IMG/VR virus record: IMGVR_UViG_3300043499_000190
Location: 1-41,840 of that record
Source of the DNA: a virus
Reading direction: 5' to 3' (one strand)
DNA: 41,840 nucleotides
A model generated the notes under the pieces. That model made no database searches and was not told the origin of the DNA. It saw nothing but the letters and a program-made list of their open reading frames with translations. The translations under genes were made by a program, and so were the position numbers. Positions 1 through 41,840 of this stretch are shown in pieces; the stretch's first letter is position 1, and every line of letters starts with the position of its first letter.

Positions 1-48
1 TGGGGTAGTGGGAATACTACCCGCAGTTACCCGCTGACCCCGCAAATG
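1..48. repeat. Left part of junction inverted repeat, with nested hairpin and ACCCGC repeats
   Basis: Bases 29-48 are the exact reverse complement of the last 20 bases of the window (41821-41840). Inside the 28-base loop lies a second hairpin, stem 3-9 with 16-22 (7 bp) and loop 10-15. ACCCGC-type hexamers recur at 19-24, 29-34 and (as ACCCCGC) 36-42. If the genome is circular or concatemeric this is a large nested hairpin between the primase-helicase and nuclease genes. A replication origin, resolution site or regulatory hairpin are all possible; no T-tract follows, so a plain terminator is less likely. Confidence 0.8.
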
Positions 49-72
49 TAGGTTTATCAAAAGGAAAATATA

Positions 73-792
73 ATGGCTGAAAGCCCTAAAAAAGACCCTT
101 CCGCGATAATATTGCCTTTCGGCAAGCACAAGGGGAAGACGGTCGCGGAGCTGCTGGCCGTCGATCCTCAATACGCGGATTGGGTCAGTGCCCAGGCATG
201 GGTGGCGGAGCGTTTCGCCGAACTCCATTCAGCGATCATATCGCGTGGGGCGGGCATCGACGACAGTCCGGAGCACAACGCCATTCAGGGGAAGTTCCTG
301 GATCGGGCGTTTCGTGATGGATTCGTCCTGGCGGCGTATGATCGGGACATGGCTATCGCGCGGGCGAAAAGGGAAATCGTGGCCCAGGCCAGGGAAGATA
401 TTCAAAAGACCTGGAGGCCAGATATCGTGGAGGAGGGTCAATGGCGCCTGGACAATATCAACAAGAATGACCTGGGTCTGACCAGCCGCGCGGAGTATGA
501 GGTTAAAGGCGTCGATGTCGTTGTTTCATACGAATGGGACTTCGGGCAGGCGTACTGGTCGTGCGGTAAATGGAAAGTAGAGATAAAGCCTACGTTGTCC
601 GACGATTTCCCCTCGGTCATGCGCCAGATGCAACGGCTGGAGGCGCGGTGTCTGGTGGTCGGGACCTATACCGGGCGGGGTGTGTCGGAGCCTCAGATGC
701 GTGAGATGTTCCGCATGTCGGGCATCACTGTCGTATTCGTTCAGGAGATAGAGGAAGAGATGCGGAAAGCCGCCACGCCGGAGTGGTGGTGA
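73..792 (+). CDS. Putative PD-(D/E)XK-like nuclease with ExoX-type N-terminal motif
   Basis: 239 aa. The N-terminus (about residues 13-38) has the LPFGKHKGK...P.YADWV pattern of the small domain at the C-terminus of ExoX-like proteins and of DUF3820. The C-terminal half (about 138-225) reads like a restriction-endonuclease fold: an acidic region (E141, E143, D148), a strand ending in E170-x-K172, then a helix and two hydrophobic strands. A role in phage recombination or DNA processing is inferred from these motifs and from the RuvC-like gene that overlaps its end. The start has an AAGGAAAA ribosome site 6 bases upstream. On a circular map it follows the primase-helicase gene. Cleavage activity is not proven. 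Confidence 0.6.
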   Translation: MAESPKKDPSAIILPFGKHKGKTVAELLAVDPQYADWVSAQAWVAERFAELHSAIISRGAGIDDSPEHNAIQGKFLDRAFRDGFVLAAYDRDMAIARAKREIVAQAREDIQKTWRPDIVEEGQWRLDNINKNDLGLTSRAEYEVKGVDVVVSYEWDFGQAYWSCGKWKVEIKPTLSDDFPSVMRQMQRLEARCLVVGTYTGRGVSEPQMREMFRMSGITVVFVQEIEEEMRKAATPEWW

Positions 793-1247
793 CCCTCATT
801 CTCGGGATTGATCCAGGCATGAATGGCGCGGCCGCGCTTATCCGAGTGATGCCCGCGGCGAGCGCCATCGCCCAGAACATCATCGTGCCCCTGGCCGGTC
901 CGTGGTTTTCATTGGCCTCGCGGGACGTGAAACTGATTGTCGTCGAAGCGCAGCACGCCTCTCCCCAGATGGGCGTCAGGTCCGCCTTCGCCCTGGGGCA
1001 GGCATACGGGGCCGTACGGGGCGTGCTGGCGGCGGCGGGGCATCCAGCGGTCGTCTATGTCCAGCCGGTGGTGTGGCGGGGATCCTACGGGCTCGGAGGA
1101 GGCGCGGCTGGCAAGGATGCCGGGATCGCGCTGGCGAGGGATGTCCTCCAACAGCCTGAACGCCCCCTGACGCATGACGAAGCCGATGCCACGCTGCTGG
1201 CGTGGTGGGGTTGGCGGAACGTCCTGAACAAAGAAAAGGCCCCGTGA
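783..1247 (+). CDS. RuvC-like Holliday junction resolvase
   Basis: 154 aa, the normal size for RuvC-fold resolvases. The RNase H-like core shows the expected acidic residues: D10 in LGIDPG, E55 in IVVEAQ, and D132/D135 in HDEADA near the C-terminus, followed by a hydrophobic helix. Such enzymes cut four-way junctions made during phage recombination and trim branched DNA before packaging. It overlaps the preceding nuclease gene by 10 bp, and its start is one of three consecutive GTG codons (783, 786, 789), so the exact start is uncertain. Its TGA stop lies in the loop of the hairpin at 1235-1256, which probably closes this transcription unit. Confidence 0.85.
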   Translation: MVVTLILGIDPGMNGAAALIRVMPAASAIAQNIIVPLAGPWFSLASRDVKLIVVEAQHASPQMGVRSAFALGQAYGAVRGVLAAAGHPAVVYVQPVVWRGSYGLGGGAAGKDAGIALARDVLQQPERPLTHDEADATLLAWWGWRNVLNKEKAP

Positions 1248-1256
1248 GGGGCCTTT
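1235..1256. terminator. Bidirectional hairpin terminator between convergent units
   Basis: A perfect 9-bp stem (1235-1243 with 1248-1256) with the 4-base loop GTGA that contains the stop codon of the resolvase gene. On the plus strand only TTT is available after the stem, but on the minus strand the stem is followed by TTTTCTTTGT, a good T-tract. It therefore suits the end of the three minus-strand small genes best and probably serves the plus unit too. Confidence 0.8.
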
Positions 1257-1266
1257 CGCGGTGTGA

Positions 1267-1431
1267 TCAGAGCGGCCGGCGTTCATTGACGATCCTGTTG
1301 ACTATCCGTTCGTCGATATTCTTGACGGGGCGCCAGTCATACCAGCGCCGCGCTTCGGCGTGGAGCGCTTCGGGCTCGTCTCGAACCGCCAGGGCCGCGT
1401 TCAGAGCTTTCCAAAATGTCAGGAAGGTCAT
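1267..1431 (-). CDS. Small hypothetical protein (54 aa)
   Basis: An ATG-to-TGA frame of 54 residues beginning MTFLTFWKAL and ending NERRPL, rich in Trp, Arg and acidic residues; no family recognised. It is supported by an AACAGGAC ribosome-site leader that is nearly identical to the leaders of the two genes upstream on the same strand, and by its position just before the minus-oriented T-tract of the hairpin at 1235-1256. It is the last gene of a three-gene minus-strand unit. No signal peptide or membrane segment is visible. Function unknown; early host-takeover or accessory role is only a guess from size and position. Confidence 0.6.
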   Translation of the reverse strand: MTFLTFWKALNAALAVRDEPEALHAEARRWYDWRPVKNIDERIVNRIVNERRPL

Positions 1432-1440
1432 GGCTGTTTG

Positions 1441-1456
1441 TCCTGTTTGACTGGTT
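1441..1456 (-). repeat. Leader repeat, copy 1 (AACCAGTCAAACAGGA)
   Basis: This 16-bp sequence recurs exactly at 1759-1774. Read on the minus strand, each copy ends in AACAGGA 9 bases before an ATG (1431 and 1749). It carries the ribosome-binding site and extends well upstream of it, more than ribosome binding needs. A diverged copy precedes the ATG at 2005. Confidence 0.75.
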
Positions 1457-1476
1457 GAGCGGTGTATCGGTATCGA

Positions 1477-1749
1477 TCAGTAGTGGTGTCTCGATCCTAC
1501 ATAGTTGAAGTCGTCCATGGGATTGGTCTCGTTTTTATCCTGTTCGACGCGAATGCCTTCCAACGCCCGGATGTAGAGGGCTTCGAGCGCGGCGGCCTCG
1601 GCCTCGAGTTTCGCCATCTTCCGGCGGAGCGTGGCGAGTTGACGAGCGATAACGTTGGTGCGTGACGAGACCTCGTCGCGAACCTCCCAGGGGTTGTCCG
1701 AGATGGTCTGTTCGAGATTGAAGTGGCTATAAGCGGAAAGACTGGTCAT
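1477..1749 (-). CDS. Small coiled-coil hypothetical protein (90 aa)
   Basis: 90 aa from the ATG at 1749, with a GTG one codon earlier as an alternative. A heptad-like stretch around residues 35-70 (TLRRKMAKLEAEAAALEALY) predicts a coiled coil, suggesting a dimer or a partner-binding protein. No known family recognised. The ribosome site is AACAGGA, 9 bases upstream, inside a 16-bp leader that is repeated before the next gene. It is the middle gene of the minus-strand trio 2005 to 1267 and reads away from the packaging genes. Confidence 0.7.
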   Translation of the reverse strand: MTSLSAYSHFNLEQTISDNPWEVRDEVSSRTNVIARQLATLRRKMAKLEAEAAALEALYIRALEGIRVEQDKNETNPMDDFNYVGSRHHY

Positions 1750-1758
1750 CACTGGTTA

Positions 1759-1774
1759 TCCTGTTTGACTGGTT
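1759..1774 (-). repeat. Leader repeat, copy 2
   Basis: Exact copy of 1441-1456, located before the coiled-coil gene starting at 1749. A looser version with core AACAGGACGAACAG precedes the ATG at 2005. The shared leader suggests common translational control or duplication of the upstream region. Confidence 0.75.
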
Positions 1775-1786
1775 AAGGTGTTTCGA

Positions 1787-2005
1787 TCAGCCGAAGGCGC
1801 GTGAGGGGTGTTCGCGCCATTCAGTGCACTGCCTGGCCTCGGCGCCATTGGTTTTGCAATCGGAGCAATAGCCACTCCAAAAGCCACCGCGCGATTTGCC
1901 GAGGAACCATGCCTGCTTGCCGCACTCGTGACCGTAGGTGTTTGGTTCGGCGTTGTGGCAGGCGCCGTCGGTGGCATAGAGATTGTTGATCGGATCGATT
2001 GTCAT
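1787..2005 (-). CDS. Small Cys/His-rich protein, possible zinc finger (72 aa)
   Basis: 72 aa with CH (residues 16-17), H27, C29, C47, C50 and C60. The C-x2-C pair together with the earlier His/Cys pair could hold one zinc ion. Family not recognised; small Zn proteins of this kind are common in phage early regions. The ATG at 2005 is preceded by AACAGGACGAACAG, matching the leaders of the other two genes of the unit. It is the first gene of the minus trio and has a candidate promoter at 2040-2068 upstream. Confidence 0.65.
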   Translation of the reverse strand: MTIDPINNLYATDGACHNAEPNTYGHECGKQAWFLGKSRGGFWSGYCSDCKTNGAEARQCTEWREHPSRAFG

Positions 2006-2039
2006 CTGTTCGTCCTGTTCATCTGTTCAACACCCTCTC

Positions 2040-2068
2040 TATGTGGACCTGTTGCGTTCACAGCGCAA
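2040..2068 (-). promoter_or_regulatory. Candidate promoter for the minus-strand small-gene unit
   Basis: Read on the minus strand: TTGCGC (2068-2063), a 17-bp spacer, CACATA (2045-2040), then about 35 bases to the ATG at 2005. The same layout (TTGCAC, 17 bp, CATATA) occurs on the plus strand at 37438-37466. The divergent plus-strand late genes start about 50 bp to the right, so 2006-2115 is the control region between the two units. Confidence 0.4.
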
Positions 2069-2115
2069 GGGGTATTTTCGCTTCGGCATGAATTATTTGC
2101 GGGAACAGGCAAACC

Positions 2116-2580
2116 GTGCCATGTCAAAGCCTGTATCACCGCATGGGATTGTGTCTCAAATTGAATGACAGCAGGCAAGAGCAGTCAAGCGATGAAGGAC
2201 GGATAAGACGCAAGCAATTCGGCGTGCGAGGCGGCATTTCGAGTGGCTCATGGCGTCCTGGTCAGTCTGGGAACCCGCGCGGACGGGAAAAGCCGGCGGT
2301 TGATATCGCCGCGCTGGCGCGCACGCACGGGCCGCGCTGTATCAAGGTAGTCGTCGGGTTGCTGTCGTCGAAGGACGAGAAGATCAAGCTCGCGGCCGCG
2401 ATAGCGCTGCTTGATCGTGGCTTCGGCCGGCCCAAACAGGAAATGGATATCAACAGCAATTCAACCATTGAACTCCACCTTGTGGCGGCGAGAGCCATTA
2501 GCGCCACGCTTATTGAACAGCAATCAACACCGACAATCGAGACTATCGAGTCCACGTCTACAGACATTCCAACGGAATGA
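2116..2580 (+). CDS. DUF5681 protein, probable terminase small subunit-like
   Basis: 154 aa from the GTG at 2116. Other in-frame starts are ATG at 2143 and TTG at 2161; the conserved part begins only around residue 40, so the start is open. The motif WRPGQSGNPRGR (about 47-58) is the signature of DUF5681, followed by a helical segment. Genes of this family commonly lie just before terlarge-subunit genes in phages, and a DNA-recognition role in packaging is inferred. It is the first gene of the long plus-strand structural block. The tail is rich in Ser/Thr and looks disordered. Confidence 0.6.
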   Translation: MPCQSLYHRMGLCLKLNDSRQEQSSDEGRIRRKQFGVRGGISSGSWRPGQSGNPRGREKPAVDIAALARTHGPRCIKVVVGLLSSKDEKIKLAAAIALLDRGFGRPKQEMDINSNSTIELHLVAARAISATLIEQQSTPTIETIESTSTDIPTE

Positions 2581-2714
2581 TACCGTAATGACACATCATT
2601 CAATCGTGGAGTGTGTCACCAATCGTCCGTTTGGACATGATCCCAATGACAATCATCAAGCCACAACCAGCATGATCGCGCGATCGGGCGTGTGTGCGCG
2701 TGCGCGCGCCCAGG

Positions 2715-2748
2715 CGCGCGGGCGGGCGCCCGCCCCCCTGCCCGCGCG
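2715..2748. other. Very GC-rich hairpin between packaging genes
   Basis: A 9-bp stem pairs 2715-2723 with 2740-2748; an alternative 16-bp perfect palindrome occupies 2720-2735. The surrounding bases 2676-2750 are almost pure G+C with alternating CG steps, in sharp contrast to the AT-richer DNA on both sides. No T-tract follows. It sits just before the ATG at 2756, so it may be an RNA structural element, pause site or DNA signal near the packaging genes. Confidence 0.65.
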
Positions 2749-2755
2749 TGTGGCG

Positions 2756-3097
2756 ATGGCACTGGCACCCCTTCCAAATTTCCTCAGAGCATTTGCAAAA
2801 CATCATTACGGTTTTGAAACACTTAGCGCCCATTCAAAATTGTTGTGGAATATCCCTCAGGCTTCACTGGCGTTGATATTTATATCGGGAGTGGAATTTA
2901 TTGAGCTACACGGGCCAGATGGCCAACGTGCGTTTCTGAATCCGAAAACGATCAGTAGTTTGCGAGAGCCAATAGCCACTGACCTGAAACATTTCACCGG
3001 AAGTGTCCGTTGCGTCGTGGTAACCACTAATGGGAAGTTTATCGCGGTCGTGGAGACCTGTAATTATATTCGTGACGTAATTGGTAAGAATCCATGA
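2756..3097 (+). CDS. Small protein with FlbD-like C-terminal module
   Basis: 113 aa from ATG 2756. The frame stays open back to ATGs at 2588 and 2672, but that would translate the GC hairpin into Arg/Ala/Pro low complexity, so the later start is preferred despite a weak ribosome site. The last 65 residues have the pattern IELHGPDGQ..FLNP..I.SLR, then VVVTTNGKFIAVVET, like FlbD (two short strands, conserved NP, NG, E). FlbD-type modules act as small regulators or adaptors; a role here is unknown. Its stop overlaps the terminase start as ATGA. Codon use is more AT-rich than that of its neighbours, hinting at separate origin. Confidence 0.6.
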   Translation: MALAPLPNFLRAFAKHHYGFETLSAHSKLLWNIPQASLALIFISGVEFIELHGPDGQRAFLNPKTISSLREPIATDLKHFTGSVRCVVVTTNGKFIAVVETCNYIRDVIGKNP

Positions 3098-4515
3098 GTT
3101 CCACCCTCCAAACCAACCCGTTCCACGCGGCGATCGAAAAGTATGCTCGCGCGCCGATCGCCTTCGTGCGGGATATTCTGGGCGTCGAGCCAGACCCGTG
3201 GCAGCTGGAAGCACTCCGCGCGGTGGCGCGCGGGCATACCCGTCTGGCCATTCGCTCGGGGCATGGCGTCGGCAAGACCTGCTTCGCCGCGTGGCTGTGC
3301 GTATGGTTCATCTGCACCCGCGCGCCGTTCAAGGTCGCCATAACCGCGCCGTCTTCGAGCCAGTTGTTCGACGCGCTATGGCCCGAGTTCATTAAATGGT
3401 TGAATATCCTCCCCTCCGGCTGGCGCGATCTGTGGGATATTCGCTCCGATCGCGTCACGCTAAAGGCGGACCAGGAATGTTTCGTCACCGCGAGAACCTC
3501 TCGCCCCGATACGCCAGAGGCGATGGCTGGCCTGCACTCAGCGCATATCCTTCTCATCGCCGATGAGGCCAGCGGTATCCCCGAATCGGTCTTCGAGGCC
3601 GCCTCGGGCTCGATGTCATCGCATGGCGCGATAACGCTCCTCATCGGCAACGCGACTCGAAGCACCGGCTTCTTCTACCGCGCCCACATGATGGAGCGGG
3701 ACCGTTGGTACACCCAGAAGGTCTCCTCGGCCTCTTCCAAACGGGTCACCTCGGAGTTCGTCGAGGAGATCGCCAATCGCTACGGCATGGATTCCAACGC
3801 CTTCCGCGTTCGCGTTCTCGGTGAGTTCCCGCTCGCCGACGACAATACGCTCATCGGCGCCGACCTCGTTGACAGCGCCATGCTCAGGGACATCGAGATC
3901 GACCCTCTCGCCATTGAAATATGGGGCGTCGATGTGGCCCGATTCGGCACTGACGCCTCCGTCCTTATTAAAAGGAAAGGCCGGGTCGTTACCGAAATGC
4001 CGCGCGCCTGGCATGGCCTGGACACCATGCAACTGGCCGGCGCCATCAAGGCGGAATGGGACATACAATCTCCTAACGCCCGTCCCTCTCTTATATGTAT
4101 CGACGTGATCGGCATCGGGTCCGGCGTCGTCGATCGTCTGCACGAGCAAAATCTGCCCATTCTCGGCGTCAATGTCTCCGAAACCGCCTCAACCACCGGT
4201 AGATACGCACGCCTACGAGACGAGTTATGGGTGCGCTGCAAGGAGTGGCTTGGCAACCGCAACGTGCGCCTGCCGCGCCATGATCGCCTCCGCGACGACC
4301 TCCTCATGCCGCGTTATTCCTTCCTGAGCGACGGCAGGCTTCAGGTCGAAAGCAAGCAGTCGATGCGCTCTCGCGGCCTCCCCAGCTGCGATCACGCCGA
4401 TGCGTTGAACCTTACGTTCTGCGAGCAAGGGCTGGGCGTCGGCAGTGGTCAAACTTCTGGATTATTTGATAAAAACCCGGTCGGGATGCTCCTTGTGGAG
4501 GGGGATCTGGTGTGA
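3094..4515 (+). CDS. terL: Terminase large subunit
   Basis: 473 aa. This is the motor that cuts concatemers and pumps DNA into the prohead. The ATPase part has Walker A SGHGVGKT (55-62) and Walker B ILLIADEAS with D157-E158. The RNase H-like nuclease part has D280 (GVDVAR), D337 (CIDVIG) and the DHADA segment with D433/D436. Domain order and length are normal. The start overlaps the preceding stop (ATGA), so translation is probably coupled. An antisense HNH gene follows after 5 bp and separates it from the portal gene, which normally comes next. The packaging type (cos or headful) cannot be decided from the sequence alone. Confidence 0.95.
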   Translation: MSSTLQTNPFHAAIEKYARAPIAFVRDILGVEPDPWQLEALRAVARGHTRLAIRSGHGVGKTCFAAWLCVWFICTRAPFKVAITAPSSSQLFDALWPEFIKWLNILPSGWRDLWDIRSDRVTLKADQECFVTARTSRPDTPEAMAGLHSAHILLIADEASGIPESVFEAASGSMSSHGAITLLIGNATRSTGFFYRAHMMERDRWYTQKVSSASSKRVTSEFVEEIANRYGMDSNAFRVRVLGEFPLADDNTLIGADLVDSAMLRDIEIDPLAIEIWGVDVARFGTDASVLIKRKGRVVTEMPRAWHGLDTMQLAGAIKAEWDIQSPNARPSLICIDVIGIGSGVVDRLHEQNLPILGVNVSETASTTGRYARLRDELWVRCKEWLGNRNVRLPRHDRLRDDLLMPRYSFLSDGRLQVESKQSMRSRGLPSCDHADALNLTFCEQGLGVGSGQTSGLFDKNPVGMLLVEGDLV

Positions 4516-4520
4516 ACGCC

Positions 4521-5060
4521 TCATGTATGCCTGGCGAAAGGCCCATGGATGCGTTCCGCAGCCTCTTTTCTGGCCTCGGCGGCTTCTTTCAGCGTCTTGA
4601 AATATCCGACATGGATCTGTTGTCGGTTGATGTCGATTTTCGCTCGATAGCGTCCGCTTTTGATCCGGAATACCCCTTTGAACCCGGTTTTATTGTCGGC
4701 GCGCATACGCGAATTGGCCCCGTTTTCGACTTTGGTCGCCGCCCTGAGGTTTTCCGCTCGATTATCGGCTTTATTTCCGTTGATATGGTCGATTTCGACG
4801 GGAATTGGATGCCCACGGGCGAGAAGCCAGACCAGGCGGTGCGCCCGGTAGTATTCGTTGTTGATACGGATACGGATATAACCGCCGCCATCGATCGTCC
4901 CGGCTCTTCGTCCGGCGAAAAGAATACCCCACCTGACGAGCACGGCTTGTGTCCTGAAATGTTCTTTTGGCCTGCTTCGCCAGGTAAAAACGCCTGTTTC
5001 CGCGTCGTAGTCCAGTATCTCGCGGATATAGTTGATATCGGGCAGTGTCCTGATAGCCAT
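4521..5060 (-). CDS. Free-standing HNH homing endonuclease with AP2 domain
   Basis: 179 aa. The HNH core (about 73-115) has AHRLVW, then IDHINGNKADNRAENL with D91-H92 and N100/N104. An AP2-type DNA-binding domain follows (126-165, GFKGV...Y.A.I....G.F.T..EAA). This domain pair is typical of phage-borne homing endonucleases. The ATG at 5060 has AGAGAGGG 6 bases upstream and is preferred over the longer frame to 5213, which would run into the portal gene. The gene is antisense to all its neighbours and lies between terminase and portal, the classic signature of a mobile insertion; about 100 bp (5061-5161) separate it from the portal start. Confidence 0.9.
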   Translation of the reverse strand: MAIRTLPDINYIREILDYDAETGVFTWRSRPKEHFRTQAVLVRWGILFAGRRAGTIDGGGYIRIRINNEYYRAHRLVWLLARGHPIPVEIDHINGNKADNRAENLRAATKVENGANSRMRADNKTGFKGVFRIKSGRYRAKIDINRQQIHVGYFKTLKEAAEARKEAAERIHGPFARHT

Positions 5061-5161
5061 GAGGCCCTCTCTGAAGGGTGTCGCGGTCAGGGGTGTGCCG
5101 GCGCTGTAACGACGGCGCATCCCGTCCGGGAGCTTAACGAAATGTCCGGGAAAATAAAGCC

Positions 5162-7882
5162 ATGAGCGCGACCATGCTGCCTCCTCCGCCGCCCACGAGC
5201 GGGCTTCTGGCACCCCAACAAATAGTGGCGCCGCATTCCCCGTTTCCGTCGATCCCTGGGCTTATCCCCTCCGGCGTTCGACCGACTGACCTTAACTTTC
5301 CAGCGGAACGGATGCTCGCGTTTCTTACCAAAGCGCCTAAGCGCGAGCCTGATGATTCAGATGCGTCGCTTCCCGCCCCTCTCCGCCCCTACGCATCGGG
5401 CCTGCGTCCGGCTCAGCGTCCCACGGCGGCCCCCTGGCAGGACGAGGTCATTTATGAGCGTCTCGGCAAGACGGACGTGGAAATCAACGCCGTCGCCCGT
5501 TTCTATTACAAAACCGCCCAGAACTATGACACTTACCTGTCCCGCGAGCGGGTCACCGCCTCCAATTACTATGCCGGTCTGCCTGATGGACCGCTGGAAG
5601 ATGGCCGCTCCAAGCTGACGATGACCGTCGTGCGCGACACCATCCGCCAGACGCTGCCCTCCCTCCTGCGCATCTTCACCGGCGTCGAAGACCCGGTCTC
5701 CTTCCAACCCCTCTCATCCGATCACACGACGGCCGCCAACGACCAACTCGCCACGTCCCTGGCCCGGCAGGCGACGGACTACGCGCGCTGGGCGTTGTTC
5801 ACCGCCAACCCCGGCTGGACCATCCTCCACGACGCGCTCCTCGACGCCCTGACCCGCAAGGCGGGCTGGGTGCGGTGGCACTGGGGGTCTTTGAAACACA
5901 CCCGCACCGAGGTCGCCGCCGGTCTCTTACTCCCTCAACTTCAGATGCTCCTCTCCGAGCCTGGCATCGAGGCGTCCCGCATCGTCAGACGGCCGATGAC
6001 ACCCGCCGAATCCCAGGCTCTCGCCAAAACCCCCGAGGGCCAACTCTACCTCTCCCAGGGCGCGCCCGCCGAATACTGGAGCGCCACGATCACCCGGAGC
6101 GCCACCCAGGCATGGCCCCAGGTCTCTCATGTCCTCACCGAAAGCGTCTGGATCGATCCCTCCGCCGCGTCCGTCGAGACCACCCCAGCCCTGTTCATCG
6201 TCCAGGACTCAACCGTCAGCGATCTGATCGAGGCGGGCCTGCCAGAGGACAAAATCCTTGCCAATATCGCCTCGGGACGTGGCTCCGCCGGGCGGCAACG
6301 GACGGAACTGATCGCGCGGTCCAACGCCCAGGGTCACAACATCGCGGGCGCCCCGCCCAACGATAAGTCCCAGTCGATCGTGCGCCACGTCGAGGGTTGG
6401 ATCAGATGCGACGCCGATGGCGACAACGTCTCGGAGCTGCTGCACGTCCATCTCCTCGGAGCATCCCAGAACCTCGTCATGTGGGAGCGTTGCGACGAGA
6501 TCCCGCTCGCCTGCTTCACCCCCTACAGAGAGCCAGGCAGGGTCATCGGCCAGAGCCAGGCCGACATGGTCATGGACCTGCAACGGGTCGAATCCCGCGT
6601 CATGCGCGGCGTGCTCGATTCACTCGGCCAAAGCATGTTCCCCCGCACGACCGTCGTCGTGGGTCAGGCCAATCTCGCCGACACGCGCCAGACCGCGATC
6701 GGCAGCATCATCCGCGTCGCCCAGCAGGGCGCGGTGGCCGAACTGACCAAACCCTTCATGGGGAAAGAAGCCCTGCCGATCATGGCGGTGCTCGAAACGA
6801 TCCGCGAGTCCCGCACTGGCATCACCCGCGCATCATCCGGCCTGACCGTCGATGAACTGCAATCAACGGCCCCGATCGCCGTGTCCCAGCAGTCCTCCGC
6901 CGCCCAGGACAGGCTCGATATGGTGGCCCGCACGCTGGCCGAGACCGGTCTGGCTCCCTTATACAAAGGGCTCCTGAAGATGCTGGCGCGCCAGCAGGAC
7001 CGTCCCAACGTCATTCGTATCCGTCAACAATGGATACCCATCGACCCGCGCGCGCTCGCCACCCAATGGGAAACGGCGGTCAACGTCGGCGGCAAGGGCA
7101 TGCCCCAGGAGCGGCTCCAGATGCTCAGCGCCATCGCCCAGAAGCAGGAGCAACTGATCCAGCAGGGCGGGCTCTCCAACCCCCTCGCGGGCCTGCCGGA
7201 GTATCGCAACACGCTCGCCCGCATGCTGGAGACGGTGAACATCGCCGATATCAGCTCCTACTTCAAAGCCCTGCCGCCCGACTTCCAACCACCCCCCGCC
7301 CCTCCCCCTCCGCCCAATACCGACCTCATCCTCGCCGACACGCAGAACAAGAAGACCAACGCCGACATCGAGAACACCCGGGCGGATCAGCAGACCAAAC
7401 GCGCCTCTCTCCTCCTCGAGGACGATCGCGAGCGGGACAAATCCGCCCTCGATGCCTGGGTGAAGGCGTGGGTGGCGGGGGCTACGTCCAACATCGTCGT
7501 CCCCTCTCTCGACGAGTTCAAACAAGCCATGAAGTCCAACGCCCCGGCGGTCGGACTGCTGTCGGATCTACCGCCACCGACATCGCCCCAACCGCCGGCG
7601 GTTGGCGCGCCCCAGCCCAAACAGCCTCCGCCGCTTGCCCCTCCCCTGATGTTCCCGGCCGGTGGCCCTCCCCGGCCGCCCATGATGCCCCCACCCCAAC
7701 AACGTCCTCTCGCTCCGCCTCCCGGTCCCATCAACCCGGAAGCCGCCAACACCATTCGTCAGTCCCTGGCGACGGGTCGCTTACCGACGGCGTATGGACA
7801 ACTGACCCAGCGGGCGTCGCAATTCCCGCTCAATGGCCCTGGTGGCCCAGCCCTCCCCAGCCCAGGAGGTCCGAATGGATAA
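5162..7882 (+). CDS. Portal (head-tail connector) protein
   Basis: 906 aa, large for a portal. The conserved core starts near residue 130 (YYAGLPDG...GRSKLTMTVVRDTI...LPSLLRIFTG), a pattern seen in podoviral portals in which the dodecameric ring forms the DNA gate. The first 90 residues and the last 150 are very rich in proline and look disordered; about 730-790 is a likely coiled coil or helical stretch (IENTRADQQTKR). It follows terL, interrupted only by the antisense HNH gene, and is followed by small genes starting inside its last codons. The start ATG has a GGGAAAAT upstream. Portal identity is inferred from motif and position. Confidence 0.85.
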   Translation: MSATMLPPPPPTSGLLAPQQIVAPHSPFPSIPGLIPSGVRPTDLNFPAERMLAFLTKAPKREPDDSDASLPAPLRPYASGLRPAQRPTAAPWQDEVIYERLGKTDVEINAVARFYYKTAQNYDTYLSRERVTASNYYAGLPDGPLEDGRSKLTMTVVRDTIRQTLPSLLRIFTGVEDPVSFQPLSSDHTTAANDQLATSLARQATDYARWALFTANPGWTILHDALLDALTRKAGWVRWHWGSLKHTRTEVAAGLLLPQLQMLLSEPGIEASRIVRRPMTPAESQALAKTPEGQLYLSQGAPAEYWSATITRSATQAWPQVSHVLTESVWIDPSAASVETTPALFIVQDSTVSDLIEAGLPEDKILANIASGRGSAGRQRTELIARSNAQGHNIAGAPPNDKSQSIVRHVEGWIRCDADGDNVSELLHVHLLGASQNLVMWERCDEIPLACFTPYREPGRVIGQSQADMVMDLQRVESRVMRGVLDSLGQSMFPRTTVVVGQANLADTRQTAIGSIIRVAQQGAVAELTKPFMGKEALPIMAVLETIRESRTGITRASSGLTVDELQSTAPIAVSQQSSAAQDRLDMVARTLAETGLAPLYKGLLKMLARQQDRPNVIRIRQQWIPIDPRALATQWETAVNVGGKGMPQERLQMLSAIAQKQEQLIQQGGLSNPLAGLPEYRNTLARMLETVNIADISSYFKALPPDFQPPPAPPPPPNTDLILADTQNKKTNADIENTRADQQTKRASLLLEDDRERDKSALDAWVKAWVAGATSNIVVPSLDEFKQAMKSNAPAVGLLSDLPPPTSPQPPAVGAPQPKQPPPLAPPLMFPAGGPPRPPMMPPPQQRPLAPPPGPINPEAANTIRQSLATGRLPTAYGQLTQRASQFPLNGPGGPALPSPGGPNG

Positions 7883-8054
7883 TCTTCCACTTCCAACCGT
7901 GAGGCAGTGGCAACGGGATTGCAACGAGAGTGGAACAGACCAGGCGACGCCGAAATGCCCCGGCTGCGGCTGCCACCTCGGGGTCCGCGAGGCCATGTAC
8001 AACGAGAGCGGAACAGACGAATGGCTGTGTGACAATGATGCCTGCGAATCCTGA
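7875..8054 (+). CDS. Small zinc-ribbon protein (59 aa)
   Basis: 59 aa. CPGCGC near residue 28 and CDNDAC near the C-terminus could form a four-Cys zinc ribbon. The repeated phrase NESGTD occurs twice (about residues 17 and 43). The ATG at 7875 lies inside the end of the portal gene and has a strong AGGAGG site 6 bases upstream, also within the portal coding sequence; this start is far better than the upstream one at 7833. It overlaps the next gene by 20 bp. Function unknown; small Zn ribbons often bind nucleic acid. Confidence 0.65.
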   Translation: MDNLPLPTVRQWQRDCNESGTDQATPKCPGCGCHLGVREAMYNESGTDEWLCDNDACES

Positions 8055-8205
8055 AACGATCGTCATTGAGGTGCGACTGGATGGCGAAGCCATCGCCACG
8101 GGAACCTGCCCGTCGGAAATACGCGATCTGTCGCGGTCGGTCGGGATGCCGCTGGTGCCAGCGATGCTGCGGAAAATCGCCGATAAGTTGGAGGCGGCCC
8201 AGTGA
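8035..8205 (+). CDS. Small hypothetical protein (56 aa)
   Basis: 56 aa from ATG 8035 (a second ATG follows at 8038). The frame continues upstream to 7930, but that part duplicates the coding region of the zinc-ribbon gene in another frame and is low complexity, so the short form is preferred. Predicted mixed alpha/beta: a strand with VIEVRLDG and a C-terminal helix with MLRKIADKLE. No family recognised. It overlaps its upstream neighbour by 20 bp and its stop overlaps the GTG start of the next gene, fitting a coupled cluster between portal and scaffold genes. Confidence 0.6.
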   Translation: MMPANPETIVIEVRLDGEAIATGTCPSEIRDLSRSVGMPLVPAMLRKIADKLEAAQ

Positions 8206-8477
8206 TCAAACCGGGAAAAGGGCTGCTTGGATCAGCCGTGGATGAAGACGATCCCTGGGCGGATCGCGTCGATCGTCTCCAGCGCGGCGTGGGCGATACC
8301 GATCCCACTATCGACGCGCTGAAACCATCCGACCCAAATATCGATCGCGCCATGGAGAGCGGCGATGACGCCCGCCTCAACCAGGCGCCCAACTACCCGG
8401 TGGAAGGCACGCTGCCGGTCTCCCTGCCGCGCGCCATCCAGCTGCTCCGGGCGCCGCGGGCGGGAGGTGTCTTATGA
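8202..8477 (+). CDS. Hypothetical protein (91 aa)
   Basis: 91 aa from a GTG that overlaps the stop of the previous gene (GTGA). Acidic and Asp/Pro rich in the first two thirds (DEDDPWADRVDRL), with no membrane segment. No family recognised. Its stop overlaps the ATG of the membrane-protein gene at 8474. Being in the chain between portal and scaffold genes, it could be a minor head component, but this is inference only. Confidence 0.65.
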   Translation: MIKPGKGLLGSAVDEDDPWADRVDRLQRGVGDTDPTIDALKPSDPNIDRAMESGDDARLNQAPNYPVEGTLPVSLPRAIQLLRAPRAGGVL

Positions 8478-8635
8478 ACCTCATCCTCCTCATCATCATC
8501 CTGCTGCTGCTCTTCGGCGGCCTCGGCGGCGGGTATTACGCCCACAACATCCATGGCGGCTGGTATGGCCCCGGTATCGGCATCGGGGCCATTCTCCTCA
8601 TCATCCTGTTGTTCATTTTACTGCGCGGTTACTGA
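8474..8635 (+). CDS. Small two-helix membrane protein, DUF3309-like (53 aa)
   Basis: 53 aa. Two hydrophobic segments (about 2-21 and 36-51) flank a Gly/Tyr/His/Trp loop that includes HGGWYGPGIGIG. The layout leucine-rich helix, aromatic-glycine loop, leucine-rich helix resembles DUF3309 proteins. The ATG overlaps the preceding stop (ATGA), and the next gene starts after 3 bp. Small membrane proteins in phages can be holins, but the position inside the head block argues for caution. The gene is easily missed because of its size. Confidence 0.7.
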   Translation: MNLILLIIILLLLFGGLGGGYYAHNIHGGWYGPGIGIGAILLIILLFILLRGY

Positions 8636-8638
8636 ACA

Positions 8639-8896
8639 ATGCCGCTCAGCGCCGAACGCCTCATCCAGTGCGAGGCGGCGAAACGTTTCATCGCCGATCC
8701 GCACTTCAACGCCCTGCTGGACCGTATCGCCGAGGACGCGACCAGGAACGCGATATTCCTCGAGGACGCCTCCAACCGCGAGGCCAGCCGTCAGTTGATC
8801 CTGGCGATCAAACGGGTCTGGGAGGAACTCCAGGCCGACGCCGAGGCCCCCGAGGCGGACGCGGCGGCGACCCTTCATTCCCAGAGCATGGAGTAA
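8639..8896 (+). CDS. Hypothetical helical protein (85 aa)
   Basis: 85 aa, predicted mostly helical and acidic. Begins MPLSAERLIQCEAAKRFIAD; the central FLEDASNREASRQLILAIKRVWEEL looks amphipathic. No family recognised, and no signal or membrane segment. It is 3 bp after the membrane-protein gene and 3 bp before the HExxH gene, so it shares their transcript. A minor virion or assembly role is possible from position only. Confidence 0.65.
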   Translation: MPLSAERLIQCEAAKRFIADPHFNALLDRIAEDATRNAIFLEDASNREASRQLILAIKRVWEELQADAEAPEADAAATLHSQSME

Positions 8897-8899
8897 CCC

Positions 8900-9676
8900 A
8901 TGGCCTCTCTGCTTGGTCTGTCCGATCGGCTTCCGGATATCGCCGGGTTGCTGGGTATTGGAGACGAGACCATCCCCGCCCCGCCTTTGGCGCGTTATCC
9001 CGATGTCGCCGATATCGCCAATGCTCGTCGAAATGATGCGGCTTACGGCTCCGGCAACGAGGCTTACGCCAGTGGCCGGGTCGCCAACCTGCTGGATATT
9101 CCGTCACAAGGACTGTCGCCCTGGACACTGGGCCTGCCGGCTGTCGCCTCGGCGGCGCCGGGGACACCCCGGACCGCTGATGCCTATGAGGCGGCGCAAC
9201 TCGCCATCAATCGCTCGCCCATCGCCGCTCTCGGCTATCAGCCGCGCACGATGAACCTGGATACGAAAAGGGGTTTGGATACTGAGTACGCGGGCACTTA
9301 TACGCCGAAAACCGGCGGAATCTACTCCAACGCCGCCTACCCGTCGAACCTTGTCCACGAGTCGATCCATCGTGGCCTGGAAACCCTGCGGCGGGCCAAT
9401 GTCGTTCCGCCGGAACTCTGGGCCAAACTGCCGAAGAACGAGGAATACGTGACCCGCTACATCATGGCGTCACAAATGGGCGATCCTGAAAAGGGACGCG
9501 GGGCGGAAGCCGACCAGGAGCGGGATAAAGCCCTCTGGTTGTTCGGTCGAAGTAAAGACGATCCCCAGGCCAGGGGGACCAACCCTTACGGTCCCGAGGA
9601 TCGGAAGGCGCTGGAAGACCTGAACGCCATCGCGTCGCGCTACCTCTTATCCCTGCATCCAGGAGGACCGCGCTAG
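8900..9676 (+). CDS. Protein with HExxH motif, possible zinc metallopeptidase
   Basis: 258 aa. HESIH at 153-157 lies in a predicted helix (NLVHESIHRGLETLR) and is followed 25 residues later by E181/E182 in a second helix, the arrangement expected for gluzincin-type zinc peptidases. It is preceded by a small-residue beta segment (GGIYSNAAYPS). The N-terminal 100 residues carry no recognised domain. Lying just before the scaffold gene, it could be a head-maturation protease or a virion-carried peptidase; phage head proteases are normally serine enzymes, so this would be unusual. The function is unproven and the HExxH could be chance. The stop TAG lies inside the palindrome at 9668-9681. Confidence 0.55.
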   Translation: MASLLGLSDRLPDIAGLLGIGDETIPAPPLARYPDVADIANARRNDAAYGSGNEAYASGRVANLLDIPSQGLSPWTLGLPAVASAAPGTPRTADAYEAAQLAINRSPIAALGYQPRTMNLDTKRGLDTEYAGTYTPKTGGIYSNAAYPSNLVHESIHRGLETLRRANVVPPELWAKLPKNEEYVTRYIMASQMGDPEKGRGAEADQERDKALWLFGRSKDDPQARGTNPYGPEDRKALEDLNAIASRYLLSLHPGGPR

Positions 9677-9690
9677 CGCGGCCAATAACC
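9661..9690 (+). promoter_or_regulatory. Shine-Dalgarno separated from scaffold start by a hairpin
   Basis: AGGAGG (9661-9666) lies 24 bases before the ATG at 9691, too far for normal use. Between them is a 14-bp perfect palindrome (9668-9681; 5-bp stem, CTAG loop). If it folds, the effective spacing falls to about 10 bases. The stop codon of the preceding gene is in the loop, so ribosomes ending there would open the hairpin. Confidence 0.5.
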
Positions 9691-10824
9691 ATGTCCGAGT
9701 CCACATCCGCCCCACCCCCCTCCGCCCCGACCCCGGCCGCCACCCCCGCGCCCGCGTCCACGCCAGCGCCAGCAGCCCCTTCCTCCGATCCCGGCGTATC
9801 GCCGCCAGCGAACGAACGCCCGCCGATCTCCGTCTCCGAGGCGGCGCGCCTGCTGTCGCGCCAGCGGCGTGAAGGCGCGCCCCCTCCGCCACCAGCCACG
9901 ACCCCCGAGAGGCGTCCACCCGCGGCGGAACTGGTGAAAACACCACCTCCGGCGGCCCCGGCGCCCCAAACCACGCCAACACCGGCGCCTTCGCCGCTCA
10001 GCGCGATGGAAAAGGCCCTCGGCGTGCCTCCAACGGCCCCACCATCCCAGGAATCCACGTCTCAAACCCCTCAGACGCCTCAAAACGCCCTTTCCGCCCT
10101 CGAAATCGATGGAAAACACTATTCCCAGACCGAATTACGCGAAGCGGTGCTGAAATCGACCGATTACACCCGGAAAACCCAGGAACTGGCGCAACAGCGC
10201 CAGCAACTGGAGGCGCAGCAACGGGCGCTGGCCGAGGTGCTGCCGCATATCCAGCCGGAACTGCTGCGCCTCCAGGAAATGGTGCAGAACCCGCCTCAAC
10301 CGCCCGATCCGCGCCTCATCGAGACCGACCAGAAGCAATACCTCATCGATCGCGCCAATTACGAACACGCCCTGGCCGAGCAGCAGCGCGTGTTCAACCT
10401 CAATAACCTCCAGGGCGCCGCCCAGCAGCGGGCGCTGGAGCAGCAGGTCGCCGCCGCCAATGAGGTGCTGGCGAAGGAACTGCCGTTCTGGGCTGATCCC
10501 CAACAGCGCCTGGAGGCGCAGCAACAGATCGTCGAATGGGCCACGTCCAAGGGCGGTTTCAGTCGTGACGAACTACGTGGCCTCTCCAGTCCGCATCATC
10601 TCAAGACCATGATGAAGGCGGCGATGTTCGATCGTTGGGTGGAGGGCGCGAAAACCTCCGCGCCACCGTCATCCTCTGCCCCCGCGCGTGGTGTGGCCCC
10701 GCCGCCCGCGCCCTCGGAGCGCATCGCCGCCGCCACCGAGGCGTTCCAGGCCCGCCCCGATGCCCGCAGCGGGGCGGCGTTGATCGCGGCGCGCCGGGCG
10801 GCGATGAACGGTAACGCACGGTGA
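9691..10824 (+). CDS. Scaffolding protein
   Basis: 377 aa. The first 130 residues are Pro/Ala/Thr-rich and disordered. A short folded motif follows (about 131-155, ALEIDGKHYSQTELREAV...DYTRKTQELA), then a long Gln-rich coiled coil (about 160-265) and a helical C-terminus ending in a basic segment. This composition and the position directly before the major capsid gene are typical of internal scaffolds, which guide prohead assembly and leave before DNA filling. Translation probably starts through the structured site at 9661-9690. The stop overlaps the next gene's GTG start (GTGA). Confidence 0.8.
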   Translation: MSESTSAPPPSAPTPAATPAPASTPAPAAPSSDPGVSPPANERPPISVSEAARLLSRQRREGAPPPPPATTPERRPPAAELVKTPPPAAPAPQTTPTPAPSPLSAMEKALGVPPTAPPSQESTSQTPQTPQNALSALEIDGKHYSQTELREAVLKSTDYTRKTQELAQQRQQLEAQQRALAEVLPHIQPELLRLQEMVQNPPQPPDPRLIETDQKQYLIDRANYEHALAEQQRVFNLNNLQGAAQQRALEQQVAAANEVLAKELPFWADPQQRLEAQQQIVEWATSKGGFSRDELRGLSSPHHLKTMMKAAMFDRWVEGAKTSAPPSSSAPARGVAPPPAPSERIAAATEAFQARPDARSGAALIAARRAAMNGNAR

Positions 10825-11015
10825 CGCGTGAAGACCTGGAGCGTGAGGCCGACCACGTCAGGGAGGGTCTTATCATGCTTCAGCTGTGTCTGGGTGATTA
10901 CGACAAACTCGATGACGCCGATCGCGTGGCGCTTACCCTGGCCCATGACGGACTGGATGCGTTGATCGCTGAAATCGAGCAAACACTGGACAGACAGCCA
11001 AAACCGTCTCAATAA
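10821..11015 (+). CDS. Small acidic helical protein (64 aa)
   Basis: 64 aa from the GTG at 10821, overlapping the scaffold stop. Leu/Asp-rich, predicted as two helices (LEREADHVREGLIMLQLCL and DGLDALIAEIEQTL). No family recognised. It lies between scaffold and capsid genes, where phages often keep a capsid-assembly accessory or decoration gene, but nothing in the sequence decides this. Confidence 0.6.
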   Translation: MTREDLEREADHVREGLIMLQLCLGDYDKLDDADRVALTLAHDGLDALIAEIEQTLDRQPKPSQ

Positions 11016-11212
11016 TCCGCCGTCGCCCCATGGAGTGCCTTTAAGCACCAACCAACCGGCGGGACGTGCCGTCGCCAGAGGCCAGTCGCGCCGCGTGGAG
11101 TGCTCCGCACCAACCGCGCATAAGCCCGACCGAGACCAACGCGAAACCAACCCCATCATCGGTTTCACCGCGCGAGCCCCCATGGGCCGCGCCAGCGTTG
11201 GAGACATGCGAC
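11016..11212 (+). promoter_or_regulatory. Capsid-gene leader with two small hairpin repeats
   Basis: 197 bp without a convincing gene, the longest such stretch in the head block. The block TGGAGTGC...GCACCAACC occurs twice: 11031-11053 (6-base gap) and 11096-11115 (3-base gap), each able to form a GTGC/GCAC hairpin. A further GAAACC/GGTTTC pair lies at about 11150-11165. It precedes the most highly expressed gene of a typical phage, so an RNA stability or promoter element is likely; no clear sigma-70 boxes were seen. Confidence 0.45.
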
Positions 11213-12196
11213 ATGGCCCTTGGATCAATGGGCGCGGCGCCGGCGAACACGTATTTAGAGCCGGCCGCCATTGGAGTTAAGGAAGATCTCCGCGATGTGA
11301 TCTTTCAGATCGACCCCGACGAGACACCTCTTGTTTCCGCCATTCCCAGTGTGGAAGCGAAACAAATTCTCACCGAATGGGTCGTCCAGGAGCTTGGGGT
11401 CGTGGCGGATAACGCCCAGCCCGAGGGCTTCACCGCCAGTATGCAGGCGGTGACGAAACCCGTCCGCATGAACAACATCGCCCAGATCCTCGTCCGCACG
11501 GTGGGTGTGTCCAACACGCTGCGCTCGGTCGATATGGTCGGCGGCGAGGACGAATACGATCGCCAGTTGATCCTGCGTGGAATGGAAGTGAAGCGCGACC
11601 TGGAGTTCGCCGTCACCTCCCCGCTGGTCCGCACCATCACCGATCCGCGCCACATGAGCGGTCTTCCCTGTTACTGCGCCAATGGCTCCAGAGGCACGGG
11701 CGCGGGCGTGATGCCGGTCGGCGATGGGTCCAACGCCGGCACGCCGGGCACCAAGCGCGACCTCACGCTGGCGATGCTCGACGCCGCCGTGCAGCAGGCG
11801 TGGCAGGCCGGCGGCAAGCCGACGCTCGGCATCATGTCGGGCAACATCAAGGCGTATTTCGCCACGCTGTCCCAGGGCGGCACGGGCAACGCGGTGGTGG
11901 CTCAGAACATCCAGAACGTCACGTCATCGCAAGAAGTGACCATCATGGGCGCGGTCGATGTCTACCGCACCAACTTCGGAACGATCCAACTCGCCCCGGA
12001 TCGTTTCTGCCCCGCCAACCAGATCCTGCTGGTCTCCACCGACTATGTCGAACTGGCGCCACTACCTGGACGCGATGTCATAGAGCTTGATTTCGCCCGT
12101 ACCGGTGATAACACACAGGGTGCAGTACTTTTTGAGGGTAGTCTACGTCCAACTGCACCAAAAGCGCACGCCTGGATCGCTGACCTAAACCAGTGA
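11213..12196 (+). CDS. Major capsid protein, DUF5309 / SU10 type
   Basis: 327 aa from ATG 11213, with GGAG 9 bases upstream; the frame is open further back to 11066 but that part is low-complexity leader. The pattern DLRDVIFQIDPDETPLVSAI, then EW...ELGVVADNAQPEG, then VSNTLRSV, matches the DUF5309 (SU10-like) capsid family with the HK97 fold. Later features such as LGIMSGNIKAYFATLS and YRTNFGTIQL fit the same family. Position after the scaffold gene supports it. An antisense endonuclease VII-like gene begins its stop codon only 6 bp after this stop. Confidence 0.9.
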   Translation: MALGSMGAAPANTYLEPAAIGVKEDLRDVIFQIDPDETPLVSAIPSVEAKQILTEWVVQELGVVADNAQPEGFTASMQAVTKPVRMNNIAQILVRTVGVSNTLRSVDMVGGEDEYDRQLILRGMEVKRDLEFAVTSPLVRTITDPRHMSGLPCYCANGSRGTGAGVMPVGDGSNAGTPGTKRDLTLAMLDAAVQQAWQAGGKPTLGIMSGNIKAYFATLSQGGTGNAVVAQNIQNVTSSQEVTIMGAVDVYRTNFGTIQLAPDRFCPANQILLVSTDYVELAPLPGRDVIELDFARTGDNTQGAVLFEGSLRPTAPKAHAWIADLNQ

Positions 12197-12202
12197 TTGT
12201 AG

Positions 12203-12775
12203 TTACCACCAGTCAGGGTTGTATGCTGTATGGTTGAGGTAGTCAATCAGCTTCGCCAACCGGCTCGGTTCGTCTTTGGCGTAGCCGAGGATCAAATTGC
12301 ATCCTCGGCAAAGCCAGCCACGAAAATGGCCGTGGGCATGGCAATGATCGAAGTGCAGCGACTTTCCTTTGTCGGGAGGGTTGCCGCATACATCGCATGT
12401 CTCTGGACGCGGCCTCCCAGCCAGCGCCTCCAGATCCATGATGTGTTTGATGTTGTTCTGTCTGTGGCGCTCTTTGTGCTCGGGCTTTACCTCGCCGTTT
12501 TCGTCTCTGATATAGTGGCGACTGGCTTCCCGGAGTTTCTCGCGGTTCTTTTCGCGATAACGGCGCTTATGTTCTTTGGTCGCTTCCGGGTTTTCCTTGT
12601 GCCAGGCTTCGGCGCGGGGACGGGTTTGTTTAAGAAGCTCTTCGCGCTTCTCCAGATAACGCGCGCGGGCTCTTATTCTGATGCGCTCACGGTTTTTGTC
12701 CGCATACATCTTGCTGTAGGCGCGCGTGATCTCTTTCGCCCTGGCGGCGCGCTCATCTTCGTTGATAGATGTCAT
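12203..12775 (-). CDS. Endonuclease VII-like homing endonuclease, copy 1
   Basis: 190 aa. The C-terminal half has the T4 endonuclease VII core: zinc ligands C127, C130, C156, C159, and active-site D143-H144-x-H146 with N160 in CRGCN. The N-terminal 110 residues are charged helical repeats (RRYREKNREKLREASRHY and similar) that probably bind DNA. Such stand-alone genes are mobile, and this one is antisense in the structural block, between the capsid gene and its downstream gene. Its stop is 6 bp from the capsid stop. A similar but diverged copy is at 19496-20083. A leftover of 91 bp (12776-12866) precedes the next plus gene. Confidence 0.9.
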   Translation of the reverse strand: MTSINEDERAARAKEITRAYSKMYADKNRERIRIRARARYLEKREELLKQTRPRAEAWHKENPEATKEHKRRYREKNREKLREASRHYIRDENGEVKPEHKERHRQNNIKHIMDLEALAGRPRPETCDVCGNPPDKGKSLHFDHCHAHGHFRGWLCRGCNLILGYAKDEPSRLAKLIDYLNHTAYNPDWW

Positions 12776-12866
12776 AGCCTTTGGTCCTTCGCGAGAGGAT
12801 CGAGGTCAGGAATGTCGCCGGCTTCCAACGGCCGGCGGCGTTCCGTTTCTACCATGGAACGCGCCC

Positions 12867-13175
12867 ATGGGTAACCTGCTTTACGAAAGTCACGACCCTG
12901 TCACGCTCCGCCATACCGAGGTGGAGCGGGAGGACGGCGGGCTGTTGTTCGTCCACTCCCAGGACACCAAAGCGATCACCGAGAGCGCCAAGACGATCGC
13001 ATCGAACTTCGACCCCCACGTCAGGCGCGACACCGTCCACGTCGCCCGCATCCCGCTGGTGATCTGGAACCGCCTGCGGAAACTGGGGATTACCGACGAC
13101 GAGAAGGCGCTGAACGCCTGGTTGGACGACCCGGACAACTGCGTCTTCCGAACCGATGATCGGAGTAAACTTTAA
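12867..13175 (+). CDS. Hypothetical post-capsid protein (102 aa)
   Basis: 102 aa from ATG 12867; the open frame reaches back to 12726 but that part is antisense to the endonuclease gene. Ends in a basic-acidic mix with LVIWNRLRKLGITDDEKALNAWLDDPDN. No family recognised with confidence. Its stop overlaps the next start (TAATG). Position after the capsid gene suggests a head-completion, decoration or virion protein. Confidence 0.7.
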   Translation: MGNLLYESHDPVTLRHTEVEREDGGLLFVHSQDTKAITESAKTIASNFDPHVRRDTVHVARIPLVIWNRLRKLGITDDEKALNAWLDDPDNCVFRTDDRSKL

Positions 13176-13765
13176 TGGCCAGCGGAACCTCGACCACCAC
13201 ACCACCCCCTGCGCCGATGCGGCGCACACCGGGGATCGGCCCTGACGCTGTTCCCAACATGAACCGCGGCAGCATCATGCCGCCCGGCAGCACGGCGGGC
13301 GTCGGCACGGTGCCGCTCGCCGGCATCGGGATGCTGCCCGGCACCGAGGACGGCATGACCGAGATCAAACCCCTCGGCCCGTTGAAACCCGTCCTGGTCG
13401 ATGGTTTCGACCGCTCCCTCCTGGGCAAGCTCTATCCCGACGCCGACGACCCGGCAGCGGCCGCGATGGCGGCGGCGGAGGAGCGGATCAGGGTGGGGAC
13501 GATCGCCGAGGAGTCCCTGACCCAGCCTTTCCATACCGCCGATGGCGTCCAGTCCCCCGGCAATCCGGTGTTCGATCCGACCCCGCCAGCGGATGCGACC
13601 GCGCGCGGGCGTGGTGAACACCGTCCGGCCCCTGGCGAGAACGACCCGCCGGTCGCCCACGGCCTGCATCCCGCCCCGCAACAGTCCACCTCGACCACGC
13701 CACCACGCGGCCAGCACGATGATGACGATGACAAGAAGGCCGACAAGAAGAATGACAAGAAGTAG
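13175..13765 (+). CDS. Low-complexity structural protein with charged tail (196 aa)
   Basis: 196 aa, rich in Pro, Gly, Thr and Ala. The end switches to an acidic Asp run followed by alternating Lys/Asp (HDDDDDKKADKKNDKK). A central folded part may lie at about 60-110 (EIKPLGPLKPVLVDGFDRSLLGKLY). No domain recognised. The start overlaps the preceding stop (TAATG) and the next gene begins directly after its stop. Likely a minor virion protein by context. Confidence 0.65.
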   Translation: MASGTSTTTPPPAPMRRTPGIGPDAVPNMNRGSIMPPGSTAGVGTVPLAGIGMLPGTEDGMTEIKPLGPLKPVLVDGFDRSLLGKLYPDADDPAAAAMAAAEERIRVGTIAEESLTQPFHTADGVQSPGNPVFDPTPPADATARGRGEHRPAPGENDPPVAHGLHPAPQQSTSTTPPRGQHDDDDDKKADKKNDKK

Positions 13766-14434
13766 GTGGCCTCTTACCAGCAGCTCCAGGACGACGTTCA
13801 GAACTGGTTGAACAGGAGGGACATCGCGTCCCTCCTCCCCGGTTGGGTGCTGATGGTCGAAACGGAAATCGCCGAGACCCTGCGCGCCCGATGTCAGATC
13901 ACATCGGGCGTTCAGGCGATCGACAGCGCCTACATCACTATGCCGCCCGACTTCGCCACCATGGCGTCGATCCGCGATGCCGCATCAGGCGAGATGTTGC
14001 GGCTCAAGGATGCCTGGAGCGGGCACTGGGTGGGGCGACAGTCCAGCGCGTGGCAGGAGGGCGCCGTGGTCGGCGCGGTCGGCCAGGTCTGCACGTCCTA
14101 CCGGTTGACGGGGGACTGTATCGAGTTCCTTCCCCATCCGATCCTTCCCGACCCGCCAGACCCCTCCTGGACGCCCCAGAGCGTCATCATGGAGTGGTAT
14201 GCGAAGCCGAAGCCGCTCCTGCTGCCGTCCGACACCAACCCGGTCCTCGAGCAGCTCTACGCGGTCTATCTGTGGGGCGTGATCAAACACGGTGCGCTGT
14301 TCGAGTTGGATGATGATCGCGCGGCCCAGGCCGACGCGCAGTTCCAACAGGTGGTGACCAGGGCGAACTTGTGGAAACAATCGAGCGATATGAGTGGAGC
14401 CCCGTTCAGGGCTGAACTGGTATCGTTCGGATGA
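13766..14434 (+). CDS. Phage adaptor (head-tail connector) protein
   Basis: 222 aa from GTG 13766. The N-terminal pattern SYQQLQDDVQNWLNRRDI..LLPGWVLMVETEI..TLRAR is characteristic of podoviral adaptor proteins of the P22 gp4 type, which form a ring under the portal. The middle is beta-rich (YRLTGDCIEFLP), and the C-terminal helices (LEQLYAVYLWGVIKHGALFE) fit the same family. The start directly follows the previous stop; the end overlaps the start of the fibre gene by 4 bp (ATGA). Confidence 0.8.
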   Translation: MASYQQLQDDVQNWLNRRDIASLLPGWVLMVETEIAETLRARCQITSGVQAIDSAYITMPPDFATMASIRDAASGEMLRLKDAWSGHWVGRQSSAWQEGAVVGAVGQVCTSYRLTGDCIEFLPHPILPDPPDPSWTPQSVIMEWYAKPKPLLLPSDTNPVLEQLYAVYLWGVIKHGALFELDDDRAAQADAQFQQVVTRANLWKQSSDMSGAPFRAELVSFG

Positions 14435-16929
14435 GCTTCGTCGTCCATCGGGTCGCCAAGAGCGCCGCGCGCTACACTGATGCCGGCGGGCGGGAGAAAT
14501 GCGGCTACTGCCGCTTCTTCGTCGCCCCTCGCGCCTGCGGCAAGGTCATCGGTCCCGTCAGTCCCCAGGGTTGGTGTAAATACTTCTCCCGTCAGGCGGT
14601 CTCTCTGTCCGGCGGCGGTCTCGCCGCCAGCGCCGGCGGCGCCAGCTTCGACCAGAACTTCCTGACCGGATCCCTCGGCGCCGGCGCGGTGTTCACCCGC
14701 GCATCGGCCGGCACGTATTACAACGCGAGTGGTGTGCTGGTCGGCGCCGCGATCAACACGCCGCGTTTTGATTACGATCCACAGACGTTGCAACTCAAGG
14801 GTTTGTTGCTCGAGGATGCGAGCACGAATGTTATTTTGCAGAGTGGTGATCTGTCGAACGCGGCATGGGCCAATGGTGGCGGCGCGCTCACTATAACCGG
14901 TAACAACACCATTGCTCCTGATGGCAGCAATACCGCTACCCGTATTGTTTATCCGGCTATCTCGGGCGCTGGTGCTGTTGGTTGTTTACTCCAGGCGTTC
15001 ACGGCGTCAGCGACCACGTTCTCCGTTAGTGTCTGGATGCGTGGAGCGGTTGGCGGTGAGCAACTGTATTTGATGGTTCAGAACGGCACCTATTACAAAA
15101 CACGCTTCACGTTAACAGCGTCGTGGCAACGATACACGATCACATCTCTGGCCTTGACCGCCGCTATTTGGTATATGCAGATCGGCACCGACTTACGAGA
15201 CGCAACGCAAACCAGCACACCCGCGCAAACCATCTACGCATGGGGCGCGCAGGTCGAGGCGCTGCCATACATGAGCAGTCATATTCCGACCACGAGTGTA
15301 AGTGTTACACGGGCGCGTGATAGTTTGACGTATCCACCCGCCGCGTTGACTGGTTTTGTTCCACCGGGCGGTAGCTGGTTCGCGGAGTTTATCAATAACA
15401 ATCCGCAACCCGGCGGCGCGAGTATGCGTATTGTCGGGGACACGAACCCCGCTGGCACTGGCCCGTTGTTTCTCATGGCGGGACCAGTTAACGCGCTGGG
15501 TCAATACGATGGCGGGGCCGTGAATACTGCTAATATCGCGGCGATCAATACGATATCAAAAGGCGTTTCGACGTGGGCGGTTGGCTCCGCGAAAGTATGT
15601 TTGAACGGTGCCGCTATCGTTTCATCAGCCAGTCTGGCTACCGGGTATGCGCTACTTGCTGGTGGCGGTATTCATGTCGGTGTTAACTCAACGCCCAGTT
15701 ACGGCATGAGTGGCTGGGCACGACGCATCTCATACTGGCCCCGTGTTCTCTCCGACAGTGAAATGATTGCAGCGACAACGCTCGCTGGTCCCACGCTGTC
15801 ACTCGATTTCATGCAACCCGGCACGCTTGATCCGCGCATCACGTTCACACGCGCGTCATCCGCTACGTATACCGACGCGAGTGGTGTCATACAGACAGCG
15901 GCGACCAACGCACCGCGCTGGGATTACAAAGCGGGCGTGTTGCAAGGTTTGTTGATCGAGGAACAGCGGACCAACCTTATTCTGTGGTCGCGAGACATAA
16001 CGCAAACGGTATGGACAAAGATCGGCAGTCCCGTTGTGACAGCGACGGTCGCCGCGCCTGACGGAACGACGACGGCGCAGACGATCACGGTCGGAACCAG
16101 TGCTGGTCCGACATTCTATCAGTTGGTTGCGTTAACGACGGGCGTGCGTGGCGAGCCGAGTTTCTGGATCAATCTGACATCCGTGAGTGGCGGCGCTACG
16201 GGACTGGCCGTTACCAACCCGCAGAATGTCGCCAATGGAAATTGGTCGCTTAATATCGCGATGCTTGTTGGCGCGGGCTGGCAGCGTATTACACGCAATC
16301 ATCCCGCCGTTAGTATCGTCGCCGAGTTTACCGGAGTTGGGAATTTCGGCGGCATTTTTGTTTGGACCAATATCGGAACTATCACAGCGTCATGGTGGGG
16401 GTGGAGTTTTGAGGCGGGCGCGTTCCCGACCAGCTACATTCCAACAACGAGTGTCAGTGTGACACGCGCGACTGATGTCGCGTCGATGCCGACGAATGTC
16501 AGTTGGTATAGCGGAACAGATGGCACGATTGTCGCCGAGACGTTGCTACCACCGAATGGTAATTCTGGTTTCCGTGGTTTGTTCACGCTTGGCACGAACG
16601 TGGCTATCCCCTGGCTGCGTATGTTCTCGGTCAATGGTTCCGCCGGGGTGGATGCGACTGTTGATGTAACTGGTTTCAATGTTGGCACGATGATACCGGG
16701 CAACGTGTTCCGTGCCGGGATGACGTATGCCGCGTCTGGATCACGCTCCGCGCTTGGTGGTGTGACAGGGCAGGCGTCAGCGGTTGTTTCCACACCGTCA
16801 ACATTCACGACGTTGCGATTTGGTCAGGCATCGGTTGATGGAACGAATATAGCGAACGGCTACATCCGCCGCGTGTCCTACTGGAACCGCGCACTGTCCG
16901 ACACCGAAATGCAACAGGTGACAACATGA
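14431..16929 (+). CDS. Tail fibre / spike protein with HiPIP-like N-terminal cysteine module
   Basis: 832 aa. At the N-terminus C24, C27, C36 and C49 form C-x2-C-x8-C-x12-C, with GWC and a following aromatic, like high-potential iron-sulfur proteins. After a Gly/Ala linker come two similar units of about 380 residues, starting near 84 (FTRASAGTYYNASGV) and 471 (FTRASSATYTDASGV), each with GLL(L/I)E, then STN/RTN, a jelly-roll or LamG-like region, and SYIPTTSVSVTRA or HIPTTSVSVTRA before a second lectin-like part. This is an internal duplication. The repeats suggest carbohydrate or cell-surface binding. Codon use is more AT-rich in 14800-16900 than in the flanks. The stop overlaps the next start (ATGA). 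Confidence 0.8.
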   Translation: MSFVVHRVAKSAARYTDAGGREKCGYCRFFVAPRACGKVIGPVSPQGWCKYFSRQAVSLSGGGLAASAGGASFDQNFLTGSLGAGAVFTRASAGTYYNASGVLVGAAINTPRFDYDPQTLQLKGLLLEDASTNVILQSGDLSNAAWANGGGALTITGNNTIAPDGSNTATRIVYPAISGAGAVGCLLQAFTASATTFSVSVWMRGAVGGEQLYLMVQNGTYYKTRFTLTASWQRYTITSLALTAAIWYMQIGTDLRDATQTSTPAQTIYAWGAQVEALPYMSSHIPTTSVSVTRARDSLTYPPAALTGFVPPGGSWFAEFINNNPQPGGASMRIVGDTNPAGTGPLFLMAGPVNALGQYDGGAVNTANIAAINTISKGVSTWAVGSAKVCLNGAAIVSSASLATGYALLAGGGIHVGVNSTPSYGMSGWARRISYWPRVLSDSEMIAATTLAGPTLSLDFMQPGTLDPRITFTRASSATYTDASGVIQTAATNAPRWDYKAGVLQGLLIEEQRTNLILWSRDITQTVWTKIGSPVVTATVAAPDGTTTAQTITVGTSAGPTFYQLVALTTGVRGEPSFWINLTSVSGGATGLAVTNPQNVANGNWSLNIAMLVGAGWQRITRNHPAVSIVAEFTGVGNFGGIFVWTNIGTITASWWGWSFEAGAFPTSYIPTTSVSVTRATDVASMPTNVSWYSGTDGTIVAETLLPPNGNSGFRGLFTLGTNVAIPWLRMFSVNGSAGVDATVDVTGFNVGTMIPGNVFRAGMTYAASGSRSALGGVTGQASAVVSTPSTFTTLRFGQASVDGTNIANGYIRRVSYWNRALSDTEMQQVTT

Positions 16930-17336
16930 CAACGGATTATCGCCTGACGTTCCCCGTCACCGCGCTTGTTGCTGGTGTGGATGGTATCGCTACGTTGCGT
17001 GCTGAATTACAAAGCGATACCGCTAACCGGGTTGATGCACTTGGTGATCCTCGCGATGCGAACGGTAACATCGTGTATCCCGATCCGAATGCACCGATTG
17101 GCACGCCGCCGCCCGAGGTCTGGTATGGCCGACCCGGTAGCGCCGCGACCAGTTACACAGACCTGAACGGCAACGTCGTGCAAGTGCCTGCGCGTGGTGA
17201 TCCATCATTATACTATGTCCACATCCGCTCCGACCAGGATATCGCGTTCGACCCGACACAACATGGCATGAAGGATGCGGACCCGAAGGCCAGCGCCGAT
17301 GTCCTGGGGATCTGGCTGGGTGATGCGCCGCCGTGA
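16926..17336 (+). CDS. Hypothetical fibre-associated protein (136 aa)
   Basis: 136 aa. A beta-rich protein with Asp/Pro/Gly loops (TANRVDALGDPRDANGNIVYPDPNAPIG). No family recognised. It overlaps the fibre gene before it by 4 bp, and its stop overlaps the GTG of the next small gene, so it is expressed with the fibres. A fibre chaperone or tip subunit is conceivable. Confidence 0.7.
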   Translation: MTTDYRLTFPVTALVAGVDGIATLRAELQSDTANRVDALGDPRDANGNIVYPDPNAPIGTPPPEVWYGRPGSAATSYTDLNGNVVQVPARGDPSLYYVHIRSDQDIAFDPTQHGMKDADPKASADVLGIWLGDAPP

Positions 17337-17512
17337 GCAAACCTCGTCCCTATGGCCTCGGCCCTTACAGCGCCGGCCCTTACGAGCGGTATAAGGACTG
17401 GATGAAGCCGATCCCGCCCGAGACAGGCGCCTGGGCGCCGCCTGGCGGCTGCGAGAGCGGGAACTGGTTGCCTTCGCCGCCGTGCGAGACCGGCGTGTGG
17501 GCGACCCCATGA
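17333..17512 (+). CDS. Small Pro/Trp/Gly-rich protein (59 aa)
   Basis: 59 aa from GTG 17333, starting [10 protein letters not shown] and ending CETGVWATP. Two related short phrases, [18 protein letters not shown] and [11 protein letters not shown], suggest a W-anchored repeat. Both ends overlap neighbours: the GTGA at the start and the ATGA at the end, which is strong evidence for a real coupled gene despite its size. No family recognised; a small virion or fibre accessory protein is likely from context. Confidence 0.65.
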
Positions 17513-19164
17513 GCGGTTACAGCACGACCCCTAATCTCGGTCTCAAGAAGCCGATCTCCGGCGCCGACGACGATATGTGGGGGACGCACTGGAACGAGAA
17601 CGCCGATAAACTCGACCTGGCCATCAGCTCTGGCGCGGTCGGCCCGCCGGGGCCGGAGGGACCGGCGGGGGCGACGGGGCCAAAAGGGGATCAGGGCGCG
17701 CAAGGGTCTCCCGGCACGCCGGGCGCGCAAGGCGTGCAAGGGCCTCCCGGCGCCCCTGGCGCCGCGGGGCCAACCGGGCCAACCGGGCCAACGGGCGCCA
17801 CCGGCGCGGCGGGGACCGGCATCAACGTCAAGGGCCAGGTGGCCACGGTCGGCGCCCTGCCGCCCACCGGGAACGCCGCCGGAGACGCTTATATCGTCAC
17901 CGCCACGGGTGATATGTGGATCTGGACCGTGCCGCCTGGAGCGTGGGTCAACGCGGGTCCCATTCAGGGGCCGGCGGGGCCGCAAGGCGTCGCGGGGCCG
18001 ACCGGATCGCAGGGGCCGAAGGGCGACGCGGGCGCGCAAGGCGCCGCCGGACCAACCGGCCCGCAGGGTATCGCCGGGGCGACGGGCGTCGCGGGGCCGA
18101 CCGGGCCGCAAGGCCCCGCCGGCGCGACGGGGGCGGCCAGCACCATTCCTGGCCCGACAGGACCGCAAGGCCCGGCGGGTCCAGCCGGGGCGGCCAGCAC
18201 GGTGCCGGGACCGGCTGGTCCTCCGGGCGCGGTCGTCGGTATCGGGCGCAACCTGATCCACAATTCGATGTTCAACATCCAACAACGTGGCGGGGGACCA
18301 TTCACGACGAGTAATTCTTACACACTCGATCGTTGGCGGTTGGATTTGTCCCTCGATATTACTGGTGTTCAACCCACCCAATTCGGAGCGCCACAACAAG
18401 CGGCTATTGGTGATGAAAACGCCAATAACGCGATGGTTGTCTCCGTCGCGGGAAATGGGGGCGCGGGCGCGTTTAGTTCCGTGTCACAGCCTATCGAGTT
18501 CGTGGGACGGTTGTCTGGCAAGACCATAACCATTTCGTTCTGGGCATATGCGACAGCGGGTGCGCCGCGTATTGGTGTCGCCTTACAACAACAATTCGGC
18601 ACAGGTGGATCACCCCACTCACCCGTGGCTGTCAATGGTATCGCTGTCGGGCCATTAACAAATACCCCCGTGCGCTATTCAGTAACTCATACTGTACCGA
18701 GTGCTTCGGGTCTTGGTTTTGGCGCCAACGGCGACGACTACACGCGACTTGCACTGTTATTTTCCAGCGGCGCGACGAACAACACGTTCGCCGGCGGCAT
18801 CGGCGTGCAAAGCGCGACGTTCGTGTTGTGGGGCGTGCAACTTGAGATCGGAACCGTGGCGACACCATTGGAGAAGCCTGATCCGCGTTACGATCTGAGC
18901 AACTGTCAACGGTTCTTCCACGCCGGTTCGGCGCAGTTGCTTGGCTATGGCGGCGCGGGGCAGGTCATTGGATTCACATCGTCATATCCGGTGAGGATGC
19001 GTCAGATCCCTGTCGTCACTCCCGCCACGCCGGCCGTCGCCAACAATATCACGGGCGGCGCCGTCACCACTAATACTGTCGATAGCGCATTGCTCAATGG
19101 TGTCGTCACGGCTCTCGGCAGCTTCAATCTGGCCTGCGCCTACACCGCGTCCGCTGATCTCTGA
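17509..19164 (+). CDS. Collagen-like tail fibre
   Basis: 551 aa from ATG 17509. The first 40 residues (LGLKKP..GA..D.WGTHWN.NADKLD) are an anchor shared with the His-rich collar fibre at 20082. Gly-X-Y collagen-like repeats run from about 42 to 104 and 150 to 243, split by a 45-residue module ([21 protein letters not shown]). The rest (about 245-551) starts [14 protein letters not shown] and includes a jelly-roll-like region and RW/DRW motifs common in receptor-binding tips. It probably trimerises through the collagen parts. A 9-bp tandem repeat (GGGCCAACC, three copies at 17767-17793) lies in the first tract and could change length by slippage. Confidence 0.85.
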
Positions 19165-19176
19165 AGGAGCGACAAC

Positions 19177-19491
19177 ATGCCGTCCACCGCTGGCCAAATG
19201 ACCCAGACGCCAACCGGCAACCCGCAATGGCGCGCGACCAACGGCGCCATCGTGCAGGGCTTCCAGGCGCCTTACGCGCCGCAGACCAACCGCCCCCACA
19301 CCGGCTATTCCTACGGCACCTACCGAGACTGGGTGCTCAGGATGGGCTATAACCGCACGAGCGGCATCGCCGGCTGGCGGGTGAAACTCCCAACCGGCGC
19401 GGGTTGGTTTGTCGCGGTGACCGATGACAGCTCCGACGCCCCAACCGGGGTGACCAACACCGCCAACAATCCGCCCGTGGGCGTGAAGTAG
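19177..19491 (+). CDS. Hypothetical fibre-module protein (104 aa)
   Basis: 104 aa, starting 12 bp after the collagen fibre, with a good AGGAG site. Rich in Thr, Asn, Gly and aromatic residues (HTGYSYGTYRDWVLRMGYNRTSG), consistent with a small beta protein. Family not recognised. An antisense endonuclease VII-like gene ends 4 bp after this stop. A tail-tip or fibre accessory protein by position. Confidence 0.65.
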   Translation: MPSTAGQMTQTPTGNPQWRATNGAIVQGFQAPYAPQTNRPHTGYSYGTYRDWVLRMGYNRTSGIAGWRVKLPTGAGWFVAVTDDSSDAPTGVTNTANNPPVGVK

Positions 19492-19495
19492 ATGC

Positions 19496-20083
19496 TCACC
19501 ACGGATCTTTCGTCCGCTCCAGATACGCGATCAGCTTGTGAAGGCGGTCAATGTTGTCTCTGAGACATCCCAACGCGACATTGCATCGGTCACATAGCCA
19601 ACCGCGGGCGTGGCCATGCTCGTGGCAGTGATCGAAAACAATACCGCCGTCATTACCGCCGCACGCTTCGCACACGGCGGGTTTTACACGGCCAAGGGTA
19701 ATTTCGTTCCGCGCGAGAACCTTCGCGGGACGAGCCATGTTATTGCGCTTAATTCGTGCTTTCCACTCTGGCGTCTGGCTCTTCTCCGCCTTTGTCGCAT
19801 GGTATCGCGTGCGCTCTTCAGCATTGATCTTCTCTCGATGAGCGTCTTTATATCGCGCTCGATCGGTACGAACTTTCTCCGCATTCTTCTCACGCCATTC
19901 CTTCGCGATTTGTTTCAGACGCTCTTTGTTGGCCGCGTGGTATTCGCGATTATATGCCGCTCTCTTCGTTTTATCCTGTTTATCCCGGTAGCTCTGAAAC
20001 TTGTCAGGGTTCGCTTTTTGATAAGCGCGCATATACGCTCGTTTGGCTTCGCGCCGTTCGTCTTCAGTCGTGAGGTTTTCCAT
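19496..20083 (-). CDS. Endonuclease VII-like homing endonuclease, copy 2
   Basis: 195 aa. Zinc ligands C138, C141, C164, C167; active-site D151-H152-x-H154 and N168 (CDRCN). The N-terminal 115 residues are Lys/Arg/Glu-rich helical repeats (KRAYMRAYQKANPDK, NREYHAANKERLKQ). It has the same build as the gene at 12203-12775 but differs clearly outside the catalytic core, so the two were probably acquired separately or diverged long ago. It is antisense between two fibre genes. Its ATG (20081-20083) shares the CCATGG with the ATG of the fibre gene on the other strand, and its stop is 4 bp from the preceding stop. Confidence 0.9.
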   Translation of the reverse strand: MENLTTEDERREAKRAYMRAYQKANPDKFQSYRDKQDKTKRAAYNREYHAANKERLKQIAKEWREKNAEKVRTDRARYKDAHREKINAEERTRYHATKAEKSQTPEWKARIKRNNMARPAKVLARNEITLGRVKPAVCEACGGNDGGIVFDHCHEHGHARGWLCDRCNVALGCLRDNIDRLHKLIAYLERTKDPW

Positions 20084-21149
20084 GGCGGATAGTTATACTT
20101 TATCCCTCGGACTGGTCAAGCCCGAGGTTGGGGCATCAAGAGATACGTGGGGGACGAAGTGGAATCAGAACGCTGATATCCTCGACCAGTTCGTCAGCCA
20201 GTTTTGCGTGGTCGGCATGATCGCCGACTTCGCCGGCCCCACGGCGCCATCAGGCTGGCTCATTTGCGATGGTCGCCTCGTTTCGAGAACGACATATTCT
20301 AAACTCTTCGCCGTCATCGGCGCCTACTGGGGCGCCGGCGACGGCTCAACGACGTTCGCGCTTCCGCGCGCGACGGGCCGATCAACGGTTGGCCCCGGCA
20401 CGGTCACCGACGGAGGGGGCGGGACGTGGACGTTCAATTTCGCCGAAATACAGGGGAATGTCTATAATCATATCGGCCAGACGCACCTGCCCAACTACAC
20501 GCTGGCGACCGACAGCCAGGGTTATCACACTCACACCGCGATGACCCTGCCGGGGGGCGTGCACACGCACGCCACCGACTCGCAGGGTGGTCACATTCAT
20601 GTCATCGGCGCGGTTGGCGACCACACGCATACCGGCACGACGGACGGAGCCGGCACGCACCAGCACAACGTGGCTGTCCCGCAATCGACGGGGAGCGGCG
20701 GCGGCTCGGGCGCGGTGTGGAGTAGCGGGGCGGTGGCGTTCAATGTCGCGAGCGACCCGAACGGGTTTCACGCGCATACCTTCACGACGGCGGGCGGCGG
20801 CGGCCACGCCCACTCGGTGGATGTCCAGGGCAATCACGCGCACAACGTCCTCTCCGCCGGGGACCACACGCACCCCATCTATGGTGATGGTACTCACCTG
20901 CACAACGTCAATCTCGGCGGCGGCGGCGCGCCGTTCCCGATTTTGAACCCGTCCCTGACCGTCACCAAGATCATCTACGCGGGCCAGGAAGCGGCGATCG
21001 TCACCGCCGCCGACATCGCCACCGCGCCAACCTCACCCGATACGCACCAGGAGATCGAGAACCTGCGCGAGGAGATCGCCGCGCTCCGTTCCTTGTTCGA
21101 GACGCCACGCGCGCGGATGCTGTCGGCGCCGTCGCGCGGCCCGCACTAG
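20082..21149 (+). CDS. His-rich tail collar fibre
   Basis: 355 aa from ATG 20082 (the frame extends to 20043, but that part is antisense endonuclease). The first 38 residues (LGLVKP..GA..DTWGTKWNQNAD) match the N-terminal anchor of the fibre at 17509. A phage tail-collar domain follows (about 42-110, GMIADFAGPTAPSGWLICDG..VSR..Y..LFAVIG). Then come ten His-x-His motifs in a Gly-rich repeat region (about 145-285), similar to fibres that hold metal ions along the trimer axis, as in T4 gp12. The C-terminus has a coiled coil (EIENLREEIAALRSLF). The GAGG ribosome site lies inside the antisense endonuclease gene. Confidence 0.85.
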   Translation: MADSYTLSLGLVKPEVGASRDTWGTKWNQNADILDQFVSQFCVVGMIADFAGPTAPSGWLICDGRLVSRTTYSKLFAVIGAYWGAGDGSTTFALPRATGRSTVGPGTVTDGGGGTWTFNFAEIQGNVYNHIGQTHLPNYTLATDSQGYHTHTAMTLPGGVHTHATDSQGGHIHVIGAVGDHTHTGTTDGAGTHQHNVAVPQSTGSGGGSGAVWSSGAVAFNVASDPNGFHAHTFTTAGGGGHAHSVDVQGNHAHNVLSAGDHTHPIYGDGTHLHNVNLGGGGAPFPILNPSLTVTKIIYAGQEAAIVTAADIATAPTSPDTHQEIENLREEIAALRSLFETPRARMLSAPSRGPH

Positions 21150-21151
21150 CC

Positions 21152-22699
21152 GTGCCCCGCGTCGCCCAGGCCCCTCCCCCAGGTATCGTGAGAAACGCGA
21201 CGCCTGAAGCCACGCCTGGGCGGTGGTATGATTCCAACATGGTCCGCTTCCGGGGCGGGCAGCTGCAACCGATCGGCGGCAACGTCGCGCTGGTCAGCGC
21301 CGTCTTCCCCGACCTCCCGCGCGACATGCTGACCTGGCACGACAACGCGGGCGTGCGCTGGGCCGTCGCCGGGACGGACAGCAAGCTGTTCGCTTATCGT
21401 TTTGATACCCAGGCCCTGCACGACATCACGCCAACAGGCGTTGGTCCGCTCGATCCGCCCGGCACGTCCACCACCGGCTACGGCCGCGGGGACTACGGCG
21501 AGGAGGCATACGGCACGGCGCGAACCTCGTCCGATGTCGGCCCCTCCGATATCGCCGCGACGATGGGCGATCGTTGGAGCCTCGATACATTCGGCGAGGA
21601 TCTGCTGGTCGTGCCGACCCAGGACGGCCAGCTGTATCGTTGGACCCCGCTCACGCCAACGGTGCTGCCCGTCATCGTGGCGGGCGCGCCCACTCAGAAC
21701 AGGGGCGTCATCGTCACCGACCAGCGCCATGTGGTGCTGCTCGCCGCCGGTGGCGATCCACGCAAGATCGCCTGGAGCGATCAGGAGAACCCCAACGTCT
21801 GGCTGGCTGATGTCACCAACCTCGCCGGCGACAAGATGCTGGTCACCCAGAGCTACGCGATGACGGCGGTGAAGGTCTCGGACGGCATCCTGATCTTCAC
21901 CGCCAACGACGCGCATAAGATGGTCTACGTCGGCGCGCCTTACGCTTACGGCATCAGCCAGATCGCCACCGGCTGCGGGCCGATCTCGCCAAGGGCCGTC
22001 ATCGGCATCGGCTCGTTTCACGCCTGGCCTGGCGTGCAAACCTTCTGGTCCTATCAAGGCAACGTGCAGCCGCTGCCGTGCCCGGTGCAGGACTGGTTCT
22101 ACAGCCTCATCAACAGAGACATGGTCGGTCGGGTTTTCGGTAGTCCCAATCCCGCCTTTTCCGAACTGTGGTGGGACTGGGCGGACGAAGGATCACTTGA
22201 AACCAATCGCTATCTGGCGCTCAATTTCGCTGATCCGGCGCACCCATGGACGATCGGCGTCAGGACACGCACGGCGGCGGACCCGAGCGGGACGATGGAC
22301 TACCCGGTCCTCGGCGGCCCGTTGGGCGCCGGAGGCGGCCTCTATCTCCACGAATACGGCTGGACCGAGAACGGCATCCCGCGGGCGCCCCTCGGCCTGA
22401 TCTACGCCGAGAGCGGCGATATCGTCGCCGGTGAAGGGGATAAGCGCCTGCACGTCACCCAACTCGTCTTTGACGCCGACGGCCCGCCGGATGTCCTGGG
22501 TTATCGTTTCTTCCCACGTGAGCAGCCGCACGATGTCGAGAGCGAGTATGACACCGGCCTCTACACCGTCATCCACGGCGGCCTGATGGACATGCGATTC
22601 TCGGGACGCTCCATCCGCATGAGAATGGAAGCGACATCAGACGGGCCATGGGCCGTGGGCCGCCCAAGGCTGGAAGCGAAAGGTGGTGGCCGCCGATGA
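21152..22699 (+). CDS. Tail nozzle / hub protein (beta-propeller type)
   Basis: 515 aa from GTG 21152. Begins RNATPEATPGRWYDSNMVRFRGGQLQPIGG, the familiar start of podoviral propeller proteins related to P22 gp10 and T7 gp12. Repeating beta-blade phrases (VVPTQDGQLYRW, VVLLAAGGDPRKIAWSD, FSELWWDWADEG) follow. This class extends the tail tube below the adaptor ring and carries fibres. It lies between the collar fibre and the small cluster preceding the internal virion proteins. The last codons overlap the next start (ATGA). Confidence 0.8.
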   Translation: MPRVAQAPPPGIVRNATPEATPGRWYDSNMVRFRGGQLQPIGGNVALVSAVFPDLPRDMLTWHDNAGVRWAVAGTDSKLFAYRFDTQALHDITPTGVGPLDPPGTSTTGYGRGDYGEEAYGTARTSSDVGPSDIAATMGDRWSLDTFGEDLLVVPTQDGQLYRWTPLTPTVLPVIVAGAPTQNRGVIVTDQRHVVLLAAGGDPRKIAWSDQENPNVWLADVTNLAGDKMLVTQSYAMTAVKVSDGILIFTANDAHKMVYVGAPYAYGISQIATGCGPISPRAVIGIGSFHAWPGVQTFWSYQGNVQPLPCPVQDWFYSLINRDMVGRVFGSPNPAFSELWWDWADEGSLETNRYLALNFADPAHPWTIGVRTRTAADPSGTMDYPVLGGPLGAGGGLYLHEYGWTENGIPRAPLGLIYAESGDIVAGEGDKRLHVTQLVFDADGPPDVLGYRFFPREQPHDVESEYDTGLYTVIHGGLMDMRFSGRSIRMRMEATSDGPWAVGRPRLEAKGGGRR

Positions 22700-22926
22700 G
22701 CGTTCGTCCCGTCTCTCGTCCGCCCGCGCCGTTCACCGTCCCCGAGGGCGGCGATCTCGACCAACGGCTGGCGGCGATCGCCACCGAACTGAACCGGAAA
22801 GCCAACGCCGGCCTGGCGGGGCCGGCCTTTCGGTTCGTGGGGCTCATCGCGCCGGATGGCTCGACCTACCGTTTAACGGTAGATGACGCTGGTGTTCTCC
22901 ATACGGAACAGGTTCCCCGGATATGA
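22696..22926 (+). CDS. Small virion-associated protein, paralog A (76 aa)
   Basis: 76 aa from ATG 22696, overlapping the nozzle stop. The C-terminal 30 residues (VGLIAPDGSTYRLTVDDAGVLHTEQV) resemble the end of the 62-residue protein at 23059-23247 (VNIRASDGSVWRIRVTPMGSMLLDRIV): a short beta-hairpin with DGS and an R-x-x-V strand. The N-terminus is Pro-rich with a helix (DLDQRLAAIATELNRKA). It is probably a small virion component. Its stop overlaps the next gene's ATG. Confidence 0.65.
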   Translation: MSVRPVSRPPAPFTVPEGGDLDQRLAAIATELNRKANAGLAGPAFRFVGLIAPDGSTYRLTVDDAGVLHTEQVPRI

Positions 22927-23036
22927 CGAAATGCCATTACCGTATGTTTTATGCGTTCCTCATGCTTACGCCGGTTTTGCTATGGCTCATGGTTTTCGTG
23001 CCTTTCCGTGTGATTTTCGGGAGGTGGTGGCCATGA
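22923..23036 (+). CDS. Tiny single-pass membrane protein (37 aa)
   Basis: 37 aa: MTKCHYRMFY, a hydrophobic stretch of about 20 residues (AFLMLTPVLLWLMVFVPF), then RVIFGRWWP. Both ends overlap neighbours (ATGA at 22923 and 23033), which supports translation. It could be a lysis-related or membrane-channel helper protein, as seen near ejection modules, but the evidence is only hydrophobicity and position. Confidence 0.5.
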   Translation: MTKCHYRMFYAFLMLTPVLLWLMVFVPFRVIFGRWWP

Positions 23037-23062
23037 GACGGGCTCCAGGAGAACAGGTATGA
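23033..23062 (+). other. Nine-codon coupling ORF (MRRAPGEQV)
   Basis: The ATG overlaps the preceding stop and the TGA overlaps the following ATG (23059). The codons include the CCAGGAG ribosome site of the next gene. It may act as a translational bridge between 22923-23036 and 23059-23247 rather than make a useful peptide. Confidence 0.3.
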
Positions 23063-23247
23063 CACTCCCAAAACGATCCACGCCGGAGCCGTTCGCTCTC
23101 GCGCACCCCCCGGCGGCGATCCCTGTTCCGCCCCCAGACCCCATTCCAACCTTCGACGCGGTCAACATCCGCGCCAGCGACGGCAGCGTCTGGCGCATCC
23201 GGGTGACGCCGATGGGATCAATGCTCCTGGACCGTATCGTTACCTGA
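23059..23247 (+). CDS. Small virion-associated protein, paralog B (62 aa)
   Basis: 62 aa with an N-terminal half full of prolines (HPPAAIPVPPPDPIPTF) and a C-terminal hairpin similar to the protein at 22696-22926 (DGS, R-x-x-V). The ribosome site CCAGGAGAAC is 6-7 bases upstream. It ends directly before the GNAT-like gene. A duplicated small structural protein is the best guess. Confidence 0.6.
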   Translation: MTLPKRSTPEPFALAHPPAAIPVPPPDPIPTFDAVNIRASDGSVWRIRVTPMGSMLLDRIVT

Positions 23248-23613
23248 ATGTTGAGCGCCGAGGAAAAGCGGTCGCGACTACAGAAAGCCCTCGATTACGG
23301 GGGTGGAACACACACGTTGCAAGACGTCATCGACCTCGTGCGTAAAGGTGAAGCCCAGTTCTGGGAAAACGGCGACGGCAGTATCCTGACTGAGATACAT
23401 ACCTTTCCGCGTCTTAAAACCGTGCATTACTGGCTTATCTCAGGCGGCCTGAAAGACTGTCTCGCGCTCGATCGCGACATCGTGCCGTGGGCTCTCGAAC
23501 AGGGCTGTACCGTGGCGACGGCGACAGGGCGGAAGGGCTGGGGCAAGGTCGCGGCTCCGCTGGGATGGAAACCGTATATGTTTACATTCCATAAGCCGCT
23601 GACGGAGGACTGA
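23248..23613 (+). CDS. GNAT-like internal virion protein (T7 gp13-like)
   Basis: 121 aa. The order of motifs (TLQDVIDLVRKGEAQFWENGDGSILTEI, then HYWLISGGLKDCLAL, then PWALEQGCTVATATGRKGWGKV) fits the small GNAT-fold protein related to T7 gp13 that precedes the internal core proteins. In T7-like phages it helps form the virion core; acetyltransferase activity is not established. It starts immediately after the previous stop and is followed 3 bp later by the gp14-like gene, in the same order as in T7. Confidence 0.7.
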   Translation: MLSAEEKRSRLQKALDYGGGTHTLQDVIDLVRKGEAQFWENGDGSILTEIHTFPRLKTVHYWLISGGLKDCLALDRDIVPWALEQGCTVATATGRKGWGKVAAPLGWKPYMFTFHKPLTED

Positions 23614-23616
23614 GAG

Positions 23617-24786
23617 ATGTCGAAGTCTAAACCGCAGGAAACAACGGCGACCACCAATACCTCGCAGGTCATCCCCGACTGGCTGGCGCAGACCGGCCAA
23701 AACGCTGTCTCCCGCGCCGAGGATCTGTCGAACCGCCCCTACACACCCTACACGGGTGAGATGGTCGCGCCGCAATCGGCGGACACGCTCCAGTCGTATC
23801 AGCAGGTGCGCGACCTCCAGGGCCAGGGCGCGCCAGCCTTTGGACAGTCCCTCGACGCCTACGGCCGCCTCGTCGGGAGCGCCGCGCCGATCACCACCAG
23901 CGGCGTCAACGACAACACCAACAGTTTCTACGGCAACTTCAACCAGAACGTGATGAACCCGGCCCGGGGGTTACTGGGCGGCTATCTCAACGGCGGTCCC
24001 GCCACCGCCCAACAGGTCGGTCAGAACGCCCAGACCCTGATGTCGCCCTACGCCCAGAACGTCATCGACCCGACGCTGGCCGCCGGCGAGCAGGCGCGCG
24101 AGATCGCGCGCCAAAAGATCGCGGGCAACGCCGCCAACGCGGGCGCCTTCGGCGGCTCCCGCCAGGGCGTGGCCGAGGGTGTTTCCGACGCCCAGACGCT
24201 ACTCGGAACGCAACAGCAGATCGGTCAGATGCTGAACACCGGCTGGGGCCAGGCGCTCAACTCCGGCACCCAGCTGGGCCTCCAGGCGGGCCAGCAGGGT
24301 TACGGCGCGGCGACCGGGCTCGCCAACCTTGGCGCGCAAGGTTACGCCAACGCCGCCCAGGCGGGGCAGGGCATCTCCAATACCAACCTGAGCGCGGGCC
24401 TCGCCGCCGCTGGGGCGCTGCCAGGCGTCGCCACCGCGCAGCAGACCTACGGCAAGACCGATGCGTCCATGCTACAGGCCATCGGCGCGGATCAGCAGAA
24501 TTACGGTCAGCGGGTCGATAACGCCGGCTACGGCCAGTACCTCGATGAGCAGGGCTGGCCGGTGCAGAACCTCGATCTGCTGCTGGGCGCGGTCGGTGGC
24601 GTGCCCTATTCGACGCAGGGCACCGGGTTCAACACGCAGCAGCAGACCCTGAACAAGAACATGGCGGGCGGCATCCTCGGCGGCGCGTTGTCGGGCGCCA
24701 CCACGGGCGCCGCCGTCAGCGCCGGAAACCCCTATGTCGCCGCCGCCGGGGCCGTCGTTGGCGGGATATCGGGAGCATTGAGCTGA
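23617..24786 (+). CDS. Internal virion / DNA ejection protein (gp14-like)
   Basis: 389 aa. Ala/Gly/Gln-rich with long helical stretches (AYGRLVGS; QQVGQNAQTLMSPYAQNV; EQAREIARQKIAGNAANAGAFGGSRQG) and a C-terminal glycine-rich segment (GGILGGALSGATTGAAV) that could insert into a membrane. This composition is usual for ejection proteins such as T7 gp14. Good GGAGG site 8 bases before the ATG. The stop overlaps the next ATG (TGATG). Confidence 0.7.
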   Translation: MSKSKPQETTATTNTSQVIPDWLAQTGQNAVSRAEDLSNRPYTPYTGEMVAPQSADTLQSYQQVRDLQGQGAPAFGQSLDAYGRLVGSAAPITTSGVNDNTNSFYGNFNQNVMNPARGLLGGYLNGGPATAQQVGQNAQTLMSPYAQNVIDPTLAAGEQAREIARQKIAGNAANAGAFGGSRQGVAEGVSDAQTLLGTQQQIGQMLNTGWGQALNSGTQLGLQAGQQGYGAATGLANLGAQGYANAAQAGQGISNTNLSAGLAAAGALPGVATAQQTYGKTDASMLQAIGADQQNYGQRVDNAGYGQYLDEQGWPVQNLDLLLGAVGGVPYSTQGTGFNTQQQTLNKNMAGGILGGALSGATTGAAVSAGNPYVAAAGAVVGGISGALS

Positions 24787-25205
24787 TGGCTGAATACATC
24801 CCCTACGCCGACCCCGACCTGTCCCTCGCCTCCACCGCCGGCGCGCTTCCGGCGGGGTCGCTCAACAGCGGTAACTGGGGCATGTCTTCCGTCTCGGGGT
24901 TCTACCCGGCCTACGCGGGCGGGACCGACACCACGAGCACGTCCTCCGGCGCCGACCTGACCAAGGCGCTGCAAGGGCTGAGCAAGGGCTTCGCGGACGG
25001 TCAAAAGCCCGCCGACAAAGCTCCCCAGGGCGCCGCCATCCCGCAGATCGCCCCCGTCGGCTCGCCCATGCGGCGCGTGGCGATCGATCAACTGGCGCAG
25101 CTTTTGAACAAACGGCGCGACGATCTCCTGGCGGCGGCGATGAAGCCGGGCGGGCAGGTGGAGCCATACAGCGTTCCACACTCCCTTGGGCTCCTCGGTT
25201 TCTAA
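24786..25205 (+). CDS. Virion-associated protein (139 aa)
   Basis: 139 aa. Begins MAEYIPYADPDLSLASTAG, Gly/Ser/Ala-rich in the first half, with a helical C-terminus (MRRVAIDQLAQLLNKRRDDLLAAAMK). Lies between the two large ejection protein genes and is coupled to the first by TGATG. No family recognised. Probably part of the ejection assembly. Confidence 0.6.
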   Translation: MAEYIPYADPDLSLASTAGALPAGSLNSGNWGMSSVSGFYPAYAGGTDTTSTSSGADLTKALQGLSKGFADGQKPADKAPQGAAIPQIAPVGSPMRRVAIDQLAQLLNKRRDDLLAAAMKPGGQVEPYSVPHSLGLLGF

Positions 25206-25216
25206 GGTGTAATGAA

Positions 25217-27577
25217 ATGGCTGAAGAAACCACATCCGCCACATCCGACCAGCAACTCTCCCAGATCATCAACCAGCTGCTGGCGGGCAAAACGGCGCAG
25301 CCGGCCGTCGATCCCAACGCCGGCCCCTCCTCGCGCGAGGGGCGCGGTATCCTCTCGCTCCTTGGCGAGGGTCTCGGCGGCGGCGCTCAGTACGGCTCAA
25401 CGCAAGAGCGTGAACAGGGCGGCCTGTCCGCCCTCGGCGCGGCGGGGGCGCGGATGTTGCAGGCGTCCGACTGGTCGGTCATGCCACACTCCTTCGGATC
25501 GATCCTCGGCCAGGGTCTGGACGCGGCGCGCGGCAATCTCGGCCACACCCAGGCGGTTTCGGCGGCACAACATTACGCCGCGCAACAGATGGCGCATGAG
25601 CAGCAGCAGGACCAGATCGCGCGGCTGAAAGAGGCGCTGCCGTATCTGCAACTGCAAGAGGATCAGCGCGCGGCGGCGCGGCAACGGGAACTGCTGAGGC
25701 CCGGTTCGACCAACACCAGCATCGGCGCGGCTGGCGGGCCGCCAGACCCCGGTTCTCCCGCCGGGCAGGTCGCGACGCGCACCGCCGCGTTCTGGTCGAG
25801 CCAGGGCTACACACCGGAACAGGTCGCCGGGATCATGGCCGGCGGCCCAGGGGCCGAGAGCGGATTCGATCCCGGCGCCAAAGGCGACGGCGGAACATCC
25901 CTTGGCCTCTACCAGCACCACGCCGACCGCATGGCGGAACTGGTCAAACGCTACGGACCAAACCCGACCGAGGCGCAGCAGCATGAGTTCGCCGCCTGGG
26001 AGATATCTCCACAAGGCACGCACGCCGCCGTTGGCGCCGCGCTGAAGCAGGCGAAGACACCCCAGGAAGCCGCCGCGATCTGGACAAAGGGCTTCGAGAA
26101 CCCGAAGAACGCTGATGCCGTCGCGGCGGCGCGGGCATCTGTCGCCGGAAGGTATGTCGGCTACGGACAGGCGCCCGCCAAGGCAGGCGCTCCAGCGACG
26201 CCGGCAGCACCTGGGCAGGCCACCATGCCGTCCCCGGAGCCGCCCCTGCTGGCCGGCACGGCCCAGACGGCGGGACCGGCGGGACCAACTTCCGACGTCA
26301 TCCCGCCCTCGCCCCCCGGCAGCGACGCCACCGTGGCCGAGATCGAGGCGGGCAGGGCGTCTTCCCCGGCACGGACCGGGGCGCCTCAACCAGGCGCGGT
26401 CGTCACCGCGCAGGCGGGCGGGCAGCCGACGAGCGCCGCGCAGCTGCCGCCCATCCCGATCGCCGGAGGCGTCGTCGTCGCGCATCCTGGAGTTTACAAA
26501 GAGTATTTCGCGCGGGAGGCCGCTCCGCCACCGAACACCGAAGACTTCAATCCCAGCCTCACGGCGAGACAGAACGCGGCGTTCGCCCATGAGGCCGCCG
26601 CGATTGAAGAAAGAGCGCGAGCCAACGCGGCCCGAGTAAAACCAGACCCGAAAGAGACGGCGGACATTCTGGCCGCGAGGCAGGAGATCAAAGCCAAGGT
26701 CGAACTGGCGGCGCAGGATAAAGCGCAGAAGGCGGCGGTTAATTTAACTAAGTGGGCCGACGAACAGGAAAAAGCAGTCCGCCCTCGTTATGAGCAACAG
26801 ATCAAAAGTTACGACGCGGCGGCGACGGCGATGCAGGCGCAGTCACATAAGATGCAGGAGATAGCGGCAACCGCTACCGAGGCCCGCGCGACCGAGGCGG
26901 CGAAGCAGGAAGGTCAGGTCATCGTCGAAGAGCGTAAGAAGATGGCGGAAACCCGCGACGCCGCGCGTCAGTCGATCGACCAGGTGCATGTCCTGCGTGC
27001 CTTGTCCGATCGGGCGGGAACCGCGACGGCGCTTGAGAACATCACCCTGCCGAATGGTCAGACCATACGCGATGTCATGGTGCAACATGGCCTGGGCGAC
27101 GAAAAGACGTTGGCGCACCTGAACAGCCAGCAGGCGTATGAGGTGGCGGCGACGCAGATGGTCATGGATCTCCGCAAGGGCGTGCAGATGGGTAACCTCA
27201 GTGACGGAGATCTTCGGTTCCTACAGAAGGTCGTCCCAAAGGGGTCGATCACCCCCGAGGGTCGCGCCGACATGCTCGCCACCATAGAATTGATCCATGA
27301 CCGGAAACGCGAATACATCGATCGCGTGCATCAACTCTGGGACCAGGGAAAAGGACTGTCCTGGGAGAAAGCGAAGGTCGAAGCCGACAAGCAAATGGGC
27401 GACATCGTTCCGCAGGTGCCGCAAGAATACAAAGCCATGTCGGACCAGGAACGAGATGTCTGGTGGAAGGCGAACACGAAACCACGCATGTTGTTGCGGA
27501 CACCGGATGAACTGAACAAGGATGGTAAGGTAACGAAACGCGGCCATATCATCATGGTGCCGGAGGCGCCCCAGTAA
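25217..27577 (+). CDS. Large internal virion protein with phage tail lysozyme domain
   Basis: 786 aa. A lysozyme-like domain (about 195-320) has the pattern GYTPEQVAGIMAGGPGAESGFDPGA, with putative catalytic E214 and GTSLGLYQHH, then W..G.E and ASVAGRYVGYG; this matches the phage tail lysozyme family used to open the peptidoglycan during DNA entry. After a Pro/Ala linker (320-440) comes a long helical coiled-coil part (about 470-620) and a helical end. The architecture is like T7 gp16. It has a TAATG overlap with the next gene. Confidence 0.8.
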   Translation: MAEETTSATSDQQLSQIINQLLAGKTAQPAVDPNAGPSSREGRGILSLLGEGLGGGAQYGSTQEREQGGLSALGAAGARMLQASDWSVMPHSFGSILGQGLDAARGNLGHTQAVSAAQHYAAQQMAHEQQQDQIARLKEALPYLQLQEDQRAAARQRELLRPGSTNTSIGAAGGPPDPGSPAGQVATRTAAFWSSQGYTPEQVAGIMAGGPGAESGFDPGAKGDGGTSLGLYQHHADRMAELVKRYGPNPTEAQQHEFAAWEISPQGTHAAVGAALKQAKTPQEAAAIWTKGFENPKNADAVAAARASVAGRYVGYGQAPAKAGAPATPAAPGQATMPSPEPPLLAGTAQTAGPAGPTSDVIPPSPPGSDATVAEIEAGRASSPARTGAPQPGAVVTAQAGGQPTSAAQLPPIPIAGGVVVAHPGVYKEYFAREAAPPPNTEDFNPSLTARQNAAFAHEAAAIEERARANAARVKPDPKETADILAARQEIKAKVELAAQDKAQKAAVNLTKWADEQEKAVRPRYEQQIKSYDAAATAMQAQSHKMQEIAATATEARATEAAKQEGQVIVEERKKMAETRDAARQSIDQVHVLRALSDRAGTATALENITLPNGQTIRDVMVQHGLGDEKTLAHLNSQQAYEVAATQMVMDLRKGVQMGNLSDGDLRFLQKVVPKGSITPEGRADMLATIELIHDRKREYIDRVHQLWDQGKGLSWEKAKVEADKQMGDIVPQVPQEYKAMSDQERDVWWKANTKPRMLLRTPDELNKDGKVTKRGHIIMVPEAPQ

Positions 27578-29316
27578 TGGCTTATGACCCACTGGCGGAT
27601 GCGATAAGAGAAAATGGCGGCCCCCCATCGGGCGTCACCGCCGCGTTGCCCTCCGGTTACGACCCATTGGCGGAGGCGGAGAAGCGGCAGGACAGCCCGT
27701 TGAAGGTGCCTTACAGAAACGGCCAACCCGATAACCCGTACGCGACAAACCCGAACGATGACGCCTACGGCGGCAGGCCGGGCTCCCAGGGAATGCCGTT
27801 CGTTTCCGGCGCGATACGCGGCGTCCTGGATGCGGCCGATACCGGAACGAACGTCCTGAGGTCGATCTTCCCCGCACCGGCGGACACGGATGCCGCTCGG
27901 GCGATCCGTAGCCTGATACGCGGCGCCCCGGATACGGCTGACACCGACACGACGGCCCGTCTCAAAGCCGACCGCGATGCGTGGAAGAAGCAATACGGCG
28001 ACAGCACCGCCGCCCAGATCGGCCGCGTGGGTGGCCAGATCGCCTCGACGGCGGGGCCTGCCGGCCTCATCGGGAAAGGCATTGGCGCTGTCTCCCAGGG
28101 CCTGCCGGCCGCGCTCCGGCTGTTGACGCAAGGCGCGGCCCAGGGTGGCACGCAGGCGGGGATGACCGCTTCCGGCTACGATGAATCGACCGGAGAGCAG
28201 ATCGCCAAGGGCGCTATCACCGGCGGCGTGGCGGGGCCGGTCATTGGAAAACTGACAGGATATCTCGACACGCTACGCGGGTTCTACGGCGGCATCCGGC
28301 CGGAGATCGCCACGCTGGCCGACAAGGCAAGGCAGCTGGGCATGACCATCCCGGTCAATGCCATGACGCCGAACCAGCAGGCCAGGATGTTCACCAACGC
28401 CCTGCGAACCCTGCCGGGGACGGGCGAGGACGCCGCTGCCCTGGCGCGGCAAAGGCAGTTCCAGGGCGCGCTGATGAAAGAGGGTGGCTCCGCCGCGGAT
28501 ACGATGGGCGTCGCCGAGATGAAGGCGATGCGGGATAATATCAGCGCCGGCTACGATACCGCACTGGGCCGGGTGACGGCCATTCCGCACTCGCCTCAAC
28601 TCGTGAACGACCTGTCGAATGTTGGCGTTGACGCGACCCGCGTCCTGGACCCCAACGCGGCGAGCTACGTGGGGAAAGCCATTCGCGAAATACATGATGC
28701 GTTCGGCGGTGGCCCCATCACGGGCACCGCTTATAAATCACTGACCGCCAGTGATGGTATCCTGGCGAAGATCTCCGCCGCCGCGCCGGAGGCGGCGGGC
28801 CCTTACCTGGCCCAGATCAACCAGGCGCTAAAGCAACAACTCACCCGCTCCGCTCCACCCGGCACCGCCGCTGATCTGCTGCGCCTCGATAAAGAGTGGC
28901 GGGCGATGCACACCATCCGTCCCCTGGCGGAAAAGTCCGGGACCGGCGATATCCAACCGGCGGCGCTGCTGCAATCGACGATCAATCAGGCGAAGAAATT
29001 CGACGGTCCCGCCAGCGGCGTGGCGTTCAGCGATGACGCGCTGCCGGAGCTGGGCCGGATCGGAAAGCAGTTCTTCGGGCATATCCCCGAAAGCGGCACG
29101 GCGCCACGCACGCAGGCTTATGAATTTGCTCACCATCCGTTCCGCTTTACAGCGGGTATCCTTCCCGGTCTGGCGGTGGGGCGGCCCCTGCGCGCCTGGG
29201 CGGACAGTTCAACGGTATCAGGGCGCGTAATCGACACATCACTGGGCGGCCCAAGGCCAGACCCCAACCGGGCGGTTCCGGTGTTTAATTTACTGGGTCT
29301 CGACGCTCAACGCTGA
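27577..29316 (+). CDS. Internal virion / ejection protein (579 aa)
   Basis: 579 aa. Two short related phrases near the start, MAYDPLADAI and SGYDPLAEAE, then disordered sequence to about 130. A glycine/alanine-rich hydrophobic region at about 150-230 (GRVGGQIASTAGPAGLIGKGIGAV) could enter membranes, and a helical second half follows (LADKARQLGMTIPVN; NALRTLPGTGEDAAALARQRQF). It is the last gene of the structural block. The stop codon is 1 bp from the stop of the convergent membrane-protein gene, with no terminator visible between them. Confidence 0.7.
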   Translation: MAYDPLADAIRENGGPPSGVTAALPSGYDPLAEAEKRQDSPLKVPYRNGQPDNPYATNPNDDAYGGRPGSQGMPFVSGAIRGVLDAADTGTNVLRSIFPAPADTDAARAIRSLIRGAPDTADTDTTARLKADRDAWKKQYGDSTAAQIGRVGGQIASTAGPAGLIGKGIGAVSQGLPAALRLLTQGAAQGGTQAGMTASGYDESTGEQIAKGAITGGVAGPVIGKLTGYLDTLRGFYGGIRPEIATLADKARQLGMTIPVNAMTPNQQARMFTNALRTLPGTGEDAAALARQRQFQGALMKEGGSAADTMGVAEMKAMRDNISAGYDTALGRVTAIPHSPQLVNDLSNVGVDATRVLDPNAASYVGKAIREIHDAFGGGPITGTAYKSLTASDGILAKISAAAPEAAGPYLAQINQALKQQLTRSAPPGTAADLLRLDKEWRAMHTIRPLAEKSGTGDIQPAALLQSTINQAKKFDGPASGVAFSDDALPELGRIGKQFFGHIPESGTAPRTQAYEFAHHPFRFTAGILPGLAVGRPLRAWADSSTVSGRVIDTSLGGPRPDPNRAVPVFNLLGLDAQR

Positions 29317-29317
29317 C

Positions 29318-29533
29318 CTATTGGCCGATCACCACCAGGACCACTGTCAGAACGACCGCCACCGTCAGCGGCCCCAGCGGGAGGCGGGAGTCGCCGACAG
29401 GAGGAGAAGGAGGCATCCGGCGCGGAGGCTCGGAAAGATCGCGAACCGCCAGCCCCAGAAGCAGGAACACCAGGTAAAGCAGTGTGATGGCGAACGGTAC
29501 CACCATGAAGACGACGAACAGAGTTCCGATCAT
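29318..29533 (-). CDS. Small two-helix membrane protein, holin candidate (71 aa)
   Basis: 71 aa from ATG 29533. Two hydrophobic segments (about 2-28, TLFVVFMVVPFAITLLYLVFL; and 55-70, LTVAVVLTVVLVVIG) are joined by a Pro/Arg-rich loop. The longer frame to 29776 is low-complexity antisense sequence, and the ATG overlaps the previous stop (ATGA), which supports this start. Size and topology suit a holin, and it sits last in the minus-strand operon together with another membrane protein. No separate endolysin was found near it. Confidence 0.6.
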   Translation of the reverse strand: MIGTLFVVFMVVPFAITLLYLVFLLLGLAVRDLSEPPRRMPPSPPVGDSRLPLGPLTVAVVLTVVLVVIGQ

Positions 29534-29670
29534 AACGTCGCCACCACCCACCAGAACACACCGGCCACGGTAACAACGACCGTGGCGTCGGTGGCCCAGC
29601 CCCAGGCGTCGCTCCAGAGCCGGGAGCGGCTCCGTCTGAAATGCCAGTGCCAGGCGAGGGAATGGCTCAT
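29530..29670 (-). CDS. Tiny membrane protein (46 aa), lysis candidate
   Basis: 46 aa, starting MSHSLAWHWHFRRSRSR, with a Trp/Ala-rich hydrophobic helix at about 29-46 (ATVVVTVAGVFWWVVATL). Both ends overlap neighbours (ATGA at 29667-29670 and at 29530-29533), strong support for a coupled gene. With the membrane protein after it, this may form a holin/antiholin or similar lysis pair; this is inference. Confidence 0.55.
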   Translation of the reverse strand: MSHSLAWHWHFRRSRSRLWSDAWGWATDATVVVTVAGVFWWVVATL

Positions 29671-29963
29671 GGCCGCACGGCTTCGTTGAGCGCCGTGACG
29701 ATCCTCGTGGCGTGCCTGAAAGCCAACCCGTGCGCCAAAACCTCATCAGTGTGACCGGGTTCGTGGCGGAGAACATCGTAGCGGCCGTTTTCGCTTTTGC
29801 CCGCTGTCCTGATGAGGCTGTAGCGGATCGTGGTTTCTGTCGATTGCATCTTGTTAAACCTTTTCACTGTTAAGTCTTCAATCTGTCGGAGCAGATCATC
29901 ATGCTCCTTCTCCAGTTCCTCGATCTGGCGGCGCAGCGCGTTGATGAGGTCGGGGACCATCAC
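29667..29963 (-). CDS. Coiled-coil protein downstream of DNA polymerase (98 aa)
   Basis: 98 aa. A strong coiled coil runs from about 5 to 38 (ALRRQIEELEKEHDDLLRQIEDL), then a compact part (RYSLIRTAGKSENGRYDVLRHEPG...ATRIVTALN). No family recognised. ATG overlaps the polymerase stop (29960-29963), and its stop overlaps the next start. Codes in the replication operon but just before the membrane genes, so it may belong with either set. Confidence 0.7.
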   Translation of the reverse strand: MMVPDLINALRRQIEELEKEHDDLLRQIEDLTVKRFNKMQSTETTIRYSLIRTAGKSENGRYDVLRHEPGHTDEVLAHGLAFRHATRIVTALNEAVRP

Positions 29964-32002
29964 GATTTCATATACCTTGGCCCGCGCGACCCCTCGGCTC
30001 GCAGCGGAAAACCCTCGGCCCAGTCAGGCAACTCCGACATGATGGCGCACATGGAGTCCACATCGCCAAACCCCGCCGGGGGCTCGCAGACGACCTCGTC
30101 GTGGATCAGAGTTAACGGGCGATAACCCTCCTGTTCCAGGCGTAGCGCGGCGTGGACGAGGAGGTCGCGGCACAAACCCTGTACGGCGTTCTCGGTCAGC
30201 CGGCCCCCATACGTTTGTTGCCTCTCCCATTTCTTGTTCAGACTGTTGACCGCCATATACGAAACGCAATCGTTGCCGAAACGACCTGTCTCTATCAACG
30301 GTTGGCTGTACCAGATGTATCTCCCCGAAGGCAGGCGCATCCGCAGCCACTTGCGATCCATACGAAACCGAATGCGCCCGCCACGGATGGCGGTGGACTG
30401 ACCGGGGTGACGCACGGCGTCGATCGCCGCCCGGTTCATGTCCTCCCACAGGCGGGGTATTTGTTTGTAAGTCCCGCGATAGATGTTAACGGCGCGTTCC
30501 GCCTCTTCCGGGGCGAGGATGGTACCGACCTGGGCGATGCAGGTCTCGCGGAACTTGTACCACCCCATCTGGTAGCCACACCCGAGAATCAGGGTTTTCC
30601 CAACGTGTCTGGAAGTGCTGTCCTTTTTGATCGTGGTCGGGTCGATCCCATAAACACGGGCGCCCATCTCCTCGTATATCTTCCGCTTCTGGCGGAACGC
30701 CTCGACCAGATCATCCTGCCCCGCCAGCCACGCCACACCCACCGCTTCAACGGAACTAAAATCCCCGGTGCAGATCTCGTGACCCTCGGCGGGGATGATC
30801 GCGCCGCGCAACATTTTCGAGACGACATCGAGCGGCGGGCCGGCGATGGCGTCCACCATCGCGGCGCCCTGGTCGAGTAACTCCCGGTGGCCGTCCCAGT
30901 CCGCGACAACGTCGCGGGGGAAGTTCTGAACCTGCAACCCCTGTGAGATATACCGCCCGGTCGATGCGCCGTGGTAGCCGAGCAGACCCCGCACGCGGCC
31001 ATCGGCGTTCGAGCGGTCACTGATGGCCGTCAGCTTCTTCACGCTGATCTTCCCCGCCTCCAGACGGGTCTTGAGGACACTCTTCTCCAACAGTCCCACG
31101 CGGGGATCGGCGATCAGGCGCAGGACATCCCGCCGCCGCAGATCGGGGATCACCTCTTCTTCCGGTTCAACCTCTTCCAGGTCTTCGAGCAGTTCACCCT
31201 CGCGAGCGAGGTCGGGAGGTGGGGCCAGATCCACGCCGCGCTTCATCAACCACTGCTTGAGCGCGCCGATATTGGACGCGGTTTTCACGGCGCCGACGGT
31301 CAGCAGGTTCATGTCGCGGTTGAGGAGGGCAACGGTCTCTTCCGCCACGATCGACGCCGCCTCGACGAAGCCCAAATCGAACCGCACGCCCCTGTCGTTC
31401 ATCGTCTCGGTCAGATCCCATACGTCGAGTTCCGGCTGGGGCAGCGCGGCGGTGGATCGTTGCACCTGACGCTCGACCACCACGTCATCCCGGCAGTAGG
31501 CGGACAGGCGGCTCATGCGCTCCTCGTCGTCGAACCAGATCGACGCGCCTGGCTTCGCCCTGGGGTTGGGCTTGCACATCTGGAGCATGAGACGATGCCC
31601 AACCATGTCCTTCCGAAAAGGAAGACCCAGGGCGAAGGACGCCCCATCGAGGCTGGCAGGCAGGGCCTGGGCGCGGGCGCGCGCCATCGTGCAGATCCAT
31701 CTGTCGATCGCCACCAGCGGCCAGCCGTGGCGTGGATGCAGGACGCCTTCGATCAGCAGCCGCTCGAACTGGGCATTGTGAGCGACGACCTCGCGCGTGG
31801 GGTCTTCCAGGTGTTTGAGATATTTCGGGAGGAGTTCTCGCCCCGGCCGCCACTCCCACGGCTCTTCCATGCCGATCGCCAGGCGGGCGACGGTGACGGA
31901 AGTGGAAGGGTCCGACGCATAAACGTATGCGCCGGTCTTCCGCAGATCGACCGTGCTTCTGGTTTCGAGATCGAGAAAGAGAAGATCGTTGATGTCGGTC
32001 AC
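29960..32002 (-). CDS. Family A DNA polymerase with 3'-5' exonuclease domain
   Basis: 680 aa from GTG 32002 (SD AGGGGG 11 bases upstream); a TTG at 32050 would add 16 residues. Exonuclease motifs: D11-x-E13 in FLDLET, N76 in VAHNAQF, D172 in YCRDD. Polymerase motif A is TGDFSSVEA (D414), motif B is K469 with GCGYQMG (Y477), motif C is IHDEVV (D635/E636). All key residues are present, so it should be an active proofreading replicative enzyme. It is the main replication gene of the minus operon. The leader between 32003 and 32128 has a GGGCC/GGCCC hairpin at about 32075-32092 and a possible 8-codon ORF. Confidence 0.93.
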   Translation of the reverse strand: MTDINDLLFLDLETRSTVDLRKTGAYVYASDPSTSVTVARLAIGMEEPWEWRPGRELLPKYLKHLEDPTREVVAHNAQFERLLIEGVLHPRHGWPLVAIDRWICTMARARAQALPASLDGASFALGLPFRKDMVGHRLMLQMCKPNPRAKPGASIWFDDEERMSRLSAYCRDDVVVERQVQRSTAALPQPELDVWDLTETMNDRGVRFDLGFVEAASIVAEETVALLNRDMNLLTVGAVKTASNIGALKQWLMKRGVDLAPPPDLAREGELLEDLEEVEPEEEVIPDLRRRDVLRLIADPRVGLLEKSVLKTRLEAGKISVKKLTAISDRSNADGRVRGLLGYHGASTGRYISQGLQVQNFPRDVVADWDGHRELLDQGAAMVDAIAGPPLDVVSKMLRGAIIPAEGHEICTGDFSSVEAVGVAWLAGQDDLVEAFRQKRKIYEEMGARVYGIDPTTIKKDSTSRHVGKTLILGCGYQMGWYKFRETCIAQVGTILAPEEAERAVNIYRGTYKQIPRLWEDMNRAAIDAVRHPGQSTAIRGGRIRFRMDRKWLRMRLPSGRYIWYSQPLIETGRFGNDCVSYMAVNSLNKKWERQQTYGGRLTENAVQGLCRDLLVHAALRLEQEGYRPLTLIHDEVVCEPPAGFGDVDSMCAIMSELPDWAEGFPLRAEGSRGPRYMKS

Positions 32003-32128
32003 GTTATTCACATCCCCCTGGAAGAGGAGCGCCGACAGGTTTTCCCACAATTCCCTGTCGGCCTCATCGCCCTCTTAGGGCCAAGGGCCCGAGTGGCTGG
32101 CGACCCTAAAACCCGTCTTCCATCTTGC

Positions 32129-32326
32129 TCATTGTTTTCTTCCTTTACTTTTCCTGGCTGCTTCAACTTCCATCTCTTTGAAACCTTTCGCGACAAACAG
32201 TGCTTCATCATCTGTCATATCGTCTAAACAGATTTCACGGTTCTTGTTTGTATGAACAAAAGCTGTTCCCGGTATGATGTGTGTGCGAAACATCGCGACA
32301 TATACACGCGCCTCATCTGGTGTCAT
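32129..32326 (-). CDS. Small hypothetical protein (65 aa)
   Basis: 65 aa. Begins MTPDEARVYVAMFRTH and ends with a basic tail (EAARKSKGRKQ); predicted helical C-terminus (DEALFVAKGFKEMEVEA). It has an excellent ribosome site, AAGGAGGT 6 bases before the ATG, better than most genes here. Codon use is more AT-rich than that of its neighbours. No family recognised. Lies between the methyltransferase and polymerase genes. Confidence 0.7.
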   Translation of the reverse strand: MTPDEARVYVAMFRTHIIPGTAFVHTNKNREICLDDMTDDEALFVAKGFKEMEVEAARKSKGRKQ

Positions 32327-32360
32327 CGCATACCTCCTTGATCGACACTGTTGCTGTCGG

Positions 32361-32897
32361 TCACCAGAACTGTCCCGTCCAACTGTCCCACGCCGCCGTG
32401 ACGGCGCCGGTTCCTGGATAAAGGTCGCTGAAATCGTCTTCTGGGCGCGCGCCCAGCAGCTCGAACGCCCAGTGACAGACGGCCTCCGGCTTGGCGCCGG
32501 TCAGACCGCGTTTTAGCGTGATCGAGTGATTGATCCAGTCACGCATGACCAGACGCTTGCTCACGACTGGCTTGCGGGCGGGTTTGATGATGACCGGCTC
32601 CCAGGCATAGGCCACCGAGACGTTCCTCTTGAACGCCGCGAAGCCCTTGACCCAGGAGCACCACCGCGCGCCGGTTGGCGCGATCAACGGCGCCAGCGTC
32701 GCGATCGACCCCGGCGTGGCGGATGCGTGCAACACCCAGCCGTCGAAGCGGGCCATGAGATCCGCGACGAGGGCCGCGTGATCGACCTCCCCACCATAGT
32801 CTGGCTGATCCCGATAAAGGTGAGCCGACCCGATATAAGGCGGATCCGCGTAGCCCAGGCGTAACGAGCCAGCGGGGGCGGGGAGGTCGTACGACAC
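32361..32897 (-). CDS. DNA methyltransferase (N4/N6 amino type)
   Basis: 178 aa from GTG 32897. The catalytic motif DPPY is at 18-21 (GYADPPYIGS) and a second conserved block lies at about 134-170 (GAKPEAVCHWAFELLGA, then FSDLYPGTGAVTAAW), the order seen in phage-borne amino-methyltransferases, where the SAM-binding FxGxG part comes at the end. It probably protects phage DNA against restriction. The enzyme is short, with a small target-recognition part. The start lies 1 base after the stop of the ssDNA-binding protein gene; the longer frame would overlap that gene. Confidence 0.8.
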   Translation of the reverse strand: MSYDLPAPAGSLRLGYADPPYIGSAHLYRDQPDYGGEVDHAALVADLMARFDGWVLHASATPGSIATLAPLIAPTGARWCSWVKGFAAFKRNVSVAYAWEPVIIKPARKPVVSKRLVMRDWINHSITLKRGLTGAKPEAVCHWAFELLGARPEDDFSDLYPGTGAVTAAWDSWTGQFW

Positions 32898-32898
32898 T

Positions 32899-33444
32899 TT
32901 AGAACTCGTCTTCCATCTCTTCCACGACCGCATCGAAATCCTGCGCCGCCGACGTGCGGCCGAACGCCCCGTCATGCTTCAACAACTGGACATTGCCGAG
33001 GCCCAGGGAAACACCCACGCCGATGTTGTTATAGCAGAACGGCCTCACGCTGATGTTGGCCCAGCGCCCGGCGTAAACCGCGCGCGGGTCGGTGACCGGC
33101 TCGAGGCTGGCATCAACGATGGCCGGCTTGTCCTTCGATGACGCCGAAACGAAGTGCCAGCCCTTCTCGTATCCCGCCATATGCTCCTTCTCTTCAGCAC
33201 GGCGGACGACGCTCTCGGGGCGGCGGGCGTTGGCGGGCCATTTCTTCATGTCCTTGCCCCACACCTCCACGCACAGGCCGTTGAGCGCCACCAGCAGCGG
33301 CGCCACGTCGAAGGTGGGCGGCAGCAACAAGGTGCAGGTATATTTCTCATCGCCGCCATTGAATGAGCTGGGCTCGATCAGGGAGGGAAAAGACAGACGG
33401 CCGGGGCCGAGGCGGATGGTTGATACAACTGGTTTCTGCGCCAT
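32899..33444 (-). CDS. Single-stranded DNA-binding protein, DUF2815-type
   Basis: 181 aa from ATG 33444. Motifs such as SYTCTLLLPP-like EKYTCTLLLPPTFD, then VWGKDMKKWP, GYEKGWHFVSASSKDKPAIVD and YAGRWANISVRPFCYNN.GVGVSLGLGNVQLLKHDG fit the DUF2815 ssDNA-binding family used in phage replication and recombination. The acidic C-terminus (DAVVEEMEDEF) is the type of tail such proteins use to recruit partners. It lies in the replication operon between winged-helix and methyltransferase genes, next to the RecB-like nuclease, as in other phages. Confidence 0.85.
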   Translation of the reverse strand: MAQKPVVSTIRLGPGRLSFPSLIEPSSFNGGDEKYTCTLLLPPTFDVAPLLVALNGLCVEVWGKDMKKWPANARRPESVVRRAEEKEHMAGYEKGWHFVSASSKDKPAIVDASLEPVTDPRAVYAGRWANISVRPFCYNNIGVGVSLGLGNVQLLKHDGAFGRTSAAQDFDAVVEEMEDEF

Positions 33445-33472
33445 TTGGTTACTGTTCCTCTGTGTTAACGGT

Positions 33473-33772
33473 TTACCATTCCAGATCCGCCCGCACCGGA
33501 ACCAGCCGGTAGCGGTGCAGTCCGTTGCCAAACGGGATACGCTCCCGTTGGACCTCGTGACCACCGAACCGTTCCTTGCGGAAATCCCGTAACCGCGCTG
33601 AAACAGACGCTTCAGGATGGCCGGTTCTGGTGGATAGTTCCGGTAGTGTATGCCAGGCCATGTCCCGCATGGCGTGCCACACATCGAATGCCTGACGATT
33701 AAGGCGCGCACCATCGATCTCCGCGCTGAATGTTCTTCCGCCACGATGACCGGGGGGAGGCGCGCCACTCAT
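33473..33772 (-). CDS. Winged helix-turn-helix DNA-binding protein (99 aa)
   Basis: 99 aa. The segment DVWHAMRDMAWHTLPELSTRTGHPEASVSARLRDFRKERFGGH is a winged-helix core with a recognition helix (ASVSARLRDFRK) and wing. Small proteins of this kind occur in phage replication operons. It could be a regulator or a DNA-binding helper for the adjacent nuclease and SSB. The ATG at 33772 is just before the stop of the nuclease gene. Confidence 0.75.
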   Translation of the reverse strand: MSGAPPPGHRGGRTFSAEIDGARLNRQAFDVWHAMRDMAWHTLPELSTRTGHPEASVSARLRDFRKERFGGHEVQRERIPFGNGLHRYRLVPVRADLEW

Positions 33773-33773
33773 G

Positions 33774-34940
33774 TCAGGATTCTTCTGTTACGATTTCAAA
33801 CTCGATAAGCCTCGGACTCGCCGGAGCCCGAAGATCTGACGCCGGAACCAACGTGGTTCCAGGATCTGACATCGTGACCAGATCGCCCCAGCGACCCGGT
33901 TTTTTCATCTTCTTCGCCTTCAGAACCTTCTCGATCTGTGTCGGCGAGTGGAGTTTGGTGGCGTAGGCGTCCTCTCCCAGCAAGGCCGACAGAGTGTGCT
34001 CCGCCTCCTCCTCGTTCGCCCATACCCGCCTGCCGCGCTTATCGACCAGCTTCCACCCCGGTATTTCCTCACCTTTGTCGGCGAGGGATTTGGCGCGAAC
34101 GCGAACGGCGGTGATCCATTGATCGACCATGTCCGCTTCTTCAAGGACTCGAGACAGTTGAAGCAGGGTCAGCCGATCCGGCCGAGGAGGAACGATATCC
34201 TCGGTGTGCGTGAACTCAGTCCGCGCCGCGACAAGAGCGCGCTCCCGCAGCGCCGGGCAATCACCGGCGGCGCGGCAGTATTTGCAATGTCCGCCCGCGT
34301 GACGCGGGGCGTCGGGCATAAGCGCCGCTTCCGCGATCTCGATCAGATCGGCCGCCAGGTCGTGGACCTCCGCCGTCGTCATAATGGTCCTCTGGGGCGG
34401 CCCGAGGGCCGGCTGGACAACGCACAACTCGATCGACGTGATCTCATGGGCAAGCCCGGCGGGCAGGCTGTGCAGGGCGCCGAGGCCGTAGCCGCCCAAC
34501 TGGAGATTGACCCTCCCATCGGGCCGTCTGATTTCGATGCCGTGGTGGCCGGTCTTGAAGTCCGCCACGTATAAGGTCGGCGGGGAAATGATCACCGCGT
34601 CGGCGGTTCCCCAGTAAAGCTCCGAGAGGGTGGAGAGTTCAAACGCCTGCTCCACGTGGAGCGTCCCGCCGAGGCGATCGTGCGCCGACTCAACTTCGAT
34701 CTGATAAGCCAGCACCATCTCCGCGCCCTCGGGGTCTTCGGAGATGACTTCCAGGGGGTTGAGGTGCTCACGCAGGCAGGATGCGCCAACCTCGTGCAGA
34801 TCGGTTCCGCGTTTGGCGTAGACGGAGGGGGTGTCGAGCCTGCCTTCCTCGGCCTTCATACTGCCAGGGCACATGAAGCGGCGTTCGAGGACGGACATGC
34901 CGAGGGGTGAATGACCTCGCGTGGGTGGCGTGTCGTTCAC
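33774..34940 (-). CDS. RecB-like exonuclease, DUF2800 family
   Basis: 388 aa from GTG 34940 (AAGGAG 8 bases upstream). A PD-(D/E)XK nuclease core is visible: H49 in TDLHEVG, D114 in GTADAV, D127-x-K129 in VADFKTG, and Q147 in LQLGGYG. Cysteines C24 and C219, C222, C228 (CKYCRAAGDC) match the iron-sulfur cluster of RecB/AddB-type nucleases. With the SSB-like gene downstream it forms a recombination pair, making 3' ends for annealing. The start overlaps the previous stop (GTGA). Confidence 0.85.
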   Translation of the reverse strand: MNDTPPTRGHSPLGMSVLERRFMCPGSMKAEEGRLDTPSVYAKRGTDLHEVGASCLREHLNPLEVISEDPEGAEMVLAYQIEVESAHDRLGGTLHVEQAFELSTLSELYWGTADAVIISPPTLYVADFKTGHHGIEIRRPDGRVNLQLGGYGLGALHSLPAGLAHEITSIELCVVQPALGPPQRTIMTTAEVHDLAADLIEIAEAALMPDAPRHAGGHCKYCRAAGDCPALRERALVAARTEFTHTEDIVPPRPDRLTLLQLSRVLEEADMVDQWITAVRVRAKSLADKGEEIPGWKLVDKRGRRVWANEEEAEHTLSALLGEDAYATKLHSPTQIEKVLKAKKMKKPGRWGDLVTMSDPGTTLVPASDLRAPASPRLIEFEIVTEES

Positions 34941-35422
34941 GCCGAATGCTCCTTCAGAGCCGCCAGCGCCGCCTCGGCGATGGCGGGCCACGTCGCGGGG
35001 TCGCACTCAGACAGGCGACGCGCGCCGCCACAATTCTCCAGGATGTTGGTGATCGCCTTGACCTTGAGCGGATGCACCGCGCCGACCTTCGACAGCAGAG
35101 AGCGCATGGCGGGCTCATCAAGGGCCTCGGGAGGTGGAGGCGGAGGCGGCGGGGCGAGGGGCGTTGAATTAATGGGCGCCTCCGCGCCATTGGCCTTCGC
35201 GCGGTCGCGCTGTCGTTTTGGTGGCAAAGGGGGAGGTTCCACCGGAATAATCTCCGGCTCCGCCTCTGTCGGGGGAATGGAAACGGAATCGGGGGTTTCG
35301 TTTCCTTTCACCTGACCTGTCTCCTCCGGCGGAGGAACAAGGAACTCTCCCGCTCGCAGCCGCAGCAGAAACAGCATCTCCTCCTCAGTCAGTTCGAGCG
35401 TGCAAATCACAGAAATACTCAC
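34937..35422 (-). CDS. Pro-rich linker protein of the replication operon (161 aa)
   Basis: 161 aa. A short N-terminal helix (TEEEMLFLLRLRAGEFL), a Pro/Glu/Lys-rich middle with a run of prolines (about 90-100), and a folded C-terminal helix bundle (AMRSLLSKVGAVHPLKVKAITNILENCGGARRLSECDP). No family recognised with confidence. Both ends overlap neighbours: it begins within the helicase stop and ends in the nuclease start. Possibly a helper of the helicase or nuclease. Confidence 0.65.
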   Translation of the reverse strand: MSISVICTLELTEEEMLFLLRLRAGEFLVPPPEETGQVKGNETPDSVSIPPTEAEPEIIPVEPPPLPPKRQRDRAKANGAEAPINSTPLAPPPPPPPPEALDEPAMRSLLSKVGAVHPLKVKAITNILENCGGARRLSECDPATWPAIAEAALAALKEHSA

Positions 35423-36765
35423 GAAGTCTCCTCCAATAATTGTGTGACGATCCGCCGCTTGCGGCGGACGATGTCGGCGACACGGGCGTCGATACTGTCC
35501 GCGACGGTGAGAATCGAGATTCTGACCGGGCGCGCCTGGCCGGCGCGGTACAGACGCGCGATGGCCTGGTCGATCGAAGCGCTGGTCCAGTCGGTCTCCA
35601 GGAAGATGGCGCGGCGGGCGGACTGAAGGTTCAACCCGAAGCCGGCGACACGAACACTCGCGACCAAAACCTTGACGACGCCCGCGTTGAACCCGGCGAC
35701 GGCGCCTTCACGGAGGGTATGGGCGGTTTCACCCATGAGAAGCCTCGCCCCAAGAGACTGGCAGGCGTCATTGACGGCCTGGAGGGCGGCGACGTGGAGG
35801 CCAAACAGAACGATCCTGTCCGCGCCGCCCTCAATCTCACTCTTGATGAGATCGACCGCCGCCCTGCTCTTGGCGAGGGCGAGGACGCGGCGGGTCGAGG
35901 CGAGGGGGAGCAGCATCGCCTGAAGGCGCTGCCACGCGGCCTCATCGTTATTCTCCAGCTGGGTCAGGACGACATTCAGTTCCGCCCGCTGCTCGTCGGT
36001 CATCGTCGCCTCGATCGCACGGCGATCGGCGGGGCTGATCTCCACCGGGAGGGTATCCACGGTGAGCGGTGGAAGGTCGGTCACATCGGACAGTTTCACG
36101 CGGCTGGCGCATTTCGAGAGGATTTGTCGCAGTTCATCCGTGTTCCTGGCCCCAACTATCACGGGGCCGAATGTCTTTTGGACAGTGACGCAATAGCGTT
36201 CGAGGAAGAGCGCCTTCTGGACAAAGCCCTGGATAAGGTTGGGGAAAAGACGGCTCAGGTGTGGATGTAATTCGTCCGGTGAGTTGAGCACGGGCGTTCC
36301 CGTGGCGATCCAGACCCGGTTCGAGCGAGTATAAAGAGCGCCTTTCGAGTAAATCGTCGCGCCATACATGGCTCTTGTTCTCGCCGCGGCGCCATGACCA
36401 AGGGCATGACCTTCGTCGCAGACCATGGATTCCCAGTAAAGACGGAATAACTGCTTCCAGATCTCGACCCTTCTCATCAGGTCGTAACTGACAATCACGA
36501 TATCGGCGTCGGGATCGACGATCGATTTGCCCGACGTGATCCGCTGGACGCGGGCGGATGGACGCCAGAGCGCGATATCGTTGAGCGTCTGCGGGATCAG
36601 CACGGCGTGGGTGATCCACAGTTGACGCCCGCCCACGGTCGCTCCGGCGCGAATGAGGGCGGCGGTCTTTCCTGTTCCCATGTCCCAGAGCAGCAGGAAG
36701 TGGCCCTTGGCGAGGGCCGGGATGACCGCGCGTTGATGCGCCCAGAGAGCAAGGGCCGATGTCAT
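35419..36765 (-). CDS. SNF2-type DEAD/H helicase
   Basis: 448 aa from ATG 36765. Superfamily 2 motifs: Walker A DMGTGKT (28-34), DEGH box (117-120), GTPVLN (motif III region), and in the second RecA domain the FGLNLQSA and DQAIARLYRAGQ segments (motifs V and VI). It is small, with only the two core domains. It presumably remodels DNA at replication or recombination forks. Overlaps both neighbours by 4 bp (ATGA). The longer frame to 36834 would cover the next gene. Confidence 0.9.
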   Translation of the reverse strand: MTSALALWAHQRAVIPALAKGHFLLLWDMGTGKTAALIRAGATVGGRQLWITHAVLIPQTLNDIALWRPSARVQRITSGKSIVDPDADIVIVSYDLMRRVEIWKQLFRLYWESMVCDEGHALGHGAAARTRAMYGATIYSKGALYTRSNRVWIATGTPVLNSPDELHPHLSRLFPNLIQGFVQKALFLERYCVTVQKTFGPVIVGARNTDELRQILSKCASRVKLSDVTDLPPLTVDTLPVEISPADRRAIEATMTDEQRAELNVVLTQLENNDEAAWQRLQAMLLPLASTRRVLALAKSRAAVDLIKSEIEGGADRIVLFGLHVAALQAVNDACQSLGARLLMGETAHTLREGAVAGFNAGVVKVLVASVRVAGFGLNLQSARRAIFLETDWTSASIDQAIARLYRAGQARPVRISILTVADSIDARVADIVRRKRRIVTQLLEETS

Positions 36766-36947
36766 TTCGCCTGTTCCAGATACTGGTTGATAGCGGCCCG
36801 CGCGGCCTCGCACTCCTCCACGATCGCGCGCCATTTCTTTATTGTCGCGCCATTACACCGGATCGGTCCCGGAGATTCAGCGAGGCGGCGCAGCAGGATG
36901 AAATGATGCTCCAGCTTCTGGAGTAATTCGCGGTTGGTCATCACCAT
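36762..36947 (-). CDS. Small helical protein (61 aa)
   Basis: 61 aa, nearly all helical: MTNRELLQKLEHHFILLRRLAESP, then KKWRAIVEECEAARAAINQYLEQ. No family recognised. The start overlaps the end of the HTH gene, and the end overlaps the helicase start, so it belongs to the replication operon. It may be a helicase-loading or regulatory protein, which is guesswork. Confidence 0.65.
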   Translation of the reverse strand: MVMTNRELLQKLEHHFILLRRLAESPGPIRCNGATIKKWRAIVEECEAARAAINQYLEQAK

Positions 36948-37153
36948 TCGGTGGTTTCCTCGACGGTCTCTTTCGGTAATCCCGACAACAGAATCGCATC
37001 CACTACAGCCCGGAGGATCAAGATCCTGCCTGACAAGCGAATGGCGGGCAGTTCACCGCGCGCCACCTGACCGTATATCGTCCGTCCAGGAACGCCCAAT
37101 ACCCTGGCGGCCTCTTTGATGCTGTAGGTCTGCGGGGATGTTGTTTTAACCAT
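36941..37153 (-). CDS. Excisionase/MerR-like helix-turn-helix protein (70 aa)
   Basis: 70 aa from ATG 37153. The segment TYSIKEAARVLGVPGRTIYGQVARGELPAIRLSGRILI is a winged helix of the Xis/MerR type (SIKEAA, recognition helix, GRILIL wing). The rest is a short helix. As the first gene of the long minus operon and next to divergent promoters, it is probably a transcription regulator rather than an excisionase, because no integrase is present. A longer start at 37189 is possible but would lie inside the promoter region. Confidence 0.8.
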   Translation of the reverse strand: MVKTTSPQTYSIKEAARVLGVPGRTIYGQVARGELPAIRLSGRILILRAVVDAILLSGLPKETVEETTEW

Positions 37154-37169
37154 GAGCGGGACGTATAAC
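37141..37169 (+). promoter_or_regulatory. Candidate sigma-70 promoter for plus-strand early unit
   Basis: TTGTTT (37141-37146), 17-bp spacer, TATAAC (37164-37169), about 30 bases before the ATG at 37201. The -35 box lies inside the first codons of the divergent HTH gene, so its protein could repress here by binding its own start region. An AGGGG ribosome site (37189-37193) follows. Confidence 0.6.
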
Positions 37170-37200
37170 AGGTGGCGAAGATAGCGCAAGGGGAAAAGTG

Positions 37201-37434
37201 ATGAGATTTACGCGAGAGAACACGCCCGAGGGGAGCGACGACGATATCAGAAAGATGAATGAACGCTATTACATCGTCGCCGATAGCGTGCGCCCTGGCG
37301 GATTTACGCCTGATTTCCTGGAGAAACTGGCCGAGGTCATACGGGAGGAGGTGATGGTGCAGCGACGGTTAAGGGAGGCTTTCGCGACGTATCAAAACAA
37401 AGACAGTGGAAAAGATAGCGAAGGTGACAAATAG
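37201..37434 (+). CDS. Small early hypothetical protein (77 aa)
   Basis: 77 aa from ATG 37201 (GTG just before). Acidic and helical: NTPEGSDDDIRKMNERYYIVAD, then FTPDFLEKLAEVIREEVMVQRRLREAF. No family recognised. First gene of the rightward unit, directly under the promoter at 37141-37169. Small early proteins of this kind often act on host functions, but nothing here shows it. Confidence 0.65.
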   Translation: MRFTRENTPEGSDDDIRKMNERYYIVADSVRPGGFTPDFLEKLAEVIREEVMVQRRLREAFATYQNKDSGKDSEGDK

Positions 37435-37437
37435 GGC

Positions 37438-37466
37438 TTGCACTATGGATTAGGATGGTTCATATA
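37438..37466 (+). promoter_or_regulatory. Candidate promoter before the zinc-motif gene
   Basis: TTGCAC (37438-37443), 17-bp spacer, CATATA (37461-37466). Same layout as the minus-strand site at 2040-2068 (TTGCGC, 17 bp, CACATA), suggesting a class of phage promoter. It starts just after the stop of the preceding gene. Confidence 0.5.
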
Positions 37467-37503
37467 GGTTGGGTCTCGCCACCAACCCGAAGACAAAGAA
37501 AAA

Positions 37504-37528
37504 CCGGCGGCGTGGGGGGCGCCGCCGG
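37504..37528 (-). terminator. GC-rich hairpin with T-tract on the minus strand
   Basis: A 9-bp stem (37504-37512 with 37520-37528) and 7-base loop. On the minus strand it is followed by TTTTTCTTTGT, almost the same tail as the hairpin at 1235-1256. No minus-strand gene ends here. On the plus strand it falls about 35 bases into the transcript of the promoter at 37438-37466, after a GGTTGG/CCAACC hairpin, so it may act as a leader structure or stop antisense transcription. Confidence 0.55.
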
Positions 37529-37570
37529 AGAGTGGGGGTGTGACGAATCGTGGAAAAGGAAGTGAAGCAG

Positions 37571-37834
37571 ATGAAAATGAGCAACGCAACAACGCTGATG
37601 GATACCTGCATCGAATGTGGCGGCGCCGGGGTGAGGACGCATGATCATCCCAACGACCCTTACGCGCGGACATGGGAATGCCGCGAGTGCGAAGGGACCG
37701 GAGAGGTCGTGGCGATTTGCGAGTGCGGCTCCAGGGACGCGGTGGAAGTGTTCGATGGGATGAAGCTCTGTTCGGTATGCGCGGAAGAGCAGCGGCTCGA
37801 TTACGCGGTGGAAGCAGCGGAGTACAGAGCATGA
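37571..37834 (+). CDS. DnaJ-type zinc-motif protein (87 aa)
   Basis: 87 aa from ATG 37571 with AAGGAAG 8 bases upstream. Two CxxCxGxG-type elements (CIECGGAG and CRECEGTG) form a DnaJ-like zinc finger, then CECG and CSVC may form another zinc site. Such small zinc proteins are common in phages; a host-interaction or nucleic-acid-binding role is inferred. The stop overlaps the next start (ATGA). Confidence 0.75.
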   Translation: MKMSNATTLMDTCIECGGAGVRTHDHPNDPYARTWECRECEGTGEVVAICECGSRDAVEVFDGMKLCSVCAEEQRLDYAVEAAEYRA

Positions 37835-38004
37835 GCGGGCGTCTGACAGCCTACGATATCCGGATGATGCTGCTTGAGCTGGATATCGCGGAGAAGCACC
37901 GGGAGAGGCCGGGGCTACACGCCTCCAGCATCAATTCGGTGCGTAACACGCTGCTGCGCGCGGCTCTCATGGATATCGAAGTGGAGACGGAGGAAAAGCC
38001 ATGA
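37831..38004 (+). CDS. Small helical protein (57 aa)
   Basis: 57 aa: MSGRLTAYDIRMMLLELDIAEKH, then SSINSVRNTLLRAALMDIEVETEEK. Predicted all-helical; no family recognised. Both ends overlap neighbours by ATGA, which supports it as a gene. Belongs to the rightward early cluster. Confidence 0.65.
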   Translation: MSGRLTAYDIRMMLLELDIAEKHRERPGLHASSINSVRNTLLRAALMDIEVETEEKP

Positions 38005-38294
38005 GCGAGGACATGGAGCGGCCGAGGGGCGTGGTCGAGGATGACCGTTCCCGCCGCCTGGGGGCGGCGCTGACGGCGTTGCGCTGGACCAGCGGCGATC
38101 TGGCGGAGGTGCTTGGCGTCGGCGTCAGCACCGCGCGGAGGTGGCGGGAAGGGCTGTATCCCGTGCCGGACGCGGTGATGACGTGGATCGAAGGGCTCGC
38201 TGGCGCGGTGGAAGCCGCGGGGCCGCCGCCAATACGGGTTCGGGTTGGGCATCGGCCCTCGAAGGAGATGGACGAATGGGCTGAATGGGGATGA
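38001..38294 (+). CDS. XRE-like helix-turn-helix protein (97 aa)
   Basis: 97 aa. LGAALTALRWTSGDLAEVLGVGVSTARRWREGLYPVPDAVMTWIEGLA is a lambda-repressor-type HTH (WTSGDLAEVLGV, STARRWREG). Often found near phage DNA-modification genes. It may regulate the divergent operons or the methyltransferase gene that starts in its last codons. Confidence 0.75.
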   Translation: MSEDMERPRGVVEDDRSRRLGAALTALRWTSGDLAEVLGVGVSTARRWREGLYPVPDAVMTWIEGLAGAVEAAGPPPIRVRVGHRPSKEMDEWAEWG

Positions 38295-39127
38295 CGGCCT
38301 ACTACAACGAGAACGATCCCGCCGCCGCCGCGTGGCTGCGGGAGCTGATCAAAGCGGGAGAGATCGCGGACGGCGCGGTCGATGACCGTGGAATCGAAGA
38401 GGTCACGGCGCATGACGTTCGGGGGTTCACGCAATGCCACTGGTTTGGGGGGATTGGAGCCTGGAGCCTCGCTCTGCGGCGCGGCGGCTGGGACGACGAC
38501 AGGCCGGTCTGGACCGCCAGCCTGCCCTGCCAGCCCTTCTCCGCCGCCGGGAAGCGAGAGGGAGTCGAGGACCGAAGACACCTCTGGCCCGTGTTCTTCG
38601 CGTTGTTGCTCGCCGGCAAGCCGCGCGCTGTCCCGGTCCTTGGCGAGCAGGTTAGCGGTCGAGGCGGCCTCGAGTGGTTCGACATTGTATCGGCTGACCT
38701 GGAAGGTGAGGGATACGCCGTCGGGGCGGTCGATACCTGCGCTGCGGGGTTCGGCGCGCCGCACCTCAGACAACGGCTTTACTGGCTCGCGGACGGGCTG
38801 GCCGACGCCGACGAAGGGAAACGCGGACGGATCGCAGATGGCGAAGGACGCGACCGCGACCGGCAGGCGGGCGGACGGGACGAAGGCGACGGTGAGCCTG
38901 AACCATGTCGCGACGCTCGCCGCCGGCCCGGCCCGGTTAACGGCTACTGGGCTGGATGTGACTGGGTATATTGTAGAGATGGACGCTGGCGGCCAGTTGA
39001 ACCCGGCGCATTCCCGTTGGCTACAGGGGCTCCCGCCAGAGTGGGGCTCCTGCGGGGTTACGGCAATTCTCTCTGTGTCCCGCAAGCGGAAGCCTTCGTC
39101 AGGGCGGCCATCGACGCCCTCTGGTGA
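38291..39127 (+). CDS. DNA cytosine C5 methyltransferase
   Basis: 278 aa from ATG 38291 (overlapping the previous stop as ATGA; an in-frame ATG at 38285 adds two residues). Motif I is HWFGGIGAW, motif IV SLPCQPFSAAG with catalytic Cys80, motif VI GEQV (the usual ENV has Gln instead of Asn), motif VIII APHLRQRLYW, and motifs IX-X end with RVGLLRGYGNSLCVPQ. The target-recognition part is short and Gly/Asp/Arg-rich. It probably shields phage DNA from restriction. The stretch also carries an open +1 frame (38382-39146) that resembles a conserved phage protein. Confidence 0.88.
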   Translation: MTAYYNENDPAAAAWLRELIKAGEIADGAVDDRGIEEVTAHDVRGFTQCHWFGGIGAWSLALRRGGWDDDRPVWTASLPCQPFSAAGKREGVEDRRHLWPVFFALLLAGKPRAVPVLGEQVSGRGGLEWFDIVSADLEGEGYAVGAVDTCAAGFGAPHLRQRLYWLADGLADADEGKRGRIADGEGRDRDRQAGGRDEGDGEPEPCRDARRRPGPVNGYWAGCDWVYCRDGRWRPVEPGAFPLATGAPARVGLLRGYGNSLCVPQAEAFVRAAIDALW

Positions 39128-39146
39128 GGCGGAGGAATGGTGGTAG
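38412..39146 (+). CDS. Overlapping frame inside the C5 methyltransferase gene, conserved-looking
   Basis: A +1-frame ORF open from 38382, with ATGs at 38382 and 38412, about 244 aa. It has phrases I remember from phage proteins annotated next to or in place of C5 methyltransferases: SRSLASRL, GSTLYRLTWKVRDTPSGR, SARRTSDN, GWPTPTKGNADGSQ and GGQLNPAHSRWLQGLPPEW. In the main frame the same bases encode motifs VIII-X. Both readings look protein-like. Either both are translated, or one is a constrained shadow; whether it is expressed is unknown. It may be a true overlapping gene, a frame-shifted product or a passive by-product. Confidence 0.4.
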   Translation: MTFGGSRNATGLGGLEPGASLCGAAAGTTTGRSGPPACPASPSPPPGSERESRTEDTSGPCSSRCCSPASRALSRSLASRLAVEAASSGSTLYRLTWKVRDTPSGRSIPALRGSARRTSDNGFTGSRTGWPTPTKGNADGSQMAKDATATGRRADGTKATVSLNHVATLAAGPARLTATGLDVTGYIVEMDAGGQLNPAHSRWLQGLPPEWGSCGVTAILSVSRKRKPSSGRPSTPSGEAEEWW

Positions 39147-39173
39147 CGAGAAGAAGAAACCGAGGGGGTGGCG

Positions 39174-41801
39174 ATGACGAAGAACAACGATGACAAAACA
39201 CGAGGACTGAACCTACGGAATATCCCCGGCCTGGCGGCGATGCTGGCCGTCGATCGCTGGTGTCTCTGGTACTGGCGCGTGCTGATCCGAAAGGACGGGA
39301 AGCGGGGGCGGACGAAAGTGCCGGTCATCCCCGGAACGGGCGTCGGGGTTCAGGTCAACGGACTGGTGGGGGTGGTCGGATATGACGCCGCCCGCGCGGC
39401 CGTGCTGGCCGAAAGCGCCGCCGGGGCTGGCTGGCGCATGAAAGACGATTTCGGGCGCGTGGCCATCGATATCGATCACTGTCGCGACCCTCGGACGGGG
39501 AAGATCGATGCGTGGGCGCTGGCGATCCTGGCGGCGGCGCCAGGAGCCTATTGGGAGGTGACGCCCTCGGGGACGGGGATACGGGTCATAGGGCGGCTGG
39601 GAGGCGCCCCAGAGGCGTTCCAGGGGCGCCTGCGGGTGAAGGCATGGGTAGATGGGTTGGAGGCGGCCAGCGCCGAGGAACGGGCCTGGTGGGGGGAAGG
39701 GATAAGGCCAGGGGCGGCGGTGGAGATATTCCACGCCTGCGCGCGGTTTTTGACGGTCACGGGGTGGAATGGGACCGGGGACTGCACGATCGATATATCG
39801 GCCGTCGTGGAATGGCTGATGGAACGGGCCGAGAAAGGGAGGACGATCGAGGGAAAGGCGAGCGTCGCCGCCGATGACGATGGGCTCTCTCTGCGGGGAC
39901 ATATCGAGGATGTCGTCGCGGCCCTCGGGGTTATCCCGAACGATGACCTCGGGTGGGATGACTGGTCGAAGATCGGAATGGCCGTCTGGGGCGCCACGGG
40001 CGGTAGCGAAGACGGATACGAGGCATTCAGGGAGTGGAGCGCGAAGAGCGGCAAGCACGACGACGCGGCCTGCCGCGAGCGGTGGGACCACTGGATGCGC
40101 TCGCCGCCCGACCGGCTCGGGAGCGGGACGTTGCTGTACGAGGCGAACAAGGCCGATCCGGCGTGGATAAGGCCAACCCGCCGGCCTTTTGGTGGTAGCG
40201 GCGGGGGCGTGACCCGCCGCCGCGTCAAGATCATCGCCGGCGAGCTGCACCATCTGGCATCGGAAGGCGAGGCGGCCATCATCGCCTCGGGCCTGCCCGT
40301 GTTTCAACGCGCCATGCTGGTGCGCCCCGCCATCATGGAAATGGACGCCGCCGATGGCGGCAAGACGCAGGTGACCGGCCTGCATCGTCTCGACGCGCCA
40401 GGGATGCTGGATCTGTTCTGCCAGACCGGCGAATGGATGAAATACAGCCGGATGCTCAAGAAAGACGTGAAGGCGGACCCGCCGGAAGTGGTGGCCAACA
40501 TCTTGTTGAAACGAGAAGGGGAATGGAACTTCCCTTATCTGCGCGGCATCATCGCGCACCCGACGATCCGACACGACGGAACACTGCTGGATCGAAACGG
40601 ATACGACCCGGCCAGCGGATATTATCTGGCGCTGCCGCCCGGCCTGAACATGCCCTCGATCAGCGAGAAGCCCTCGAAAGGCGAATGCGTCCGCGCGATG
40701 GAGGAACTGGAAGGGCTGCTGGTCGAGTTCCCGTTCATCGACGACGGCGGAGCGTCGAGATCCGTCGCGTTGTCGCTGCTCATCACGGCGGTGGTCCGCG
40801 CCGCCATGGATGTGGCGCCCATTCACGGCGCGACGGCGCCGATAAGGGGCAGCGGGAAATCGTTCCTCTACGATATCGCCGGAGCGATCGTGTACGGCGG
40901 CCGCTGCCCGGTCATATACGCCGGCAACAGTAGCGACGAACTGGAGAAGAAGCTGAACGGGCTGCTGCTACAGGGCGCGACACTGTTCAGCATCGATAAT
41001 CTCAATATCCCCCTTGAAGGGGATCTGATCTGTCAGATCGCCACTCAATCGGTGCTCGGCCTGCGGCGGCTGGGGCGATCGGACATGCACCAGACACCCA
41101 ACAGCGCGCTGGCCGGCGTGACCGGGAATAATCTGGTGGTCATGGAGGACGTGACGCGCCGCGTGGTCCTGGCATCGATGGACGCCAAAGTGGAGCGGCC
41201 GGAATATCGGAGATTCACGGCCAACCCCTTCAGGACGGTGCTGAAGGACCGAGGGAGATACATCGCCGCCATCCTGACGATCGTCAGAGGATACCTGACG
41301 GCGGGCGAGAAGAGCGCGCCCGATGCCCTCGCATCGTTCGATGACTACACCCGCTTCGTGCGCGGCCCCCTGGTGTGGCTGGGCATGGCCGACCCCGCCG
41401 CCACCATGGACAAGCTCCACGAAGCCGATCCCGTCCTGGTGGGCCTGCGGAGCGTCATGGCCGCCTGGGAAGCGGCGATCGGCCTGAACAAGCCAATGAC
41501 CGCCGCCGGAGCGATCGAAGCGGCGCAAAGCCAGGAGTTCGAAGACACTCCCGCCAATGAAACCGAGGTCGCCAAAAAGGCGAGGGAAGGACGGGATAAA
41601 GCCCTCCGCGACGCGAAGCACGCCCTTGGACTGGCGTTGTCCGGCATCAGCCGGAACGGGACGAAGGTCACGCCAAGGGAACTGGGGTTTTGGCTCGGCC
41701 GCCATGCCAACGGCATCGCCGGAGGGAAATGCTTCAAGGGGAAAGTGGATTCACACAGCAAGGTCACGCTGTGGACATTGGAGGGCGTGGATAAGGGGTA
41801 G
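39174..41801 (+). CDS. Primase-polymerase / helicase fusion
   Basis: 875 aa from ATG 39174 (GGGGG site 7 bases upstream; GTG 39168 is an alternative). The N-terminus is a primase-polymerase of the archaeo-eukaryotic type: D99-x-D101 in VAIDIDHC, SGTG at about 132-135 and AVEIFHACARFLTVTG near 182-198. A middle helical part (about 262-310, WDDWSKIGMAVWGATGG...ACRERWDHW) looks like a PriCT linker. The C-terminal ATPase has Walker A IRGSGKS at about 557-563 and Walker B ATLFSIDN. It should prime and unwind at phage origins. It is the last gene of the window and lies next to the junction inverted repeat. Confidence 0.88.
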   Translation: MTKNNDDKTRGLNLRNIPGLAAMLAVDRWCLWYWRVLIRKDGKRGRTKVPVIPGTGVGVQVNGLVGVVGYDAARAAVLAESAAGAGWRMKDDFGRVAIDIDHCRDPRTGKIDAWALAILAAAPGAYWEVTPSGTGIRVIGRLGGAPEAFQGRLRVKAWVDGLEAASAEERAWWGEGIRPGAAVEIFHACARFLTVTGWNGTGDCTIDISAVVEWLMERAEKGRTIEGKASVAADDDGLSLRGHIEDVVAALGVIPNDDLGWDDWSKIGMAVWGATGGSEDGYEAFREWSAKSGKHDDAACRERWDHWMRSPPDRLGSGTLLYEANKADPAWIRPTRRPFGGSGGGVTRRRVKIIAGELHHLASEGEAAIIASGLPVFQRAMLVRPAIMEMDAADGGKTQVTGLHRLDAPGMLDLFCQTGEWMKYSRMLKKDVKADPPEVVANILLKREGEWNFPYLRGIIAHPTIRHDGTLLDRNGYDPASGYYLALPPGLNMPSISEKPSKGECVRAMEELEGLLVEFPFIDDGGASRSVALSLLITAVVRAAMDVAPIHGATAPIRGSGKSFLYDIAGAIVYGGRCPVIYAGNSSDELEKKLNGLLLQGATLFSIDNLNIPLEGDLICQIATQSVLGLRRLGRSDMHQTPNSALAGVTGNNLVVMEDVTRRVVLASMDAKVERPEYRRFTANPFRTVLKDRGRYIAAILTIVRGYLTAGEKSAPDALASFDDYTRFVRGPLVWLGMADPAATMDKLHEADPVLVGLRSVMAAWEAAIGLNKPMTAAGAIEAAQSQEFEDTPANETEVAKKAREGRDKALRDAKHALGLALSGISRNGTKVTPRELGFWLGRHANGIAGGKCFKGKVDSHSKVTLWTLEGVDKG

Positions 41802-41810
41802 TTACCTTTT
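41793..41810 (+). other. Weak hairpin with short T-run after the primase gene
   Basis: AAGG (41793-41796) and CCTT (41805-41808) can pair around an 8-base loop, followed by TTG. The stem is only 4 bp, so termination here would be inefficient; most transcripts would probably continue into the junction hairpin and the nuclease gene. Confidence 0.25.
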
Positions 41811-41820
41811 GTCATTTTAG

Positions 41821-41840
41821 CATTTGCGGGGTCAGCGGGT
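41821..41840. repeat. Right arm of the junction inverted repeat
   Basis: These last 20 bases are the perfect reverse complement of 29-48. Joined end to end, the two arms form a 20-bp stem with a 28-base loop that itself holds a 7-bp hairpin. The arm lies 19 bp after the primase stop. Confidence 0.85.

Follow-up and report, generated by a model that had tools for sequence, protein, structure and literature searches.

The methyltransferase locus

The window analysed in this study is the full 41,840-nucleotide stretch of the IMG/VR virus record IMGVR_UViG_3300043499_000190. Two genes overlap on its plus strand, here termed alpha and beta. Alpha, a C5 methyltransferase large subunit ORF of 280 aa at 38285..39127 (likely start at 38285 or 38291), was recognized by profile matches to PF00145 (4e-10) and phrog_363 (3e-68) and by its predicted structure, a C5 methyltransferase fold matching M.HhaI and M.HaeIII. 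Along this frame lie motif I (HWFGGIGAW, 38438..38464), motif IV with the catalytic PCQ (LPCQPFSAAG, 38522..38551), motif VI (VLGEQVSG, 38636..38659), motif VIII (GFGAPHLRQRLYWLAD, 38747..38794) and motif X (GYGNSLCVPQAEAFVRAAI, 39056..39112); the PCQPF of motif IV is invariant across the aligned alpha homologues, and the Glu of motif VI is also invariant. With motifs I, IV (PCQ), VI (Glu), VIII and X and the methyltransferase fold, alpha qualifies as a C5-cytosine enzyme of the PF00145 family, but it departs from that family in not carrying the recognition domain and motif IX on its own chain: the stretch between motifs VIII and IX is unconstrained in alpha and the IX-like element is found in beta. 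The alpha reading of the recognition region (38792..38926) contains no stops and appears to be an open, unconstrained linker, as judged from its substitution pattern and a pLDDT of 44-47, with residues 178-209 predicted to be disordered. A conserved alpha stretch before motif X (GYWAGCDWVYCRDGRWRPVEPGAFPLATGAPARVGLLR, 38942..39055) overlaps motif IX of beta, and both frames are constrained there.

Beta is nested in the +1 frame at 38412..39146 (244 aa from the ATG at 38412, with an alternative ATG at 38382) and is supported by stop depletion, start conservation and codon-position substitutions. A Shine-Dalgarno site, GAGGT (38399..38403), is located 8 nt upstream of the ATG at 38412. The N-terminal domain, a helix and beta-hairpin (...GSTLYRLTWKVRDTPSGRSIPALRGSARRTS, 38622..38768), is dual-coded with alpha motifs VI-VIII, as indicated by base-level suppression of alpha wobble changes. 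It is followed by a single putative recognition module in this phage (GWPTPTKGNADGSQMAKDATATGRRADGTKATVSLNHVATLA, 38796..38921), identified by module clustering, and by motif IX (GGQLNPAHSRWLQGLPPEWGSCG, 38988..39056), which is strongly conserved in 115 loci and occurs in cis in single-chain enzymes. The C-terminal tail (39057..39143) is an unconstrained shadow of motif X, since the substitution pattern past motif X is that of alpha only. When beta was modelled alone, the prediction was poor overall (pLDDT 61), with a confident helix-hairpin at 78-125 (block-mean pLDDT up to 89) and low confidence in the remainder. These low-confidence parts would suit folding on a partner, which is no more than a possibility raised by the model and no proof.

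The initial annotation, made from sequence alone, had described a +1 ORF at 38412-39146 over a C5 methyltransferase gene and phrases in it (TWKVRDTPSGR, GWPTPT and GGQLNPAHSRWLQGLPPEW) that recur in phage proteins. Both points held: the two frames are as described, and all 62 aligned beta homologues match phrog_1008 and phrog_31772, two families labelled DNA methyltransferase. The assignment of motifs VIII-X to the main frame held only in part, as motif IX is located in the +1 frame, the main frame carrying motifs I-VIII and X. Searches with tblastn found alpha in 424 phage records and the +1 protein in 209.

Directly downstream, a large ORF (39168-41801) reads like a primase/helicase replication protein. 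An antisense ORF on the minus strand (37967-39328) was considered as a further case of dual coding and rejected as a composition shadow, being broken in 130 of the 134 relatives; this 453-codon frame had been called a shadow in the initial annotation, and that claim held.

Stop codons in the two frames

Homologous loci were fetched mainly with a profile of the N-terminal half of alpha only, so as not to select for conservation in the +1 frame. This fetch yielded 80 loci from genomes limited to one per species, together with 80 viral contigs; a minority of loci was added from single-sequence searches, one of which used beta as the query and gave 16 loci. The combined set comprised 139 unique genes, 134 of them with the full C-terminal half. 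As the null for the +1 frame, synonymous alpha codons were permuted within each gene, and stops were counted from motif VIII to 28 codons before the alpha stop.

Between motifs VIII and X, 15 stops were found in the +1 frame in 20,005 codons across the 134 loci, compared with 175 ± 10 after permutation; the +2 frame contained 994 over the same span. No +1 stop occurred in 125 of the 134 loci, and in the other nine those inspected were mostly accounted for by HNH insertions, indels or truncation. The depletion extends upstream, with 4 stops over alpha codons 43-157 against 147 ± 10 permuted; over codons 1-36, +1 stops exceed the permuted number (164 compared with 115). When the beta protein was held fixed instead, alpha showed 0 stops against 427 ± 17 expected, a test that leaves out short-alpha genes by construction (only 5 of 139). 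Stops are thus depleted in both directions, and both frames are therefore kept open. Past motif X, +1 stops reappear in the relatives at codon +11.

Start of the nested gene

An internal ATG located between the last +1 stop and alpha codon 43 was present in 88 of 92 non-redundant genes, compared with 53 ± 4 after permutation; the remaining four have no ATG start for beta. Shine-Dalgarno matches upstream of beta were similarly enriched, whether at least 4 nt (73 of 92 loci, against 17 ± 4 permuted) or at least 5 bases (37 of 92, against 4 ± 2) were required. NAT codons, by which an ATG is created, make up 82% at alpha codon 34 and 74% at alpha codon 38, compared with 29% elsewhere. Beta is thus an independently initiated nested gene with its own conserved ATG and Shine-Dalgarno site, although its translation is inferred.

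A programmed ribosomal frameshift, giving a fusion isoform of alpha (motifs I-VIII) with beta, was one of the options raised in the initial annotation. With neither frame interrupted across the region, a shift would yield a long fusion, and actinophages do show evolutionary frame switches. Against this, the internal ATG and the Shine-Dalgarno site are conserved far above permutation, constraint on beta begins well upstream of motif VIII where it overlaps the alpha motifs, and the fusion product would be without motif X, which stays in alpha, while alpha is kept open as far as motif X. Since beta itself possesses a conserved start and a Shine-Dalgarno site, no frameshift is needed, and this explanation is considered very unlikely.

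Distribution of constraint along the gene

If beta is coding, changes are expected at alpha codon position 1, which is the wobble position of beta. Among independent pairs, the half of the gene bearing motifs I-VIII showed 0.20, 0.15 and 0.44 substitutions per site at alpha positions 1, 2 and 3, compared with 0.34, 0.15 and 0.09 in the recognition region between motifs VIII and IX and 0.20, 0.14 and 0.25 between motifs IX and X. The ratio of position 1 to position 3 in the recognition region was 3.65 (CI 3.0-4.4), supported by 48 of the 52 independent pairs as against 1. Between this phage and loci L022/L024, the recognition module carries 16, 4 and 2 changes at alpha positions 1, 2 and 3. Amino-acid identity over the recognition region is 83% for beta and about 58% for alpha.

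At the level of single codons, alpha wobble is frozen exactly at conserved beta residues, as at P108 (CCT in 124 of 127), V116 (GTT in 125 of 127) and L132, which underlies a beta W (125 of 127). Many alpha sites within motif IX vary at position 1 while the P, W, L, M and G of beta are fixed. Constraint on beta ends at motif X, beyond which alpha behaves as a lone frame. From the substitution patterns and the per-codon map it follows that the gene is alpha-only at its start, dual over motifs VI-VIII, beta-only in the recognition region, dual over motif IX and alpha-only at motif X. The recognition region therefore evolves as beta protein, with alpha forming an open, unconstrained linker there.

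A different placement has been published for a related design. M.EcoHK31I consists of two polypeptides, a large one with motifs I-VIII and X and a small one with motif IX, and its predicted recognition domain was assigned to the large subunit (PMC3404938). By that assignment alpha would hold the true recognition domain and beta motif IX only. From motif VIII to motif IX, however, alpha is not constrained as a protein, the changes there falling mostly at alpha position 1 and altering its amino acids, and the stretch is predicted to be disordered. A recognition domain in the large subunit is thus not supported here, the codon-position test pointing to beta, and the published placement is itself a prediction; this alternative is very doubtful.

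The remaining possibility is that the +1 ORF is a mere shadow of a conserved main frame, spread through databases as mis-annotation. GC-rich DNA does yield long shadow ORFs, the antisense frame among them, and phrases such as WPTP and LADA share the same DNA. The synonymous-codon permutation and the substitution periodicity reject this, as do relatives of lower GC. In 23 non-redundant Paenibacillus-type relatives with a GC content of 41-60%, +1 stops before motif VIII numbered 0 against 33, and the recognition region gave 0.43, 0.16 and 0.12 (7-8 independent pairs); the dual signal over motifs IX-X was weaker in this group. The Streptococcus Javan124 and phi1207.3 enzymes, which served as canonical one-frame controls, have many +1 stops. 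A shadow is all but excluded.

Dual coding is real and stronger than the initial annotation had claimed. Of the three options it left standing (dual coding, a frameshifted isoform or the spread of a mis-annotation), the first was right; mis-annotation is widespread, but as a consequence of dual coding. Neither of the two outcomes named beforehand as refuting the idea occurred: stops did not break the +1 frame in relatives, and main-frame conservation did not explain that of the +1 frame, the reverse being true in the recognition region.

Mosaic modules with a probable role in recognition

Between the phrases ALRASARRTS and PARLTA, beta consists mostly of units of 30-45 residues that start with GWPTPT..D and end near LA. 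A total of 298 units was counted in 105 loci, with 0-5 per locus. The same modules recur across loci at different positions and with different neighbours, and the module of this phage clusters with units in 9 loci at positions 1-4. The modules are thus mosaic and interchangeable between loci. Each has to remain stop-free in both frames, with only the beta reading selected as protein, because the modules lie under the path of alpha to motif X. That they choose the DNA target is very likely but inferred, no DNA specificity having been demonstrated.

Multispecific C5 methyltransferases of Bacillus phages are known to carry exchangeable recognition domains, and those of SPR, phi3T and rho11 similarly have several short, contiguous, exchangeable modules between motifs VIII and IX. 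The possession of several exchangeable modules of about 40 residues is a feature shared by the beta family, although this phage has only one. The modules of the Bacillus phage enzymes lie in the same frame and chain, whereas here they occupy the +1 frame and a second chain.

Other layouts amongst phages

In the mycobacteriophages ShiLan and WillSterrel and their relatives, LPTPxxxD modules homologous to those of beta are followed by a motif IX of the beta type (LxPxFxEWMMGWPxGW, more fully RLxPAFxEWMMGWPxGW) and then by motif X. The difference is that all of these lie in one frame and one polypeptide, with a truncated +1 remnant of the nested ORF before the in-frame modules. The C-terminal part of these single-chain enzymes matched phrog_1008 (2e-61) and the beta profile (hhalign probability 95.5%, E 1.6e-8). 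Beta is homologous to the C-terminal half of the single-chain methyltransferases; from the shared modules and motif IX and the profile matches, it therefore corresponds, out of frame, to the portion of a C5 methyltransferase that holds the recognition region and motif IX.

Truncated +1 beta remnants upstream of in-frame modules were observed in the mycobacteriophage loci L277, L280, L281 and L286, and may reflect a switch of frame during evolution by which beta became fused to alpha. In the Gordonia phages GordDuk1 (L284) and Jumbo (L285), alpha ends just past motif VIII and the +1 frame carries the modules, motif IX and motif X, an AquI-like overlapping split that is only partly annotated. 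A similarly nested gene homologous to beta occurs in Paenibacillus phage Sitara. The nested arrangement spans proteobacterial, Paenibacillus and actinobacterial phages.

Existing records annotate alpha only in N15 (L191), beta only in FoX4 (L274) and XFactor (L283), and both frames in K1H (L190), PhiXhv-28 and Sitara. The record notes that touch on the nested gene read 'g59 internal gene' (Sitara) and 'Mte8-like' (K1H). No earlier report of a nested phage methylase gene was found in the open-access literature searched, which is weak evidence, as subscription papers were outside its scope.

Beta could also be a genuine nested gene whose product is no subunit but does something else, acting for instance as an antirestriction or regulatory protein. 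There are no activity data to exclude this, and no match to beta was found in Pfam or NCBIfam, nor in the PDB either by sequence or by fold. Against it, the modules and motif IX occur in cis in single-chain methyltransferases, and alpha is without a conserved recognition region or a canonical motif IX. Furthermore, none of the 205 loci with a beta motif IX had beta separated from alpha, the exceptions being broken copies or regex misses; no stand-alone beta gene was seen in a beta-profile fetch, and M.EcoHK31I provides a two-subunit precedent. A separate function is thus regarded as unlikely.

A putative two-subunit methyltransferase

The preferred reading is that alpha and beta together form a two-subunit methyltransferase in which beta provides target recognition and motif IX. 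This is very likely (probability about 0.83), with translation, binding to alpha, DNA recognition and activity all inferred in the absence of protein-level data. The two subunits of a C5-cytosine methyltransferase of the phage would then share one stretch of DNA. Alpha, in the main frame, would supply the SAM-binding and catalytic motifs I-VIII together with motif X. Beta, initiated in the +1 frame from an internal ATG and preceded by a separate Shine-Dalgarno site, would supply the N-terminal helix-hairpin domain, one or more interchangeable recognition modules and motif IX. The two proteins may come together in trans as a single active enzyme whose DNA target is picked by beta, and the likely role would be self-modification of phage DNA against host restriction.

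The motif layout agrees with that of M.EcoHK31I. In M.EcoHK31I, a different reading frame within the gene of the large subunit encodes the small one, and beta, in the +1 frame with its own start, shares this nesting; M.EaeI is also a two-polypeptide C5 methyltransferase akin to M.EcoHK31I (YGGCCR). The two systems differ in the recognition domain, placed by publication in the large subunit there and by selection in beta here, and also in that the beta family often has several interchangeable modules and is carried by phages and prophages. M.AquI has its break inside the variable region, and its small chain holds motif IX as well as motif X (PMC3404938). Its two chains complement into one enzyme, as inferred for alpha and beta, but here motif X stays in alpha and the beta tail over it is unconstrained, so that the AquI-type arrangement is not met.

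The two-subunit design itself therefore has precedent; what is new is its breadth across phages, the map of selection in two frames and the mosaic of cassettes read out of frame. What passes for a single, common methylase gene in phages is in fact two genes, with the part inferred to determine specificity read in the other frame, and many annotations give only one of the two or take the linker as the recognition domain. The arrangement would explain why alpha cloned alone may give no activity, and M.EcoHK31I then looks like a single instance of a system widespread in phages. The family also offers a large body of natural sequences in which dual-frame evolution can be followed, along with recognition cassettes of interchangeable, though inferred, specificity. 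A bolder reading, towards which the evidence leans only slightly, is that a nested out-of-frame specificity subunit is shared by phages of several host phyla, its cassettes being shuffled under the need to be readable in two frames and moved among nested, split and single-chain layouts via frame switches.

Interrupted and rearranged copies

Broken copies were seen among loci L032, L111, L176, L151 and L066, with an in-frame alpha stop, indels that displace both frames in step, a deletion, and a copy cut short at what looks like an integration site. In L029, L078, L125 and L169, HNH endonuclease ORFs were found at about the same place inside motif IX of beta (after WLMGLP/YP), the HNH ORF lying in the +1 frame and alpha remaining open across the insert. 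These inserts may represent repeated homing into a dual-coded site. In L010 (2400-3810), an HNH-like insertion past motif VIII precedes a duplicate of the motif VIII region and a beta that starts anew.
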